The translations under genes and the position numbers were made by a program. A stretch of DNA of 64,000 nucleotides. Source: Eubacteriales bacterium (GTDB lineage: Bacteria; Bacillota; Clostridia; Peptostreptococcales; Anaerovoracaceae). The DNA lies in the NCBI GenBank assembly GCA_028872475.1, contig JAQYMQ010000021.1, positions 62,001 to 126,000 of the forward strand. Direction: 5' to 3'. The notes under the pieces were generated by a model. That model made no database searches, was not told the origin of the DNA, and saw only the letters and a program-made list of their open reading frames with translations. Shown here piece by piece: positions 1 through 64,000 of the stretch (position 1 is its first letter; each line of letters starts with the position of its first letter).

Positions 1-60
1 TGCTCGATTTTTAATTTGAAAAAATATGAATTATTGCAGATTTAACATTTGAGTTTTGTG

Positions 61-106
61 AAAACCAATGTATACATGTATACCTGTATGTATACATTGG
101 TTTTTT
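61..106 (+). terminator. Intrinsic terminator of the gene left of the window
   Basis: A perfect 17-bp inverted repeat (arms 61-77 and 88-104, left arm beginning AAAACCAATGTATACAT) surrounds a 10-nt loop and runs into a T-tract. No ORF reaches it inside the window, so it most likely ends transcription of an upstream gene. The symmetric A/T tracts would let it work on both strands. Confidence 0.8.
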
Positions 107-119
107 GCGTACAAAAACA

Positions 120-149
120 TAGACAGAATATGTTAAATTATGATAAAAT
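120..149 (+). promoter_or_regulatory. Candidate sigma-A promoter for the AGCS symporter
   Basis: TAGACA and TAAAAT are separated by 18 bp. They lie between the upstream terminator and the AGGAGG ribosome binding site of the symporter gene. The match is imperfect, and the start site is inferred. Confidence 0.4.
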
Positions 150-223
150 TTGCACGGTATATAAAATGATATTCAGTATACAAGTATTATTATTCAAGAG
201 TTGTTATTAAAGAGGAGGAAGAG

Positions 224-1654
224 ATGTTAGACGGTATTCACAGTATAATCGTTTGGATTGTTGATTTAATTTACCAACCATGGTGTGTGCCACTATTATT
301 GATTGCAGGTGGATTATATTTCACAATTAGAATGGGATTCATGCAGGTTAGACACTTCGGTGGAGCATGTAAGGTAATTATGGAAAAACCAACTCAAGAA
401 GGCGGTATTTCTTCATTTGGTGCTTTGATGGTTTCAACAGCATCAAGAGTAGGTACAGGTAATATCATTGGTGTATCTACAGCTATAATTTTAGGTGGAG
501 AAGGTGCTATCTTCTGGATGTGGATTACAGCGTTTATTGGTGGCGCGAGTGCATTCGTAGAATCTACATTAGCGCAGATATATAAAAAGAAAAATGCTGA
601 TGGCACAAGTTACGGTGGTCCAGCTTATTATATGAGAGATGTACTTAACGCAAGATGGTTAGGAGTAATATTCTCAATTTTAGTAATATTCACTTATGCG
701 GTTGGCTATAATATGCTTGCAGCTTACAATTTGCAGTCAACATTTAAGGTGTTTAGTTTCTACGGCAGTTCAACATCAGCTGTTATTGGAATAATTCTAA
801 CAGTTCTTTTCGGAATCATTATCTTTGGTGGAGCAAAGAAAATCGTAAAGGTTACTGGAGTTATGGTACCTATTATGGGTCTTCTATATGTTGTTGTAGC
901 TCTTGTTGTTCTAGGACTTAATGCAGGAAATATTCCAACAATGTTTGGTAGAATTTTTAACAGTGCATTTGACTTCCAGGCAATTTTTGGAGGATTTACT
1001 GGTTCTTGTATCATGTGGGGACTAAAGAGAGGTCTTTACTCTAACGAAGCTGGTATGGGTTCTGCTCCAAATGCAGCAGCGACAGCAGACGTATCTCACC
1101 CAGTAAAACAGGGGTTGGTACAGATGTTATCTGTATTCATTGATACATTGCTAATTTGTACAGCAACAGCATTTATGTGTTTAAGTACAAATGTAATTCC
1201 TGCATCATTTAAGGCGGCAGACGGTAGCGCTATGGCAGCAGAATATGTGCAGACTTCTTTAGGAGAAACACTAGGAAGTTTCGGACCTATCTTTATCGCA
1301 ACAGCAATGTCACTATTTGCGTTTACTACTCTGATTGGAAACTATTCTTACTGTGAAGGTTGCTTGAAATTTATCTTAAAACGTGAAGTTGGTAAGGTTG
1401 GTATTACAATTTTCAGAGCATGTGCTACACTATTAATTTTCGTTGGTGCAGTAGCTAGTGCAGGTCTTGTTTGGGATACTGCAGATATGGCTCAGGGCTT
1501 AATGGTATTATGTAACGTGCCAACAATTCTAATTATTGGTGGAGTTGCATTTAAGGCTCTTAAAGATTATGAAAAGCAGAATAAGGCTGGAAAGAATCCT
1601 GAGTTTAAAGCTAAAGATATTGGCATTACAAAGGAATTAGATTTCTGGAAATAA
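224..1654 (+). CDS. Alanine/glycine:cation symporter family protein (AGCS)
   Basis: A polytopic inner-membrane carrier of the AGCS (AgcS/DagA) family, which takes up alanine or glycine with Na+ or H+. At 476 aa it has the usual family length. The family signature region is visible around residues 64-90 (ASRVGTGNIIGV), and the conserved SNEAGMGSAP motif lies near the middle. About ten hydrophobic segments are present. The ATG follows an AGAGGAGGAAGAG ribosome binding site. The gene stands alone: one terminator lies upstream and another directly downstream. The exact substrate cannot be read from the sequence. Confidence 0.93.
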   Translation: MLDGIHSIIVWIVDLIYQPWCVPLLLIAGGLYFTIRMGFMQVRHFGGACKVIMEKPTQEGGISSFGALMVSTASRVGTGNIIGVSTAIILGGEGAIFWMWITAFIGGASAFVESTLAQIYKKKNADGTSYGGPAYYMRDVLNARWLGVIFSILVIFTYAVGYNMLAAYNLQSTFKVFSFYGSSTSAVIGIILTVLFGIIIFGGAKKIVKVTGVMVPIMGLLYVVVALVVLGLNAGNIPTMFGRIFNSAFDFQAIFGGFTGSCIMWGLKRGLYSNEAGMGSAPNAAATADVSHPVKQGLVQMLSVFIDTLLICTATAFMCLSTNVIPASFKAADGSAMAAEYVQTSLGETLGSFGPIFIATAMSLFAFTTLIGNYSYCEGCLKFILKREVGKVGITIFRACATLLIFVGAVASAGLVWDTADMAQGLMVLCNVPTILIIGGVAFKALKDYEKQNKAGKNPEFKAKDIGITKELDFWK

Positions 1655-1685
1655 TTTTAAAACACAATAATACATTGAATATTAG

Positions 1686-1725
1686 AAACTCGAGAGCAAT
1701 GAATGTTGCCTCGAGTTTTTGGTTA
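1686..1725 (+). terminator. Intrinsic terminator after the AGCS gene
   Basis: AAACTCGAG pairs with CTCGAGTTT, and an inner GCAA/TTGC stem extends the hairpin. It is followed directly by a run of T. It isolates the symporter gene from the downstream two-component operon. Confidence 0.85.
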
Positions 1726-1758
1726 TAGGTTATCTTATTGTATAGTCTATGCTATTGC

Positions 1759-1788
1759 TTGAAAGTTAGTGATGGATAATAGTATAAT
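1759..1788 (+). promoter_or_regulatory. Sigma-A promoter of the Bce-like operon
   Basis: TTGAAA and TATAAT are 18 bp apart, about 33 bp before the start codon of the response regulator. This is the only good promoter seen before the four-gene operon at 1.8-5.6 kb. Confidence 0.65.
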
Positions 1789-1820
1789 TAAGTATTAATA
1801 AAGTTGATATGGAGAAAAAT

Positions 1821-2510
1821 ATGACAAAGATTTTACTAGTGGAAGACGATAAAAATATAATTGATAATCTAAGTGAACTTTTGACTAGCGAAGGGTTTGC
1901 GGTTTCTACCGCAGGTGGTCAAAAAGAAGCACTTAGAGCTATTGATGAGAACAAGTATGATTTAATAATATTGGATATTTCATTGCCAGATGGTAGTGGA
2001 TATGCCATCTGCTCTGCGGTAAAGGCAGATATAGCGTCAAATATTAACAGATCAACACCGGTGATATTCTTAACGGCTTATGATGATGAAATAAATGCAG
2101 TAACAGGATTGGAAATGGGAGCAGAAGATTATATTACAAAGCCATTTCGACCAAGAGAGCTTGTTTCTCGTATAAAGAATGTTGTTAGAAGAAATGATAA
2201 GGCAAAATCTACAATTAGTATCAGTGGTATTACTATTGATAGTTTGAAGGGTAGTGTGCATAAGGGTGATGAAGAAATTTTTCTTTCAGTTTTAGAATAT
2301 AAATTATTGTTATTATTCTTTAATAATCCAGGAGTTGTAATGTCTAGATCTAGATTGTTAGATGAAATTTGGGATATTGCAGGGGAATTTGTTAATGATA
2401 ATACATTAACTGTGTATATTAAAAGACTTAGAGAAAAAATAGAGGATGATCCAGCAGAACCAGCAATAATAAAGACGGTAAGAGGTATTGGATATAAATT
2501 GGGCGAGTAG
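1821..2510 (+). CDS. OmpR/PhoB-family response regulator
   Basis: A cytoplasmic transcription factor of a two-component system. The receiver domain covers residues 1-120 with the acidic pair (VEDD), the phospho-acceptor Asp at about residue 52 (LIILDISLP) and the switch Lys in TKPFRP. A winged-helix DNA-binding domain follows and ends in the typical RGIGYKLGE. The ORF track starts 12 nt earlier, but GGAG lies 7 nt before the ATG at 1821, giving the usual start MTKILLVEDD. The gene abuts the histidine kinase. It probably regulates the adjacent ABC genes, as in BceRS-AB and VraRS-DE modules; that role is inferred. Confidence 0.92.
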   Translation: MTKILLVEDDKNIIDNLSELLTSEGFAVSTAGGQKEALRAIDENKYDLIILDISLPDGSGYAICSAVKADIASNINRSTPVIFLTAYDDEINAVTGLEMGAEDYITKPFRPRELVSRIKNVVRRNDKAKSTISISGITIDSLKGSVHKGDEEIFLSVLEYKLLLLFFNNPGVVMSRSRLLDEIWDIAGEFVNDNTLTVYIKRLREKIEDDPAEPAIIKTVRGIGYKLGE

Positions 2511-3536
2511 ATGCATTTTTTAAGAAACGACGAAGTAAGAAAAGGAGCTTTTTGGCTTGGTATAGTAATCCTTGCAAGTATGGGTATTGCAATTGAAATT
2601 GGTGCAACGACGGTAATCTTGATATCTATTACGTCGACGTTTTTTGTGGTACTATTTATTCAATTTTCTAAAGTTAGATACAATAAACTAGAGAAATTGA
2701 CTCAAACAGTAGATAGAATCTTAAATTCAGACGATATAGTTGTCTTTGGAAGCCTTGAAGAAGGGGATTTCTCAATAATAGAGAATGAAATTCGAAAGAT
2801 GACGATAAAGATAAGAGAAGGTGAAAATAGATTACAAAAAGAGAAAATTCATTTAACAGATTCTATAGCGGATATTTCGCATCAGTTAAGGACTCCTCTA
2901 ACAACGATTAATCTTCTTATGGATAAGATGAAGAGAACTGATATTGATGAAATGGATAGAAGGCGTCTTATGTCTGATATTAATAATCAGCTTTCAAGAA
3001 TAGAATGGTTAATTTCTTCGTTGTTGAAGATTTCTAAGTTTGATGCGGATACAGTTGAGATGAATAGTGAAAAAATCAGTGTTGCTGAGTTGATCGCAAA
3101 ATCGGTGGAACCGATGATGATACCTCTTGAGATAAGAGATCAATTTTTGGAATATATTTCACTTGGTAATGAAACCTATGTTGGCGACCTAAATTGGAGC
3201 GTAGAAGCAGTTTCAAATATTATTAAAAATTGTGTTGAACATACGCAAGAAGGTGGAAGTATAAAGATTTCAGCTAGAGAAAACGTGCTCTTTACGGCTA
3301 TTGAGATAGAAGATAATGGCACAGGAATTGATGAAAAAGATTTGCCACATATTTTTGAAAGATTTTATAGAGGTAAGAATAGTAATATCGCTAGCATTGG
3401 CATTGGTCTGGCTTTGTCAAAGATGATAATTCAAAGACAAAATGGAGTGATTAAGGCAGAGAATAAGAAGGATGGCGGAAGTAAGTTTACAATAAAGTTT
3501 TATAAGGGTGAATTAGATGGAAGTGTTGCGAGCTAG
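2511..3536 (+). CDS. Sensor histidine kinase, Bce-like (short sensor)
   Basis: A membrane sensor kinase of 341 aa. Two closely spaced transmembrane segments (about residues 13-32 and 35-52) leave almost no extracellular loop, as in intramembrane-sensing kinases. The HisKA box has the phospho-acceptor His near residue 124 (DISHQLRTPL). The HATPase domain shows the N box (NIIKNCVEH), DNGTGID and GIGLALSK. The start codon follows the regulator's stop without a gap, and the end overlaps the ATPase gene by 20 nt, so the genes are translationally coupled. In the related BceS family the stimulus is sensed through the ABC transporter, which fits this operon. Confidence 0.9.
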   Translation: MHFLRNDEVRKGAFWLGIVILASMGIAIEIGATTVILISITSTFFVVLFIQFSKVRYNKLEKLTQTVDRILNSDDIVVFGSLEEGDFSIIENEIRKMTIKIREGENRLQKEKIHLTDSIADISHQLRTPLTTINLLMDKMKRTDIDEMDRRRLMSDINNQLSRIEWLISSLLKISKFDADTVEMNSEKISVAELIAKSVEPMMIPLEIRDQFLEYISLGNETYVGDLNWSVEAVSNIIKNCVEHTQEGGSIKISARENVLFTAIEIEDNGTGIDEKDLPHIFERFYRGKNSNIASIGIGLALSKMIIQRQNGVIKAENKKDGGSKFTIKFYKGELDGSVAS

Positions 3537-4197
3537 TGGACTCTCGAAAATTTATGGCATTGAAGGGAATAGGGTTGATGCAATAAAAAGTATAGATTTG
3601 ACAATAAGACGAGGCGAATTTGTAGCTATAATGGGACCTTCTGGTTCAGGGAAATCTACGCTTTTACATATGTTGGCAGGCGTAAAAGAACCTACAGATG
3701 GCAAGGTTTATATTGATGGAGTTGATATATATAGTTTATCTGAGGAAGAGAGAACTATTTTTAGAAGAAGACAGATTGGCGTAGTATATCAGTTCTATAA
3801 TCTAGTATCATCTCTCAATGTTGAGGAAAATATGGTTTTACCGTTATTGCTTGACGGTAGAGATGTCAACGATAATCGTGTTGATGAGATGTTAGAAATT
3901 CTTTCTCTTACTCAGAGAAGAAAGTTTATGCCAGAAGCCTTAAGTGGTGGACAGCAGCAGAGAGTTGCAATCGGTAGGGCACTGATTAACACGCCGGCGA
4001 TATTATTTGCCGATGAGCCGACAGGGAATTTGGATTCAAAGAATTCACAGGCTGTAATAGAATTACTGAAGAAATCTAACTCAAAATATAGACAGACAAC
4101 GATTTTGATTACACATGATGAAGATATTGCATTACAAGCAAGTAGGGTGATAATGCTAGAGGATGGCGTTATTGTAAGGGACGAGCAGCAGATATGA
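3517..4197 (+). CDS. ABC transporter ATP-binding protein, MacB/BceA type
   Basis: ATPase subunit (226 aa) with Walker A GPSGSGKST at residues 40-48, a Q-loop, signature LSGGQQQR and Walker B ILFADEPT, followed by the D-loop (GNLDSKN) and the H-loop His in THDED. The family is LolD/MacB/BceA, whose partners are FtsX-type permeases; such a permease follows with a 4-nt overlap. The ATG lies inside the end of the kinase gene. The likely role is removal of, or protection from, an antimicrobial peptide, inferred from the operon. Confidence 0.9.
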   Translation: MEVLRASGLSKIYGIEGNRVDAIKSIDLTIRRGEFVAIMGPSGSGKSTLLHMLAGVKEPTDGKVYIDGVDIYSLSEEERTIFRRRQIGVVYQFYNLVSSLNVEENMVLPLLLDGRDVNDNRVDEMLEILSLTQRRKFMPEALSGGQQQRVAIGRALINTPAILFADEPTGNLDSKNSQAVIELLKKSNSKYRQTTILITHDEDIALQASRVIMLEDGVIVRDEQQI

Positions 4198-5576
4198 AGT
4201 ATGTTTTTTGGGAAACTACAATGAGGATTTTAAAAGGAAGAAAATTCTCTACATCTGTAACTGCATTTGGTGTAACGGTAATAGTTATGACGATTACGCT
4301 ATGCGTCTTTTTGACAGCAAGTATAAAGAATTTTTCGTTGCAAAATTTAGAGTGGAATATTGCCAATGGAATATTGTCAGAGCAAGAATATCTTTACTTA
4401 GCTCGAAGTATGCGGGAAGATATTAGCACTGGAGGAATATTATTTTCATTTCCGACAGCGATTATATTGATGGTAATTTTGGCATCAGGATTGCTGTTGT
4501 TGATTAACGCTTATGCGATAGCTCTTAATAAACGTATATCTCAATATAGAACTTTTTACCTTGTAGGAGCGACAGACAAACAACTTAGACGAGCAACATT
4601 TTATGAAAATATTTATGTGGCGAACATTGCTATACCAGCAGGTATTATCTTAGGTCTTTTGGCAACAAAAGTAATAATTTATTTTTTGTCAGAACAAATG
4701 ACAAGCTTATTTACTGGCGTTAGTGATCCGGAGATGCCTTTTTATTTTGATATGGGATATGTAATAATGATAGCTATAATATCATTGTTAATGGTTATAG
4801 TTGCAAGCCTTATTACAACATACAATATAAATTCACTAATTAGTGATAATATTAGTAAGCTTACAATTAAGAGAAAGTCAAACAAACAAAAGAAAAAGGA
4901 GATTCTTAACAGAAGGAGACTTTCTTATAGGCTGTTTTCTATAGAAGGTGTTTTGGCAAAAGATAACTTTTTGTCAAATAAGAGTCAATATAGATATGCA
5001 ATTACATCTATGATTTTTAGTACGGTGATATTCTTAGCGACGAGTATTATTATTTCATATTTGAAGACAGTTGTTGCGAGCGATTTTGGTGTTAAGGATT
5101 ATGGAGAAATAGCTAAAGTTAACAATTGGGAAGGCTACATGTCAGATGCCTATTATAACGTACAAGTTATTGTTGCTTTTGAGATTCTTTCATACGGCTT
5201 TGTTATTCTTATGGCGATTGTAGCACTTGCAAATGTTTGTAACACCATTTCTGGTGCGATGGAAAAGAGAAAGAATGAATTTAAGACTCTCATGACTATT
5301 GGTATGACAAAAAGTCAAATAAGAAAAATGATGATTTATGAGTGCATTTTGTTCGGAATAGACACTCTCGTATATTCTGGTGTAAGTTCTATGTTTGTTT
5401 TAATAACATTAAGTAGCTTTCTTTTGCCAGAGAATGTGTTATTGTATAATTTCCCATATTTTGAAATTAGTGTAAGTATACTGATTGTTATTTCATTAAT
5501 AATTTTGACGGCGATATATGTAATTGCTAGGATTACCACACAAAATAGTGATAATACCCATATACAAAGTATATAG
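4194..5576 (+). CDS. FtsX-type ABC transporter permease, short Bce-like form
   Basis: Membrane subunit (460 aa) paired with the preceding ATPase through a 4-nt overlap. The first transmembrane segment is at about residues 20-45. Two FtsX-like blocks of three segments each follow, and the cytoplasmic motif of the type MEKRKNEFKTLMTIGMT marks the second. True BceB proteins are about 640-690 aa with a large extracellular domain; that domain is missing here, so this is a shorter variant. Compare the full-length 684-aa permease at 27.2 kb. The substrate is unknown. Confidence 0.85.
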   Translation: MKYVFWETTMRILKGRKFSTSVTAFGVTVIVMTITLCVFLTASIKNFSLQNLEWNIANGILSEQEYLYLARSMREDISTGGILFSFPTAIILMVILASGLLLLINAYAIALNKRISQYRTFYLVGATDKQLRRATFYENIYVANIAIPAGIILGLLATKVIIYFLSEQMTSLFTGVSDPEMPFYFDMGYVIMIAIISLLMVIVASLITTYNINSLISDNISKLTIKRKSNKQKKKEILNRRRLSYRLFSIEGVLAKDNFLSNKSQYRYAITSMIFSTVIFLATSIIISYLKTVVASDFGVKDYGEIAKVNNWEGYMSDAYYNVQVIVAFEILSYGFVILMAIVALANVCNTISGAMEKRKNEFKTLMTIGMTKSQIRKMMIYECILFGIDTLVYSGVSSMFVLITLSSFLLPENVLLYNFPYFEISVSILIVISLIILTAIYVIARITTQNSDNTHIQSI

Positions 5577-5609
5577 CATAGAAATAATAGGAGTTTAATT
5601 TTTGGTAAA

Positions 5610-5990
5610 ATGAGTGAGAAGTCCAAAATAATAAGTCTTGCGGATGAGCGTAAAAAGAAAAAAAAGAATCCAGAGAGAGAAGAAATTTCTGCTCGAAGAA
5701 GGGATTACAACAAAAAGAAAAGAAATAAAAAACTTCTTATTGTTGTAGGTATTGTTTTGGTACTTGTTATTGTATTGAGACCTATTATTAGCTTATATAT
5801 GGACAGAAGTAAATTGCAAGAAGAGAATAAAAAATTAAAGGAAGAAAAGAAGAAGGTGGAAGCTGAATTAAAATGGTCAGATTCCCTTGAATATATTGAA
5901 AAACAGGCAAGGGAAAAATTGAATTTGTATATGCCTGGTGAAAAGATTTTTGTTTTTGATGAAGATAAAAAAGAGAAAGAAAAAAAATAA
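5610..5990 (+). CDS. DivIC/FtsB-like septum formation initiator
   Basis: A 126-aa bitopic membrane protein. A very basic cytoplasmic N-terminus (residues 10-45, many KKKK runs) precedes one transmembrane helix (about 43-65). A leucine/lysine-rich coiled coil (70-95) follows, and then the family's EYIEKQAREKLNLYMPGE motif. These are the hallmarks of DivIC/FtsB, part of the division complex that couples septal peptidoglycan synthesis to the Z ring. The ATG is 16 nt from AGGAG, which is long; an in-frame ATT at 5598 is closer but would be an unusual start. It leads the operon with rnmV, rsmA and the LTA synthase gene. Confidence 0.83.
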   Translation: MSEKSKIISLADERKKKKKNPEREEISARRRDYNKKKRNKKLLIVVGIVLVLVIVLRPIISLYMDRSKLQEENKKLKEEKKKVEAELKWSDSLEYIEKQAREKLNLYMPGEKIFVFDEDKKEKEKK

Positions 5991-5991
5991 T

Positions 5992-6543
5992 ATGAAAATA
6001 GAAGAAGTTATTGTAGTTGAAGGCAGAGATGACACCTTGGCATTAAGGAGAGCAGTAGACTGTTTTACTATTGAAACACACGGATTTGGAATAAAGAAAG
6101 AAACGTGGAATTTAATAGAAAAAGCATATAATGAGAAGGGGATAATCATATTTACAGATCCGGATTATATTGGGGAAGAGATTAGACGGAGAATCTCTAA
6201 GCGATTCCCTGATGCTAAACATGCTTATTTATCTAGAGAAGATGCAAAAAAGGGAAGAGATATTGGCGTTGAAAATGCAAATCCGAACCATATTATAGCA
6301 TCATTAGAACAGGCAAAGGCAAAACTTTCAGATAAAGAAAATTTGTTTTCTGAATCAGATATTTATAAAGCAAGATTGACGGGATATGCCGACAGTAAAG
6401 AAAGGAGGCAACAATTAGGTAAAATTTTAGGAATTGGATATGGTAATGCGAAAAGTCTTTTAAAGAAACTTAACGCTTTTAATATAGACAGGAAAGAATT
6501 CGAGTCTGCAATTGAGCAGATTGATAATCTGATAGATAATTAG
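5992..6543 (+). CDS. rnmV: Ribonuclease M5 (5S rRNA maturase)
   Basis: Toprim-domain endonuclease that trims precursor 5S rRNA in Firmicutes. The Toprim core is clear: VVEGRDD near the N-terminus, and FTDPDYIGEEIRRRI with the DxD-type acidic residues near residue 50. The length of 183 aa from the ATG at 5992 matches the family (about 180-190). The longer ORF-track start at 5938 would add a lysine-rich leader that overlaps divIC in another frame, so it is rejected. RnmV next to RsmA is the usual order in Firmicutes. Confidence 0.92.
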   Translation: MKIEEVIVVEGRDDTLALRRAVDCFTIETHGFGIKKETWNLIEKAYNEKGIIIFTDPDYIGEEIRRRISKRFPDAKHAYLSREDAKKGRDIGVENANPNHIIASLEQAKAKLSDKENLFSESDIYKARLTGYADSKERRQQLGKILGIGYGNAKSLLKKLNAFNIDRKEFESAIEQIDNLIDN

Positions 6544-6559
6544 GAGATAAGAACTGTAG

Positions 6560-7438
6560 ATGATAGATTATACAAGACTTTATGCGCCGACAACTATAAG
6601 GGAAATAAAGGCGAAATATGGATTTTCACTATCAAAAAGTTTGGGTCAAAACTTTCTGACAGATAAAAATATAATTGACAAAATTATAGATGGTGTTGGT
6701 ATTACAGAAAATGATTTGGTTATAGAGATTGGTCCTGGGATTGGAGTTATAACAAGAGAGGCAGCTCTTAAGGCAAAAAAAGTTATAGCTGTTGAGTTAG
6801 ATAGTCGTCTATTAGAAATTTTAGACGAAACTCTTAAAGAATTTGATAATGTAGATGTTATTAATGAAAATATATTGGATGTAGATCTTAATGGGATTAT
6901 TGAACAACAAAGGGGTATTATTGATTTTGCAAGTATAAAGATAATAGGGAATTTGCCATATTATATCACTACACCGATTATAATGAAATTGTTGGAAGAT
7001 CGAGTTAATGTCGATAGTATTACTGTTATGATGCAAAAAGAGGTTGCTGATAGAATTAGGGCAACAGAAAAAGATAAAGATAGAGGAGCTATTTCAGTAG
7101 CAGTTCAATATTATTGTGATGTAATAAAAGTAGCCGATGTAAAAAGAGATGTATTCGTGCCGCCACCTAAAGTTGACTCGCAGGTGCTAAGATTGGATGT
7201 TAAAAAGAAGAATGAAATTTATGTTGCTGATGAGGAATTAATGTTTCGAGTTATTAAAGCAGGATTTTTGCAGAGAAGAAAGACATTATTGAATTCTTTA
7301 TCAGCGGGATTAAGTATAGAAAAAGGTGAAGTAGAAAATATTTTGCAAGCTTGTGGAATTGATGTTACAAGAAGAGCTCAGACATTGAGCCTAGAAGAAT
7401 TTGCAAAAATAGCTAATGAGATAGGACAGAGAATATGA
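6560..7438 (+). CDS. rsmA: 16S rRNA (adenine1518/1519-N6)-dimethyltransferase
   Basis: KsgA/RsmA, which uses S-adenosylmethionine to dimethylate two adjacent adenines in the 3' hairpin of 16S rRNA during late 30S assembly. The N-terminal SLGQNFLTDKN motif, the SAM-binding EIGPGIGVIT and the catalytic NLPYY are all present. The 292-aa length is typical. The gene lies 16 nt after rnmV, and its stop overlaps the ATG of the next gene (ATGA). Nothing is missing. Confidence 0.96.
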   Translation: MIDYTRLYAPTTIREIKAKYGFSLSKSLGQNFLTDKNIIDKIIDGVGITENDLVIEIGPGIGVITREAALKAKKVIAVELDSRLLEILDETLKEFDNVDVINENILDVDLNGIIEQQRGIIDFASIKIIGNLPYYITTPIIMKLLEDRVNVDSITVMMQKEVADRIRATEKDKDRGAISVAVQYYCDVIKVADVKRDVFVPPPKVDSQVLRLDVKKKNEIYVADEELMFRVIKAGFLQRRKTLLNSLSAGLSIEKGEVENILQACGIDVTRRAQTLSLEEFAKIANEIGQRI

Positions 7439-9402
7439 AAAACAAGTTATACCACTATTTTGAAAACTATTCTATAAGAATGCTAGTTATTGTAGCGATA
7501 TTATTGAATTTATTTATCGAATCGTTTGCAAGACAATCACTTGTTAATGGATTGAAGTTTTTAGTAAATAGTCCATTGGTGTACTTTTATAATGCGTTAA
7601 TTATTTTTACTGTTATTTTGGTGTCAGAAGTCTTTAGAAGAAAGTATTTTATTCTTATTATATTGTGTCTATTGTGGATTGCTCTAGGTTCAGCTAACGG
7701 TATTATACTTAGCAACAGAATGACACCTTTCACGGTAAATGACTTAAAGTCCTTTAAGGATGCTCTTTCAATAGCAACAAACTATCTTTCTGTACCTCAG
7801 ATGATAGCTATTGGTGTAGGCATAGTTGGTGGAGTTTTTGTTATAGTTTTGCTATGGAGAAAGACACCGAAAAGAAAAGACTGGACGTACTTTAAAAAAT
7901 CAGCTATTACAGTAGCTTTAGGTATTGCAATTTGTATGGGAACATCATTTGCGGCGGTAGAGACAAAGACTGTGGATACAATATTTCCAAACTTAGCTTA
8001 TGGTTATGCAGATAATGGTGTTCCATACTGTTTTATTAATACATGGCTTAATACAGGAGTTAGAAAACCAAAAGGATATTCTAAAAAACAAATAGAAGAT
8101 ATTTTTACTAAGAAAGAGCAGAGTCTAATAAAAAAAGATGGAATTGTGGCAGAAGGGGATAAGCCAAATATTATATTTGTGCAGCTAGAATCTTTGATGG
8201 ATCCACTGACCTTAAAAGATATGGAGTTTAATACAGATCCTCTTCCTACATTGAGAAAATTATATGCAGAGTGTTCTTCTGGCAAGACAGTACAGCCTTC
8301 TGTGGGTGCGGGTACCGCCAATGTAGAATTTGAAGCTATGACAGGTATGAGTATAAGGTATTTTGGACCTGGTGAATATCCATACAAAAACATAATGCGT
8401 AAGAGAACAGTTGAAACTATTCCATATAACTTAAAACAGATCGGATACAAAACTCATACACTTCACAATCATAGGGCGGTTTTTTATGGTAGAAATGAAG
8501 TTTTTCCTAATATGGGAATAGATACATTTACCTCGGTAGAATATATGAATAACGTTAGTAGAACGCCTAAAAATTGGGCTAGAGATAATGTATTGACTAA
8601 GGTTATTACACAGACTCTAGATTCAACAAAAGAACCAGATTATATATATACAGTATCTGTTCAAGGGCATGGTAAATATCCAGCAGAAGAAGTTTTGGAA
8701 AATCCAGTTGTTAAGGTTACTAAGGCTCCAAGTGAGTCATTAAAGTGGCAGCATGAATATTTTGCAAACCAAGTTTATGAAATGGATATGTTTGTAAAAG
8801 ATTTAATTGAAACCTTGGAAAAGAGAGATGAAAAAACAGTAGTAGTATTTTATGGTGACCATGTTCCTGCGATGGAGAATATTACAGACAAGAATCTAAA
8901 AGATGGCAGAAGTGTCTATGAAACAGATTATTGTATTTGGGCTAATTTTGATATGAAACCTATAAAACAGGATGTACATGCTTATCAGATAGGTGCAATT
9001 TTACTAGACAGACTTGGTATTCATGGTGGAACAATTACAACATTACATCAGAATCATAGCAACGATAAAGATTATATGGAAAATTTACATCGCCTACAGT
9101 ATGATATGCTTTATGGTAGAGGATATATATATAATGGCACTAATCCGTGGAAGAGAACTAATATGAGAATGGGCGTTGCGGATATCAAGGTTACAGATGT
9201 AGTTACTATAGGTGATAAATACTATATTAAAGGTGAAAATTTTACAGAATACAGTAAGATTACTCTTAATGGAAAGATTTTGGATACCGAATATCTGGGA
9301 CCGACAGTATTGCTTTTAAAGGAGAAGGTTGATTCTAAAGATGTTCCGAAGATGAAGATTAGTCAAGTAGATAAAAACGAAATTTTAAGTACCAGCGAAT
9401 AA
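7435..9402 (+). CDS. LTA synthase family sulfatase-fold membrane protein
   Basis: A 655-aa protein with five N-terminal transmembrane segments (to about residue 170) and a large extracellular sulfatase/alkaline-phosphatase-fold domain. Metal-site and nucleophile motifs are recognisable: FVQLESLMDP, GAGTANVEFEAMTG with the catalytic Thr, and the VFYGDHVPAM metal-binding motif. The family transfers glycerol phosphate from phosphatidylglycerol to build lipoteichoic acid or similar polymers. An extra C-terminal region of about 90 aa looks like an IPT/Ig-type fold; that part is inferred. The ATGA overlap with rsmA indicates coupling. The polymer made is not certain. Confidence 0.88.
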   Translation: MKNKLYHYFENYSIRMLVIVAILLNLFIESFARQSLVNGLKFLVNSPLVYFYNALIIFTVILVSEVFRRKYFILIILCLLWIALGSANGIILSNRMTPFTVNDLKSFKDALSIATNYLSVPQMIAIGVGIVGGVFVIVLLWRKTPKRKDWTYFKKSAITVALGIAICMGTSFAAVETKTVDTIFPNLAYGYADNGVPYCFINTWLNTGVRKPKGYSKKQIEDIFTKKEQSLIKKDGIVAEGDKPNIIFVQLESLMDPLTLKDMEFNTDPLPTLRKLYAECSSGKTVQPSVGAGTANVEFEAMTGMSIRYFGPGEYPYKNIMRKRTVETIPYNLKQIGYKTHTLHNHRAVFYGRNEVFPNMGIDTFTSVEYMNNVSRTPKNWARDNVLTKVITQTLDSTKEPDYIYTVSVQGHGKYPAEEVLENPVVKVTKAPSESLKWQHEYFANQVYEMDMFVKDLIETLEKRDEKTVVVFYGDHVPAMENITDKNLKDGRSVYETDYCIWANFDMKPIKQDVHAYQIGAILLDRLGIHGGTITTLHQNHSNDKDYMENLHRLQYDMLYGRGYIYNGTNPWKRTNMRMGVADIKVTDVVTIGDKYYIKGENFTEYSKITLNGKILDTEYLGPTVLLLKEKVDSKDVPKMKISQVDKNEILSTSE

Positions 9403-9461
9403 AGACAGATTATATTTTAGATGCTATTTGTATTATTGAGAGCATAGTATTGGAGGTTGAG

Positions 9462-10466
9462 ATGATAATAGTGTTAAAAGACAATCCGGAAATTGATAAG
9501 ATCAATGCGCTTAGGGATTGGCTTAGAAGTATGGATTTGGAAATACATTATAGTCAAGGATCATCTACGACATTGATGGGGCTTTTAGGAGATACTTCAG
9601 GGCTAGATATTGATATAATCAGAAGTTTACCCTTTGTAAAAAAGGCGATAAGGATTCAGGAACCATATAAGCTTTCTCATATTGGATTTAAAAAGGAGAA
9701 AACGGTTGTAGACGTTGGTGGAGTTAAGATTGGCGATGGAATAACTAAGATTATTGCGGGACCATGCTCGGTAGAAAGTAATGAGCAACTTATTGCTATT
9801 GCAGAGAGTATTAAAACTTCAGGGGGTGATGTTGTCAGAGGTGGTGCATATAAACCAAGAACTTCTCCTTATACATTTCAGGGAACTCGGGAAGAGGGTA
9901 TGATGATACTGCAAAAGATGAAAGAGCAGTGTAAGATGCCTGTTGTTACAGAGATTATGGATATTGCTCATTTAGAACAGTTTGAACATATAGATATGAT
10001 TCAAGTTGGTGCGAGAAATATGCAAAATTATGAATTACTTAGGGCTCTTGGAAGACAGAATAAACCAGTTTTACTAAAAAGAGGTTTTGCATCAACTTTA
10101 GAAGAATTGCTTTTGAGTGCAGAGTATATTTTGAAAGAGGGAAATCCTAACGTTATATTATGTGAACGTGGAATTAGGACTGCGGCAAACCAGGGGACTA
10201 TTACCTTGGATTTATCAGCTGTGCCTAGGTTGAAACAAATGACGCATCTTCCTGTAATTGTTGATCCAAGTCACGGAACTGGAGATAGCAAAATAGTGAC
10301 ATCAATGACATTGGCAGCGGTAGCGTGTGGTGCGGATGGTGTTATGGTAGAGGTGCATAATAATCCGAGTATGGCACTCTGTGATGGTCCTCAAGCAATA
10401 GATTTAGAAGAATTTGAACAACTTGTTAAAAAGATAAAACAGCTTAGAGATATTATTAGCGTTTAA
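9462..10466 (+). CDS. aroF: 3-deoxy-7-phosphoheptulonate synthase (DAHP synthase, type I-beta)
   Basis: First enzyme of the shikimate pathway, condensing PEP and erythrose 4-phosphate. Residues 1-65 form the ferredoxin-like regulatory domain typical of type I-beta enzymes, and the TIM barrel follows. IIAGPCSVES, GGAYKPRTSPYTFQG, VGARNMQN and IVDPSHGTG are conserved phosphate- and metal-binding motifs. The ATG at 9462 follows TGGAGG; the ORF-track TTG at 9450 overlaps that site. It heads the aroF-aroB-aroA run. The N-terminal domain suggests feedback control by an aromatic product, which cannot be identified here. Confidence 0.94.
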   Translation: MIIVLKDNPEIDKINALRDWLRSMDLEIHYSQGSSTTLMGLLGDTSGLDIDIIRSLPFVKKAIRIQEPYKLSHIGFKKEKTVVDVGGVKIGDGITKIIAGPCSVESNEQLIAIAESIKTSGGDVVRGGAYKPRTSPYTFQGTREEGMMILQKMKEQCKMPVVTEIMDIAHLEQFEHIDMIQVGARNMQNYELLRALGRQNKPVLLKRGFASTLEELLLSAEYILKEGNPNVILCERGIRTAANQGTITLDLSAVPRLKQMTHLPVIVDPSHGTGDSKIVTSMTLAAVACGADGVMVEVHNNPSMALCDGPQAIDLEEFEQLVKKIKQLRDIISV

Positions 10467-10500
10467 TGTAGTTACTTAGCAAATATGGAGGTTAGCATAT

Positions 10501-11604
10501 ATGTTATCAAAAAAATTAAAAAGTAAAGTTAACCTAGTTGAAAAATACCAAGTTTATTTCTGTGAGCAGTTTGATGATTTTTCGAAAAATATGGCGTTGG
10601 TTGAATTGTTGACTCCATATAAAAAAATACATATTATTACAGATAGAAATGTTGCAGATTATTATCTAGAGAATCTTAGAAATGTGCTAAATGATATTGG
10701 CATATCAGTTTCTGTGTCAATCTTAGTTCCTGGCGAAAGAATTAAGAACATAGAAAACTACACGGTGCTTGTTGAAGATTTAATGAAAAATAGCATTAGT
10801 AGAAGAGATGTGATAATTGCTTTAGGCGGGGGAGCTGTTGGCGATTTAGCTGGCTTTGTAGCTGGAACATATATGAGGGGAATAGATTTTATAAATGTTC
10901 CGACAACTCTGTTAGCGATGGTTGATAGCAGTATCGGAGGCAAGTCTGGATTAAATGTCAAGAACATAAAAAATATTGTTGGGCTAATCAAAAATCCTAA
11001 AGCAAATATAATTATTCCAGATTTGATGAACACAGTAAGAGAAGATGACTTTACGGATACATTATCAGAATTAATAAAAATAGCTATTATACGAGATGCT
11101 AAACTGTTTGAAAAACTAGAAGATATTATTTCGTTTGATATTGACGAAAAGAATACTCGCGAGACATTTTTTCGCGAAGATATAAAACTTCTTTTGATGA
11201 GATGTGTTGAGAACAAGCTAGCTATTGTGGATGAAGATATCTATGACAAGGGCGTTAGAAGAGTTTTAAATTTAGGGCACACGGTAGGGCACGCTATAGA
11301 ATCTTATATGAATTACGATATTTCTCATGGACTAGCCGTTGCGAAGGGAATGTATGCGATAGCAGATATTTCAGAGCAAATGGAGTTTTGTGACAAGAAA
11401 ACAAGTAATAGAATTAAATCGCTTTTGACATTGTTATACGGTAAACATATCAGTGATAAAGAGGCAACATCTCAGCAATTGATTGAATATATAAGACATG
11501 ATAAAAAATCTGATAGCGATGAGATAGATGTTGTATTAATAAAGAAAATTGGACAATGTGAAATTGTAAAAATGGATATTAGTGAGTTTGGAAATTTGTT
11601 ATAA
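10501..11604 (+). CDS. aroB: 3-dehydroquinate synthase
   Basis: NAD- and metal-dependent cyclisation of DAHP to 3-dehydroquinate, the second step of the shikimate pathway. The NAD-binding region GGGAVGDLAGFVAGTYMRG and the following PTTLLAMVDSSIGGKSGLN are textbook AroB. Metal ligands appear in NLGHTVGHAIE and in ISHGLAVAKGM. The 367-aa length is normal. The ATG follows GGAGG, 34 nt after aroF, and aroA follows closely, so the three genes form one operon. Confidence 0.95.
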   Translation: MLSKKLKSKVNLVEKYQVYFCEQFDDFSKNMALVELLTPYKKIHIITDRNVADYYLENLRNVLNDIGISVSVSILVPGERIKNIENYTVLVEDLMKNSISRRDVIIALGGGAVGDLAGFVAGTYMRGIDFINVPTTLLAMVDSSIGGKSGLNVKNIKNIVGLIKNPKANIIIPDLMNTVREDDFTDTLSELIKIAIIRDAKLFEKLEDIISFDIDEKNTRETFFREDIKLLLMRCVENKLAIVDEDIYDKGVRRVLNLGHTVGHAIESYMNYDISHGLAVAKGMYAIADISEQMEFCDKKTSNRIKSLLTLLYGKHISDKEATSQQLIEYIRHDKKSDSDEIDVVLIKKIGQCEIVKMDISEFGNLL

Positions 11605-11635
11605 AATCTATTAGTAGCGGCAGGAGAGACACAAG

Positions 11636-12964
11636 ATGAAGGCGATTGTTAGAAAAAGTGTATTGTCAGGAACTGTGAATATTCCTTACGCAAAGTCCTA
11701 TGTTCATAGATATATGATGCTCGAATATTTTTTTGGTTTATCAAAAAAACAATTTTTTGATAAGACTGAGAAGATAGACGAGTTTTTTTATGCGTATTGC
11801 TATGACTTACAGGCAACAAGAGATGCTTTGAAAAATTTAAGTGACGATATTCCCTATATAGATTGTATGGATAGCGCAACTACGTTTAGAATGCTAGTGC
11901 CTATTGTTATGAGTATTAAGGCGAAAGCAATATTTAGGATTTCTAAGCAGTTGTCAAAGAGACCTATGGACAAATTGATAGGTTTAATTGAGTCTTGTGG
12001 ATCAAGTGTGAGCCAAAAAGATTTAGGTGATTGTGGCATTGAGATAACTGTAAAAAATAAATTCCAGATGAAAGATTTTTTGTTAAAAGATGTCGATAGT
12101 TCTCAATATATATCAGGACTGCTTATAGCTAATGCAATTACAGGGAAAGGGAGAATTATTGTTGACGGTAAAATTCCATCCGTGCCATACATAAATCTAA
12201 CTATTGAAGCTTTAAGTGATTATGGGTTTAGTGTTATACAGAATACAGATAAAAATAATAGAAGCGTATTTGTAGTTAAGAAAACGGATACAAATTTGGT
12301 AGATGTTGAGAAAAAGGTTGCTCAAAATAGCATAAAATACGAAGATTGGTCAATTAGAGCCTATTTTGAAGTAATGGCGGCATTGGGAGCAGAGATTGAT
12401 TTTAGAAAATCGTTAACTAGTGTAGATAAGTTGAGTATTGCTAAATCAGATATTATCCAAGCTGATTATAAAGTATTAGAGTTGCTGGGAAATCAGGATA
12501 ATATTTTAGTATTTGATTTCACCAATTGTATAGATTTGCTTCCTTTAGCTTGTGCGTATGTGGCAATAAAGAAAAGAAAAGCAATTTTTTCAGGAGTAGC
12601 AAAAGCTCGTGGCAAGGAGAGCGATAGAGTAAAGGCTTCATGTGATATGCTGTCAATGTTAGGAATTAGTGTAGATATTAAAAATCCATTTTCCGAAAGC
12701 GAGAAAATACTTATTTATAATGATTGTGATACATGTAAAGAAGATTCAGAATATTTAGTTTCTAGAACAGGTATTTACATTGATGGCTATAATGATCATA
12801 GGATTGTGATATCTTCTGTAATTGCACTGCTTTTTATGACTTTAGGCAATAAGCATTCAGAAATATTGGGAGTGATTTCTGATGTAGAAGCTGTGGAAAA
12901 ATCTTTTCCGCAATTTTTTGATGTTATGAAGGAGCTTGGAGCATATATAGAGTTTTACACATAG
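11636..12964 (+). CDS. aroA: 3-phosphoshikimate 1-carboxyvinyltransferase (EPSP synthase), divergent
   Basis: Transfers the enolpyruvyl group of PEP to shikimate 3-phosphate. The sequence is divergent but catalytic positions persist: AKSYVHR (Lys, Ser and Arg of the N-terminal site), SSQYISG, DLLPLA, ARGKESDR and GYNDHR. The usual GNAGTxxRP motif reads DSATTFRML, so the glycine equivalent to E. coli Gly96 is Ala and the Pro101 position is Met. The protein is 442 aa, slightly long. Its end is only 24 nt from the convergent aroC end, with no terminator visible between them. The assignment is firm; kinetics and inhibitor response are not readable. Confidence 0.88.
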   Translation: MKAIVRKSVLSGTVNIPYAKSYVHRYMMLEYFFGLSKKQFFDKTEKIDEFFYAYCYDLQATRDALKNLSDDIPYIDCMDSATTFRMLVPIVMSIKAKAIFRISKQLSKRPMDKLIGLIESCGSSVSQKDLGDCGIEITVKNKFQMKDFLLKDVDSSQYISGLLIANAITGKGRIIVDGKIPSVPYINLTIEALSDYGFSVIQNTDKNNRSVFVVKKTDTNLVDVEKKVAQNSIKYEDWSIRAYFEVMAALGAEIDFRKSLTSVDKLSIAKSDIIQADYKVLELLGNQDNILVFDFTNCIDLLPLACAYVAIKKRKAIFSGVAKARGKESDRVKASCDMLSMLGISVDIKNPFSESEKILIYNDCDTCKEDSEYLVSRTGIYIDGYNDHRIVISSVIALLFMTLGNKHSEILGVISDVEAVEKSFPQFFDVMKELGAYIEFYT

Positions 12965-12988
12965 GTATAGAAAACTATTGGTAAACGT

Positions 12989-14452
12989 TTAGTTTTGGAT
13001 TTTTTTGCTTAACTCAAATATTTCCTTGAATATTCCGTGCATTTCTTCTGGAATAGCGTCAAGGATTTCTTTTTCCCTGGTATGATCTAATACTGGCGTA
13101 TTATTCAGTGATTTTAATTTTCCGATTTGTGAAGAAATCAAATTGCGTTTATACAATAATTCGATAATATCTTTATTAATAGAATCAATTTCAGCTCTTA
13201 AAGTGTTTAAATCGGATTTAAAATTATTGGTATTTAAATTTCTTGTAATCTTTTTTGTAGTATTATTATCGGCACATTTATTAATGTCTGTATTAATCTT
13301 CGTGCTAGTTTTAGCATTAAATTCGGTTTCATATAGTAGTTCGACAATAGCGATTGCTAATGCGGATTTACATACAGGTATTATTCTAGGTACTATACAA
13401 GCGTCGTGTCTTCCGTTTATAGAGAGACTTACAGGTTCCATCGTTTCCAAATTAATAGATTGTTGAGAAAGCTTAATCGATGCAGTGGGTTTAATTGCAA
13501 TATCGCAGATAAGTGGCATGCCGTTTGTTAGACCACCAATAATTCCGCCTTGGTTGTTTGTCTTTGTTATTATTTTAGAATCTTCAGATAGCTCATATTG
13601 ATCGTTATTTTCTATCCCCGTTAATGATGCAGCTTTAATTCCATTACCAAAACCTACACTTTTTATTGCTGGTATGGAAAATAGTAGGTTTGCAATTTTT
13701 GCTTTAGCATTTTGAAATAAAGGTCCGCCAAGTCCTAGGGGAATGCCAGTAGCATATACATAAATACTGCCACCAACAGAGTTGCAATTAGCAGAAGCGT
13801 CTGCTATTTTTTTTATCATTTTTTCACTAAAGCCTAGAGGTTGCGGATTTGTAAAATCAAATTTTAGTGAATCATTATTTACGCCACCAATATTTTGGAT
13901 GGCACAATCAATAGTTATGTTTTTGGCTTCAAGAATTTGCATACAAATACTGCCAATGATGCAAAGCATTGCAGTCATTCTTCCCGAAAAAATTCCGCCA
14001 CCTGACAGATTAACCTTGTTGCCATACTTAATAAATGCTGGGAAATCAACGTGAGATGGACGTGGTGTTTTGAGATTGTAGTCAGATTTCCTATAGTTTT
14101 TGTTATAGATGCGAAATTCATAAGTTGAATTATTATCTGTAATAAAATCTTCTAATTTGATAAAACATTTTTTATCATCGAGAAGAGTAAAATCATCTTC
14201 GCAATTAAGATTAGTAAAAGTCGCATAATTCGCACTATTTACTTTTCTAAAGTATGGGGTATCCGTTTCTTTTCTAGGGGTGCCACCTAAGAAGTCTTGT
14301 GGTTTACGTTCATCAAGTAAGTCAAGTATCTTACTAGCTGAAATTTTAAATCCTCTTGGAAGGTTACCCAAAAATAATGTCATAAATTTTTCATGACTTC
14401 CTCCTGAGATTGTTATATTCAATTTTCCGTCATAGTTTGAATTTAAAATCAA
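12989..14452 (-). CDS. aroC: Chorismate synthase fused to a C-terminal chorismate mutase domain
   Basis: Residues 1-375 are chorismate synthase (FMN-dependent 1,4-elimination of EPSP phosphate): SGGSHEK near the start, RPSHVDFPAFIKYG, SGGGIFSGRMTA, and the C-terminal GRHDACIVPRI. A lysine/asparagine-rich linker (about 376-405) joins it to an AroQ-type chorismate mutase domain (about 410-487) with LRAEIDSINKDIIELLYKRN and an HTREKEIL helix. The two domains catalyse consecutive steps, from EPSP to prephenate. The TTG start follows AGGGGG at about 10 nt. The gene is on the opposite strand from aroFBA and convergent with aroA. Confidence 0.92.
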   Translation of the reverse strand: MILNSNYDGKLNITISGGSHEKFMTLFLGNLPRGFKISASKILDLLDERKPQDFLGGTPRKETDTPYFRKVNSANYATFTNLNCEDDFTLLDDKKCFIKLEDFITDNNSTYEFRIYNKNYRKSDYNLKTPRPSHVDFPAFIKYGNKVNLSGGGIFSGRMTAMLCIIGSICMQILEAKNITIDCAIQNIGGVNNDSLKFDFTNPQPLGFSEKMIKKIADASANCNSVGGSIYVYATGIPLGLGGPLFQNAKAKIANLLFSIPAIKSVGFGNGIKAASLTGIENNDQYELSEDSKIITKTNNQGGIIGGLTNGMPLICDIAIKPTASIKLSQQSINLETMEPVSLSINGRHDACIVPRIIPVCKSALAIAIVELLYETEFNAKTSTKINTDINKCADNNTTKKITRNLNTNNFKSDLNTLRAEIDSINKDIIELLYKRNLISSQIGKLKSLNNTPVLDHTREKEILDAIPEEMHGIFKEIFELSKKIQN

Positions 14453-14804
14453 GGTATTATATCCCCCTAAACATCATGATTTATTTTATATTTTATGCTC
14501 AGATTTTCTTAAATAATAAAAGTTTTTGAGCTTATTATTTAACTTGCTTTAAGTATACTATAACATCATAATTTGTGAAAAGTAGATACAAATTATAAAT
14601 GTAAGGCATAGAGCCAGGATAGTTGGTGAGATGTATATATTAGTTTAGTTATATAAATTATTGATAAGGATTGTTAAATTAAAAGTTTATTTTAGAATAA
14701 TAAAGGCTAGAATGCTTGTATTTACAAAAACTTTGTGATATTCTTAATGAGCTGTGAAAATCAAAGCAGTAGACATGCATAGAAAGCAGGAAAGAGGTGA
14801 AAGC
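14453..14804. promoter_or_regulatory. Divergent intergenic region aroC / rpmE with an AT-rich aroC leader hairpin
   Basis: This 352-bp gap must hold the promoters of aroC (minus) and rpmE (plus). On the minus strand TATAGTATAC near 14558-14567 looks like a -10 region for aroC. Between it and the aroC start, TTAAATAATA pairs with TATTATTTAA (about 14509-14542), an AT-rich hairpin that would sit in the aroC leader. No riboswitch, T-box or leader peptide was recognised, and no clear -35/-10 pair was found for rpmE. Confidence 0.4.
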
Positions 14805-15005
14805 ATGAAACAGGGAATCCATCCAGATTACAAGGAATGTAAAGTAACTTGCGCATGCGGAAACACATTTGAAACAAAATCAATGGAAGAAGAAATGAGA
14901 CTTGATATTTGTTCAGCGTGCCATCCGTTCTTTACAGGACAACAGAAGTTCATCAATCGTGGTGGTCGTGTTGAAAAGTTCAAGAGTAAATATAATATTG
15001 GCTAA
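14805..15005 (+). CDS. rpmE: 50S ribosomal protein L31 (zinc-binding form)
   Basis: A 66-aa large-subunit protein with the start [11 protein letters not shown]. The cysteine set (CKVTCACG and CSACHP) marks the zinc-binding C+ type of L31, as opposed to the zinc-free paralogue used in zinc starvation. The start at 14805 follows GAGGTGAAAGC; the ORF-track start at 14754 adds residues foreign to L31. The gene is followed by a strong terminator, so it is monocistronic. Confidence 0.96.
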
Positions 15006-15015
15006 CAAGACAACC

Positions 15016-15042
15016 AAAACAACCCATAAGGGTTGTTTTTTT
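15016..15042 (+). terminator. Intrinsic terminator of rpmE
   Basis: AAAACAACCC pairs with GGGTTGTTTT around a 4-nt loop and continues into Ts, 10 nt after the rpmE stop codon. Confidence 0.9.
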
Positions 15043-15166
15043 ATGTAATAGTATTGGGTGTATATTTTGGCGGTATCGTTTAAAAAACAATATTTTCATA
15101 CGAATAATGATATAATAAATAAGCGCAAGAAATACAATTCATAAAGATAAAAAGAAAGGTTTTTTA

Positions 15167-16114
15167 ATGTTATTAATTTTTGGAAGAGTTTTGGGAATAT
15201 TTTTGTTAATTTTTGTTGGACTAATCGCGTATAAAGTAGGCGTGTTTAATGAAGATTCAAAAAATCACTTAACAAAGCTACTACTTTACATAACAGCTCC
15301 ATGTATGGCGGCTTATTCTATATATTCAAAAGAAATTTCTCCTGAATTGATGTCATCTACAATTCAGGTTCTTATTGTGCAATCATTGTATTTTGTCGTA
15401 ATGGTTGCTTTTGGATATTTTGTTGTACGATTATTGAATTTTAAGCCAAGAGCTCAATGGGGAGTATATATTGCATCAATGGTTGCTATAAATAACGGAT
15501 TTATGGGATATCCTGTTACAAAGGCAGTTTTTGGAGATGATATTTTTTACTTAATGGTAATGATAAATATTCCTTCGTGTATTTTCTTTTATGCTATAAT
15601 GCCGGTAGTTATGAGAATTGGAAGGGAGACAACGGACACAAGCTGGTGGAGCAATATTAAACAGGCAATTAATCCAGCAATGACGGGGATTGCTATAGGT
15701 GTAATATTTCTGCTTTTAGGAATCCAGCCACCGGAAGATGTTAATATAATAGTTAAATATTTGAGTGATGCAACAATACCGTTATCAATGATTATTGTCG
15801 GAGTTCAGCTAGGAACAAGTCACTTAAAAGAGGTTATTAAGAACAAATATGTAGCTATTACAAGCTTTGTAGCGATGTTTGTTGTGCCGGTGGTAGTGCT
15901 TTTGTTAGTTCATTTTTTACCATTCTTAAATAATGACGTAAAATTAATTATAATATTTTCAAGTATATTCCCGACTGCAGTAGTTACGGCAGCTATATCT
16001 CATCAACAGGGTATAGAGGGGAATAGAGCGGCAGAAATAGTATCAATTACAACAGCCATATCACTTGTCACAATACCGTTATCTGCTGCAATGTTGTCGT
16101 ATTTGTATTTGTAA
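15167..16114 (+). CDS. AEC family transporter (auxin efflux carrier superfamily)
   Basis: A 315-aa membrane protein with about ten hydrophobic helices in two five-helix halves. Family features include the early helix with VGLIAYKVGVF, NNGFMGYPV in the middle of the first half, and SMIIVGVQLG in the second. AEC proteins export or exchange organic acids or other anions; malate permeases are examples. The ATG follows AAAGGTTTTTTA, a weak ribosome site. The CapA-like gene starts 14 nt later, so the two may be co-transcribed. The substrate is unknown. Confidence 0.87.
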   Translation: MLLIFGRVLGIFLLIFVGLIAYKVGVFNEDSKNHLTKLLLYITAPCMAAYSIYSKEISPELMSSTIQVLIVQSLYFVVMVAFGYFVVRLLNFKPRAQWGVYIASMVAINNGFMGYPVTKAVFGDDIFYLMVMINIPSCIFFYAIMPVVMRIGRETTDTSWWSNIKQAINPAMTGIAIGVIFLLLGIQPPEDVNIIVKYLSDATIPLSMIIVGVQLGTSHLKEVIKNKYVAITSFVAMFVVPVVVLLLVHFLPFLNNDVKLIIIFSSIFPTAVVTAAISHQQGIEGNRAAEIVSITTAISLVTIPLSAAMLSYLYL

Positions 16115-16128
16115 AGTAGAGGGTTAAT

Positions 16129-17451
16129 ATGAGTGAAAGAAAGAGAAGACAATATGTACCTGCAACAGAGAGAGCGACGGGACGAAGTCAAAGACATAGA
16201 CCGACTAAAAGGCGCAAGAGCAAGAGAAAGAATAAGCTTGGAAGACTTATTGTGCTGCTGGTAATATTAGCTATAATAGTTGGAAGTGTGTATTGGCTAG
16301 TAAGCACTATTTTTGGTTCAAGTAAAGGTGGGTCAAAAGAAGCTACAAGGACAAAGGGAGCTTCTGAAATTTCTATAATGCATACTGGTGATGTGCTTAT
16401 GCATACCTATCTTGTAGAAGGTGGGCAAGACTCGAGTGGTAATTACGATTTTTCTTTCATATTTAATGAGATTAAGGATGTTATTGGGAAATATGATTAT
16501 GCAGTAGCTAATTATGAAGGGACTACAATATCAAAACCGCCATATGTTGGGTATCCAATTTTTAAGACACCTTCTATAATTATTAAAAACCTTAAAGATT
16601 CCGGGTTCGATATGCTTCTTACATCAAATAATCATGCATTGGATAATAGTCTTGAGGGTCTAGAAAACACAATTAAAGATATAGAAGAGCAAAAATTAGA
16701 TTATGTAGGAACGCGTAAAGATAAAGAGAAAAAGAATTACCTTGTTAAGGATATAAAGGGGTTTAAAATTGGGTTTTTAGTTTATACATTTGAGACAGAA
16801 AAATCTAATGGAACAAGAACTATCAATGGTATACCTATAACAAAAGATATAGAAGGAAAGATTAATTCTTTTAACTATAATGAATTAGATGATTTTTATA
16901 GCAGGGTAAAAGATGATATGGAAGCTGCTAAAAAAGATGGGGCTGAAATTAACTTAGTATATATGCACTGGGGTGAAGAGTATCAGCTTAAAGAAAATAC
17001 ATATCAAAAGAAGATGGCGCAGAAACTGGCAGACTTAGGAGCAGATGCGATAATAGGTGGTCACCCACATGTTGTCCAACCAGCGGAAGTTTTATATCAA
17101 GAAAAAACTAAAAAACCGGTTTTTTGTCTTTATTCATTAGGCAATGCGGTCTCTAATCAGAGGATTCAGTTTATGGGAGGTGTTTTAGGAACAAAACACA
17201 CAGAAGACGGCATGTTTTTAGAGACAACAATAGCTAGAGATAATAAAGGAAATGCATATGTTAAGTCAGTTGACTATATTCCAACATGGGTAGATATGAG
17301 GACCAACGGCGGAAGTAGAAAGCATGTGGTAGTTGAAGCGAAGAGCAATAGTACCGGTGAACCTAAGGCGTCATATGATAGAACAAAGGCTCTAGTAGAT
17401 AGTGGAATTAGTGCATACAATAAAGAAATTAAAGATTATATAAAGAAGTAA
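16129..17451 (+). CDS. CapA family protein (metallophosphatase-like)
   Basis: A 440-aa protein with a strongly basic cytoplasmic N-terminus (residues 1-40), one transmembrane helix (about 41-62) and an extracellular CapA/PgsA-type domain. Motifs of the calcineurin-like family are visible: MHTGDVLMH, NYEGT, SNNHALD, MHWGEEY and GGHPHVVQP. CapA proteins occur in poly-gamma-glutamate capsule loci, but no capB, capC or capD genes are nearby, so an orphan cell-surface role is more likely. Prediction stops at the family. Confidence 0.88.
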   Translation: MSERKRRQYVPATERATGRSQRHRPTKRRKSKRKNKLGRLIVLLVILAIIVGSVYWLVSTIFGSSKGGSKEATRTKGASEISIMHTGDVLMHTYLVEGGQDSSGNYDFSFIFNEIKDVIGKYDYAVANYEGTTISKPPYVGYPIFKTPSIIIKNLKDSGFDMLLTSNNHALDNSLEGLENTIKDIEEQKLDYVGTRKDKEKKNYLVKDIKGFKIGFLVYTFETEKSNGTRTINGIPITKDIEGKINSFNYNELDDFYSRVKDDMEAAKKDGAEINLVYMHWGEEYQLKENTYQKKMAQKLADLGADAIIGGHPHVVQPAEVLYQEKTKKPVFCLYSLGNAVSNQRIQFMGGVLGTKHTEDGMFLETTIARDNKGNAYVKSVDYIPTWVDMRTNGGSRKHVVVEAKSNSTGEPKASYDRTKALVDSGISAYNKEIKDYIKK

Positions 17452-17508
17452 TTTGTAATATTTGAGCTATTCTTCATAGAAGATATTACTTAATTAAAAT
17501 TTAAATAG

Positions 17509-17556
17509 ACTGTAACAATGGCAAAATCTGAATTTTGACTGTTGTTACAGTTTTTG
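17509..17556 (+). terminator. Terminator after the CapA-like gene
   Basis: ACTGTAACAA pairs with TTGTTACAGT, with a second inner stem CAAAAT/ATTTTG, followed by TTTTT. Part of the right arm overlaps the -35 element of the prfA promoter. Confidence 0.7.
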
Positions 17557-17570
17557 CATAATGGTATAAT
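17542..17570 (+). promoter_or_regulatory. Promoter of the prfA operon
   Basis: TTGTTA and TATAAT are 17 bp apart. The element overlaps the terminator hairpin of the preceding gene and lies 84 bp before prfA. Confidence 0.55.
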
Positions 17571-17653
17571 TTTGATAGGTATGTGAAAAAATAGATTAAA
17601 GGATACGAAGAATGGAAAGGAGATTTACGACAATTATGTCGTAATATATAAAT

Positions 17654-18721
17654 ATGTTTGATAAATTAGCTTTTTTGTCTGATAAATATGTGGAATTATC
17701 GGAAAAGCTTGCAAATCCGGAAATAATAAGTAATCAGGCTCAGTGGCAAAAGCATGCAAAAGAACTTGCTGAAATTGAACCGATTGTTAAGAAGTATGAA
17801 GAATACAAAAAAATTAAACAGGACATTGCAGATAATAAGGAACTTCTTGGAGAAAAAGGTCTTGATGACGAATTAAAGGAATTGGCAAAGATGGAACTTT
17901 CAGAGTTGGAAGATCAAGTAGAACCTTTAGAAGAAGAATTAAGAATATTACTTTTACCAAAAGATCCGAATGATGAAAAGAATGTAATTTTAGAAGTTAG
18001 AGCAGGTACAGGCGGAGATGAGGCGGCACTTTTTGCGGCTGATTTACTTAGAATGTATTCGAGATATGCAGAAAGACAAAACTGGAAGACTGAAATTATG
18101 GAATTAAACGAAATAGGCATAGGCGGTATTAAGGAAGCTGTTATGCTTATTAAGGGTAAGGGTGCTTATTCAAGACTAAAATATGAATCAGGCACGCATA
18201 GAGTGCAGAGAGTTCCTGAGACAGAATCTTCTGGAAGAGTACACACATCAGCTGCAACAGTTGCGGTATTACCTGAAGTTGATGACGTAGAAGTTGATTT
18301 GAACCCAAATGATGTTAGAGTAGACGTTTATAGAGCATCCGGTAATGGCGGACAGAGTGTTAATACTACTGACTCAGCAGTTAGATTGACACACGAGCCA
18401 ACAGGATTAGTTGTTACATGTCAGGATGAAAAATCACAGATTAAGAATAAAGAAAAGGCTTTTAAGGTATTAAAATCCAGACTTTACGATCTAATGATGC
18501 AACAGCAAAACGATGAAATTTCTCAGACAAGAAAGAGTCAGGTTGGTTCTGGAGATAGGTCTGAGAGAATAAGAACATATAATTTCCCGCAGGGAAGAGT
18601 TTCAGAACACAGAACAGGTGTTACTTTATTTAAGTTAGATTCGTTTATTGATGGAGACTTAAATGAAATTATTGATGGACTTATTACAAGCGATCAAGCA
18701 GAAAAAATGAAGAACTTCTAA
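17654..18721 (+). CDS. prfA: Peptide chain release factor 1
   Basis: RF1 recognises UAA and UAG and triggers release of the finished peptide. The 355-aa protein has the GGQ catalytic loop ([11 protein letters not shown]), and [12 protein letters not shown]-type residues precede it. The stop-codon recognition motif is of the PxT type ([14 protein letters not shown] region), which separates it from RF2. There is no internal frameshift, unlike prfB at 43.5 kb. The prmC gene, often next in line, is absent; the Sua5 gene follows 11 nt later. Confidence 0.95.
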
Positions 18722-18732
18722 GAGGCGATGCA

Positions 18733-19734
18733 GTGATAGAAACTAAAATTCTTTCTACAACAGAAGAAAATTTAAAATTAGCCGGTAATATTATCAGGGA
18801 TGGTGGCATTGTGGCGTTTCCTACAGAAACGGTGTACGGCTTAGGCGCAAACGGTATGAACGCTGATTCGGTTAAAAAGATATTTGTTGCAAAGGGCAGG
18901 CCTAGTGATAATCCACTGATATTACATATAAGTGATATAGAGCAATTATATGACTTGGCTGAAGAAGTTACCGAAGAATGTAAAAAACTCATAGAAGCAT
19001 TTTGGCCAGGTCCTTTGACCGTTGTTGTTAAAGCAAAGAAAAATATTCCGGTTCAAACTAGAGGCGGGCTGGATACCGTAGGGATTAGATTACCACAAAA
19101 TTTTGTAGCTCAGAAAATTATAGAAAATGCGAATGTGCCGATTGCAGCGCCAAGTGCAAATTTATCGGGCAAGCCAAGTCCCACAAAGTACAATCATGTA
19201 ATTGATGATATGCAGGGTAGAATAGATGCTATTGTCTGTGGTGAGGACTGTAAAATAGGTGTGGAATCGACGGTGATATCTGTGTTTGATGAGAATATTA
19301 CGATATTAAGGCCAGGTAAAATTTCAAAAAAAGAAATTGAGACGGTACTTGGTAAAATGGTTGCATTAGATAGGACATTGGCAGGTTTGGAAAGTGAAAT
19401 ATCAGATTTTAAGCCAATGTCACCAGGGATGAAATATAGGCATTATGCACCAAAGGCGGAGATGATAGTCGTTGCAGGAGTTGGACAAGAAGTCGATAAA
19501 AAGATTGCGGCTTTGCGACTGGAGTACGAAAAAACAGGGAAAAAAGTTGGAATAATGCATTTTGAATATACAGATAAAAACCAGGCAGCGCATGATTTGT
19601 TTGATAGATTAAGGCAATTTGATAAAGAAGATGTAGATATTATATTAGCTACGAGTATAGCAGGAGAAGGTATTGGAATGGCTGTTATGAACAGAATGGT
19701 TAAAGCGGCTGGAGGAAAAGTGGTGAAGGTATGA
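18733..19734 (+). CDS. L-threonylcarbamoyladenylate synthase (Sua5 type)
   Basis: Forms threonylcarbamoyl-AMP from threonine, bicarbonate and ATP, the first step of t6A37 tRNA modification. The YrdC core spans residues 10-200 (GGIVAFPTETVYGLGA, KGRPSDNPLI, SANLSGKPSPT). A flexible linker leads to the C-terminal Sua5 domain (about 235-333), so this is the two-domain form rather than short TsaC. The GTG start follows GAGGCGATGCA. The stop codon overlaps the rpiB ATG. Confidence 0.93.
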   Translation: MIETKILSTTEENLKLAGNIIRDGGIVAFPTETVYGLGANGMNADSVKKIFVAKGRPSDNPLILHISDIEQLYDLAEEVTEECKKLIEAFWPGPLTVVVKAKKNIPVQTRGGLDTVGIRLPQNFVAQKIIENANVPIAAPSANLSGKPSPTKYNHVIDDMQGRIDAIVCGEDCKIGVESTVISVFDENITILRPGKISKKEIETVLGKMVALDRTLAGLESEISDFKPMSPGMKYRHYAPKAEMIVVAGVGQEVDKKIAALRLEYEKTGKKVGIMHFEYTDKNQAAHDLFDRLRQFDKEDVDIILATSIAGEGIGMAVMNRMVKAAGGKVVKV

Positions 19735-20162
19735 AAATAGCAATAGCAAGTGATCACGGTGGATATGAACTAAAAGAGTATATTATAGGTTTTGTAATGG
19801 GGATGGGTTTTGAAGTTGAGGACCTGGGAACTAACAGTGCAGAATCAGTTGATTATCCAGAGTTTGGCAAGAAATGTGCAGAAGCTGTCGTTAGTGGAGA
19901 AGCTGACAGAGGCGTTGTTGTTTGTGGAACCGGTATTGGCATTTCCATTGCTGCAAATAAGGTAAAAGGAGCTAGATGTGCTCTTTGTACGAGTGAAGAA
20001 ATGGCTGAAATGACTAGAAAACATAATGATGCTAATATTTTGGCGCTGGGAGGAAGAACGACGAAACCGGAGGTTGCATTATCCATCCTAAATAAATTTC
20101 TATTTACCGAGTTTGAAGGTGGCAGACATCAAAAGAGAGTAGATCTTTTGAACAGTTATTAA
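19731..20162 (+). CDS. rpiB: Ribose-5-phosphate isomerase B
   Basis: Interconverts ribulose 5-phosphate and ribose 5-phosphate in the pentose phosphate pathway. The 143-aa protein opens with MKIAIASDHGGYELK and contains GVVVCGTGIGISIAANK with the active-site Cys and the anion-binding loop. It overlaps the Sua5 gene by 4 nt (ATGA). The order prfA-sua5-rpiB-upp is common in Firmicutes. Confidence 0.95.
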   Translation: MKIAIASDHGGYELKEYIIGFVMGMGFEVEDLGTNSAESVDYPEFGKKCAEAVVSGEADRGVVVCGTGIGISIAANKVKGARCALCTSEEMAEMTRKHNDANILALGGRTTKPEVALSILNKFLFTEFEGGRHQKRVDLLNSY

Positions 20163-20270
20163 TTGTGAAAAAGTCGAACTTATAAGAATAAAGATAAAAC
20201 GCTAATAGGCGATATAACTGAAAAATTAATATAATTAATTAAAATAAAATGTTATGGAAGGGAGTATAAA

Positions 20271-20900
20271 GTGGGAAAAATTTATGTTTTTGATCATCCA
20301 TTGATTCAACACAAAACAGCGTTGCTTAGGGATGAGAGGACAACAACTAAAGATTTTCGTGAGTTGGCAAAGGAAATAGGAACCCTTATGGGCTATGAAG
20401 CTACTAGAGATCTACCTTTAAAGAAGGAAGTTATTAAGACGCCGATGACCTCTACAGAAGTTAATGTACTAGATGGAGAAGATGTGGCGATTGTTCCGAT
20501 TTTAAGAGCGGGACTTGGAATGGTTGACGGAATGTTGTCGCTAGTTCCAAATGCGAAGGTTGGTCATGTAGGACTTTACAGAGATCCGGAAACTCATAAG
20601 CCGGTTGAATATTATTGCAAAATGCCACAGGACATCGATAAGAGAAAGATTTTTGTTGTAGACCCAATGCTTGCAACAGGTGGTTCAGCTATTGATGCTA
20701 TTGAATTAGTTAAGCAAAAGGGTGGTAATGATATTACGTTTATGTGTCTTATCGCTGCGCCTGAAGGAGTTGAAGCGTTATCTAAAGCTCATCCTGACAT
20801 TGATATTTTAATAGCGGCAAAAGATGAAAGATTAAATGAAAACGCATATATTATCCCAGGCCTAGGAGATGCAGGGGATAGACTTTACGGTACAAAATAA
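20271..20900 (+). CDS. upp: Uracil phosphoribosyltransferase
   Basis: Salvages uracil with PRPP to give UMP. The 209-aa protein has the GTP/PRPP-site features [14 protein letters not shown] and [15 protein letters not shown] and ends with [11 protein letters not shown], the typical UPRTase tail. The GTG start follows a GGAAGGGAG ribosome site. It lies 108 nt after rpiB and 15 nt before pckG. Confidence 0.96.
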
Positions 20901-20915
20901 TAGGAGGATAGCGCT

Positions 20916-22706
20916 GTGAATAATAAGGATTTGTTAAACAATATACCTACTACAAATGATGAAATTTTAGCATGGCTGAAACAGGTAGTGGAATTGACAA
21001 ACCCAGATGAAGTTGTGTGGATTACAGGAGAAGAGCAACAGCTGGAAGACTTGAGAAAAGAAGCTTGTGGCACAGGGGAACTTATTAAGCTTAATGATGA
21101 AAAGTTAGAAGGATGTTATTTACACCGAAGCGACAAGAACGATGTAGCTAGAGTTGAAGGAAGAACTTTTATTTGTACAGAGACTGAGGAAGAGGCAGGC
21201 CCTACAAATAACTGGATGGACCCTGCAAAGATGAGAGAAAAGCTAAAAACATTGTACAAGGATTCTATGAAGGGTAGAACTATGTATGTTATACCATTTT
21301 CTATGGGGCTTGTAGATTCTCCGTCTGCGAAATACGGCATTGAAGTTACAGATTCTATATATGTAGTAGTAAATATGGCTATTATGACAAGAATAGGTAA
21401 TGAAGTAATGAAGGCGATTGAGGAAAAAGGTGAATTCACAAAGGGGCTTCATGCAAAAGCTGACCTTAACGCTGAAGAAAGATATATAGTGCATTTCCCT
21501 CAAGATAATGAGATTATGTCAATTAACTCAGGATACGGCGGAAATGTTTTGCTTGGTAAGAAGTGTCTAGCTCTTAGAATTGCGTCATACTTAGGTAAAG
21601 CTCAGGGATGGATGGCAGAACATATGCTCATCTTAGGAGTTAAAAATCCTGAAGGTAGACAGGACTACATCGCAGCAGCATTTCCATCAGCTTGCGGTAA
21701 GACAAATCTTGCAATGCTTATTCCGCCAGAAGGCTATAAGAAGGATGGTTGGGAAGTTACTTGTATTGGTGACGATATTGCATGGATAAGAGTTGGTGAA
21801 GATGGTAGACTTTGGGCGATTAATCCTGAAAACGGTTTCTTTGGTGTTGCTCCTGGAACAAGCGAAAAATCTAATCCTAATGCACTTGCATCAACAAAGA
21901 AGAATGCGATATTTACTAATGTTGGTCTTAACTTAGATGACAATACAGTTTGGTGGGAAAAATTAGATAAAAATCCTCCAAAGAATGGACTTGACTGGAT
22001 GGGACAGCCTTGGACTCCTGAATCAGGTACAAATATGGCTCATCCAAACTCAAGATTTACAGCTTATGCAAAAAATTGTCCTTGTATTTCGCCAGCATTT
22101 GATAAACCAGAAGGCGTTCCTTTAAGTGCTATAGTATTTGGTGGAAGAAGAGCTAAAACTGCACCGCTAGTATATCAATCAAGAGATTGGAAGCATGGCG
22201 TATTTGTTGGTTCAATAATGGCGTCAGAAACTACAGCTGCTATAATGGGACAGGTTGGTGTTGTAAGAAGAGATCCAATGGCAATGTTACCTTTCTGTGG
22301 TTATCACATGGGTGACTACTGGCAGCACTGGTTAGATATGGAGAATTTGGCAGGTGATGTTCCTGAAATCTTTAATGTAAACTGGTTTAGAGTTGACGAT
22401 AATGGTGACTTTATATGGCCAGGATTTGGAGATAATCTAAGAGTAATTGAGTGGATATTAAAGAGAGTGCATGGCGAAATTGAAGCGAAGGATACTGCAA
22501 TCGGATACATGCCAGAAGCTCAGGATATCAACATAGATGATTGTGATATTAGCTTAGAAGCTTTGGAGTCAATCTTGAAAGTAGAAGATAATTATTGGAA
22601 AGAGGATGTAGCTAGTATTAAAGAGTTTTATGACAAGATTGGTGATAGAACTCCAAAAGAATTAAGAGAAGAATTAGAAAAACTAGAAAATTCTTTAAAT
22701 TTATAG
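20916..22706 (+). CDS. pckG: Phosphoenolpyruvate carboxykinase (GTP)
   Basis: Interconverts oxaloacetate and PEP with GTP/GDP. The 596-aa protein has the PEPCK P-loop FPSACGKTNLAM, IGDDIAWIR for metal binding and FGGRRAKTAPLVYQ. The length and these motifs place it in the GTP-dependent family, not the ATP-dependent family usual in many bacteria. GTG start after AGGAGG. In a fermentative anaerobe it could run in the carboxylating direction to make oxaloacetate; that is inference. Confidence 0.95.
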   Translation: MNNKDLLNNIPTTNDEILAWLKQVVELTNPDEVVWITGEEQQLEDLRKEACGTGELIKLNDEKLEGCYLHRSDKNDVARVEGRTFICTETEEEAGPTNNWMDPAKMREKLKTLYKDSMKGRTMYVIPFSMGLVDSPSAKYGIEVTDSIYVVVNMAIMTRIGNEVMKAIEEKGEFTKGLHAKADLNAEERYIVHFPQDNEIMSINSGYGGNVLLGKKCLALRIASYLGKAQGWMAEHMLILGVKNPEGRQDYIAAAFPSACGKTNLAMLIPPEGYKKDGWEVTCIGDDIAWIRVGEDGRLWAINPENGFFGVAPGTSEKSNPNALASTKKNAIFTNVGLNLDDNTVWWEKLDKNPPKNGLDWMGQPWTPESGTNMAHPNSRFTAYAKNCPCISPAFDKPEGVPLSAIVFGGRRAKTAPLVYQSRDWKHGVFVGSIMASETTAAIMGQVGVVRRDPMAMLPFCGYHMGDYWQHWLDMENLAGDVPEIFNVNWFRVDDNGDFIWPGFGDNLRVIEWILKRVHGEIEAKDTAIGYMPEAQDINIDDCDISLEALESILKVEDNYWKEDVASIKEFYDKIGDRTPKELREELEKLENSLNL

Positions 22707-22779
22707 ATTTATAGCTTGTAAAATTGCTTATTTATATTGACATTTAAGCAATTTGAGCATAAAATATTTGAGTACGCTT

Positions 22780-22890
22780 GTAGAGGGAGACTTCGTGCGA
22801 GCTACGCTAAAAGTTATTAGTAAAGCATTGAAACCGATAAATTATCCGAGTAAATGCGACCGAAAAGAATGGAGACATTTGAGTAGGTAG
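22780..22890 (+). promoter_or_regulatory. Structured leader before rplM-rpsI (possible L13 leader)
   Basis: The 197-bp gap before rplM is less AT-rich than its surroundings. It contains a nested fold: GCATT (22825-22829) pairs with AATGC (22853-22857), enclosing a GATA/TATC stem. In Firmicutes an RNA leader upstream of rplM (the L13 leader family) is known to mediate ribosomal-protein feedback. I cannot confirm that this sequence fits that family; the boundaries are approximate. Confidence 0.35.
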
Positions 22891-22903
22891 GAAGGAAGAT
22901 GAA

Positions 22904-23332
22904 ATGAAATCATTTATCGCAAAGCCTCATGAAGTAGAGCGCAAATGGTACATCGTTGATGCTGAGGGTAAGACTTTAGGTCGTATGGCAGCAGAAGTTG
23001 CGTCTGTACTAAGAGGTAAGAACAAGCCAATTTACACACCACACGTTGACTGTGGAGATTATGTAATCATCATTAATGCAGAAAAGGTAGCTGTAACAGG
23101 CAAAAAGAGAAAAGAAAAGATCTATAAGAGACATACTGGATATCCAGGCGGCTTAAGAGAGATGACTTTTGAACAGTTATTAGAAAAGCATCCAACTGAG
23201 GTTGTAAGGCATGCTGTTAAAGGCATGATGCCAAAGGGCAAATTAGGTAGACAGATGTTTAAGAAGCTAAAGGTTTATGCAGGCGCAGAACATGAGCATG
23301 CAGCACAGAAACCTGAAGTATTAGAAGTGTAG
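22904..23332 (+). CDS. rplM: 50S ribosomal protein L13
   Basis: An early-assembling large-subunit protein of 142 aa with the hallmark [30 protein letters not shown] and [10 protein letters not shown]. The ATG follows GGAAGGAAGATGAA. The gene pairs with rpsI 12 nt downstream, the universal L13-S9 operon. The order and length are ordinary. Confidence 0.97.
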
Positions 23333-23344
23333 GAGGGATGACAG

Positions 23345-23740
23345 ATGGCAAAGATGCAATATTGCGGAACAGGTAGAAGAAAATCTTCTGTTGCTAGAGT
23401 TAGACTAGTTCCTGGCACTGGTAAGATTACAGTTAATAAGAAGGATCTTGATGATTACCTAGCATTAGAAATCGTTAAGAGAGAAGTAAAGAGACCTTTT
23501 GAAATTGCTGGATGCGTAGATAAGTTCGACGTAATCGCTACAGTAAGAGGTGGTGGATTTACTGGACAGGCTGGAGCTTTAAGACATGGTATTTCAAGAG
23601 CATTATGCACAGTTGATGCAGAAGCATATAGACCGGCTTTAAAGGCTGCAGGATTCTTAACTAGAGATTCTAGAATGAAGGAAAGAAAGAAGTACGGCTT
23701 AAAGAAAGCGAGAAAGGCTTCTCAGTTCTCAAAGAGATAA
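23345..23740 (+). CDS. rpsI: 30S ribosomal protein S9
   Basis: A 131-aa small-subunit protein whose basic C-terminal tail ([12 protein letters not shown]) reaches the P-site tRNA. The start [19 protein letters not shown] is typical. The second gene of the L13-S9 operon, it is followed by a strong terminator. Everything from there to about 31.9 kb looks acquired, so rpsI marks the left border of the island. Confidence 0.97.
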
Positions 23741-23753
23741 TAAACTCAAACTT

Positions 23754-23789
23754 AAAAACCTTGAAAATTCAGTGTTTTCAAGGTTTTTT
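23754..23789 (+). terminator. Intrinsic terminator of rplM-rpsI
   Basis: AAAAACCTTGAAAA pairs with TTTTCAAGGTTTTT around a 7-nt loop, just after rpsI. It also marks the last core sequence before the acquired region. Confidence 0.9.
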
Positions 23790-23831
23790 GTTTCTTTAAT
23801 TATCTATGAAATGTCATAAAATCGTGCTTGT

Positions 23832-23871
23832 TAGTAACACACTAGTAACGTACTAGTAACGTACTAGTAAC
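23832..23871. repeat. Four TAGTAAC heptamers in 11-bp phase
   Basis: TAGTAAC occurs at 23832, 23843, 23854 and 23865, exactly 11 bp apart; the last three units share ACTAGTAAC. The spacing of about one helical turn puts all copies on the same DNA face. The array sits 40 bp after the rpsI terminator at the island edge. It could be a protein-binding array (integrase arm sites or iteron-like), but this is inference. Confidence 0.75.
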
Positions 23872-23944
23872 AAAGAATATTATGTCTTGTGCAAGATTTT
23901 TAGCGTACCCATATTTGCATAATAATTTATTTGTAGCTCCCTCA

Positions 23945-24078
23945 TTACTTATTAGTTGCCTGTTTTATTCCTTGTTCTAGCTGTTTTAGTTCTTTGTCTG
24001 TTGCATCAACCGTCTTTTTAACGCCTGCAAAGGCACTTTCAAGTCTTTAAGTAAATTTTCAATAGTTTCTCTTTTCAT
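23945..24078 (-). pseudogene. Frameshifted small lysine-rich ORF
   Basis: An ATG with a GGAGAAGAA ribosome site opens MKRETIENLLKDLK, after which the frame ends at 30 aa. Shifting the frame after DLK gives a smooth, charged continuation (ESAFAGVKKTVDATDKELK...) ending at a stop at 23945. The total of 134 nt is not a multiple of three, consistent with a single indel. The family is unknown. It could instead be a genuine 30-aa peptide, but the coiled-coil-like composition of the shifted frame favours decay. Confidence 0.4.
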
Positions 24079-24104
24079 TTCTTCTCCTTCTTCGATACGC
24101 TTTT

Positions 24105-24165
24105 TACGGGGTCGCTTCCCTCTCGTTGTGCAATATTACGCTTTGCACTTAGCAATAATTTTTTG
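24105..24165 (-). other. Possible oriT-like sequence
   Basis: The 6-bp inverted repeat GTGCAA/TTGCAC flanks TATTACGCT. The minus strand reads CTAAGTGCAAAGCG next to GAGAGGGAAGCGACCCCG. The TAAGTGC core resembles nick regions of several mobilisable plasmids, and the island retains a relaxase fragment. No relaxase specificity can be derived, so this remains a weak candidate. Confidence 0.25.
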
Positions 24166-24259
24166 TATAAAAAAAGACCGACTAATATAGCCAGCCTTTA
24201 TTATCATATTCTATTACCTATAACACAGGAACGCATGGCATGGTTTACTCCTTTCTAGT

Positions 24260-24514
24260 TTATTCTATTGTAATATTCCCAATTTCTATTGGTTCAAATT
24301 CTATTCCATCATCTTTTAACGGTTCTTCCCGTATTCGTTGATACGCTTCCTGTCTTTCAGGATCTACCTCAAAGTGATAGCCTCTATTACATTCTTCTCC
24401 ATTTTCTTCAAAATGTTTTGGATATTCACCATTCGGGAACGCTTTACACACAGGAATTGTTCCTTTTTTTCCGAGGTCATGCTTACACCATCCACATCTA
24501 TCTACCTTAACCAT
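24260..24514 (-). CDS. Small cysteine-containing prophage-type protein
   Basis: An 84-aa protein with CGWCKHDLG near the N-terminus and further cysteines (PVCKAFP, EECNRGYHF). The spacing suggests a small metal-binding knuckle, and the acidic C-terminus carries no known catalytic motif. Similar small proteins with CxWC...C...P-F and an ER/DPE segment sit beside phage head-morphogenesis genes; I rely on memory of that pattern, not a search. It lies directly after the 135-aa gene on the same strand, so the pair looks like a prophage remnant. The function is unknown. Confidence 0.55.
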   Translation of the reverse strand: MVKVDRCGWCKHDLGKKGTIPVCKAFPNGEYPKHFEENGEECNRGYHFEVDPERQEAYQRIREEPLKDDGIEFEPIEIGNITIE

Positions 24515-24922
24515 TTAATCCCCTATTATTTCTTCAAAAATTTTCTTTCCTCTATCCGACACAAGCTCATATTTCCCTTGCTTCTTTAATACGCCTATTT
24601 CAGCTATAGTTTCTGCTAAATCACTTTCAGCAACCTCACTTATTTCGGCATATCCATCAGCCTCGCATAATTGCTCATATTTAGCGTACATTACTTTTTT
24701 TGTTGTTTTTGCGTGCATATATTCGTGGAAAACTGCATCGTCAAGGGAATTGCAAACTGTATGCTTTGAACATTTAAACATTTCATCAACGATCATTCCT
24801 TTTATCTTTGCCTTTGCTCTTTCAATCTCACTTAATAAGTTTTCTTTGCAGAATATTAATTTGTTTTTCAAAGTAGTAAAATTTTTATTTGTAATACTAA
24901 ATTTTTGTTTTGATGTATCCAT
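24515..24922 (-). CDS. HExxH-motif protein, probable phage head-protein remnant
   Basis: A 135-aa protein. Residues near 66-80 read DDAVFHEYMHAK, containing HEYMH, a zincin-type HExxH motif, preceded by CSKHTVCNSL. The C-terminal part is helical and acidic. Such HExxH tails occur at the ends of phage minor head (SPP1 gp7-like) proteins, so this may be the truncated end of one; alternatively it is a small peptidase-like protein. Its start overlaps the end of the upstream 59-aa HTH gene by 26 nt, and its stop abuts the next gene. Confidence 0.5.
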   Translation of the reverse strand: MDTSKQKFSITNKNFTTLKNKLIFCKENLLSEIERAKAKIKGMIVDEMFKCSKHTVCNSLDDAVFHEYMHAKTTKKVMYAKYEQLCEADGYAEISEVAESDLAETIAEIGVLKKQGKYELVSDRGKKIFEEIIGD

Positions 24923-25076
24923 TGCTTATAACAATATCTAGTAGATTTATAACATATTCTGGAGGGTTTCTTTTTCCTGCATGCCAATCTTGAACAGTAC
25001 GAAGTGGTATTCCGAAAAGTTTTGAAAATTCGCTTTGATTTAATTGACTTTTTTTTAATATTTCTTTAACCGTCAT
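24897..25076 (-). CDS. 59-aa helix-turn-helix protein (Xre/YdaS-like), below ORF-track cutoff
   Basis: Reading the minus strand from the ATG at 25076 gives MTVKEILKKSQLNQSEFSKL, then FGIPLRTVQDWHAGKRNPPEYV, ending at TAG 24897. Residues 10-40 form a clear HTH of the Xre/YdaS or antitoxin type (SQSEFSKLFGIP-RTVQDWHAGKRxPP). It is one residue too short for the ORF list. The 26-nt overlap with the following HExxH gene suggests translational coupling. The pairing of a small HTH protein with a short partner resembles an antitoxin-plus-metallopeptidase layout as well as phage decay. No DNA target is known. Confidence 0.7.
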   Translation of the reverse strand: MTVKEILKKSQLNQSEFSKLFGIPLRTVQDWHAGKRNPPEYVINLLDIVISNGYIKTKI

Positions 25077-25473
25077 GATTAACCTTTTTTATTTAATAAA
25101 TTAACATGTATCAATTTTATTAAGTCTAGAGCTATAAAAAAGATTCTGTAAATATTATTAATTCTTTCATTGTATTTCTTTCTAAGAGCTTGAATGTCAA
25201 GTAGAAATGCATATCTTTTTAAAAAAAATGTGTAAAATGACTACTATTTTTGTTTATTATAAACATTTTAGTTGGATATTAGCAAATTTTAAGGCAAATA
25301 TAATAAACATTTTTATTGTAAATATATTTAATTACAACAAAAAAATACGTATAAACATTATACTTTTTTATATTATAATTATTTTTTATATAACATAAGA
25401 ATAGATTCCTATTCGTTTTAATTCCTTAATATATCGTTCATTAGATGATTCTCCATTAAAGATACCTCTATCA
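25077..25473. other. AT-rich intergenic stretch without a supported gene
   Basis: About 400 bp of very AT-rich sequence. The plus-strand ORF of 63 aa at 25207 is rich in Ile, Phe, Asn and Lys, has no ribosome site and looks random. Near 25400-25470 the minus strand has a short protein-like stretch without a start. No terminator or promoter is convincing here. Confidence 0.5.
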
Positions 25474-25863
25474 TTATTTTTCTCCTTTTAATACATAAAT
25501 GCCAGCTAGAGATAAAATAAACATTATTGTTAATGATAGTAGACTAGTATAATCCCCTGTATTTACTCCAGTATTTTCATTTTGTCCTGGTACTTCATTG
25601 TAATTAAAATTAACGCTTGCTAATGGATAAACTCTTATAGTCTGATCTTTATTTTCAAATACTTTATGCTCATCTATTTTTTTACCATCTTTATCGTAGA
25701 TTTCTTCAAAGCAAACTAAATCACCCTCAAAGCCTGTAGAATTAAATTCAGGAAATTCTACTTCAAATTTTCCGTTTACTTCTTTAATCTCAACCTCTGT
25801 TGTTGCTTCTACTTTTTTACCATCTTTATCAATAAATAGCTTCTTCAAAATTGTTAAAGGCAA
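25474..25863 (-). pseudogene. C-terminal fragment of a VaFE-repeat-type surface protein
   Basis: A 129-aa fragment. Residues 1-95 look like one Ig-like VaFE/SpaA-type repeat (KLFIDKDGKKVEA, VCFEEIYDKDGKKIDEHK). The end shows a Pro/Asn/Thr-rich spacer, NTGDY, one membrane helix and a short charged tail, like a sorting-type anchor. Full VaFE proteins are hundreds to thousands of residues with a signal peptide, both missing here. The gene breaks off at about 25863, where a different element fragment begins in the opposite direction. It is not expected to be exported. Confidence 0.65.
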
Positions 25864-25871
25864 AGGAACAG

Positions 25872-25988
25872 ATGAAAGGACAGGAAGAAAAGAAAAAATC
25901 TGTACTTGGAGCTATCAAGAAATATCAAGCTGAAGATAAGGAAAAGCCTAAAGAAAAGAAAAAAGCATCAAAAGCAGCTGAGAGATAA
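25872..25988 (+). pseudogene. C-terminal tail of a DUF4316/YodL-like ICE protein
   Basis: An open frame encodes MKGQEEKKKSVLGAIKKYQ followed by a lysine-rich tail ending KASKAAER. The KKSVLG...K..P..K composition matches the C-terminal tail of the DUF4316 (YodL-domain) proteins common in clostridial integrative elements; the match is from memory. The frame remains open upstream only to the break with the surface-protein fragment. A terminator follows, in keeping with a gene end. Confidence 0.45.
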
Positions 25989-25998
25989 ACTTATGGTC

Positions 25999-26032
25999 GG
26001 TGCGGTCTTAGGACTGCACCGGCTATTTTTTT
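25999..26032 (+). terminator. Intrinsic terminator after the DUF4316-like tail
   Basis: GGTGCGGTC pairs with GACTGCACC (one G-U pair), with a 4-nt loop and a T-tract after GGCTA. It separates the fragment from the cargo operon. Confidence 0.75.
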
Positions 26033-26098
26033 AGTTGAGGAATTGTGTTATAATACATGAAGTATAAATTCAACAATATGAATATAAAGGGTGTAAAA

Positions 26099-26320
26099 AT
26101 GAAAGTGAACTATAATGGGTTATGGAAGCTATTGATAGACAAGAACATGAATAAAAAAGACTTAAAGGAAAAGCTTGGTATTGCCCCTGCAACCATAGCA
26201 AAAATGGGTAAAGGAGAATTTGTTAGTATGGAAATTCTTTATAGAATTTGCGTTGCTCTCAATACCGATTTTGGAGAGCTAATCTCAGTAAGCAGATCTA
26301 TTATTGACGATGAGCAATAG
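26099..26320 (+). CDS. Xre-family helix-turn-helix regulator
   Basis: A 73-aa DNA-binding protein from the ATG at 26099 (the track start at 26057 precedes the GGGTG ribosome site). The HTH is MNKKDLKEKLGIAPATIAKMGKGEFVS, and the rest forms a short five-helix Xre fold (ILYRICVALNTDFGELI). A TATAAT box at 26049 gives a plausible promoter. Close relatives often sit as the first gene of ICE cargo or resistance modules. It lies 97 nt before the ATPase gene and may regulate it, though the two-component system downstream is the more direct candidate. Confidence 0.82.
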   Translation: MKVNYNGLWKLLIDKNMNKKDLKEKLGIAPATIAKMGKGEFVSMEILYRICVALNTDFGELISVSRSIIDDEQ

Positions 26321-26416
26321 CATATATTTCTATGAAGATTTCTTACATCATCCGTAAGTGTTATTTTAGTTCGCCACAGACTAAAATTAGATTAACAAAT
26401 TATGGAGGTGTTATAT

Positions 26417-27190
26417 ATGGAAATAATTTTAAAAGTAGAATCATTAAAAAAATATTATGGAAAAGATCATAACATAACAAAGGCACTAAATGGCATATCT
26501 TTTCAAGTTATGAAAGGTGAATTCTTGGGGATTATGGGGAGCAGTGGTTCGGGAAAAACTACACTGCTTAATTGCCTTGCAACCATAATCAAACCGACTG
26601 ATGGTTTAATTCAAATGCAAAATCAAGATTTAAGTAATTTAAAAGGAAACAGTTTAGCCGATTATAGAGGTAAAATGATTGGCTATCTATTTCAAAACTT
26701 CGAACTTTTGGATAACCTGACGGCAAAAGAAAATATATTATTACCGTTATCGTTGCATAATGTGGATGAAAAAGAAAGTAGAAGAAGATTGGAATTGCTT
26801 GCAGGATATTTTGATATTTCTGAACTTCTTAATAAATTTCCTACACAGATGTCAGGTGGACAAAGGCAGAGAGTGGCTGCTGCACGGGCTTTGATTTTAG
26901 ATCCTAAGATTGTATTTGCAGACGAACCAACAGGTGCATTAGATTCAAAAAATGCAAATATTTTAATGCAAAAATTATCAGCTATGAATGAAATAGAAGA
27001 TACAACAATTCTTATGGTTACTCATGATTCAGTGGCAGCAAGTTTTTGTAATAGGATTTTATTTATTCAAGACGGAAAGCTCTTCCATGAAATAAGACGA
27101 GATTATCCAAGGGAAACTCAAGAAGATTTTCATCAAAGAATATTGAAGGTTATGTCAACACTTGCTGGAGGTGATCTTAATGTTTTCTAA
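26417..27190 (+). CDS. Bacitracin/antimicrobial-peptide ABC transporter ATPase (BceA type)
   Basis: A 257-aa ATPase with Walker A GSSGSGKTTLLN, signature MSGGQRQR, Walker B IVFADEPTGALDSKN and the H-loop His in THDS. Chosen start: ATG 26417 after GGAGGTG; the track start at 26402 is part of that site. It overlaps the permease gene by 11 nt. BceA-type ATPases couple to large FtsX-like permeases that free cell-wall lipid intermediates from peptide antibiotics. Which peptide is bound cannot be told. Confidence 0.92.
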   Translation: MEIILKVESLKKYYGKDHNITKALNGISFQVMKGEFLGIMGSSGSGKTTLLNCLATIIKPTDGLIQMQNQDLSNLKGNSLADYRGKMIGYLFQNFELLDNLTAKENILLPLSLHNVDEKESRRRLELLAGYFDISELLNKFPTQMSGGQRQRVAAARALILDPKIVFADEPTGALDSKNANILMQKLSAMNEIEDTTILMVTHDSVAASFCNRILFIQDGKLFHEIRRDYPRETQEDFHQRILKVMSTLAGGDLNVF

Positions 27191-29234
27191 ATTGGTCGCG
27201 AGAAATAGTAAGAGAGATAGGAAAAACAACGGATTATATTTCGGTTCAATGATTATATCAATTATTGCTTTTTATATCATTCTTTCGTTATCACATCAGG
27301 ATGTTATGATTTTTTTGCAGAAAATGGAGAGTGATGCAGTAAGCAGACTTTTTACAATCATTCCGATTTTTTATATATCGACTTTGGTGATACTGTTTTT
27401 TCTGATATATTTTGCGAGCAGTATGCAGATGGAAAGAAGAAAACATGAATTTGGTGTCTATCTTACATTAGGAATGCGTAGACAAAATTTATTTTCGATG
27501 CTCATGCTGGAGGACTTTAGAAATAATATAATTGCTCTTGGAATCGGACTTCCTATTGCAATAATGATTTCAGAACTAATAAGTCTTATAACAGCAAAAA
27601 TCGTTGGACTTGGCATTATTGGTCATAGATTCTCGCTGTCATTTATGGCAATACTGTTTACTATTGTCGGGTTTATGATTGTAAAATTTATTGCTTTTAT
27701 AATTTTGAGTACAAGAATAGCAAACAAGGAAATTGGAGAGCTTCTTACATATTCACCTTCTGGAGTTAAAAGAATGCTGCCAAAAGGAATTTATTTAGTT
27801 GGTTCTATTATAGGTATTATGTTTCTTGTCAAAGCGTATCATTATGGAATAAGTGGTGAAGCGTGGGACAGCACAAGAAATATGGGAATCACAGTTTTGC
27901 TCGGTACTTTGGGTACGATTTTACTATTCTTTGGAATACGCTTATTTATAGGTGCTTTGGTAAGCTTAGGAGGTAAACGCAAACTTCGTGCTTATAATTT
28001 CAGGCAGATTCAGGAATTGGTCATCCAGCGTTCCACTGTACTTGCAATTTGTTCTCTTTTGATTTTTTCTGCGTTATGTTTGTTTGGAGCAGGTGTTGCA
28101 ATTTCAAGCAATAGTTCAAATAATCAGACGCATATTTTGGATTATACATTTAAGGATAATGATCTTGCTGCAGATGAAAATATTGATGTGAATAAAGTAG
28201 TAAAAAAACTTAAAGATGCAGATCTGGAATCTCAATTTGAAAAAATAATTGAAATTAAGATAGGAAATCCAAAAGCGGATGGGGAAGTATCATTTGAGAA
28301 TATTGTAAATATCCTAAAAAACTTGAAAGATAGCAAAAACAAAGAGATTTTGATTCATAACTTGGAGCAATATGATGATTGTAAGTTGATTTCCCTTTCC
28401 GGATATAATGAATTAAGAAAGGCTGCAAGATTAAAACCAATCGAATTAAAAGATAATGAAGCTGCTTTATACATGGGGCAAGAATTTTTAATTGATTCAG
28501 TCTTAATGAATGATGTTGTTCAGGCAAATCCGCACATAAAAATTATGGGAAAAACTTTTAAAATCACCGAAGATGTGCAGTCTTTACCCATAGTAACTGA
28601 TCGTGAGATTACAATTTCAGTAGCAATGGTGGTTTCAGACGATATTTTTGCAGAATATACAGGTGGTATCCATTCAAATTATGTCAGTGGAATTTTAGCT
28701 CCACATATTGTTGAAGAAAAAGGGTTGATGCAGGCTATTTCTGCTACAAACGAAAAACTTGACAAGGCTTCCATTGAATATGAAAGTTATATACAGAATA
28801 TGGGCAGGCAGTTGTTCTTCATTATATCGGCAAGTTACATCACCATTTATCTTGCAACTATTTTACTTGTGGTTGCGAATACTATAATTGGTGTACAGTT
28901 CTTGATGGGACAAAGAAAATCACATAGACGATACCAAACTTTGATTCATCTTGGTGCTACTTATGAAACACTTTGCAAATCATCGGGGAAACAGATCAAC
29001 TGGTATTTCGGTTTGCCAATAGTCATTGCACTTATAAACAGTTTCTTTGGAGTTCGTTCGCTGTTTACGGGTATCTTGCCATCAAGTGTAAAGGGAAATA
29101 TATCACAAGTATTTATGATAGCGATTTTCATAATACTTTTGTTAGTTATATTTGAGGTTATATATATGGGAGTTGTAAAGAGCAATAGCAATAAATATTT
29201 GCTGTCTTTAATGGAACCCAAAAGAGAAGAATAA
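27180..29234 (+). CDS. BceB-type ABC transporter permease
   Basis: A 684-aa permease from the ATG at 27180, 5 nt after GGAGGTGAT. It has about ten transmembrane segments arranged as in BceB: four N-terminal, a two-segment pair, a large extracellular domain of about 210 aa (roughly residues 315-530) between segments 7 and 8, and a C-terminal FtsX domain. The size matches BceB/VraE-type permeases. The extracellular domain is thought to contact the peptide or its lipid target. It is the full-length counterpart of the short permease at 4.2 kb. Confidence 0.92.
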   Translation: MFSKLVARNSKRDRKNNGLYFGSMIISIIAFYIILSLSHQDVMIFLQKMESDAVSRLFTIIPIFYISTLVILFFLIYFASSMQMERRKHEFGVYLTLGMRRQNLFSMLMLEDFRNNIIALGIGLPIAIMISELISLITAKIVGLGIIGHRFSLSFMAILFTIVGFMIVKFIAFIILSTRIANKEIGELLTYSPSGVKRMLPKGIYLVGSIIGIMFLVKAYHYGISGEAWDSTRNMGITVLLGTLGTILLFFGIRLFIGALVSLGGKRKLRAYNFRQIQELVIQRSTVLAICSLLIFSALCLFGAGVAISSNSSNNQTHILDYTFKDNDLAADENIDVNKVVKKLKDADLESQFEKIIEIKIGNPKADGEVSFENIVNILKNLKDSKNKEILIHNLEQYDDCKLISLSGYNELRKAARLKPIELKDNEAALYMGQEFLIDSVLMNDVVQANPHIKIMGKTFKITEDVQSLPIVTDREITISVAMVVSDDIFAEYTGGIHSNYVSGILAPHIVEEKGLMQAISATNEKLDKASIEYESYIQNMGRQLFFIISASYITIYLATILLVVANTIIGVQFLMGQRKSHRRYQTLIHLGATYETLCKSSGKQINWYFGLPIVIALINSFFGVRSLFTGILPSSVKGNISQVFMIAIFIILLLVIFEVIYMGVVKSNSNKYLLSLMEPKREE

Positions 29235-29266
29235 AATCATAAAAACTATGGAAAGGAGGGACTGAT

Positions 29267-29950
29267 ATGAAGCACATTTTAGTAATTGAAGATGAGCCGT
29301 TGATTAGAGATGAGATTGTAATTCTGTTAGAAAAAGCTGGATATCAAGTTGGTAAAATAACTGATTTTAAAGAAACCACTGAACAGGTTCAGAGATATGA
29401 AACAGATTTAATTATATTAGATTTAAATTTACCGGGAGAAACTGGATTTCAAATTTGTAAAAACTTAAAAACTAAAAGCTCTATACCCATATTAGTCCTT
29501 ACTTCCCGTGAGCAGTTAAAAGATGAAATTTACGCTTTAAAGTTAGGAGCAGACGAATATTTGACAAAGCCTTTCAGAAAAGAAAGGCTTTTGGCACGCA
29601 TAGAAAATCTATTAAAACGCTATGAAGGAAGAAATAATCTACTCGAAAAAGATAATTTTTTGCTGGATAGAAATACATACACACTTTATATTGATGGGAA
29701 TTCTATCCTGCTTCCTCAAAATCAAGGAAAGCTATTAGAAGCTCTGTTGACAACGGACGACAATGTGGTAACAAAAGAAGATCTTAGCATGAAGCTCTGG
29801 AATACCACTGAATTTATTGACGAAAATGCTTTGCAAGTAAATATTACAAGATTAAAAAAAGTGATGAAAGAAGTGGGCATTGCTTTTCAAGTTAAGTCTG
29901 TAAGGGGGATAGGATATAAATTGGAAAGGGTGGTGAACAATGAAGAATAA
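29267..29950 (+). CDS. Response regulator, BceR-like
   Basis: A 227-aa OmpR-type regulator: acidic residues in IEDEP, phospho-acceptor Asp in LIILDLNLPGE, switch Lys in TKPFRKE, winged helix ending in VRGIGYKLE. The AGGAGGG ribosome site is good. It overlaps the kinase gene by 11 nt. In Bce systems the regulator activates the bceAB promoter; here the ABC genes lie upstream, so the cluster would read bceAB-bceRS. Confidence 0.93.
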   Translation: MKHILVIEDEPLIRDEIVILLEKAGYQVGKITDFKETTEQVQRYETDLIILDLNLPGETGFQICKNLKTKSSIPILVLTSREQLKDEIYALKLGADEYLTKPFRKERLLARIENLLKRYEGRNNLLEKDNFLLDRNTYTLYIDGNSILLPQNQGKLLEALLTTDDNVVTKEDLSMKLWNTTEFIDENALQVNITRLKKVMKEVGIAFQVKSVRGIGYKLERVVNNEE

Positions 29951-30938
29951 ATTAAAATATTTGGACGCATATTTACCTTGGTTATTTATTCTTTTAGGCT
30001 TTGATATGTTCACTGTAATCTTGCTTTGGCTTTCAGATATAAGAATATTTCAGGCACTTTCAGTCCTTTTGATTTTAACCACGATAGTATTATTTTTAAT
30101 CTTATCAACTGTACTTGTAGGAAAAGAAATAAAAAAGATAAATGGATATAAGGTATTTTTATCTTATCCTGAAAAAAACACTGAACTTGAATTGTTGCGA
30201 CTATGCAGTGAATCGGAAAAAGAATGTATTACGGAAATGGCATCTGCTTTTTATGAAAAGGAGATGGATATAGAAAGGGGAAAATCTTTATTATCAGAAT
30301 ATGAAGAATATGTTGAGATGTGGGCTCATGAAATTAAATTGCCTCTTTCTCTTCTTTCTCTTGTTTTGGATAATCAAAATGAGAACTTACCTAAAGATGT
30401 TGCTTTTAAATTAGATTATGTAAGAAATCAAATTCAAAGCAATGTATCTCAGATTTTATTTTATCACAGAATAAAAAGTGATAAAAAAGATTTCCTATTT
30501 GAAGATGTTGATCTACAAGAAAGTATATGCGATGTTTTAGAGAGCTTTAAACCCTTATTGGAAGAAAAGAATTTTAAAGTTGAATTAAATTGCATTCACG
30601 GAATATCTTATACAGATCGTCGTAGCTTTGAATTTATCATTTCTCAACTCATTTCTAATGCAGCAAAATATAGCACAGAAAATCCTGAACTAAATATTTC
30701 AACGAAAAAATGTGATGAAAAGAATGTTATTGTTATTAGAGATAATGGATGTGGAGTTAAGGCTTGCGACTTGCCTCATTTATTTGAAAAAGGATTTACG
30801 GGAGATTCCGGGAATACAAGGAAGAAATCAACAGGAATGGGATTATATCTTGTAAAACAGTTAGCGGATGCTTTAAAAATAGATATTGAAGTAAGAAGCG
30901 ACTGGACAAAAGGTTTTGAGATTAATCTTTATCTTTAG
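29940..30938 (+). CDS. Sensor histidine kinase, BceS-like
   Basis: A 332-aa kinase. Two transmembrane helices (about 12-31 and 37-60) leave a loop of only a few residues, the mark of intramembrane-sensing BceS kinases. The phospho-acceptor His is in MWAHEIKLPL; the ATPase domain shows QLISNAAKYS, IRDNGCGV and STGMGLYLVK. Such kinases sense transporter activity and not the drug itself. No gene follows on this strand. Confidence 0.93.
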   Translation: MKNKLKYLDAYLPWLFILLGFDMFTVILLWLSDIRIFQALSVLLILTTIVLFLILSTVLVGKEIKKINGYKVFLSYPEKNTELELLRLCSESEKECITEMASAFYEKEMDIERGKSLLSEYEEYVEMWAHEIKLPLSLLSLVLDNQNENLPKDVAFKLDYVRNQIQSNVSQILFYHRIKSDKKDFLFEDVDLQESICDVLESFKPLLEEKNFKVELNCIHGISYTDRRSFEFIISQLISNAAKYSTENPELNISTKKCDEKNVIVIRDNGCGVKACDLPHLFEKGFTGDSGNTRKKSTGMGLYLVKQLADALKIDIEVRSDWTKGFEINLYL

Positions 30939-30969
30939 AATTTTTTAAATAAAAAATAGGAGATAAAGA

Positions 30970-31875
30970 TTATCTCTCCATCTCCTTACCCATATAAATT
31001 CCATAGTTCTTTCGTATTTGATAAAGCTCGTCCATAGTGGATTTTGAGGAAGAATACTCTTGCATAAGGGTATTCTTTTTTGTTTGTAATTTATCAAGTT
31101 TATCTAAAATATCCCTTGAATTTGGGAGTTTGGAATAGGATTTTTTAAGCTCTGAAATGGCATTTTCATATAGGGTAATTTGAGCTTTGTATTCTTCAAA
31201 AAAAGCTTTATCAGATGGAGCAGTATTATATTCTTTGTAGTACTGCCTGTATTTTTTAACAGTGTGAACTTGCTCCATAATTATAGAAAGCTCCTGCATT
31301 TCCTTATCAATAGTCTTGATTTTATCCTGTAAATTTTGCCTTTCATCAGCTGCTTTTTGTATGTACTCATCAAGTTGCTTAACGGATTTGATACCTTGTT
31401 CTCTGAGGAAGATAACAGACTCAGCCATTGTATTAAGGTTATGTTTGGTTGCCCAATATTCATAGCCTTTGCTTTCTTTTACTTTCATATTGGTGTTCAT
31501 ATCAATCACATTGCCGATGCGTTTTTTGATAGCAGGGGTTTTAATAGATACTCTTTCTGCAATGCGTTCTTTTAATCTTTCTTCGGTGTAATCTTCTCCG
31601 ATAGTTTTAGCCTTTGTAAATCTCGCCTTATCTTTTGGTTTAAAAGCAATGTGCTTAGCATATTTGATTTCATAGCCGAGATCCGCCATCTTCTTTAGAA
31701 ATTCGTCCCAATCCTTAGCCTGTTTTATCATTCTGTCAATATCAAATTGAAGCCTGCTCTTCCATGAAGTGCCACGCTTTGCCAGCTCGTTTTCGTACCA
31801 AGACTTACCGTTAGTCTTGTACTTTTTCTTATAGCTTGCGTAAAACTCATCAATGACGGATAGGTTATTTTCTTT
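30970..31875 (-). pseudogene. Relaxase/mobilisation nuclease, N-terminus missing
   Basis: The listed 253-aa ORF continues upstream in frame without a start to 31875 (…NLSVIDEFYASYKKKYKTNG…), then hits TGA at 31876-31878. The preserved part is the C-terminal half of a MobA/VirD2-like ICE relaxase, with the conserved KDWDEFLKKMADLGYEIK region and a long coiled coil. The catalytic Tyr and the three-His metal site would lie in the missing N-terminal part, so it cannot nick DNA. It lies convergent to the Bce cargo and sets the right edge of the island. Confidence 0.75.
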
Positions 31876-32023
31876 TCATAATGGAATATTATAAATGCAT
31901 CATTAATATTGTTTGATTGTTTTTTATGTGAAATATTTATTTTATGTAGTAGTTTTTTTATCTTTTGCGAATAAAATTTTTCGTAAGTTAGAATGACTTT
32001 TATAATGTTGTTTATAATATTCT

Positions 32024-33007
32024 TTATTCTTCTTCATTATGTGACGGATTAGTTGTCTTCGTATCGTTTTGTAGATTAGAGAAAAACAGCATAATTGAAC
32101 CAATTGTGATAATTACAAGTCCGAAGATATTGGTTAGTGATATCACTTCTCTTAATATTACAAATGCAATTATTGGAGATAGTACCGGTTTTAACAAAAA
32201 TATTAGTGATGATAGCGTTACACCTACATTTTCAATTGCAATATGGTAGGATGCAAAGCCGATTCCGGTTACACCTATTGCAATAAATAGCAATAACGGC
32301 AAGTTGCCAGCAGTTATTCCGTCAAAGATGGGGACGTTTGCCCAGATATCTAAGCCGATTGATTTCATAAAGTTTGCTACAAGAGGGGTGTTTGTAAGGG
32401 ATATTACTAGTAGTAATTCAGTAGCTCCAGCAAAGAATGCTAGGCAAGTTGCTACTGTGCCACCTGTCGTTTGTGGTTCTGTATAATGTTTGGATAAAAC
32501 TATATAAAGAGCGAAAGTAAAAGAAGATAATAGACTTAAGCTTATCCCCAGCATTTCGCCAGCTATTGATAATGGATTAACAATTACAAGAATTCCAATA
32601 AAGGCTACTAATAGAGAAAGTTTTGTAGTTGTCTTTATTGGCTCTTTTAATATTAGCTTTGCGAGCAGTATCGAAAAGAAAGTGTTGCAAGATAATAGAA
32701 TTGCCACTTTATATGCAGGTAAAAATAGAATGCTTGTTGTAAATAATGACATACTTATAATTACGCAAATAAAACCCAACAGAAAAAAATGCCGATAATC
32801 AGCTGAAGTCAGTTTATATCGGGATTTTTTTAATTGTCCTAAAGCAAATGGTAGTAAGATGGTTCCGCCTATTAAAAATCTATAAAGATTAAGTTGTATA
32901 GGGTTTATAGAGCCATTGAGAAGTTTGATGCTTACTTCCATAGAGCTGAATAAGATTGTAGCTAAAATTATTGTTGCGAAGCCTGTTTGTCTTGATTTTG
33001 CATTCAT
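32024..33007 (-). CDS. EamA-family drug/metabolite transporter
   Basis: A 327-aa membrane protein with ten hydrophobic helices in two EamA repeats of five (about residues 8-140 and 155-315). The PVLSPIIAFVIL stretch in helix 9 is characteristic of the second repeat. Such carriers export amino acids or other metabolites; the substrate cannot be named. The gene starts 6 nt after the flavoprotein gene on the same strand, suggesting co-transcription. Confidence 0.9.
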   Translation of the reverse strand: MNAKSRQTGFATIILATILFSSMEVSIKLLNGSINPIQLNLYRFLIGGTILLPFALGQLKKSRYKLTSADYRHFFLLGFICVIISMSLFTTSILFLPAYKVAILLSCNTFFSILLAKLILKEPIKTTTKLSLLVAFIGILVIVNPLSIAGEMLGISLSLLSSFTFALYIVLSKHYTEPQTTGGTVATCLAFFAGATELLLVISLTNTPLVANFMKSIGLDIWANVPIFDGITAGNLPLLLFIAIGVTGIGFASYHIAIENVGVTLSSLIFLLKPVLSPIIAFVILREVISLTNIFGLVIITIGSIMLFFSNLQNDTKTTNPSHNEEE

Positions 33008-33013
33008 TGTTCT

Positions 33014-33880
33014 TTATTTTTTATCTCTCAGATACTTAATTACGCTTGATGCGGCTTTTGCACCTTGATATACAGCAGCATAAACTTGAAGAACTTTGCT
33101 ACTTCCGTCGCCTGCTGCATATAGACCAGGTAAGTTTGTTGCCATATCTTCATTTACTACGATTTTATTGTTTTCAATTATAGCGCCAACCTTTCTAGCG
33201 ATTTCTGAACTTCCTGCAGCGCCTAGTGCAACGAATACGCCTTCTACATCTAGTTTAGTGTCGTCGTTAAATAAAACGCCTTCGACATGCTCGCTTCCTA
33301 ATATTTCAGAAATTTCTCTTGTATCTATAAGTAAACCGTCAGGACATTTGTCAGGTGCCAGTTTGCCGTCTGTTAAAAGCGTTACTGAGCCAACGATTGG
33401 CAATAACTCCTGAGCTTCGTGAATTGCATAGTCGCTGTTACCTAGAACGGCTACATTTTTTTGCCTGTAAAAGAATCCGTCACATACAGCGCAGTAGCTG
33501 ACGCCTAAACCTTCTAATGCCTTAAGGTTTTTAATTTTGGAGGAAACTCTTGAGCTACCCATCGCCATTATAACGGCGGCAGCTTCATATTTGTTTTTAT
33601 CAGTTGTTATTTCATAATTTCCAGTATACATAATTGAAAAAACTTCTTCTTCAATAAATTTTACGCCAAGAGCTTTAGCTTGCTCAATACCTCTATCATG
33701 CAATTCTTTGCCGGATAGACTAGGATAAACTCCATAGTAATTATCAATTTGGTGAGCTTTTTCCAGTGCCCCATATCCCTTGTGAATAATAGTAGTATCT
33801 ATGCCAGCTCTCTGTGTATATAGTGCTGCAGAGATGGCTGCAGGTCCGCTTCCTAATATAATTAAATTGTTCATTTTCAA
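33014..33880 (-). CDS. Thioredoxin reductase-like FAD/NAD(P)H oxidoreductase
   Basis: A 288-aa class II pyridine nucleotide-disulfide oxidoreductase. The FAD-binding motif is ILGSGPAAISAALYTQRAG at the start, the redox-active pair is SYCAVCDGFF, and the C-terminal FAD motif reads GLYAAGDGSS. The NAD(P)-binding segment AVLGNSDYAIHEAQ lacks the GxGxxA pattern of canonical TrxB and the protein is about 20 aa shorter. It is therefore a TrxB paralogue, perhaps ferredoxin-linked or with another disulfide partner. A good ribosome site GAAAGGATTTG precedes ATG. Confidence 0.85.
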   Translation of the reverse strand: MKMNNLIILGSGPAAISAALYTQRAGIDTTIIHKGYGALEKAHQIDNYYGVYPSLSGKELHDRGIEQAKALGVKFIEEEVFSIMYTGNYEITTDKNKYEAAAVIMAMGSSRVSSKIKNLKALEGLGVSYCAVCDGFFYRQKNVAVLGNSDYAIHEAQELLPIVGSVTLLTDGKLAPDKCPDGLLIDTREISEILGSEHVEGVLFNDDTKLDVEGVFVALGAAGSSEIARKVGAIIENNKIVVNEDMATNLPGLYAAGDGSSKVLQVYAAVYQGAKAASSVIKYLRDKK

Positions 33881-34023
33881 ATCCTTTCACATCTATTGTA
33901 GATGATTTTGTATTTAATACCTCATCTGATATTAGATTATATACCCATAATGATATAAAGTAAAAGGATAATTGTGATATAATATTTTTTTGGAAAGTTC
34001 AAGGGGTTTGAGGGTATGACACA

Positions 34024-34437
34024 GTGAGAAGTGATAGACATTTATTGAAGAAAAATCATATAAAAATAGAGTGGGAAATTGCTTTTAAAAAGTTGTTTAT
34101 TGTTCTTTTAGTCCCTTTTTCTATTGTTACGATTATAAACATCCACGACGGGGATGTGAAGGAAAAGAAGATAGATAATGACTGGACTTACAGCGGTAAA
34201 ATCCAGAAAAACAAATTCGTTGACGAAGGAGTGCTGGACATAAAAGATATAGGTCAATATAAGGGAACGTTTGAAGATGGGAAATTTTCAGGTAAGGGCG
34301 TTTTTCAATCGAAACAGGGCTGGTCTTTTGAGGGCATTTTTAAAGATGGCGAAACAGTAAAAGCTCAAAAGATAAGGCTAAAAAATGGTGATGTTTGGAC
34401 AAAGCAAGATGGCAAATGGAGCAAGTTAAAGAAATGA
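34024..34437 (+). CDS. Membrane-anchored MORN-repeat protein
   Basis: A 137-aa protein. A basic N-terminus and one transmembrane helix (about 24-40) anchor it. The remaining part consists of MORN-like repeats (YSGKIQKNKFVDEGVLDI, YKGTFEDGKFSGKGVF, FEGIFKDGETVKA). The GTG start is 9 nt after GAGGG; the nearby ATG at 34016 opens a three-codon frame. Its stop overlaps the proposed ATG of the acyltransferase gene, so the two are probably translated together. The role is unknown; an accessory to the acyltransferase is inferred. Confidence 0.75.
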   Translation: MRSDRHLLKKNHIKIEWEIAFKKLFIVLLVPFSIVTIINIHDGDVKEKKIDNDWTYSGKIQKNKFVDEGVLDIKDIGQYKGTFEDGKFSGKGVFQSKQGWSFEGIFKDGETVKAQKIRLKNGDVWTKQDGKWSKLKK

Positions 34438-36215
34438 GGATTAAGGGTTTAGATAGAACTAGAAATTTAGCGATGACATTAGTGTTGCTTTACCATTTGT
34501 TTGGAACATTTTGTCCTGGAGGATTTATAGGAGTTAATGTTCTTTTTGTATTGTCAGGATTTTTGATTACTTACCATTTAATTCCTGAAAGTATTACAAA
34601 AGATGGTATTGATTTAAAGAAATTTTATAATAAGAGGTTTAATAGAATAGTGCCTGCAGTACTTCTTATGGTAGTGCTTGGACTTGTTTTATTAGTTTTT
34701 ATGAACAGTGACTATAGGGTGGATATAATGCGCCAGCTTACGGGAACATTATCGTTTTCGACAAACTGGTATGAGATAGCGAGTGGCTCCGGCTATGAAT
34801 CACAATTTATCAAACACATATTTTTGCATACATGGTCGCTTGGTATAGAAATACACTTTTATATTGTATGGCCACTTGTTTTAGTTTTCTTGAAGAAGAA
34901 AATAGCTGATAAAACAGTTAATGTTAAAATTAAAATGGGCAAGCTTATAAGACGAATTTCTCTATTTTTTGCATTTGTAGCCTATGCGTTTTATCTTTTA
35001 GGTGGAATTTGGAGTTTATATAGCACATCGTTTATGTATTTTTCTGAATTAACGAGACTGCTATCATTTTTTGTGGGAACATTTGTAGCAGGATTGGTTT
35101 ATTCTAAAAAAAGGATAAAGATTCCCGATTATATACGTCCAGTATGTTTCTTGGCGTTAATAGTAATTTCATTCATTTTTTCGTATAGTGATAAATCGAT
35201 ATATTTGATAATTTTCTTATTAGTAGATATAATTTCAGCTATTATTATTCTTTCGTATTATTTTGGAAGGACTAGAGACGAAAGTTTATTTGCTAAGAGA
35301 TTATCTGTATGGACTTACCCAATATATTTATTCCACTGGCCGATATGGGTTTTTGCAGATTCCATAATTGAAGGAAACATCAAATATTTAGTTGTTTTGA
35401 TGGGGACTGCAATAATGGTATCATTCAATCAAATTGTTTGGGAGCCATTTTTTAAAGGAAAAGAAATTGTTAAGATTAAAAAGAAAGTAAGTGCAAATTT
35501 ATCTGGGGCTATTAAGTTTACAGTGTTCATTGGTATAATATGTGTAGGTGCGGTGTTACAAGTAAATGCGCCTGATATGATTAAGTTAGAAAAGGACATC
35601 TGGAAACAAGGGTTAGTTGCTAATGTTAGTGCAATGGAAGATGAAAAGAAGGAAGTTGATTTTCAAGCTGGAACAAATAGTAGTTCATATGTAGATTTGA
35701 AAGCTGACAATTCAATCTCTGTTATTGGAGATAGTACTATGCTTGCGATGACGGGATATATTCCAAAACATGTTCCAAATACAGTTGTTAATGCACAGAA
35801 GAATAGACCGTTTTTCAAAGCAAAGGAAATAATACCAAGTTTAGAAAAAGAAGGGCGATTAGGTAAAACTATAGTTACTTCTATGGGTGTGAATGATGCA
35901 AATTATTCTGGGGAAAAGGCTGTAAGAGAGGTTATAGAAAGTGTTCCTTATGGGAAAAGATTGATTATTGTAATTCCTCATAATGCGAAAAATCCAGATT
36001 CAATGTTAGTTAAGGCTATGTATAATGTAGCTCCGCAGTACAATTATGTTACAATTATGGACTGGAATGCACATTCAAAAAAACATCCCGAACTATATAA
36101 AGGGTCAGACGGCGTGCACTTCTTTGATAAGTATGACGCATATAAAGAATATACGATGATGCTGATGGATATTCATAAGAAAGCTTTAGCTAAATCAGCG
36201 AGAGAGAAGAAATAA
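34434..36215 (+). CDS. OatA-like membrane O-acyltransferase with SGNH domain
   Basis: A 593-aa protein from the ATG overlapping the previous stop (ATGA); upstream ATGs at 34395 and 34416 are possible but the conserved RIKGLDRTRNLA starts here. The N-terminal acyltransferase-3 domain has ten or eleven transmembrane helices and HTWSLGIEIHFY. An extracellular SGNH domain (about 430-590) has GDSTML, GVNDANY and DGVHF with the Ser-His pair. OatA-type enzymes O-acetylate peptidoglycan, giving lysozyme resistance, or other wall polymers. The substrate is inferred from the family. Confidence 0.88.
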   Translation: MRIKGLDRTRNLAMTLVLLYHLFGTFCPGGFIGVNVLFVLSGFLITYHLIPESITKDGIDLKKFYNKRFNRIVPAVLLMVVLGLVLLVFMNSDYRVDIMRQLTGTLSFSTNWYEIASGSGYESQFIKHIFLHTWSLGIEIHFYIVWPLVLVFLKKKIADKTVNVKIKMGKLIRRISLFFAFVAYAFYLLGGIWSLYSTSFMYFSELTRLLSFFVGTFVAGLVYSKKRIKIPDYIRPVCFLALIVISFIFSYSDKSIYLIIFLLVDIISAIIILSYYFGRTRDESLFAKRLSVWTYPIYLFHWPIWVFADSIIEGNIKYLVVLMGTAIMVSFNQIVWEPFFKGKEIVKIKKKVSANLSGAIKFTVFIGIICVGAVLQVNAPDMIKLEKDIWKQGLVANVSAMEDEKKEVDFQAGTNSSSYVDLKADNSISVIGDSTMLAMTGYIPKHVPNTVVNAQKNRPFFKAKEIIPSLEKEGRLGKTIVTSMGVNDANYSGEKAVREVIESVPYGKRLIIVIPHNAKNPDSMLVKAMYNVAPQYNYVTIMDWNAHSKKHPELYKGSDGVHFFDKYDAYKEYTMMLMDIHKKALAKSAREKK

Positions 36216-36257
36216 TAATATAGAAAAGCAATAATATAGAAAAGGAAAAGGTTCAAC

Positions 36258-37898
36258 ATGAAAAAGGTAGTAGATAAGATTTTTAATAATGTAAGCTTAA
36301 CGCCGGAAGATTTAGAAAAAAGATATCCATCAAGAAATTTACCTGAGGGAGCTTTTGTGACTAGATTGGGACCAAGCCCTACAGGCTTTATTCATATGGG
36401 CAATCTATATGGTGCTTTTGTAGACGAAAGATTGGCGCATCAAAGTGGCGGTAAATTTTATTTACGTATAGAAGATACGGATGATAAAAGGCTTGTAGAG
36501 GGCGCTGTTGAGCAGATTATCGAAGGTCTTAAATATTTTGGCGTAGAATTTGATGAAGGTGCTCTTGCAGAGGGGGAGATGGGCGACTATGGTCCATATA
36601 CTCAGAGTGAAAGAGTAGATATTTATCATGTGTATGCAAAGAAATTGATGGAAGAAGGTAAGGCATATCCTTGTTTCTTAACTGAAGAAGAGATTGCAGA
36701 AATTAGACAAAATCAAGAAAATAGCAAGGCGACACCAGGTATCTATGGGGATTATTCTAAGTATAGGAATGCGGGTGAAGATACAATTTTAGAGTTGATT
36801 GAAAGTGGTCAACCTTATGTAGTGAGACTTAAATCAGATGGTGTAGAAGGTGAAAATGCTAAATATATCTCTGTACAAGACGGTATAAGGGGTGAACTTT
36901 CAATTCCTGAAAATTTTCATGATACAGTTATATTGAAAACTAATGGCGTGCCTACATATCACTTTGCGCATGTTGTTGACGATCACTTAATGAGAACGAC
37001 TCACGTAGTAAGAGGTGAAGAGTGGCTTTCTACATTGCCTATACATATTGAATTATTCGAAAAGTTAGGCTTTGAAATTCCGATGTATTGTCATACAGCG
37101 CAGCTTATGAAAATTGACGAGACCGGCAACAAGAGAAAACTTTCAAAGAGAAAAGACCCTGAGTTATCTCTTGGTTATTACACAGAACAGGGATACCATC
37201 CGTTGACAATAAGGGAATATCTATTGACAATACTTAACTCTAACTTTGAAGAGTGGAGAATTGCAAATCCGGATGCTGATGCAAATGATTTTGCGTTTAC
37301 AATGGCAAAGATGTCAACTTCAGGTGCACTGTTTGATATGAATAAGCTAGACGATGTTTCTAAAGATGTGTTGTTAAAGCTAAATGCTAAAGAGCTGTAT
37401 GACTTCCTTGTAGACTGGTCTAAACAATACGATGAAAGCTTTTATAAATTAATCGTGGGTAGAGAAGATTATTTATTAAAAATCTTGGACTTGGGTAGAG
37501 ATGGTAATAAGCCAAGAAAAGACTTGGTTTATGCAAAGCAGATTGTGAAATTTATCAGTTATTTCTTTGAAGAAAGGTTTGTTATTGAAGATGAATTGCC
37601 TGCTGAAGTTGTTGAAGATAAAAAGGTAATTCTAGAAAAATATTTAGCTTCATACAATCATTCTGACAATCAAGAAACTTGGTTTAATAAGATTAGAGAA
37701 ATAGCTGATGAGCTTGGCTATGCTCTTAGACCTAAGGATTATAAGAAGAATCCAAATCAATTTAAAGGACATGTCGGTCATGTAAGTACAGTTGTTAGAT
37801 TGGCTGTAATGGGCAGAACAAATTCTCCTGATATCTGGGAAATTCAACAGATTTTGGGTGAAGAAATAACGAGAAAAAGACTGGAAAAGTTTGCGTAA
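36258..37898 (+). CDS. gltX: Glutamate-tRNA ligase
   Basis: A class I synthetase that charges tRNA(Glu). The HIGH-type motif is RLGPSPTGFIHMGN and the KMSKS-type is KLSKRKD. The C-terminal anticodon-binding part is helical. The length, 546 aa, is longer than the usual 470-500 because of an extended C-terminal domain. The gene follows the acyltransferase by 42 nt with AAAGGAAAAGG as ribosome site. No glnS is seen, and whether the enzyme also mischarges tRNA(Gln) cannot be judged. Confidence 0.95.
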   Translation: MKKVVDKIFNNVSLTPEDLEKRYPSRNLPEGAFVTRLGPSPTGFIHMGNLYGAFVDERLAHQSGGKFYLRIEDTDDKRLVEGAVEQIIEGLKYFGVEFDEGALAEGEMGDYGPYTQSERVDIYHVYAKKLMEEGKAYPCFLTEEEIAEIRQNQENSKATPGIYGDYSKYRNAGEDTILELIESGQPYVVRLKSDGVEGENAKYISVQDGIRGELSIPENFHDTVILKTNGVPTYHFAHVVDDHLMRTTHVVRGEEWLSTLPIHIELFEKLGFEIPMYCHTAQLMKIDETGNKRKLSKRKDPELSLGYYTEQGYHPLTIREYLLTILNSNFEEWRIANPDADANDFAFTMAKMSTSGALFDMNKLDDVSKDVLLKLNAKELYDFLVDWSKQYDESFYKLIVGREDYLLKILDLGRDGNKPRKDLVYAKQIVKFISYFFEERFVIEDELPAEVVEDKKVILEKYLASYNHSDNQETWFNKIREIADELGYALRPKDYKKNPNQFKGHVGHVSTVVRLAVMGRTNSPDIWEIQQILGEEITRKRLEKFA

Positions 37899-38111
37899 TA
37901 TTTAAATAACTAATGCTCGATTATTTTTAATATAGAAAATAATAATACAGTTTAATTTATTATTGTATTTATTTATCGTTTGTCATATAATGCAAAAGTA
38001 TTTTAAGGAAGGTCTTTGTTGAGAGATCATAGAGTGCTTAAAACATTAACGATGTTAAATAATTACTTAATGTATTTGCTTTAAGTAGCGACATAATAAA
38101 AGGAGATTGAT

Positions 38112-39302
38112 ATGGAAAGACGAATTGGTACTGTAGTACGAGGCATGAGAGCACCTATTATTAGAGAAGGTGATAATTTAGAGAAGATGGTTACCGATGT
38201 TATATTAGGTGGTCAAGAAGCTGGGGAATATACAATAAACGATAGAGATATCATTGCAATGACAGAATCTATTGTAGCTAGAGTTCAGGGCAATTACGCA
38301 ACAGTTGATCAGGTTGCTGCTGATATTAAAAACAAATTTGGCGGTGAAGAAGTAGGTGTTATTTTCCCAATTTTAAGCAGAAACAGATTTGCAATTTGCT
38401 TGAGAGGTATTTCAAGAGGAGCAAAAAAAGTTATCTTGATGCTAAGCTATCCAAGTGATGAAGTTGGAAATCATCTACTTGATATTGATTTGTTAGATGA
38501 AAAGGGTGTAAATCCTTATTCAGACGTTCTTACTCAGGCAGAGTTTGAAGAAAAATTCGGAAAATCAAAGCATACTTTTACTGGCATGGACTATGTAAAT
38601 TATTACAAAGGCATTATCGAAGAAGAGGGTGCTGAAGCAGAAATTATATTAGCTAACAGCCCTAAGGCTATCGTAAAGTTTACGAAAAATGTGTTGGTTT
38701 GCGACATTCATACTAGAGAAAGAACAAAGAGATTAGTTAAGGCTGCAGGTGGTGAAAAAGTTTTCGGTATGGACGAGATTTTGACAACCAGCGTAGATGG
38801 AAGCGGTTTTAATACTAAATATGGTCTTTTAGGTTCAAACAAGGCTACAGAAGAAACTATTAAGCTTTTCCCTAATGATGCTACTGCTCTTGTTGAGAAA
38901 ATTCAGGCAAATATTAAAGAAGCTACAGGAAAAGATGTAGAAGTAATGGTTTACGGTGATGGTGCATTCAAAGATCCTGTAGGCAAGATTTGGGAACTTG
39001 CTGACCCTGTTGTTTCTCCTGGATATACTAAGGGTTTAGAAGGCACACCTAATGAAATTAAGTTGAAATATATTGCAGATAATGATTTTGCGCATCTTTC
39101 AGGCGATGAGTTAAAGGCTGCTGTAGAAGAATATATTAGAAATAAAGATGAAGACTTAGGCGATAGCATGGTTGCTCAGGGAACTACTCCAAGAAGATTG
39201 ACAGATTTAATCGGATCTTTATGTGACTTAACTTCAGGTTCTGGAGATAAGGGTACGCCTATAGTGTTTATTCAGGGGTATTTTGATAACTATACAAAAT
39301 AG
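38112..39302 (+). CDS. CofE-like (F420-0:gamma-glutamyl ligase family) protein
   Basis: A 396-aa protein of the CofE/FbiB ligase family, which forms gamma-glutamyl amide bonds with GTP in F420-producing organisms. Recognisable blocks are NDRDIIAMTESIVAR near residue 45, an FPILSRNRFA segment and GDGAFKDPVGKIWELADPVV. No F420 biosynthesis gene (cofC, cofD, cofG, cofH) is in the window and most clostridia lack F420, so the substrate is probably a different small molecule. The ATG follows AGGAG. The gene stands alone with a terminator downstream. Confidence 0.78.
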   Translation: MERRIGTVVRGMRAPIIREGDNLEKMVTDVILGGQEAGEYTINDRDIIAMTESIVARVQGNYATVDQVAADIKNKFGGEEVGVIFPILSRNRFAICLRGISRGAKKVILMLSYPSDEVGNHLLDIDLLDEKGVNPYSDVLTQAEFEEKFGKSKHTFTGMDYVNYYKGIIEEEGAEAEIILANSPKAIVKFTKNVLVCDIHTRERTKRLVKAAGGEKVFGMDEILTTSVDGSGFNTKYGLLGSNKATEETIKLFPNDATALVEKIQANIKEATGKDVEVMVYGDGAFKDPVGKIWELADPVVSPGYTKGLEGTPNEIKLKYIADNDFAHLSGDELKAAVEEYIRNKDEDLGDSMVAQGTTPRRLTDLIGSLCDLTSGSGDKGTPIVFIQGYFDNYTK

Positions 39303-39390
39303 GCTAAGTTTTAAGGCTTCGTCCTTATAAAATTTACTAGATATACTTTTTAAAAATTAAATAATACAACATATAACTAAAAAATGTGAG

Positions 39391-39427
39391 AGCACGGTTA
39401 CACAATTATCTTGTAGCTGTGCTTTTT
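39391..39427 (+). terminator. Intrinsic terminator after the CofE-like gene
   Basis: AGCACGGTTACA pairs with TGTAGCTGTGCT through a stem with some G-U pairs, followed by TTTTTCTT. A TATAAT at 39472-39477 then begins the next transcription unit. Confidence 0.75.
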
Positions 39428-39502
39428 CTTAGAGATTTGTAACTTTCGGGCATTTATCAACGTAAGTATAGTATAATTAATTAGTTAAGGAGGAAGTTAA
39501 AT

Positions 39503-40756
39503 ATGAGTTCGCATATTTTGTCGATACTTTTGATTATTATACTTGTTATATTATCTGCATATTTTTCGGCAACAGAAACAGCTTTCACATCATTAAATAA
39601 AATTAAGGTTAAGAATAAGGCTAATAATGGTGATAAGAGTGCAAAAAGAGTTATTAAGATAATGGGCAAATATGATCAGCTGTTGACTACAATATTAGTT
39701 GGAAACAATATTGTAAATATAGCTATGACAGCAGTAGCTACAGTATTGTTTATAAACTTATATGGAGCAATGGGAGCAACCATTTCTACTGTTGTAATGA
39801 CCATAGTTGTACTTATTTTTGGAGAAATTTCTCCTAAGATAATGGCTAAGGAAGTTCCGGAGAAATATGCCGCATTTTCCGCACCTTTGATACGTGTACT
39901 TATGGTTATACTAAAGCCAATAAACTTTATATTCACTAAGTGGAAGAAGCTTCTTGTTAGAATTTTAAAAATTTCAAATGATACAACGATAACCGGCGAG
40001 GAAATAAGGACTCTTGTTGAAGAAGCAGAGACTGGGGGAGGTATTGAAACAGATCAAAGCATTCTTATTCAAAATGCTATTGAGTTTAATGACCTTATGG
40101 CTGAAGATATTCTCACGCCAAGGGTTGACATAGAGGCGATAGATTTTGAAATGTCTAATGATGAGGTTGCTGAGATTTTCCTAAAATCAGGATTTTCAAG
40201 GATACCAGTTTATGAGGACGACTTGGACAAGATAATTGGTGTGCTAAATCAAAAAGATTTTCACAATTATGTTATCGGCAAGGGCAAAAGTGTTAGAGAT
40301 ATGATTAAACCTGTTGTATTTGTAGGTGGAACAATGAAAATTGCTGCACTATTGCGAAGAATGCAGGTAATGAAAACTCAGATAGCGATAATCGTAGATG
40401 AATATGGCGGTACTGAGGGACTGGTTACTATGGAAGACATTTTAGAGGAGCTAGTGGGAGAGATATTTGATGAACACGATCCTATTATTTCTCAGGAAAT
40501 AAAGCAGATACAAGGGGATAAATATATAGTCGCATGTAATGCAAACCTGTCAAAGATTTTTGAATATTTCGAAATAGAAGAAGAATTTGACGATGTAAAT
40601 ACTGTAAATGGATGGGTTATGCTAGAGTTGGATAAAATTCCAGCTTACGGCGATACTTTTAAAAAGATATACGGGAAAAAAGAAGTTACAGTTAAGGTAA
40701 TAAAGGCAGAAAAAAAGAGAGCTGTTGAGATAGTTATGACAGTGAAGGAGATTTAA
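39503..40756 (+). CDS. CNNM/HlyC-type hemolysin family protein (DUF21-CBS)
   Basis: A 417-aa membrane protein. DUF21 transmembrane domain, four helices (about 5-140), with [12 protein letters not shown]; a CBS pair (about 205-330) with [13 protein letters not shown] and [12 protein letters not shown]-terminal CorC_HlyC domain (about 340-415). The family is linked to Mg2+ or Co2+ transport (CNNM/CorC). The track start at 39503 matches GGAGG 10 nt upstream. It is followed by secA with a 2-nt gap, so it is likely co-transcribed. Confidence 0.9.
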
Positions 40757-40758
40757 TA

Positions 40759-43512
40759 ATGAGTTTAATGGAAAAGATTTTTGGCGATCTGAATGTCAAG
40801 GAAATTAAGAAGATTGAAAAGATTGTTGACAGGATAGAAGTTTTAGATTCTAAAATGGAAGCTCTTTCTGATGAAGAATTACAGGCGATTACGCCACAAT
40901 TAAAGGCTAGGTTAGCTGAAGGTGAAACACTTGATGATATTCTGCCAGAGGCGTTTGCAGCGTGTAGAGAAGCTGCTTACAGAACCTTGGGTATGAAGCA
41001 TTTTAGGGTACAGCTAATCGGTGGTGTAGCATTGCATCAGGGAAGAATAGCTGAAATGAAGACAGGTGAAGGTAAAACTTTGGTTGCTACATTGCCTGTA
41101 TATTTGAATGCACTTTCAGGGGAAGGCGTACATGTTGTTACAGTCAATGATTACTTGGCAAAGCGTGACGCGGAAACTATGGGCAAGTGCTATAAGTTTT
41201 TAGGTCTTACTGTAGGCTGTGTAATTCACGGAATTACAGAAGAAGAGAGAAGAGCAGCGTATCAGGCAGATATTACTTACGGTACAAATAACGAATACGG
41301 TTTTGATTATCTTCGTGACAACATGGTTACATATAAAGAACACATGATGCAAAGAGAATTAAACTTTGCAATCGTCGACGAAGTTGACTCTATATTGATT
41401 GACGAAGCTAGAACTCCGCTTATTATTTCAGGTCAGGGAGACAAGTCAACAAATCTTTATCAGCAGGCAAATAAATTTGTAAAAGGCTTGAAGTTAGAGG
41501 ACGACTTTACTTATGAAGAAAAGGATAAGCAGGTATCGCTTACAGATGAGGGCGTTTCCAAGTGTGAATCATACTTTGAAATAGAGAACTTTGCGGATCC
41601 AGAAAACATGGAAATCAACCACCATGTTATGCAGGCTCTTAAGGCATATAATATGATGAAGAGAGATGTGGACTACATTGTAATGGATGGCGAAATTATC
41701 ATCGTAGACGAATTTACAGGTCGTCTAATGCACGGTAGAAGATATAGCGATGGACTTCATCAGGCGATTGAAGCGAAGGAAGGTTTGGAAGTTAGATCTG
41801 AATCTAAGACTTTGGCTACAATTACACTGCAAAACTACTTTAGAATGTATAAAAAATTAGCTGGTATGACTGGTACTGCTAAGACAGAAGAAGAGGAATT
41901 TAGAGATATCTATAATATGGACGTAGTTGTAATTCCAACAAATAAGCCGGTTATCCGTCTTGATGCAAACGACGCTGTTTATGCTACTGAAAAAGGCAAG
42001 TACAATGCGATTGCAGAGAGAGTAATTGAAGCACATCAAAAGGGACAACCTGTGCTTATAGGTACTATTTCTATCGAACACTCTGAATTAATTGCAGATA
42101 TTTTGAAGAAGCGTGGTATTCGCAATATGAATATCTTGAATGCTAAGAATCATGAAAAGGAAGCGCAGATTGTTGCTGAGGCAGGTAGAGAAGGTGCGGT
42201 TACTATTGCTACAAATATGGCAGGTAGAGGTACCGACATCATCCTTGGGGGTAATCCGGAATTTGAAGCAAATAGAGCTATGATTAAAGAAGGATATCCT
42301 GAAGATATTGTATCTATTGCATCTTCACAAGTTCCTACAAAGGACGAGGAAATTTTAGCGGCGAGAGATAGATATAAGCAACTTCATGCGCAGTTTAAAG
42401 CTGAAAGAGAGGAAGAACAGCAGAGAGTTATTGAAAGCGGCGGATTATTTATTATTGGTACAGAAAGACACGAATCTAGACGTATAGACAATCAGCTTAG
42501 AGGTCGTTCAGGACGTCAAGGAGACCCAGGTGCAACAGTATTTTGTATCTCAATGGAAGACGAGCTTCTTAGACTTTTTGGTGGCGAAAGAATGCAGGCT
42601 ATCGTTCAGAGAATGGGTATTGAAGAAGATGAAGCTATAGAATCTAAGATGATTTCAAGATCGATTGAAAATGCTCAGAAAAAGGTAGAAGGCAAGAACT
42701 TTGGTATCAGAAAATACGTTCTACAGTATGACAACGTAATGAATAAGCAGAGAGAAATTATCTATGGTGAAAGAAGAAAGGTTCTTTTCGGCGATGATTT
42801 AAAAGAATATATCATGAATATGACAAGAGAAATTATTTCTCATGCTGTACTTCCAGTGACTGCGGAAAGTCAATATTCAGAAGAATGGGATTTGGATGAG
42901 CTTACTAAGAATCTAAAGAGAATCTGCCCTAGATTTGGTGGTATTGATTTAGGCGAAGCTGACTTTTTACAGGAAGAGCAGTTGATTGATGCAATTTTTG
43001 AAGCTTTTCAGGCTTTATACCAAGAAAAGGAAGAAGAAGTTGGCGTAGAAAATATGCGTGAACTTGAAAGAATGATTCTTTTAAGAGTAGTAGATAACAA
43101 GTGGATGGATCACATAGATGCAATGGATCAGCTAAAGAGTGGTATTAACTTGCGTGGATATGGACAGCAAGACCCAGCAGCGGCTTATGCTCAGGAAGGT
43201 TTTGATATGTTCGAAGAGATGATTGGAGCTATCAAAGAAGATACTGTAAGATTCTGCTTCAATGTAACTGTGGAAACAAGTACAGAGAGAAAGACTGCAG
43301 CACACGGCGAAGGAGTAAAAGAGGACTTAGCTGATGTAGAAAGAGAAATTGCTCATGGTTCAAGAGGAAGTATGCCAGGAGAAGCAGAGATTCCAGAAAG
43401 AGAGAAAACTCAGCAACCATACAAGAGAGAGCAACCAAAGATAGGTGTAAATGATTCTTGTCCTTGTGGAAGTGGAAGAAAGTACAAGCACTGCTGTGGT
43501 AAAAATAAATAA
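40759..43512 (+). CDS. secA: Preprotein translocase ATPase SecA
   Basis: The motor that drives secreted proteins through SecYEG. Motifs: Walker [37 protein letters not shown] and the [11 protein letters not shown] arginine finger region. The C-terminal SEC-C zinc knuckle is intact ([15 protein letters not shown]), meant for SecB or ribosome/lipid contacts. The 917-aa length is ordinary. It is followed by prfB 11 nt downstream, a common Firmicute pairing. Confidence 0.97.
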
Positions 43513-43523
43513 AGGAATGGAAG

Positions 43524-44625
43524 ATGATATTGCTAGAAGAAATTAATAGAAAACTTGGACAGTATAGAGATGCTTTAATGGAGATTGGAGGTTCTCTTTG
43601 ACCAAGATAAACTTCGAAAAAGAGTAGGCGAACTGGATGAGCAGAGCATGGAGAGCGGATTTTGGGATGACAATAATAAGGCTCAGGCTCTGTTGCAGGA
43701 AAAGAAGCGAATAGAAGAAAAATTAGGCAGATACGATTCTCTTTCCGAAATCTTAGAAGAAATTGAGATAATGATTGAACTTTGTGCTGAAGAGGAAGAT
43801 TCTCAACTAGAAAAAGATATCGTTAAAAAAACTCAACAGTGGGAAAAGGCTTTCGATGAAATTAAGTTAGAAATTTTAATGAGTGGAGAATATGATCAAA
43901 ATAATGTAATACTTTCTATTAATGCAGGTTCCGGCGGCACGGATGCACAGGATTGGGCAGAGATGCTATTGAGAATGTACACGAGGTATGCGGAAGATAA
44001 GGGCTACAGAACTAAGATATTGTATCTAAATAGCGATGTTGTAGCTGGAATTAAATCAGCGACAATGATGGTGGAAGGCGAAAATGCTTACGGTTTTTTG
44101 AAAAACGAAAAGGGCATTCACCGATTGGTTAGAATTTCACCATTTGACTCTTCGGGAAAAAGACATACTTCGTTTGCGGCGGTGGATGTAATGCCGGAAA
44201 TAAATGATGATATCAACATCGAAATCGATATAAACGACTTGAAAATTGATACTTTTAGGGCAAGTGGTGCCGGTGGTCAGCACGTAAATACAACGGATTC
44301 GGCGGTTAGGATAACTCACATACCTACAAGGATTATAGTGAGTTGTCAAAATGAGAGATCACAGCTTAAAAATAAAGAAGTTGCAATGAAGGTGTTGATG
44401 TCAAAATTGATTGACTTAAAAGAGCAGGAAAACAAAGAGTATTTAAAAGAGTTGGAAGGGGACTTTTCACAGATTACGTGGGGTAGCCAGATAAGGTCTT
44501 ATGTACTTCACCCGTACACAATGGTTAAAGACCACAGAACGGGAATGGAAGTTGGTAATGCCGATAAAGTTTTAGATGGTGATTTAGATTGCTTTATCAG
44601 TGAAAAGCTTAAGCAAGATGCGTAG
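43524..44625 (+). CDS. prfB: Peptide chain release factor 2, with programmed +1 frameshift
   Basis: RF2 recognises UGA and UAA. Frame 0 starts at ATG 43524 (MILLEEINRKLGQYRDALME) and meets TGA at 43599. The ORF in the track resumes at +1 from GAC at 43600 (DQDKLRKRVGELDE). The two join as GGSL|DQDK to give about 366 aa, the normal RF2 length. The body shows the catalytic GGQ (SGAGGQHVNTT) and the SPF anticodon-like motif (ISPFDSSGKRHTS). The ORF-track TTG at 43585 is not the real start. Confidence 0.95.
43587..43602 (+). promoter_or_regulatory. RF2 autoregulatory +1 frameshift site
   Basis: GGAGGT is followed by three bases and then CTT TGA C. This is the classic arrangement: an internal Shine-Dalgarno pulls the ribosome while slow UGA decoding, when RF2 is scarce, promotes slippage from CUU to UUU. 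It sets RF2 by its own level. Confidence 0.93.
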
Positions 44626-44652
44626 AGAGATATTATATAGCAGAGGGAAATA

Positions 44653-46914
44653 ATGGATATCATAAAGAAATTAGCAGAAGAACTTAATATTAGAGAGAAG
44701 ATTGTAGAAGCTACGGTTGAGCTTATAGATGACGGTAACACAATTCCTTTTATCGCAAGATATAGGAAGGAAGTTACCGGTGGCTTAGACGATGAAATTT
44801 TGAGAACTTTTAATGAGCGACTTGAATATCTTAGAAATTTAGAAAAGCGAAAAGAAGAAGTTATAAGGCTTCTCGAGGAACAGGATAAACTTACCGACGA
44901 GTTAAGAGATGAAATCTTAAAAGCTGAAGTTTTGCAGAGAATCGAAGACTTGTATAAGCCGTTCAAAAAGAAGAAGGCTACCAGAGCTTCTAAAGCTAGA
45001 GAAAAAGGACTATTGCCTTTAGCAGAACTTATATTTGCTCAAGAACTTGAAAGCGGTGATGTGCTTGAGCTTGCGGGTGAATATATAAATGAAGAACTTG
45101 GTGTGACAAGTGCGCAGGAAGCTTTGCAAGGTGCTATGGATATTATTGCAGAGATGATTTCTGACGATGCAAAGATAGTGGATCTTGTGAGAGAAATCGT
45201 TTGGGCGACTGGCGTTATTGAGACAGAAGCTGTTGACAGCGAAGCAAAGAGTCCATATGAAATGTATTACAGCGCAAAAGAAAAGGCTGGAGTTATTCCA
45301 AATCACAGAATTTTAGCTATTAATAGAGGCGAAAAGGAAAAATTCTTAAAAGTTAAGCTTGTGGTAGATGATGAAAGAGTGATTTCTGATATTGAAAAAC
45401 AGGTTATTGCCAATGAAAAGACTATCTTCGTAGATGTTCTTAAACAGATAATTGCTGACGCGAATAAGAGATTGATTATGCCGTCAGTTGAGAGGGAAGT
45501 CCGTTCAACGCTTACAGAAAGAGCGGAGAAGGATGCTATACAGGTATTTGCTAGAAATACGGAAAAACTGCTCATGGTGCCACCTGTTAAAAATGCGAGG
45601 ATATTAGCGATTGACCCAGGGTATCGTACAGGCTGTAAGGTTGCGGTATTAGATGAGAGAGGAAAGCTACTGGCATATACTACTATCTATCCTACTAAAC
45701 CGAAGGAAGATATCGTTGGGACTGTTAAGATTTTTGATAAACTTATTGGAAGGTTTGAGCTAAATACTGTCGTAATTGGTAACGGTACAGCGAGTAGGGA
45801 AACTGAGGAAGTTGTTGCAAATTACATAAAGGATAAGAATTTAGATTTAAGATATACAATTGTCAATGAAGCAGGAGCGTCTGTTTATTCGGCGTCAGCT
45901 ATTGCAACAGAAGAATACCCTGACCTTGATGTGACGACAAGAGGAGCGATGTCTCTTGGTAGAAGATTGCAGGATCCGTTGGCGGAGCTTGTAAAAATTC
46001 CAACAAAGAGCATAGGAGTTGGACAGTATCAGCACGATATTAATCAGAAAGAGTTAGAGAACTCGCTTCATGATGTAGTTGAATATTGTGTAAATGAAGT
46101 TGGTGTAAACTTAAATACGGCGTCAAGATCACTTCTTTCTTATGTTGCCGGTATCAATTCAACAATTGCCAAAAATATAGTTGCATATAGAGAAGAAAAC
46201 GGTGCCTTCAAAAACAGAAAAGAGTTGAAAAAGGTAGCTAAGCTTGGAGATAAGGCATTTGAGCAATGCGCAGGGTTTTTAAGAATTGCCGAAGGTAGTG
46301 AATTTTTAGATAAGACCGGCGTTCATCCTGAATCATATACTGCAGCAAAAAAAGTTTTGGATAAGCTTGGTTTGAAAGATAGTGACTTTAATGTGGGCGG
46401 AGTTGCAGATATAGAAGACCGCATAATTACTCTATATCCAATGAAGTCTAAGAGTGTTGAACATAAGAATATGAAGGGGCTTGGAGCTTTAAAAAATATT
46501 ACTCCACCCAAAAGAGATAAAAAAGCAGAACTGAAATATGCCATAAAGCAATTAGCAGATGAGCTGGAGATTGGTGAGTTTACGCTTGTGGATATTATCT
46601 CAGAAATTAAAAAGCCGGGCAGAGACCCGAGAGAAGATGCTCCACAGGTAATCTTTAGAAATGACGTAAAAGACTTTGCGGATTTAAAGGTTGGCATGGA
46701 ATTAGACGGTACAGTTAGAAATGTAGTTGACTTTGGTGCATTTGTAGATATAGGTGTAAAAAATGACGGCCTTGTACACATATCGCAAATGAGCGATAAA
46801 TACATAAAACATCCGATGGATGTAGTCTCTGTTGGCGACAATGTAAAGGTGAGAATTATTGAGATTGATGAGGGCAGACAGAAGGTTGGTCTGACTATGA
46901 AAATAAAGGATTAA
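44653..46914 (+). CDS. tex: Tex-family S1 RNA-binding protein
   Basis: A 753-aa Tex/YhgF-type protein, a conserved nucleic-acid-binding factor tied to transcription and, in some species, toxin gene expression. Domains in order: N-terminal helical region (1-190) with IPFIARYRKEVTGGLDDE; YqgF/RuvC-like domain (about 318-445, ILAIDPGYRTGCKVAVLDE); helix-hairpin-helix region (about 480-560, GINSTIAKNIVAYREE); and the S1 domain (about 675-750, VDFGAFVDIGVKNDGLVHISQ). Slightly longer than the usual 720 aa. It starts 27 nt after prfB. Confidence 0.93.
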   Translation: MDIIKKLAEELNIREKIVEATVELIDDGNTIPFIARYRKEVTGGLDDEILRTFNERLEYLRNLEKRKEEVIRLLEEQDKLTDELRDEILKAEVLQRIEDLYKPFKKKKATRASKAREKGLLPLAELIFAQELESGDVLELAGEYINEELGVTSAQEALQGAMDIIAEMISDDAKIVDLVREIVWATGVIETEAVDSEAKSPYEMYYSAKEKAGVIPNHRILAINRGEKEKFLKVKLVVDDERVISDIEKQVIANEKTIFVDVLKQIIADANKRLIMPSVEREVRSTLTERAEKDAIQVFARNTEKLLMVPPVKNARILAIDPGYRTGCKVAVLDERGKLLAYTTIYPTKPKEDIVGTVKIFDKLIGRFELNTVVIGNGTASRETEEVVANYIKDKNLDLRYTIVNEAGASVYSASAIATEEYPDLDVTTRGAMSLGRRLQDPLAELVKIPTKSIGVGQYQHDINQKELENSLHDVVEYCVNEVGVNLNTASRSLLSYVAGINSTIAKNIVAYREENGAFKNRKELKKVAKLGDKAFEQCAGFLRIAEGSEFLDKTGVHPESYTAAKKVLDKLGLKDSDFNVGGVADIEDRIITLYPMKSKSVEHKNMKGLGALKNITPPKRDKKAELKYAIKQLADELEIGEFTLVDIISEIKKPGRDPREDAPQVIFRNDVKDFADLKVGMELDGTVRNVVDFGAFVDIGVKNDGLVHISQMSDKYIKHPMDVVSVGDNVKVRIIEIDEGRQKVGLTMKIKD

Positions 46915-46916
46915 TA

Positions 46917-47558
46917 ATGAAAAAGAAAGTTATTTTATTTGATTATGACGGGACGTTGATGGACACGAGAGAAGGCATCGTTCAGTCATGGCGTTATGTC
47001 TTTAAGAAATTAAAAAATGAGGATGTGACAAATGAGTATCTAAGGCAATATTTTGGCAAATCTCTTAAGGGAGCTATTGCAGAAATGTTTCCTGATAAGT
47101 CGGTTGATGAAGTTGTTGCTGTATATAAAGAGTTTGCGTTGTCATCTAAGGCAAAGCGTAGAGAGTTGTTCTATGATGCGAAGGAAACTGTTCAAAGATT
47201 ACACAAAGATGGCTATGTATTGGGACTTGTAACCTCAAGAATGCACGAATCTTCTGTAGAGGGCTTGACAGATGAAGGATTAATAGATTATTTTTCGGTA
47301 ATTGTCGCATCTGACGATGTAGAAGAAATTAAACCGAGTGCTGAGCCGATTGAAAGAGCTATGGATATTCTTGGTGTAAGCAAGGAAGATGTAGTTATGG
47401 TTGGAGATACAGAGTTTGACCTTGGAAGCGCTAAAAATGCAGATGTAACTTCTGCTTTAGTAGGTTGGTCAGATGAAAGAGAAATGCTTGTAAATGACGA
47501 AAGTCTTGCTCCTGATTATATAATCGAAAAGTTTGAAGATTTATATAATATCATCTAG
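46917..47558 (+). CDS. HAD-family hydrolase (PpaX/Gph-like)
   Basis: A 213-aa phosphatase of the haloacid dehalogenase superfamily. Motif I FDYDGTLMDT, motif II VTSRM, and motif III/IV KPSAEPIERAMDILG with VGDTEFDLGSAKNA are all present. A helical cap follows motif I, as in pyrophosphatase PpaX and phosphoglycolate phosphatase. It starts 2 nt after the tex stop, so it is co-transcribed. The physiological substrate is not evident. Confidence 0.88.
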   Translation: MKKKVILFDYDGTLMDTREGIVQSWRYVFKKLKNEDVTNEYLRQYFGKSLKGAIAEMFPDKSVDEVVAVYKEFALSSKAKRRELFYDAKETVQRLHKDGYVLGLVTSRMHESSVEGLTDEGLIDYFSVIVASDDVEEIKPSAEPIERAMDILGVSKEDVVMVGDTEFDLGSAKNADVTSALVGWSDEREMLVNDESLAPDYIIEKFEDLYNII

Positions 47559-47606
47559 AATGTATGGTTGTTAAAGGCGATATTTCAACGAAAATAAGCT
47601 TAATCA

Positions 47607-47636
47607 TTGGCTGGAATCAATAAAATATGGTATAAT
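47607..47636 (+). promoter_or_regulatory. Promoter of the acyl-CoA ligase operon
   Basis: TTGGCT and TATAAT with an 18-bp spacer, about 90 bp before the acyl-CoA ligase gene. An AAAATTAA/TTAATTTT inverted repeat (about 47648-47668) follows near the expected transcription start and could be an operator. Confidence 0.5.
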
Positions 47637-47723
47637 AGCTGGACTTCAAAATTAAAAAGCTTAATTTTGCTTACACAAAAATGATATGAAGTAAAATATA
47701 AATATATTAAAAGGTAGTTATTT

Positions 47724-49532
47724 ATGAATAGATATGAAAAAAATATGGCTGGAGATGATAAGTTTTTGCAGGAATTAGAGTATGCAAAGGACGTTGTTAA
47801 AAAGATACAGTCAGATAAAAGATCGTATATAAGGTATACACAGGACATTAGACCTGTAGTAAATTTAAAGCATATGCTGGAGACAAGCGCAGAGATATTT
47901 TCTGACAACGTAGTTATATACGAAAAAAATGAAGGTGATAGAGAATATAAGCCTATGAAATACAGACACCTTTTGGCAGAGGTGAACGCACTTGGTACAG
48001 CGCTTATGGAGTTAGGACTTCAGGGTGAGAAAGTTGCTCTAATTGGTAACAATTCAAGTAAATGGGCAAGAAGTTATCTATCTGTTATCTGTGGTGTAGG
48101 TGTTGTGGTTCCTTTAGATAAGGAGCTTCCCGAAAATATGCTCTTGGATTTGATTAAGAGATCGGGTGCGAAGGCGGTAATCTTTGATGACAGATTCGAA
48201 GATACATTTAAGGCTGCATTAGAAGAAGATAACAATTTAGAATACGTTATCAATATGGACTTAGATAGTGATAGAGAAGGCGTGTTGTCTTGGGAAACTC
48301 TTAAAACTAAGGGTTATGAGCTTTTAGCGATAGGCAATACTGACTTTTTGAATGCCAAAATCGACAGAGATGTACTAGCTTGCTTGTTATTTACATCAGG
48401 TACAACAGGTCTATCTAAGGGAGTAATGCTTTCACATGGGAATATTGTAGAGAATTTGATGCCTATGAGATCATTGATTAAGATTTCTGATAAGGATATC
48501 TTCTTCTCTGTACTGCCTGTACACCATACTTATGAGTGTACTTGTGGATTTTTGATTCCAATCTATCTGGGAGCTTCTATTGCATATTGTCAGGGACTTA
48601 AATATATAGCGAAAAATCTTCAAGAAGTAAAGCCTACAATTATATTAGGTGTTCCGGCAATCTTCGAAAGTCTAAATAAGAAGATTTGGCAAGGTGTTCG
48701 TAAAAAGGGCAAGGAAAAACTTTTAAAGAGAGTTATTAAAATAAATAACGTGACTAAGAAAGTCGGTTTAAACTTGGGTAATAAGTTCTTTAAGGATATT
48801 ACTGATATATTTGGTGGAAGACTTAGAATGGTTATCTCAGGTGGAGCAGCGATTCAACCGTCAGTTTTAGAAAACTTTAGAGACTTTGGTCTAGTAGCAT
48901 TTCAGGGATATGGTTTGACAGAGTGTGCGCCGATTGCATCTATTAATCCTTACGATGCACCGAGAGATTCTTCAATAGGTGTAGTTCTACCAGGCACAGA
49001 AATGATTATCGACGATAAGAATGCTGACGGAATAGGTGAGCTTTGCTATAAAGGAAAGAATGTAATGCTTGGATATTACGAGATGCCAGAACAGACGAGA
49101 GAAGTTCTTGTAGATGGTTATTTCAGAACAGGCGACCTCGGATATGTTGATAAGGATGGATATTTCTATATCTCAGGAAGAAAGAAAAATGTAATCATTA
49201 CAAGCAATGGTGAAAATGTATTCCCTGAGGAAATTGAGTATATACTTTCACTTGATAAGAGAATTCAAGAAAGTATGGTATATCAGACTGAATCAGAAGG
49301 AAAGAAAGACTTTATTATTGCGGCTAGTATCTCAATGGATATGGAATACATAGATGAGATTTACGGAGATATTTCTGATGACAGGCTTACTGAAATTGCC
49401 TGGGATATCGTTGACCAGTACAATGAAAACAGTCCGGCATATAGACAGATTAGACGTATTAACGTAAGAAGAGAAGAATTGAAGAAAAATACATCTAGAA
49501 AAGTAATTAGATTTGATGAATCAAATAAGTAA
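47724..49532 (+). CDS. Long-chain acyl-CoA ligase (AMP-forming)
   Basis: Activates a fatty acid to acyl-AMP and then acyl-CoA. The 602-aa protein has the AMP-binding P-loop LLFTSGTTGLSKGVMLSHG, YGLTECAP and the hinge TGDLGYVDKDGYFYISGRKKNVI. An N-terminal segment of about 60 aa precedes the enzyme core. It is probably used for exogenous fatty-acid uptake or lipid recycling. It is followed after 18 nt by greA. Confidence 0.9.
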   Translation: MNRYEKNMAGDDKFLQELEYAKDVVKKIQSDKRSYIRYTQDIRPVVNLKHMLETSAEIFSDNVVIYEKNEGDREYKPMKYRHLLAEVNALGTALMELGLQGEKVALIGNNSSKWARSYLSVICGVGVVVPLDKELPENMLLDLIKRSGAKAVIFDDRFEDTFKAALEEDNNLEYVINMDLDSDREGVLSWETLKTKGYELLAIGNTDFLNAKIDRDVLACLLFTSGTTGLSKGVMLSHGNIVENLMPMRSLIKISDKDIFFSVLPVHHTYECTCGFLIPIYLGASIAYCQGLKYIAKNLQEVKPTIILGVPAIFESLNKKIWQGVRKKGKEKLLKRVIKINNVTKKVGLNLGNKFFKDITDIFGGRLRMVISGGAAIQPSVLENFRDFGLVAFQGYGLTECAPIASINPYDAPRDSSIGVVLPGTEMIIDDKNADGIGELCYKGKNVMLGYYEMPEQTREVLVDGYFRTGDLGYVDKDGYFYISGRKKNVIITSNGENVFPEEIEYILSLDKRIQESMVYQTESEGKKDFIIAASISMDMEYIDEIYGDISDDRLTEIAWDIVDQYNENSPAYRQIRRINVRREELKKNTSRKVIRFDESNK

Positions 49533-49550
49533 TATATAGTGGAGGAAATG

Positions 49551-50027
49551 ATGAACAAAGAGGAATTGCTGACCAAAGAGGGTCTTGAGAAAACGATTGG
49601 AGAGTATGAGCATCTCGTATCGGTTAAGAGAAAAGAAGTAGAAGAAAGAATCAAAGAAGCTCGTGAACACGGCGACCTTTCTGAAAATGCTGAATACGAT
49701 GCAGCGTTGCAGGAACAGGCAGAACTAGAAGCGCTTATCAAAAAGCTAGATGAAAGAATCAGATACGCTAAGATTATTGGCGAAGATGAGCTTGATACGG
49801 ATAAGGTTAATGTAGGTCATACAGTGACAGTTGTAAGAGATGGTTCAGATAAAGAGCTGCAGTATACTATTTTAGGTTCAGCAGAAGCAGATCCGATAAA
49901 TGGTAAGATTTCAAATGAGTCAGCTCTTGGAAAAGCATTGATTGGCTGTCATGCAGGCGATGTTGTAGAAGTTGAATTGCCAAAGACAAAGACAAAGTAC
50001 ACAGTAATTAAATTTGAAAAATTCTAG
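49551..50027 (+). CDS. greA: Transcription elongation factor GreA
   Basis: Binds RNA polymerase and stimulates cleavage of backtracked RNA. Residues 1-75 are the antiparallel coiled coil with acidic tip (EHGDLSENAEYDAA), followed by the FKBP-like C-terminal domain. The chosen ATG (49551) lies 5 nt after GGAGG, giving 158 aa, the usual length; ATG 49548 would also read, but the spacing is too short. lysS follows 39 nt later. Confidence 0.95.
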   Translation: MNKEELLTKEGLEKTIGEYEHLVSVKRKEVEERIKEAREHGDLSENAEYDAALQEQAELEALIKKLDERIRYAKIIGEDELDTDKVNVGHTVTVVRDGSDKELQYTILGSAEADPINGKISNESALGKALIGCHAGDVVEVELPKTKTKYTVIKFEKF

Positions 50028-50066
50028 GGAAAACCTGTATAAGCGACTATAGGGGCGAGGGAGAAA

Positions 50067-52019
50067 ATGAGCGAAGAAAGAAAAAATAATAATCCGGAAG
50101 TTGTAGAGGAATTTACAGAAGAGCAGCTTAGTGAGCAGAGACAGATTAGAAGACAGAAGTTGAGAAATCTTCAGGAAGCAGGAAGAAATCCTTTTGTAGT
50201 AGAAAAATGGGATGTTACAGCAAATAGTATTCAGATAAAAGATAATTTTGATGATTTTGAAGAAAAGCAGGTATCTATTGCAGGTCGTATTATGGCTAAG
50301 AGAGGTATGGGTAAGGCTTCATTTATCGATATTCAGGATAAAACAGGTAGAATCCAGTCTTATGTTAGAGTAGATGCTATTGGCGAAGATGATTACAAGT
50401 GGTTTAAGACTTATGATATAGGTGATATTGTAGGTATTGAAGGAATTGTATTTAGAACTAAGCACGGCGAAGTGTCAATTAAGGCGAGCAAGTTAGTGCT
50501 ACTTTCAAAATCTTTACAGGTATTACCTAATAAGTGGCATGGTCTTAAGGATACAGATTTGAGATATAGACAGAGATATGTAGACCTTATTATGAATCAA
50601 GATGTAAGGGAAACTTTCTACAAGAGAGCTACAATCATCAAGTCTATTAAGAATGTACTTGAAGGAGACTTTGGTTTCTTAGAAGTAGATACACCAGTGC
50701 TTACAACGATTGCTGGTGGTGCAAACGCTAGACCTTTCAATACTCATCACAACACTCTTTCGCTAGATATGAAACTAAGAATTTCAAATGAGCTTTTCCT
50801 AAAGAGACTTATTGTCGGCGGTATGGACAGAGTTTATGAAATGGGCAAGATGTTCAGAAATGAAGGAATGGATAGAAACCACAACCCTGAATTTACATCT
50901 ATGGAATGCTATATGGCTTATGCTGATATGGAAGATATGATGAACATTACAGAGCAGATTGTGTATAAGGCAGCTATGGCAGTAAACGGCAGTCCAATAG
51001 TAGAATATCAAGGAAAGAGCTTTGATGTAACTCCACCTTGGGCAAGACTTGATATGACAGAAGCAGTTAAGAAAGTTACAGGAATAGATTTTGGCGTAAT
51101 CGTTGCAGATGATGAAGCTCAAAAAGCGGCTATCAAATACGGTATGGATGAAGAAGCAGTAGCTAAGATGACTCGAGGAAAGATTATTGCTGAAATGTTC
51201 GAAGAATACTGTGAAGATGCGCCAGGATTGCTAGAAGGACCAATTTTCGTTACAGGACATCCAGTAGAAATTTCTCCACTTGCAAAGAGAGATGCAAATG
51301 ATCCAAGAATCACAAGAAGATTTGAAGCATATATGAATAGCTGGGAAATAGCAAATGCGTTCTCAGAGTTAAATGACCCAATCGATCAGTACGAAAGATT
51401 TGTAGAACAGCAGAAGCAACTTGATACAGGAGAAGATGACGAAGCTCATCCAATGGATATGGACTATGTAAATGCACTTGAAGTAGGTCTTCCTCCAACA
51501 GGTGGTCTAGGTATCGGTATCGATAGAGTTATAATGTTAATTTCAAATGCTCCAAGCATAAGAGATGTAATCTTATTCCCGACAATGAAGCCTTTAGGTC
51601 ATGAAGTTTCAAAGAATGACGATGAAGATGCAGATTTGCCGATTGATTTTTCTAAGGTAAAGGTTGAGCCGTTATTTGAAGATATGGTGGATTTTGAAAC
51701 ATTCTCAAAATCAGATTTTAGAGCGGTAAAAGTTCTAAATTGTGAAGAAGTGCCTAAGTCAAAGAAGCTATTACAGTTCACATTAAATGACGGTTCGGGT
51801 GTTGAAAGAACAATTCTTTCAGGTATTAAAGAATTCTATAAGCCGGAAGATTTAATCGGAAAGACACTTGTAGCAATTACAAACTTACCACCTAGAAAGA
51901 TGATGGGAATTGATTCTTGCGGAATGATTATTTCAGCTATTCATGATGAAGAAGGTGAAGAAAAGCTAAATCTATTGATGCTAAGCAATAGAATTCCGGC
52001 AGGAGCAAAGCTTTATTAA
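50067..52019 (+). CDS. lysS: Lysine-tRNA ligase (class II) with C-terminal tRNA-binding domain
   Basis: Charges tRNA(Lys). An OB-fold anticodon domain (about 60-160) precedes the class II core (about 175-500), with motif 2 FRNEGMDRNHNPEFTSMECY and motif 3 GLGIGIDRVIML. Normal LysS ends near 500 aa. This one continues about 150 aa with a Trbp111/MetG-type tRNA-binding domain (DFRAVKVLNCEEVPKSKKLLQ … PRKMMGIDSCGMI). Such an appended domain raises non-specific tRNA affinity; in this position it is unusual. No terminator is obvious after the gene. Confidence 0.94.
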   Translation: MSEERKNNNPEVVEEFTEEQLSEQRQIRRQKLRNLQEAGRNPFVVEKWDVTANSIQIKDNFDDFEEKQVSIAGRIMAKRGMGKASFIDIQDKTGRIQSYVRVDAIGEDDYKWFKTYDIGDIVGIEGIVFRTKHGEVSIKASKLVLLSKSLQVLPNKWHGLKDTDLRYRQRYVDLIMNQDVRETFYKRATIIKSIKNVLEGDFGFLEVDTPVLTTIAGGANARPFNTHHNTLSLDMKLRISNELFLKRLIVGGMDRVYEMGKMFRNEGMDRNHNPEFTSMECYMAYADMEDMMNITEQIVYKAAMAVNGSPIVEYQGKSFDVTPPWARLDMTEAVKKVTGIDFGVIVADDEAQKAAIKYGMDEEAVAKMTRGKIIAEMFEEYCEDAPGLLEGPIFVTGHPVEISPLAKRDANDPRITRRFEAYMNSWEIANAFSELNDPIDQYERFVEQQKQLDTGEDDEAHPMDMDYVNALEVGLPPTGGLGIGIDRVIMLISNAPSIRDVILFPTMKPLGHEVSKNDDEDADLPIDFSKVKVEPLFEDMVDFETFSKSDFRAVKVLNCEEVPKSKKLLQFTLNDGSGVERTILSGIKEFYKPEDLIGKTLVAITNLPPRKMMGIDSCGMIISAIHDEEGEEKLNLLMLSNRIPAGAKLY

Positions 52020-52244
52020 TAATTTATAAATTTTAAACAGATGGGCGGTTCTATTCAGGATTGCCTATTTTCTTGATTTAGAGTATTGAGATTTGATGGA
52101 GAAGCAGTTTTGAAAATACAGATATAATACTTACTCAAATTAGGTGTGATATTTGCGATATTCGGTGGATGTATGGATGTGTAGGTATATTTATTGCAGA
52201 GGGGTTATGAAGATTCTAATATAGAAGGGTAGAGTAATACTAAT

Positions 52245-53135
52245 ATGAGTTATATTAAAAACAAGAAAATTGCATTGATAGCAATTGTATATATAGTTTT
52301 ATTGATTATCGTATTTGTGATATGGCGACTTGTAATAAAAGTTAATTTTACACCACTAATAAATAATGTTATCGTATTTAGTTCTATATTTGTAGTTTTG
52401 ACATTTCAGATTTTTGTGTTTTGGAGATTGTTAAAAAGTAAAATTCGTGAGTTGTACAAAATTATTCTTGCGATTATAATCATTATTATTTTTGGAATAT
52501 CGGTATTTTTTGCTTCTATATTAGTTTTATTAGATACTTATATTTATAAAGATTTTGATTATGAAGGCAAAACATACTATATTGAGGGAAAAGGTTCTAT
52601 AGATTTATCAGATCCGTATATGCAACATAGAGCTTATGTAAAAAAAGATTTTTGGACGATGAAAGTGTTAAGTTATAATGACATAGAAAAAATCTTTAAA
52701 TTACCGAAAAAAATTGAAGACGATGAGATAAGAGAATATATAGAAGACATCATTCGTTATAACATTAAATGTGGAGATGAGAGTCAGAAAGTAAAAACGA
52801 AATCAAGTAATGCTGATATTGAAGATATTTTAACTGACAGTGAATTACCACAAGATGTGTTAAAAAAGTTTTCTGTTGATTATGCAATTAAAATTGATCA
52901 TTCATCTTATGGTATTGTAAAGGTTAATAGTGCAATGCATAGATCCCAATGGTTTTTTGTGAACATAGCCGGCAATAATATGATCTATATTTCGGAGATA
53001 CCTGATACAAGTCCAAGTGTTGTAGGTGAAGTTGATGAGAAGGGTATTATTTATTTAGAATGTGAAGATGTAAATGGAAATATAACTAAATATAAATCTC
53101 AAAACAATGGTTTAACATGGGAATTGACAAAATAG
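52245..53135 (+). CDS. Membrane protein of unknown function
   Basis: A 296-aa protein with no recognised family. Three hydrophobic helices (about residues 8-29, 40-61 and 70-95) are followed by about 200 hydrophilic residues. By the positive-inside rule the N-terminus (MSYIKNKK) and the KSKIREL loop are cytoplasmic, so the soluble domain should face outside. It is rich in Asp, Ile and Lys with no obvious motif. The ribosome site is weak (GAAGGG, about 15 nt away). It is flanked by lysS and the palindrome-regulated ABC genes, and its link to either is unclear. Confidence 0.6.
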   Translation: MSYIKNKKIALIAIVYIVLLIIVFVIWRLVIKVNFTPLINNVIVFSSIFVVLTFQIFVFWRLLKSKIRELYKIILAIIIIIIFGISVFFASILVLLDTYIYKDFDYEGKTYYIEGKGSIDLSDPYMQHRAYVKKDFWTMKVLSYNDIEKIFKLPKKIEDDEIREYIEDIIRYNIKCGDESQKVKTKSSNADIEDILTDSELPQDVLKKFSVDYAIKIDHSSYGIVKVNSAMHRSQWFFVNIAGNNMIYISEIPDTSPSVVGEVDEKGIIYLECEDVNGNITKYKSQNNGLTWELTK

Positions 53136-53262
53136 ATGTCGCTAAAAAGCAACAACATACTGAAACGCTGTAGCGTAATAGAGAATATAAATTTTAATTA
53201 AGGCTTTTATGATAAAATCAATTTATACATAGAAGTCTTTTTTGTTTGGGAACCTTATAGAG

Positions 53263-53286
53263 CTATTTAGATAAATTTCTAAATAG
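53263..53286. promoter_or_regulatory. Operator palindrome 1 before the ABC exporter
   Basis: CTATTTAGA and TCTAAATAG form a perfect 9-bp inverted repeat with a 6-bp centre. It lies 3 bp upstream of the -35 box. The half-site ATTTAGA is shared with palindrome 2. Confidence 0.7.
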
Positions 53287-53289
53287 TTG

Positions 53290-53317
53290 TTGACAATATA
53301 TGCGTTTGTGATAGCAT
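53290..53317 (+). promoter_or_regulatory. Promoter of the ABC-2 exporter operon
   Basis: TTGACA is followed after 16 bp by TAGCAT. It sits exactly between the two ATTTAGA palindromes, so a dimeric repressor could cover both sides of the polymerase site. Confidence 0.65.
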
Positions 53318-53319
53318 TT

Positions 53320-53341
53320 TATTTAGATATATATCTAAATA
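53320..53341. promoter_or_regulatory. Operator palindrome 2 before the ABC exporter
   Basis: A perfect 22-bp palindrome with core ATTTAGATATATATCTAAAT, directly downstream of the -10 box and overlapping the expected transcription start. This suits a repressor such as a GntR (YtrA), PadR or ArsR type, none of which is encoded nearby. Confidence 0.75.
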
Positions 53342-53367
53342 CTTTTGAATGAGGGGGCAGATAAATT

Positions 53368-54246
53368 ATGGAGATTATTAAAACAGAGAATCTTACAAAA
53401 TATTATGGTAAGTCTAGGGGAATCATAGATGTTAATTTGTCTATCGAAAAAGGTGAATGCTTTGGATTTATTGGGCCAAATGGAGCAGGTAAGTCTACGG
53501 CAATTAGGCTTTTATTAGGGCTGCTTTCTCCAACTTCCGGTAGTGCTTATATCTTCGGAAAAGATATTACGAAAGAAAAAGAAAATATTTTGCGTGAGAT
53601 TGGATATCTTCCGTCAGAAGTGATGTTTTATTCCGGTATGAAAGTTAAGGATATAGTGAAATTATCGGCGGATTTGCGAGGGAACGATTGTGGCAAAGAG
53701 GCTAAAAAAATATGTGAGAGACTGGACTTGGATACGAGTAAAAAAGTAGATGAGCTTTCATTTGGCAATCGCAAGAAAGTTGCTATTGTATGTGCTTTGC
53801 AAAGCAATCCGTCTTTAATTATTTTAGATGAGCCTACTGGAGGACTTGATCCTTTAATGCAGAAAGAATTTTTTGATATTATACGTGAGAGAAATCAGCA
53901 AGGTGCTACGATATTCCTTTCTAGTCATATATTGTCAGAGGTGCAACGAAATTGTACGAAGGCGGCGATAATTAGTGAGGGCGAAATTATTGCGTTTGAC
54001 AGCGTCGAAGCTTTGGGTAAGAGCAATACCAAACGAATTTCTGTATATGGTAGAGTAGACCTAACAAATCTGGATGGTATTAAGGATATTCAAGAGCATA
54101 ATAATATATCAAGCTTTTTATATAATGGTGATATGAATAACTTGCTATATAGATTGTCTAATGGCGATGTTGCTGATTTAACAATCTCAGAGCCAAGTCT
54201 AGAGGAAGTATTTTTGCATTACTATGAAAAGGGAGGCGATTTATAA
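53368..54246 (+). CDS. ABC-2-type transporter ATPase
   Basis: A 292-aa ATPase with Walker A GFIGPNGAGKSTAIR, a Walker B LIILDEPTGGLDP and a modified signature LSFGNRKK in place of LSGGQ. The C-terminal 70 residues form the extension common in drug/peptide exporter ATPases of the CcmA/NatA group. Strong GAGGGGG ribosome site; the stop overlaps the permease ATG. Substrate unknown, perhaps an antimicrobial compound or solvent. Confidence 0.9.
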   Translation: MEIIKTENLTKYYGKSRGIIDVNLSIEKGECFGFIGPNGAGKSTAIRLLLGLLSPTSGSAYIFGKDITKEKENILREIGYLPSEVMFYSGMKVKDIVKLSADLRGNDCGKEAKKICERLDLDTSKKVDELSFGNRKKVAIVCALQSNPSLIILDEPTGGLDPLMQKEFFDIIRERNQQGATIFLSSHILSEVQRNCTKAAIISEGEIIAFDSVEALGKSNTKRISVYGRVDLTNLDGIKDIQEHNNISSFLYNGDMNNLLYRLSNGDVADLTISEPSLEEVFLHYYEKGGDL

Positions 54247-55031
54247 TGATAATTGTCAGACATGAACTAAGACGTGGCAGGATACCGTTTATAGTATGGA
54301 CAAGCGTTATTGGAGCTTTATTAGCTGTATGTATTCTTCTTTATTCAGAAATGAAACTAGAGTTGGCAGGAATGCAGGACATGTTTTCATCTATGGGAGG
54401 ATTTGCTTCAGCATTTGGTATTGATAGATTGAATTTTGGAACGTTAACTGGATACTATGCTATGGAATGCGGAAATATTTGGGGACTTGGTGGAGCTTTT
54501 TATGCAGCATTATGCGCTATTGGCGTTTTAAGCAAAGAAGAAAAGGACAAGACTGCAGAATTTTTATTGACTCACCCTATAAGTCGGGTGCGTGTTATCA
54601 CGGAAAAGCTAAGTGCTGTATTTATCCAAATTGTAATGATGAATATAATTATTTTTGCTATTTCGCTTGTTTCTATCACTGTGGTGGGTGAAGGGATTCT
54701 TTGGAAAGAGTTAGGATTACTCCATTTAGCATATTTTATTTTACAAATAGAGTTAGCAAGTATTTGTTTCGGGATTTCTGCATTTATGAGAAAGGGCAGT
54801 ATAGGTTCAGGTCTAGGAATTGCGACTCTAATGTACTTTGTAAATATGATTTCAAATATAACGGAAAAAGCTGATTTTCTAAAATATATTACACCTTTTG
54901 CTTACTGTGATGGAGCGGACATTGTGACTAGTGGGCATTTGGAGTGGTCGCTTGTTGCAATTGGTTTAGCGGCTGCTGTAATATGTGTTTTTATCGCATA
55001 TTTTAAGTATTCAAGAAAGGATATACATTAG
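54246..55031 (+). CDS. ABC-2-type transporter permease
   Basis: A 261-aa membrane protein with six helices and the family look of ABC-2 permeases (KTAEFLLTHPISRVRVITEKL after helix 2-3). It overlaps the ATPase gene by one base. The exporter stands alone with its own promoter. The J-domain gene starts 7 nt after its stop, so that gene and the HIRAN gene may be transcribed with it. Confidence 0.87.
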   Translation: MIIVRHELRRGRIPFIVWTSVIGALLAVCILLYSEMKLELAGMQDMFSSMGGFASAFGIDRLNFGTLTGYYAMECGNIWGLGGAFYAALCAIGVLSKEEKDKTAEFLLTHPISRVRVITEKLSAVFIQIVMMNIIIFAISLVSITVVGEGILWKELGLLHLAYFILQIELASICFGISAFMRKGSIGSGLGIATLMYFVNMISNITEKADFLKYITPFAYCDGADIVTSGHLEWSLVAIGLAAAVICVFIAYFKYSRKDIH

Positions 55032-55038
55032 AAGGATT

Positions 55039-55845
55039 ATGGAAAAAGATTCTAAAGTGGTTGTATTTGCAGAATTTGTTGCACTAAAAGAAGAAGTCGA
55101 AAGGCTGCGCACAGAACTTTCGATGTTTTTGTATGACAGAGATGAATTGACGTTAGTTGTTTGCAAGAATTTAGAAATGGAATATATGTTGGTATTAGGG
55201 CATATAGAACATAAGGCATATAATGTGCAGTGCAAGGCTCTGAGACTAAAGCGAAAGATAGAGTTAATTCAGGCTAGGAAAAATAGACAAGAGTCTGTTG
55301 TGGAGTCAGAACTTGAAGATATTTTAGATAGTGAATTTGAAGAATATCAACGATTACTTAATGAGCAGATAGAAAAGATGAACAATGCTTTGAATAGGTC
55401 TCGTTTTGAATCTTTATCTAATGCTGATGAAAGAGAATTGAAGAAGCTTTATCATAAAATTGTGAAGGCTTTACACCCTGATATCAATCCGGATATTACT
55501 GATGTGCAGAAAGACTTGTTTAATAAGGCTGTGCAGGCTTATGAAGATGGTGACTTGATAAGTTTGAGAATTATTGAAGAAATGATTGGTGATGATATAT
55601 CTCGTGAGAGCAAAGACTCTATGGTGCAACTTATGGAAGAAAAGCAGAGGCTCATAGAGATGATAGAAGTGATAAAGGGTGAGATTGATAGCATTAAGGA
55701 AAGATTTCCGTATACTATGAAAGAGATTTTAGAAGATTCAGAAAAAGTTGAGGAAAGAAAGTGCGAGCTAGAAGATATTTATGAGCAGTATCAGGAATTG
55801 ATTGAGTTATATAAGGCAAAGATAGAAGAAATGTTGAGGGTGTAG
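55039..55845 (+). CDS. J-domain protein with long coiled-coil regions
   Basis: A 268-aa soluble protein from the ATG at 55039; the track start at 54985 runs inside the permease gene. Residues about 10-60 and 75-125 are heptad-rich helices. A J-domain-like segment (about 130-185) contains LKKLYHKIVKALHPDINPD with the HPD tripeptide that stimulates Hsp70 ATPase. A C-terminal coiled coil follows (about 195-265). The J-domain is thus in the middle, unlike DnaJ. It should recruit DnaK to an unknown client. The HIRAN gene begins 1 nt later. Confidence 0.82.
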   Translation: MEKDSKVVVFAEFVALKEEVERLRTELSMFLYDRDELTLVVCKNLEMEYMLVLGHIEHKAYNVQCKALRLKRKIELIQARKNRQESVVESELEDILDSEFEEYQRLLNEQIEKMNNALNRSRFESLSNADERELKKLYHKIVKALHPDINPDITDVQKDLFNKAVQAYEDGDLISLRIIEEMIGDDISRESKDSMVQLMEEKQRLIEMIEVIKGEIDSIKERFPYTMKEILEDSEKVEERKCELEDIYEQYQELIELYKAKIEEMLRV

Positions 55846-55846
55846 C

Positions 55847-56245
55847 ATGGGTGATATAGTTAAAACTGGTAGCGCAGGATTAGTAGGGCTATTGCATAGT
55901 GGTAGTAGTGAAATTACAATACCTAAGCCTTTTGAAAGAGATATATTTCTTTTTGATACTATGATTGCAGGAACCTCTCATATTATTGGAATGGAAGAGC
56001 TGGAACCACATTTGCATATTGATGACAAATTAGAATTTTTTAGAGAACCTGATAATCCATATGATCCAAAAGCAATAGTTATAAAGACGGTAAATGGAGT
56101 TAAGATTGGATATGTACCAATGTCAGATAATTTAATCTTTGCGAGATTGATGGATGCAGGGAAGTTGCTGTTTGGCAAGATTTCGTGGAAAGAAAAAGAG
56201 CGAAATTGGGTGAAGATTGGGATAGAGGTGTATTTGAAGGAATGA
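55847..56245 (+). CDS. HIRAN-domain protein
   Basis: A 132-aa protein. Residues about 38-125 form a HIRAN domain: GTSHIIGMEELEPHL, LEFFREPDNPYDPKAI and GVKIGYVPMSDN. HIRAN modules bind DNA ends or damaged DNA in eukaryotic HLTF and occur as stand-alone proteins in Firmicutes. The 45-aa leader looks unstructured. It starts 1 nt after the J-domain gene, so a shared function is likely though unproven. Confidence 0.85.
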   Translation: MGDIVKTGSAGLVGLLHSGSSEITIPKPFERDIFLFDTMIAGTSHIIGMEELEPHLHIDDKLEFFREPDNPYDPKAIVIKTVNGVKIGYVPMSDNLIFARLMDAGKLLFGKISWKEKERNWVKIGIEVYLKE

Positions 56246-56328
56246 TATAGATGGGTTAATTTAAATCATGAAGGAATTAATATTATGGATAATTTTAGGA
56301 ATATAATTTATTTATTACAAAAGGAGTT

Positions 56329-57168
56329 ATGACTTTGAGAATACCTGAAAGAATTGTTGGGTTTTTAGAATTACAAAATTTAAAATTCTCATTTGAATTT
56401 GATAAAGATAAATTTGAACTAAAACTCTATCATACAACTGAAAATGATGCGTATGAGCGGATATTTGAAGGAGTTAAGAGATTTGGCTTTGATTTAAAAA
56501 AACATAAGTGGGTAGATAAAATTACTATTAAAGGTAAGACAGCCGAGATGTATTTGGTATATTTCGGAACATTGGATAATCCGAGTATTTATAATGGTTA
56601 TTATACATATAAAGTTGATTGGTATTATATTACAGATGATGATGATGAGTTTATTGATGAGATTAGATTTTATGGTAGAGAAATTGATTATTTTTATAGT
56701 CCATCACGTACTTTTCAACAAAAGATAAAATTCAAAAATGAAAAGTATAATCAAGTTGAATATATGGGAGTTAAGACTGTAGATTGTGAGGCATTAAATG
56801 GCGGAAGTTATATTTCTGGGGATGTTAATGTTGAAATATTTTGTGATTCATATGCGACAATGCACCCATTGGCAGCAATGCCTCTAGCTTCAAAATCATA
56901 TTTTAGGATGAAATTTTCTCATAAAATTGATATTGATGAGATGATAGATAAAGTACGAGATGTAGAGAGATTTTTTGAATACGTAAGTTATAGGACTAAT
57001 GTTAATTTTACGGACATTTCAACATATATTGTTATCGAAAAAGGAAAAGTGAGAAACTGTGGAAAGCTTGTATTTAAAATGGAATGTAAAGGAGAGCAGA
57101 ATGAGAAAGCAAAAAAACGCATCATAAGAGCTGAATATCTTGATAACCATATGGCTGATATCCTATAA
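56329..57168 (+). CDS. ApeA-like HEPN protein, N-terminal part before an in-frame stop
   Basis: A 279-aa ORF with a beta-rich, Tyr/Phe/Asp-rich sequence of the kind found in the N-terminal domain of ApeA (Apea/HEPN) anti-phage proteins; the family call rests mostly on the HEPN part downstream. A single TAA (57166-57168) ends it, but the same frame stays open after 18 nt to the next ORF, so the original gene was 470 codons long (56329-57741). ATG follows AAAGGAG. As it stands the product would lack the nuclease domain. Confidence 0.6.
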   Translation: MTLRIPERIVGFLELQNLKFSFEFDKDKFELKLYHTTENDAYERIFEGVKRFGFDLKKHKWVDKITIKGKTAEMYLVYFGTLDNPSIYNGYYTYKVDWYYITDDDDEFIDEIRFYGREIDYFYSPSRTFQQKIKFKNEKYNQVEYMGVKTVDCEALNGGSYISGDVNVEIFCDSYATMHPLAAMPLASKSYFRMKFSHKIDIDEMIDKVRDVERFFEYVSYRTNVNFTDISTYIVIEKGKVRNCGKLVFKMECKGEQNEKAKKRIIRAEYLDNHMADIL

Positions 57169-57186
57169 GCCATTGATTGTGGAGAA

Positions 57187-57741
57187 ATGCCATTTGGACA
57201 TTTTTGTGATTCCATTGAAGATATGAGTTATTATCCGATAAGTAGAATAATAATGATATTAGCAGCTTTTGAAAGGGAGTTTCGTAATATATATGGTCAA
57301 GATGTTAGAAGGTCAATAGATTATAAAGACATAAAAAATGAAATTATAGAACTACTTGAAAAGCGAATTAATCAGTTAAAAGGAAAACGTAAGGGGTATG
57401 TTCAAGAGTTTGCTAGAGGAATCAGGAATAGTGATTCGAGTTATGGAGATAATTTTAAATATGCTTTAGATGATTGTAAAGGTATTATGGAGCCATTTAT
57501 AACAAGATTTTTTGAGGGAACATATGAAGAAATAATTGAAGATATTAGTTTAAGTGTTAATGGATTGCGTAACGGAATTACTCATAGTAGATTAGATATG
57601 GAATTGGAAGCACGACACCTTGCATATATTAAGTTTGTGGAAGAGATGCTTTATGCTATTAGATTTAAGAAAATTGGTATTGAAGATTCTATAGTTCAAA
57701 AATCAATTAATGAACTCTTTCGTGAAAATGTGGCACTATAA
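57187..57741 (+). CDS. ApeA-like HEPN protein, C-terminal part with RxxxxH motif
   Basis: A 184-aa ORF in the same frame as the preceding one. A helical HEPN domain carries LRNGITHSRLDM, i.e. R-x4-H, the RNase motif of HEPN effectors such as ApeA. HEPN RNases block phage by cleaving host or phage RNA. The ATG at 57187 has only a close GGAG (2-nt spacing), which is poor, so independent translation is doubtful. The likely state is a pseudogene broken by one nonsense mutation; read-through or restart are alternatives. Confidence 0.65.
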   Translation: MPFGHFCDSIEDMSYYPISRIIMILAAFEREFRNIYGQDVRRSIDYKDIKNEIIELLEKRINQLKGKRKGYVQEFARGIRNSDSSYGDNFKYALDDCKGIMEPFITRFFEGTYEEIIEDISLSVNGLRNGITHSRLDMELEARHLAYIKFVEEMLYAIRFKKIGIEDSIVQKSINELFRENVAL

Positions 57742-58121
57742 AATTTTATTATGAACTAATGGTATATTTCTATAGTTATTGTTACAATTTTGCTTTGTTA
57801 TCTATAAAAATTTATCGGTTTTTAAATTTGTAGCATAGAAAAAACGATTAAAGTTTTGATGTTAGTCGTTTAATTGTTATTATATAATTGATAATTAATT
57901 TTTATATTCTAATGCTATATTGCTAATATAAGCGTTCATATAATCCCAATGGATTTGATGTACCAATATTTATAAGCTATAATTTAAGCCAGTATTTAAA
58001 TTAAAAAGGTGTGCTATTAATCAGAGAATATATCTCGAGATTTAATAACACACCTATTTATTTTGTATTATGTTTGCTTTATGTAGTATTTTACCTTTAA
58101 GCTATGGGTAAATTTGATAGA
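57742..58121. other. Intergenic stretch with a convergent terminator
   Basis: About 380 bp between convergent genes. Apart from the bidirectional hairpin at 58007-58055 nothing is recognised; short AT-rich inverted repeats near 57840 are not convincing. Confidence 0.5.
58007..58055. terminator. Bidirectional terminator
   Basis: AGGTGTGCTATTAA pairs with TTTAATAACACACCT, with a bulge and a central AGAG/CTCG stretch. T-rich sequence follows on both strands, serving the HEPN locus (plus) and the 135-aa gene (minus). Confidence 0.7.
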
Positions 58122-58529
58122 TTATTGTAACTTTTTGTTTAGTGTTGCTCCATAAATATATAGTGCAGGTAAGATAAGACCAAGCGCCATTGTTAATGGT
58201 TTAAAGTCTAGACCAATGCTTAACCCCACGATGTTGTTCACTATGATTAATACTATGATTGCGATACCAAATTTCATACAAAAATCAGCTTTTTCTGGCT
58301 TTGCACAATATTGAACGCCATATATACCTGCAACAAGCTGAAGAATTATTATTACAAAGGTTAAAACAATTGCTAGATAAACCATTCCGCCAGCACCGAT
58401 GAATGCAGCTAATGAAAGTAGACTTGGTAACGCGATTACATTTACAACACCAGTAATAACTGCAAAAACTATCATTATTATTCCAACAACTTTAAGGTAT
58501 GGTTTACCACTTTTAATTTGATTATCCAT
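58122..58529 (-). CDS. Small membrane protein of unknown function
   Basis: A 135-aa protein with four transmembrane helices (about residues 14-33, 40-65, 75-95 and 105-130). There are no charged catalytic motifs and no recognised family; it resembles small DUF-type four-helix membrane proteins. A strong GGAGGAGGGG ribosome site precedes the ATG. It is a single gene with a terminator after it. Confidence 0.7.
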   Translation of the reverse strand: MDNQIKSGKPYLKVVGIIMIVFAVITGVVNVIALPSLLSLAAFIGAGGMVYLAIVLTFVIIILQLVAGIYGVQYCAKPEKADFCMKFGIAIIVLIIVNNIVGLSIGLDFKPLTMALGLILPALYIYGATLNKKLQ

Positions 58530-58789
58530 AATAATCCCCTCCTCCGTATTATTTATTTAACAAACTCTTCTATATATACATCCTATACTGTGTTGCGGTA
58601 CAGTGTCAAGGCTAAACACACAATTTAATTGTATAAATAACGCGTATTTTCCAATAAATATTTATAGCAGATATTCTTTTATAAATACTATTACAACTTA
58701 TATATAACTTGGATGGATTGTGCTATAGTGAGATTAGAGTAAGGGTGTTAATTTACATGTACCTATATGAAAGATTTTGGGGTGAGCCT

Positions 58790-59263
58790 ATGGAAAAAAG
58801 ATTTAAGAAGATGAGACGTAGCGAAAGGGAAATTTCGCGCGATGAGATTATAGAAATCCTTGAAAAAGGTGAATATGGTGTACTTGCTACTTTTGGCGAA
58901 AATGGATTCCCATATGGGGTGCCTATGAGTTATGTGTATGTTGATGGTTCAATATATTTTCATGTGGCGACAGGTGTTGGACAAAAATATGAAAATATTA
59001 AGTATTGCGATAAGGTGTCGTTTACGGTTGTTACTCATACAAAGGTTTTGCCGGAAAGATTTTCTACAGAATACGAAAGTGCCATTGTTTTTGGAAATAT
59101 TGTGTTTGAAGAGGATAAGCTAAAGGCTCTCGAAAAAATTGCAAATAAGTATAGTCCCGACTTTGAAGTGCAGGGAAGGAAATATGCTTTGGCTTCTGTG
59201 AATAAAGTAGATATATATAGATTAGACATTGTGCATATGACGGGTAAGGCTATGCGAAAGTAA
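58790..59263 (+). CDS. Pyridoxamine 5'-phosphate oxidase-fold protein (NimA-like)
   Basis: A 157-aa FMN-binding split-barrel protein. Characteristic are MRRSEREIS, GEYGVLATFGENGFPYGVPMSYVY, YFHVATGVGQKYENIK and CDKVSFTVV. The start at 58790 follows GGGGTGAG; the track start at 58709 adds a non-homologous leader. Related proteins include nitroimidazole-reducing NimA, but many are uncharacterised. Which flavin reaction it performs cannot be told. Confidence 0.87.
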   Translation: MEKRFKKMRRSEREISRDEIIEILEKGEYGVLATFGENGFPYGVPMSYVYVDGSIYFHVATGVGQKYENIKYCDKVSFTVVTHTKVLPERFSTEYESAIVFGNIVFEEDKLKALEKIANKYSPDFEVQGRKYALASVNKVDIYRLDIVHMTGKAMRK

Positions 59264-59369
59264 TTAATATTTAATGGCGTCATGATATAATAATATATGT
59301 AGAAGATGTTACAAAAATGTTGAACAGATTATTTTTTTCAACATAAGTTTTGCGAAGGAGGTAAGAGTT

Positions 59370-60101
59370 ATGAACAATAAGCTTTGGGAACTATGTAAAG
59401 AGTTGAAAAACGATTGCGAATTTGTTGAGTTGTCGCATGAAGTGAGTCCCGACACTCCTCACTGGTCAGGATTTGAAGATATGGAGAATGCTACTCTATT
59501 TGATTATCCGGACGGATTTTATGTAAACAGATTTTCAATTGTGAGTCAGTATGGTACGCACGTAGATGCACCTGGACATTTTGTTAAGGGCAACAGAATG
59601 TTGAATGAAATTGAGGCTAAGGAACTTATTTTGCCACTATGTGTCGTGGATGTGTCGGATAAGGTGGCGAAGAATGTGGATTACTGCGTTACTTCGGCAG
59701 ATATTATTGAGTGGGAAGAAAAATACGGAAAGGTGCCGGAAGAATCATTTGTAGCTCTTAGGACGGACTGGTACAAGAGAGGTCATGACTTGGATAATTG
59801 TGACGCTAATGGCATGAAGCATTTCCCGGGATGGACGGTTGATGCTATCGAATATCTGGTAAAAAAGCGTAATGTTACGGCAATCGGGCATGAAACATCG
59901 GATACAGATCCGCCGGTGATTACTGAGAAAGAGGGATATGTTGGCGAAACGTACATCTTGGCTCAACAGCGTTATCAGATAGAGTTACTGAAGAATCTTG
60001 ATAAGGTGCCTCCTGTAGGAGCGTTGATTGTTTCGGGCTTCCCTAGGGTTGTTGACGGTTCAGGTTTTACTGCCAGATGCTATGCGATATGTCCGAAGTA
60101 G
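59370..60101 (+). CDS. Cyclase family protein (kynurenine formamidase-like fold)
   Basis: A 243-aa metal-dependent hydrolase. The metal motif is SQYGTHVDAPGHF (HxxxDxxxHF-type), with a second conserved segment AIGHETSDTD. Members include arylformamidases, polyketide cyclases and isatin hydrolases, so the substrate is open. Ribosome site GGAGG. Upstream of the CstA-like gene with a terminator between. Confidence 0.87.
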   Translation: MNNKLWELCKELKNDCEFVELSHEVSPDTPHWSGFEDMENATLFDYPDGFYVNRFSIVSQYGTHVDAPGHFVKGNRMLNEIEAKELILPLCVVDVSDKVAKNVDYCVTSADIIEWEEKYGKVPEESFVALRTDWYKRGHDLDNCDANGMKHFPGWTVDAIEYLVKKRNVTAIGHETSDTDPPVITEKEGYVGETYILAQQRYQIELLKNLDKVPPVGALIVSGFPRVVDGSGFTARCYAICPK

Positions 60102-60409
60102 GCTTATAAGATAAAAGTTTATGGAGTTATTTTAAACTAATGGAGCTATATTGGATAGACGATAGACAGACGATTTAATTGCTCTCAAGAAAATACAATT
60201 TCTTGGGAGCTTTTGATTTATATTAGTTTGATACAACATTTGTTAGCAGGATATAAGGTAATATGTTGAAAATAGAGAGATATAGGAGTATACTGGTTCA
60301 GTAAACAAAATCTATACACTAAAAAAATGTAATGAGAGGTTGCTATTAGAAAAATAGCAAAAGACAAAATTCTTAATGATCCCTTTGGGGATAGAAAGGT
60401 TGGAGAGCA
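60102..60409 (+). promoter_or_regulatory. Intergenic region with terminator and cstA-leader hairpins
   Basis: 308 bp. A terminator (60181-60214) ends the cyclase gene. Closer to the CstA gene, TTGCTATT/AATAGCAA (60340-60360) forms an 8-bp hairpin and ATCCC/GGGAT a small one near 60379-60392, just before the GAAAGGTTGGAG ribosome site. The second could mask translation initiation. No known riboswitch was recognised. Confidence 0.45.
60181..60214 (+). terminator. Intrinsic terminator of the cyclase gene
   Basis: GCTCTCAAGAAA pairs over 12 bp with TTTCTTGGGAGC (one G-U pair) and continues into TTTT. Confidence 0.85.
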
Positions 60410-61885
60410 ATGATTACTTTTTTAATTGGATTGTTGATTCTTATTGTTGGTGGTATGCTCTACGGTAGATACTGTGAAAAGGTATTTGGACCGGATGATA
60501 GAGATACTCCGGCAGTAGCTTTGGGGGATGGTGTTGACTATGTACCTATGAGGAATTGGAGAAACTCGCTAATTGAGTTACTTAACATAGCAGGTACTGG
60601 TCCGATTATCGGTCCTATTCAAGGTATTTTATTTGGACCGTTAGCGTTTATTACTATTCCTATTGGTAATATTTTGGCAGGTAGTATGCACGACTATTTC
60701 AGTGGAATGATTTCTATGAGAAATAATGGTGCGCAGATGCCAAGACTTATCCAGAAGTACTTAGGTAATAAGACTAGAGGTTTCTATAACATCGTTATTA
60801 TGATATTGATGTTGATGGTTGGTGCTGTATTTATTTACACTCCTGGAGACCTTATTGTTACTGACCTTTTGGGACAGAAGGCTACAGCAGGAAACGCTAC
60901 TACCTGGATTGTATATGGCGGAATTTTCTTATACTACTTGATAGCTACACTTTTCCCAATTGATAAGATTATCGGTAAGGTTTATCCGATCCTAGGTGCA
61001 ATCCTGCTTATCAGTGCTATTGGTATATTTGTAGGAATTTTATTCAACTCATCAGGATTACAGAATCTAGATGTTACAAATATTAAAGTGCAGAATATTT
61101 CAGGAAGCCCATGGATTCCTATTTTCTTCATTACAGTTGCCTGCGGTATCTTAAGTGGATTCCACGCAACTCAGGCTACATTGATTTCTCGTTCTGTTAA
61201 GAGCGAAAGACACGGTCGTATGACTTTCTTTAACATGATGCTTGTTGAAGGCTTTATCGCAATGTGCTGGGCAGCCGGTGCAATGATTCTATTTAATGGC
61301 GGAATCGATGTTAAGACTCCTGCTACTCTAATGATTGGTAACATCAGTAGAGAATTCCTAGGTGGTATCGGTGCATACTTTGCTATTGCAGGTGTTATCG
61401 TACTTCCTATTACTTCAGGAGACACAGCGCTTCGTTCACTACGTTTGATGATTGCAGAGCATTTCCATATCGATCAGGTAAAATGGTCTAAGCGTGTAAT
61501 GGTTTCAGCTGCTATATTCGTTCCTGTTATCTTTATCCTAGTTTGGGCAAAATTACAGCCTGCAGGATTCAGCTTACTATGGAGATACTTCGCATTTACT
61601 AACCAGTTTATCGCAATCTTTGCATTGAGCATGATTACTGTATACTTGAGCATTCACCAGAAGAATCGTCTGATTTCATTGATTCCTGGAATGTTCTATA
61701 CATTCGTAGTAATGAGCTTCATATTACATGCAAGTATCGGATTTAACTTAGATACATTGTTTGGAAGAGCTGACTATATGATCAGTTATGTTGTTGCAGG
61801 TGTAATCACTGTGCTATATGCATATCTAACATTGAACTATGCTAAGAAACACGGTATGAGTATAGAAGACAGAAAACTGGTTTAA
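60410..61885 (+). CDS. CstA-family carbon starvation/peptide transporter
   Basis: A 491-aa membrane protein with about thirteen hydrophobic segments. Family motifs: YGRYCEKVFGPDDRDTPA at the start, NIAGTGPIIGPIQG, GSMHDYFSGMISMRNNG and ITSGDTALRSLRLM. CstA proteins import peptides or pyruvate. It is shorter than E. coli CstA (about 700 aa) and resembles the clostridial short form. It is a single gene, ended by a terminator at 61974. Confidence 0.9.
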   Translation: MITFLIGLLILIVGGMLYGRYCEKVFGPDDRDTPAVALGDGVDYVPMRNWRNSLIELLNIAGTGPIIGPIQGILFGPLAFITIPIGNILAGSMHDYFSGMISMRNNGAQMPRLIQKYLGNKTRGFYNIVIMILMLMVGAVFIYTPGDLIVTDLLGQKATAGNATTWIVYGGIFLYYLIATLFPIDKIIGKVYPILGAILLISAIGIFVGILFNSSGLQNLDVTNIKVQNISGSPWIPIFFITVACGILSGFHATQATLISRSVKSERHGRMTFFNMMLVEGFIAMCWAAGAMILFNGGIDVKTPATLMIGNISREFLGGIGAYFAIAGVIVLPITSGDTALRSLRLMIAEHFHIDQVKWSKRVMVSAAIFVPVIFILVWAKLQPAGFSLLWRYFAFTNQFIAIFALSMITVYLSIHQKNRLISLIPGMFYTFVVMSFILHASIGFNLDTLFGRADYMISYVVAGVITVLYAYLTLNYAKKHGMSIEDRKLV

Positions 61886-61973
61886 TGGTCTTAATATTCT
61901 GTTAGCTAAGCTTTAATATTGATAAATAAAGCTAACTAAAAACTTGTTTATAGATATATACTTAATAAACTAT

Positions 61974-62006
61974 AATGGCTTCGTCTTTTGAGATGAGGCC
62001 ATTTTT
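61974..62006 (+). terminator. Intrinsic terminator after the CstA-family gene
   Basis: AATGGCTTCGTCT pairs with AGATGAGGCCATT, with some G-U pairs and a TTTTG loop, then TTTTTA. A further inverted repeat (GTTAGCT/AGCTAAC, about 61901-61936) precedes it. Confidence 0.75.
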
Positions 62007-62093
62007 AATAGGATTGTATTTGGGATTGAGATTTTACTTATGGGATGTTCAGTTTAGTATTGAAGGTGAATATTAAAATAAAAAATTAAATAC

Positions 62094-62122
62094 TTGACAC
62101 AATCTATTAAAAGTGTTAAATT
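62094..62122 (+). promoter_or_regulatory. Promoter of the metN leader transcript
   Basis: TTGACA and TAAATT with a 17-bp spacer. Transcription would begin near 62129 and run through the Met-rich leader peptide, then the terminator, then metN. Confidence 0.75.
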
Positions 62123-62168
62123 TATAGACAAGCAGTTAAATTTGTTTGAAATGGAAAGGAGATATGTC

Positions 62169-62264
62169 ATGAGAAACCATACAAGCAACGCTACAATGAT
62201 GATGAATATGATGGGCATGTGCATGTCTAACAAATCCATAGGTAAGTTTTCAACCAACAGCTAG
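62169..62264 (+). CDS. Methionine-rich leader peptide of metN (31 aa)
   Basis: An ATG preceded by GGAAAGGAG (8-nt spacing) opens a 31-aa frame, MRNHTSNA-TMMMNMMGMCM-SNKSIGKFSTNS. Eight of 31 residues are Met, seven of them within 11 codons. It is too short for the ORF track. It lies 110 nt before metN and is followed by an intrinsic terminator. The layout (promoter, short peptide dense in the regulating amino acid, terminator, transporter for that amino acid) is that of ribosome-mediated attenuation. Its being translated is inferred, not shown. Confidence 0.75.
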   Translation: MRNHTSNATMMMNMMGMCMSNKSIGKFSTNS

Positions 62265-62276
62265 CTGCGTCGAAAT

Positions 62277-62293
62277 TACCGCTTTTTGCGGTA
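62277..62293 (+). other. Leader hairpin between the Met peptide and the terminator
   Basis: TACCGC and GCGGTA form a perfect 6-bp stem with a T5 loop. It could take part in the switch between anti-terminated and terminated forms; alternative pairings were not resolved by hand. Confidence 0.55.
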
Positions 62294-62317
62294 GGGGAAT
62301 ATTCATAGGGATTATAG

Positions 62318-62348
62318 GCAGATAACTAAAAGGTTGTCTGCTTTTTTT
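62318..62348 (+). terminator. Terminator in the metN leader
   Basis: GCAGATAAC pairs with GTTGTCTGC (one G-U pair) around a 6-nt loop and is followed by seven Ts. It lies after the leader peptide and 31 nt before metN, so it would stop transcription of metN unless bypassed. Confidence 0.85.
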
Positions 62349-62378
62349 ATGAATTGTACAGATTAGGGGGAAGATAAA

Positions 62379-63422
62379 TTGGAAAGAACACCTTTAATAC
62401 AATTGCAAGATGTTACGAAGTTGTTTGAGAGTAAGAACGGAACAGTGAAAGCGTTAGATAATATCAATCTTACCGTTGATAAGGGCGACATCTTCGGAAT
62501 TATAGGATTGTCCGGAGCCGGCAAGAGTACTCTTGTAAGATGTATGAATTTATTAGAGAAACCAACTTTTGGTAAGGTTATGATAGGAGATAAAAATCTT
62601 CTTGAACTTAACGAAAAAGAATTAAATACTACAAGACATCAAATATCTATGATTTTCCAGCATTTTAACTTGTTGATGCAAAAGACGGTTATAGAGAATA
62701 TATGTTTTCCGCTTGAAATTATAGGGGTACCTAAGAAGGAAGCGGAAGAGAAGGCGAGAGAGCTTTTAGAGGTTGTAGAACTTTCAGAAAAGGAAAATGC
62801 ATATCCTTCACAGTTATCAGGCGGACAGAAGCAGAGGGTTGCGATTGCAAGAGCTTTAGCAAGTAGTCCACAAGTTATCCTTTGCGATGAGGCTACGAGT
62901 GCACTTGACCCAAAGACTACGAAGTCAATATTGCAACTTCTTGAGAGTATCAATAAGAAGTATGGCATTACTATTGTAATTATTACTCACGAGATGAAGG
63001 TGGTTCAGCAGGTTTGCCACAAGGTAGCGATTATAGATAGAGGTAAGGTTGTTGAGCAGGGCAATGTAGGTGAGATTTTTGCAAAACCTCAGACGGATGT
63101 TGCGAAGAAGTTGATATTACCATTTGAAACGGGTACAGAAGATTTTAAGGGTTCTAAGTCAAAGTTTATAAGAATTGTATTTGATGAGCAGGCTGCGATT
63201 GAGCCGATTGTATCTAAGATGACGCTTGCTTGTAACTCGTTTGTAAACATCGTGTATGCAAATATGCAGAGAGTAGATGGAAGACCGCACGGTCAGATGA
63301 TTATTCAGCTGGATGATGATGAATTTAAGGCAGCTAGACAGCTCGGATTTTTGAAGAGTTTTGGCGATAGGATAAAGTTTGAAGAAGTTAAAGAGATTGA
63401 AGATGTAGAGGGGGTGGAATAA
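62379..63422 (+). CDS. metN: Methionine ABC transporter ATP-binding protein
   Basis: A 347-aa ATPase of the methionine importer. Walker A LSGAGKSTLVRCMNLLEKPT, signature LSGGQKQR, Walker B LCDEATSALDP, and a C-terminal NIL domain (about 270-340) that senses methionine in MetN proteins (transinhibition). The TTG start follows AGGGGGAAG. The last stop base is shared with the first base of metI (TAATG). The terminator and leader peptide upstream fit control by methionine. Confidence 0.95.
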   Translation: MERTPLIQLQDVTKLFESKNGTVKALDNINLTVDKGDIFGIIGLSGAGKSTLVRCMNLLEKPTFGKVMIGDKNLLELNEKELNTTRHQISMIFQHFNLLMQKTVIENICFPLEIIGVPKKEAEEKARELLEVVELSEKENAYPSQLSGGQKQRVAIARALASSPQVILCDEATSALDPKTTKSILQLLESINKKYGITIVIITHEMKVVQQVCHKVAIIDRGKVVEQGNVGEIFAKPQTDVAKKLILPFETGTEDFKGSKSKFIRIVFDEQAAIEPIVSKMTLACNSFVNIVYANMQRVDGRPHGQMIIQLDDDEFKAARQLGFLKSFGDRIKFEEVKEIEDVEGVE

Positions 63423-64000
63423 TGACTGAGATGATACTTAGCGAAACGTGGGTCACTATATATATGACTCTGATTTCAACGGCTATAGCCTATTTGCTCG
63501 GTCTTCCTATGGGCATCATCCTCGCAGTGACAGCCAATGACGGAATCAAGCCAAATAGGTTTATAAATGGAGTTTTAGGGGTAATAGTGAACATTATCAG
63601 ATCAATTCCATTCTTAATCCTTATTATAGCAATTCAGCCATTTTCTAAACTTGTGGTAGGATCTATGATGGGCAATAATGCAACGATTGTCGGTCTAGTA
63701 GTTGCAGCGGCGCCGTTTGTAGCTAGATTGGTAGAAACGTCTATCAAGGAAATTGATCCAGGGGTAATCGAGGCAGCGCAGTCAATGGGTGCTACAAGAT
63801 GGCAGATTATCAGAAAGGTAATGCTTGTTGAAGCGAAGCCGTCAATAATGTTAGGGTCAGTAGTTGCAGTTATTACGCTGTTGGGTTACACAGCGATGGC
63901 AGGACTTATCGGTGGTGGCGGACTTGGAACAATCGCATTAAATTATGGTCTATACAGATTTGACCCACAGACAATGTGGATTGCCATAGCAGTTTTAGTG
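63422..64000 (+). CDS. metI: Methionine ABC transporter permease (partial, runs off the window)
   Basis: Starts at the ATG at 63422 and stays open to the window end (193 codons seen; MetI is about 215-220 aa). It shows the MetI start MTEMILSETWVTIYMTL, IRSIPFLILIIAI, the EAA loop (EAAQSMGATRWQIIRKVML) that docks with MetN, and GGGGLGTIALNYG. It is missing from the ORF track because it has no stop inside the window. A metQ substrate-binding lipoprotein gene would be expected beyond the edge. Confidence 0.95.
   Translation, partial: MTEMILSETWVTIYMTLISTAIAYLLGLPMGIILAVTANDGIKPNRFINGVLGVIVNIIRSIPFLILIIAIQPFSKLVVGSMMGNNATIVGLVVAAAPFVARLVETSIKEIDPGVIEAAQSMGATRWQIIRKVMLVEAKPSIMLGSVVAVITLLGYTAMAGLIGGGGLGTIALNYGLYRFDPQTMWIAIAVLV

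Follow-up and report, generated by a model that had tools for sequence, protein, structure and literature searches.

Our analysis of a 64 kb window (the whole stretch of DNA examined, 64,000 nucleotides) indicates that the leader of the methionine importer operon metNI(Q) is very probably a ribosome-mediated transcription attenuator, which would couple methionine import to the supply of methionyl-tRNA. A preliminary description of this DNA had proposed such control because a 31-aa peptide with eight Met is encoded ahead of metNI; the ORF, the Met count and the Shine-Dalgarno sequence were all confirmed (Table 1). Neither of the two refutation tests that were run, a search for a known riboswitch in the leader and a comparison with relatives for hairpins kept without the Met codons, went against this reading.

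The leader ORF concentrates seven of its eight Met within 11 codons (TMMMNMMGMCM), a density that none of 20,000 copies of the leader generated by a second-order Markov model attained. Across the six frames of the 64 kb, five or more Met in 11 codons occurred in one other place (at 56627); the Met run ILQMMMMSLLM (56594-56728, + strand) was rejected as a leader, since it comes from reading a 279-aa gene (56329-57168) out of frame. The cstA-like gene upstream ends in a strong terminator of its own, so that the leader probably opens a separate transcription unit. The promoter claimed at 62094 does exist as a pair of hexamers, and its position fits a separate leader transcript, but promoter-like sites near the leader are no commoner than chance (6 found, 6.0 expected). 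The middle hairpin of the leader, described earlier as 6 bp, was located and has seven pairs, one of them a wobble, while the intrinsic terminator reported ahead of metN was upheld by comparison with shuffled sequences. The product of metN scored 354 bits against the NCBIfam MetN model TIGR02314, under the curated cut-off of 499.7, with the operon context in support of the assignment.

Table 1. Features of the importer leader, its neighbouring genes and the metK locus of the host genome. Energies are in kcal/mol and z values are relative to shuffled sequences; L255 and L256 are loci of the host genome outside the window.
Feature	Position	Strand	Basis
Intrinsic terminator of upstream cstA-like gene, 13-bp hairpin then UUUUU	61974..62004	+	-17.8, z -7.4
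Candidate sigma-70-type promoter, TTGACA-17-TAAATT, TG ahead of second hexamer	62094..62122	+	Weak
Leader-ORF Shine-Dalgarno AAAGGAG, ATG 7 nt further on	62155..62161	+	Sequence
Leader ORF MRNHTSNATMMMNMMGMCMSNKSIGKFSTNS, 31 aa/31 codons, eight Met including start	62169..62264 (ATG..TAG; stop 62262-62264)	+	Sequence
Putative sensing codons MMMNMMGMCM (seven Met, one Cys)	62196..62225	+	Sequence and pattern searches
Proposed antiterminator 5' strand, CAACC and UAGCUGC, across the stop codon	62251..62268	+	Minimum-energy fold of 62238-62336
Hairpin UUACCGC-UUUUU-GCGGUAG, within proposed antiterminator loop	62276..62294	+	Fold, 7 pairs, one wobble
Intrinsic terminator, 12-bp stem (62316-62343) and U-run	62316..62348	+	-15.2, z -5.5
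Proposed antiterminator 3' strand, made up of the terminator 5' arm and loop and the first part of the 3' arm	62318..62336	+	Same fold as 5' strand
metN, methionine importer ATPase, TTG start	62379..63422	+	Best NCBIfam match TIGR02314 and operon context
metI, methionine importer permease, runs beyond window end	63422..64000	+	Best match MetI NF008049
metQ, after metI, outside window	L256 367-1188		Position in the genome
SAM-I riboswitch and metK	L255 1606-1704 and 1737-2945		

Accounts of methionine control in Firmicutes invoke SAM riboswitches, methionine T-boxes and repressors, the SAM-I riboswitch (S-box, RF00162) exerting termination control over methionine and SAM genes. The importer leader was earlier said to hold no S-box, T-box or other known riboswitch, and the Rfam search bears this out, there being no match up to E=1 in the leader region (61500-63000); two matches with E of 1-10, to a small nucleolar RNA and a ribozyme, fell far under the cut-offs and were set aside as chance. 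No covariance-model match to SAM-I, to other Rfam riboswitches or to the T-box (RF00230) was present in the window leader or in the leaders of relatives. This negative result is meaningful because a SAM riboswitch was detected in the Lysinibacillus metN leader (L040) of the same series. The single SAM-I riboswitch of the host genome lies immediately upstream of metK, and both of its two T-boxes lie away from the importer leader; the genome would divide its sensing, with the SAM-I riboswitch on metK and the Met leader on the importer. Genomes of the host's family carried 0 to 11 T-box matches each, those of the order's other families 7 to 26; T-boxes may have given way to leader peptides on a wider scale.

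Conservation of the Met codons, which the preliminary description had named as the comparison to make, was evident in the host's family, where 20 genera have a Met/Cys-rich leader ORF ahead of metN or of a metQ that is itself followed by metN; in a further 12 genera with metN the 1.5-2 kb searched held no Met-rich leader, one genus was doubtful and two were not judgeable. A gene-blind DNA pattern for MMxMCM (ATGATGNNNATGTGYATG) gave 56 matches in 395 genomes, and metN or metQ stands downstream of approximately 40 of these; its reversed-pattern control gave 0. Beyond the host's family, single cases in Clostridia were Anaerocolumna aminovalerica DSM 1283 (L017), L015, L021, L052 and L307; class-wide the pattern had many matches, and among the loci retrieved L307 alone lay before metN. 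In one large genus, a core like MMMEMGMMGMCMC is common to about 39 species and always stands before metN where the contig permits; the start and the core are 33 or 36 nt apart in all cases measured, so that insertions and deletions preserve the frame as expected of a translated ORF. Together with the Shine-Dalgarno sequence, these frame-keeping indels give indirect support to the view that the leader ORF is probably translated. Between genera, the number and order of Met vary freely (MMMNMMGMCM, MMMGMCMTMGMC, MNMMMCCGHMCGSMYM), and peptide length ranges from about 20 to 44 aa, composition alone being conserved. The relatives have kept the Met codons while the hairpin sequences diverged, the opposite of the pattern that was held to speak against attenuation.

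The residues following the start in 21 leaders comprised 22.6% Met and 8.4% Cys, compared with 2.9% and 0.9% in the larger ORFs of the window. Given this enrichment of Cys codons alongside Met, joint reading of the two sulfur amino acids seems possible. Gly and Cys codons vary synonymously between genera (GGC/GGT/GGG, TGC/TGT), so at least part of the selection is on the identity of the peptide or of the codons. We tentatively consider it possible, with some doubt, that the leaders form a Clostridia attenuator family whose Met and Cys codons, mixed along a single peptide, read the charging of both Met-tRNA and Cys-tRNA for methionine import; the family would then have replaced SAM riboswitch and T-box control of the operon, with the SAM riboswitch retained at metK. 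A mainly-Cys leader (MKKFLNSAEAVRMCGCCCMCMESDCSS) was observed in genus g17 (L314), approximately 1.3 kb ahead of metN.

An intrinsic terminator was found 18-114 nt past the ORF stop in 33 of the 33 leaders examined. The RNA between the end of the Met run and the terminator pairs with the 5' arm and loop of the terminator above dinucleotide-shuffled RNA (combined p 3e-12, a significance that is overstated as the rows are related). Truncated transcripts of 21 leaders spread over genera were folded as they would stand when RNA polymerase has made three quarters of the terminator. Upstream RNA then paired with the 5' arm at a mean of 0.56 with the ribosome on the Met run and 0.23 with the ribosome at the stop, compared with 0.42 and 0.29 for shuffled RNA (Wilcoxon p 0.002 for the difference); the ribosome-dependent change was absent or reversed in 5 of the 21. 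Equilibrium folding with the full terminator showed no switching, the terminator being favoured in nearly all leaders, and the switch must therefore be kinetic. Near-perfect antiterminators occur in Anaerocolumna (L017), where UGUGCUUGUUAUGAUACCUGA pairs with ACAGGUACAUAACGGUAUC, and in L114 and L236, with further strong single cases in L246 and L106/L107.

Folding of alternative structures also allowed the antiterminator, which the preliminary description had been unable to resolve, to be placed in the window, with weak single-sequence support. The minimum-energy fold predicts CAACC:GGUUG plus CUGC:GCAG between the two strands listed in Table 1, and this structure vanishes if the RNA begins at 62276, mimicking a ribosome at the stop. 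The corresponding pairing of the terminator 5' arm with upstream RNA was 0.46 with the ribosome on the Met codons and 0.15 at the stop. For the window alone, the antiterminator was no better than shuffled RNA (duplex p 0.15; fold z -0.2); the homologous leader L235, read by hand, is able to form a similar pair.

From the anatomy of the leader and the known behaviour of attenuators we infer leader translation, tRNA dependence and the direction of the response; the stall, the identity of the sensed tRNA, the read-through and the exact pairing in the window are likewise put conditionally here. A ribosome would begin the 31-codon leader soon after the leader is transcribed. With charged Met-tRNA (perhaps also Cys-tRNA) plentiful, it would reach the stop at 62262 and cover 62251-62268, the terminator would fold and transcription would stop before metN. 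With charged Met-tRNA scarce, the ribosome would stall in the Met run (62196-62225) and leave 62251-62268 free to pair with 62318-62336 once that RNA is made, so that no terminator would form and metNI(Q) would be transcribed.

The large genus appears to follow a variant geometry. In an alignment of 36 of its species (A1), P1 and the terminator together held 22 double-change cells, all of them in the terminator, which covaries (0 of 500 shuffles). A fully paired stem, CAUAG:CUAUG, begins directly after the stop codon, the first 20 nt beyond the stop hardly vary (CATAGGATAAGGTCRTAACGAA), and GGUCRUAACGA, 12-24 nt past the stop, can pair with the terminator loop UCGUUAxGACC in 94% of cells (slid controls, 12-46%). 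With this element at that distance from the stop, plain covering by a ribosome at the stop fails to explain switching; less certainly, a ribosome there might block the CAUAG stem and hence the presentation of GGUCRUAACGA. In this genus, two tandem Met-rich leader ORFs were observed before metN at L183 301-520 (G212), the second (MMMELRMMDMCMCAPK) following the first terminator and having no terminator of its own in view. Two further loci retain the leader ORF, L162 without a terminator and L176 with a terminator that lacks its 3' arm, possibly reflecting loss of attenuation or a switch to another mode.

Among the alternatives, it is unlikely that the leader is an attenuator in which an arrest peptide stalls the ribosome by sensing a molecule such as methionine or SAM in the exit tunnel, and not uncharged tRNA. 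The very constant order and spacing of Met and Cys in the large genus, where non-Met codons of the core are also fixed, would suit an arrest peptide, but codons can also become fixed within one genus through base pairing between the core RNA and UUUCUCAU, and the freedom of Met number and order across genera is what codon sensing predicts rather than a fixed motif. Clusters of Met and Cys are also similar to copper ligands, and a good Shine-Dalgarno sequence stands before the ORF, as would be expected if it encoded a small protein with a role of its own, such as metal binding, and the terminator were incidental. Such a protein is very improbable given that between genera only composition is kept while length is not, that none of three leader peptides tested matched an NCBIfam family, and that the ORF lies nearly always before metN or metQ, always with a terminator downstream.

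The two remaining readings have less probability still, to a similar degree. An undescribed methionine- or SAM-binding riboswitch, with the ORF secondary, would find an argument in the near-invariant block after the stop in the large genus; other genera share the Met codons but not this block, most of which is explained by the base pairs that it forms with RNA downstream of it and with the terminator loop. Reinitiation at leader genes has been proposed in bacteria (PMC4833913) and could let the ORF boost metN translation with no control of termination, yet the distance from stop to metN is mostly above 100 nt with a strong terminator in between, and the enrichment of Met would be left unexplained. 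Attenuation governed by Met-tRNA charging is the reading that we prefer.

The closest described system is that of Streptomyces lividans, where a metL leader peptide containing Met and Cys (MSTTSDRTPATEATTTPGARCMCRRMCAF) is predicted before the same importer operon, metNIQ, as a proposed attenuator; the accessible part of that report concerns an Actinobacterium peptide with only two internal Met and a transcript starting at the start codon, its authors found no typical Rho-independent terminator, and the same part presents no comparative or structural test (PMC8079986). Histidine attenuators of Firmicutes likewise combine a codon-run leader peptide, a terminator and an alternative antiterminator in place of T-boxes, but they serve histidine biosynthesis and tRNA synthetase genes and not a methionine importer (PMC2965389, PMC9413887). 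The methionine T-box of Lactobacillales likewise responds to the charging state of tRNA-Met and is able to govern methionine uptake (PMC3766115), but it does so by direct binding of tRNA through a specifier loop and T-box sequence, neither of which is found in the importer leader. Cysteine leader peptides of Mycobacterium and Propionibacterium share the runs of sulfur amino acid codons in a short ORF, but these are of Cys only, stand before cys operons and had no terminator hairpins found with them (PMC1262725). The SAM-I riboswitch differs in sensing SAM directly and without translation, and in the host genome it stands before metK and not in the importer leader. No report of Met leaders in Clostridia was found in the literature searched, the main older comparison of methionine control in Gram-positive bacteria lying outside its coverage; the kind of mechanism is therefore known, and its Met specificity in Clostridia is undescribed as far as could be found, which is not proof of novelty.

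Met is a demanding case for such a sensor because AUG also starts proteins, and a Met-starved cell must still begin translation of the leader. If the proposed attenuation is correct, Met-codon sensing through translation, present in at least 20 genera, would represent an additional route of methionine control in Firmicutes and would account for the control of metNIQ where a riboswitch was not found. One such leader is carried by a type strain, Anaerocolumna aminovalerica DSM 1283. A single cell would then separate the sensing of SAM, by the metK riboswitch, from the sensing of Met-tRNA at the importer.
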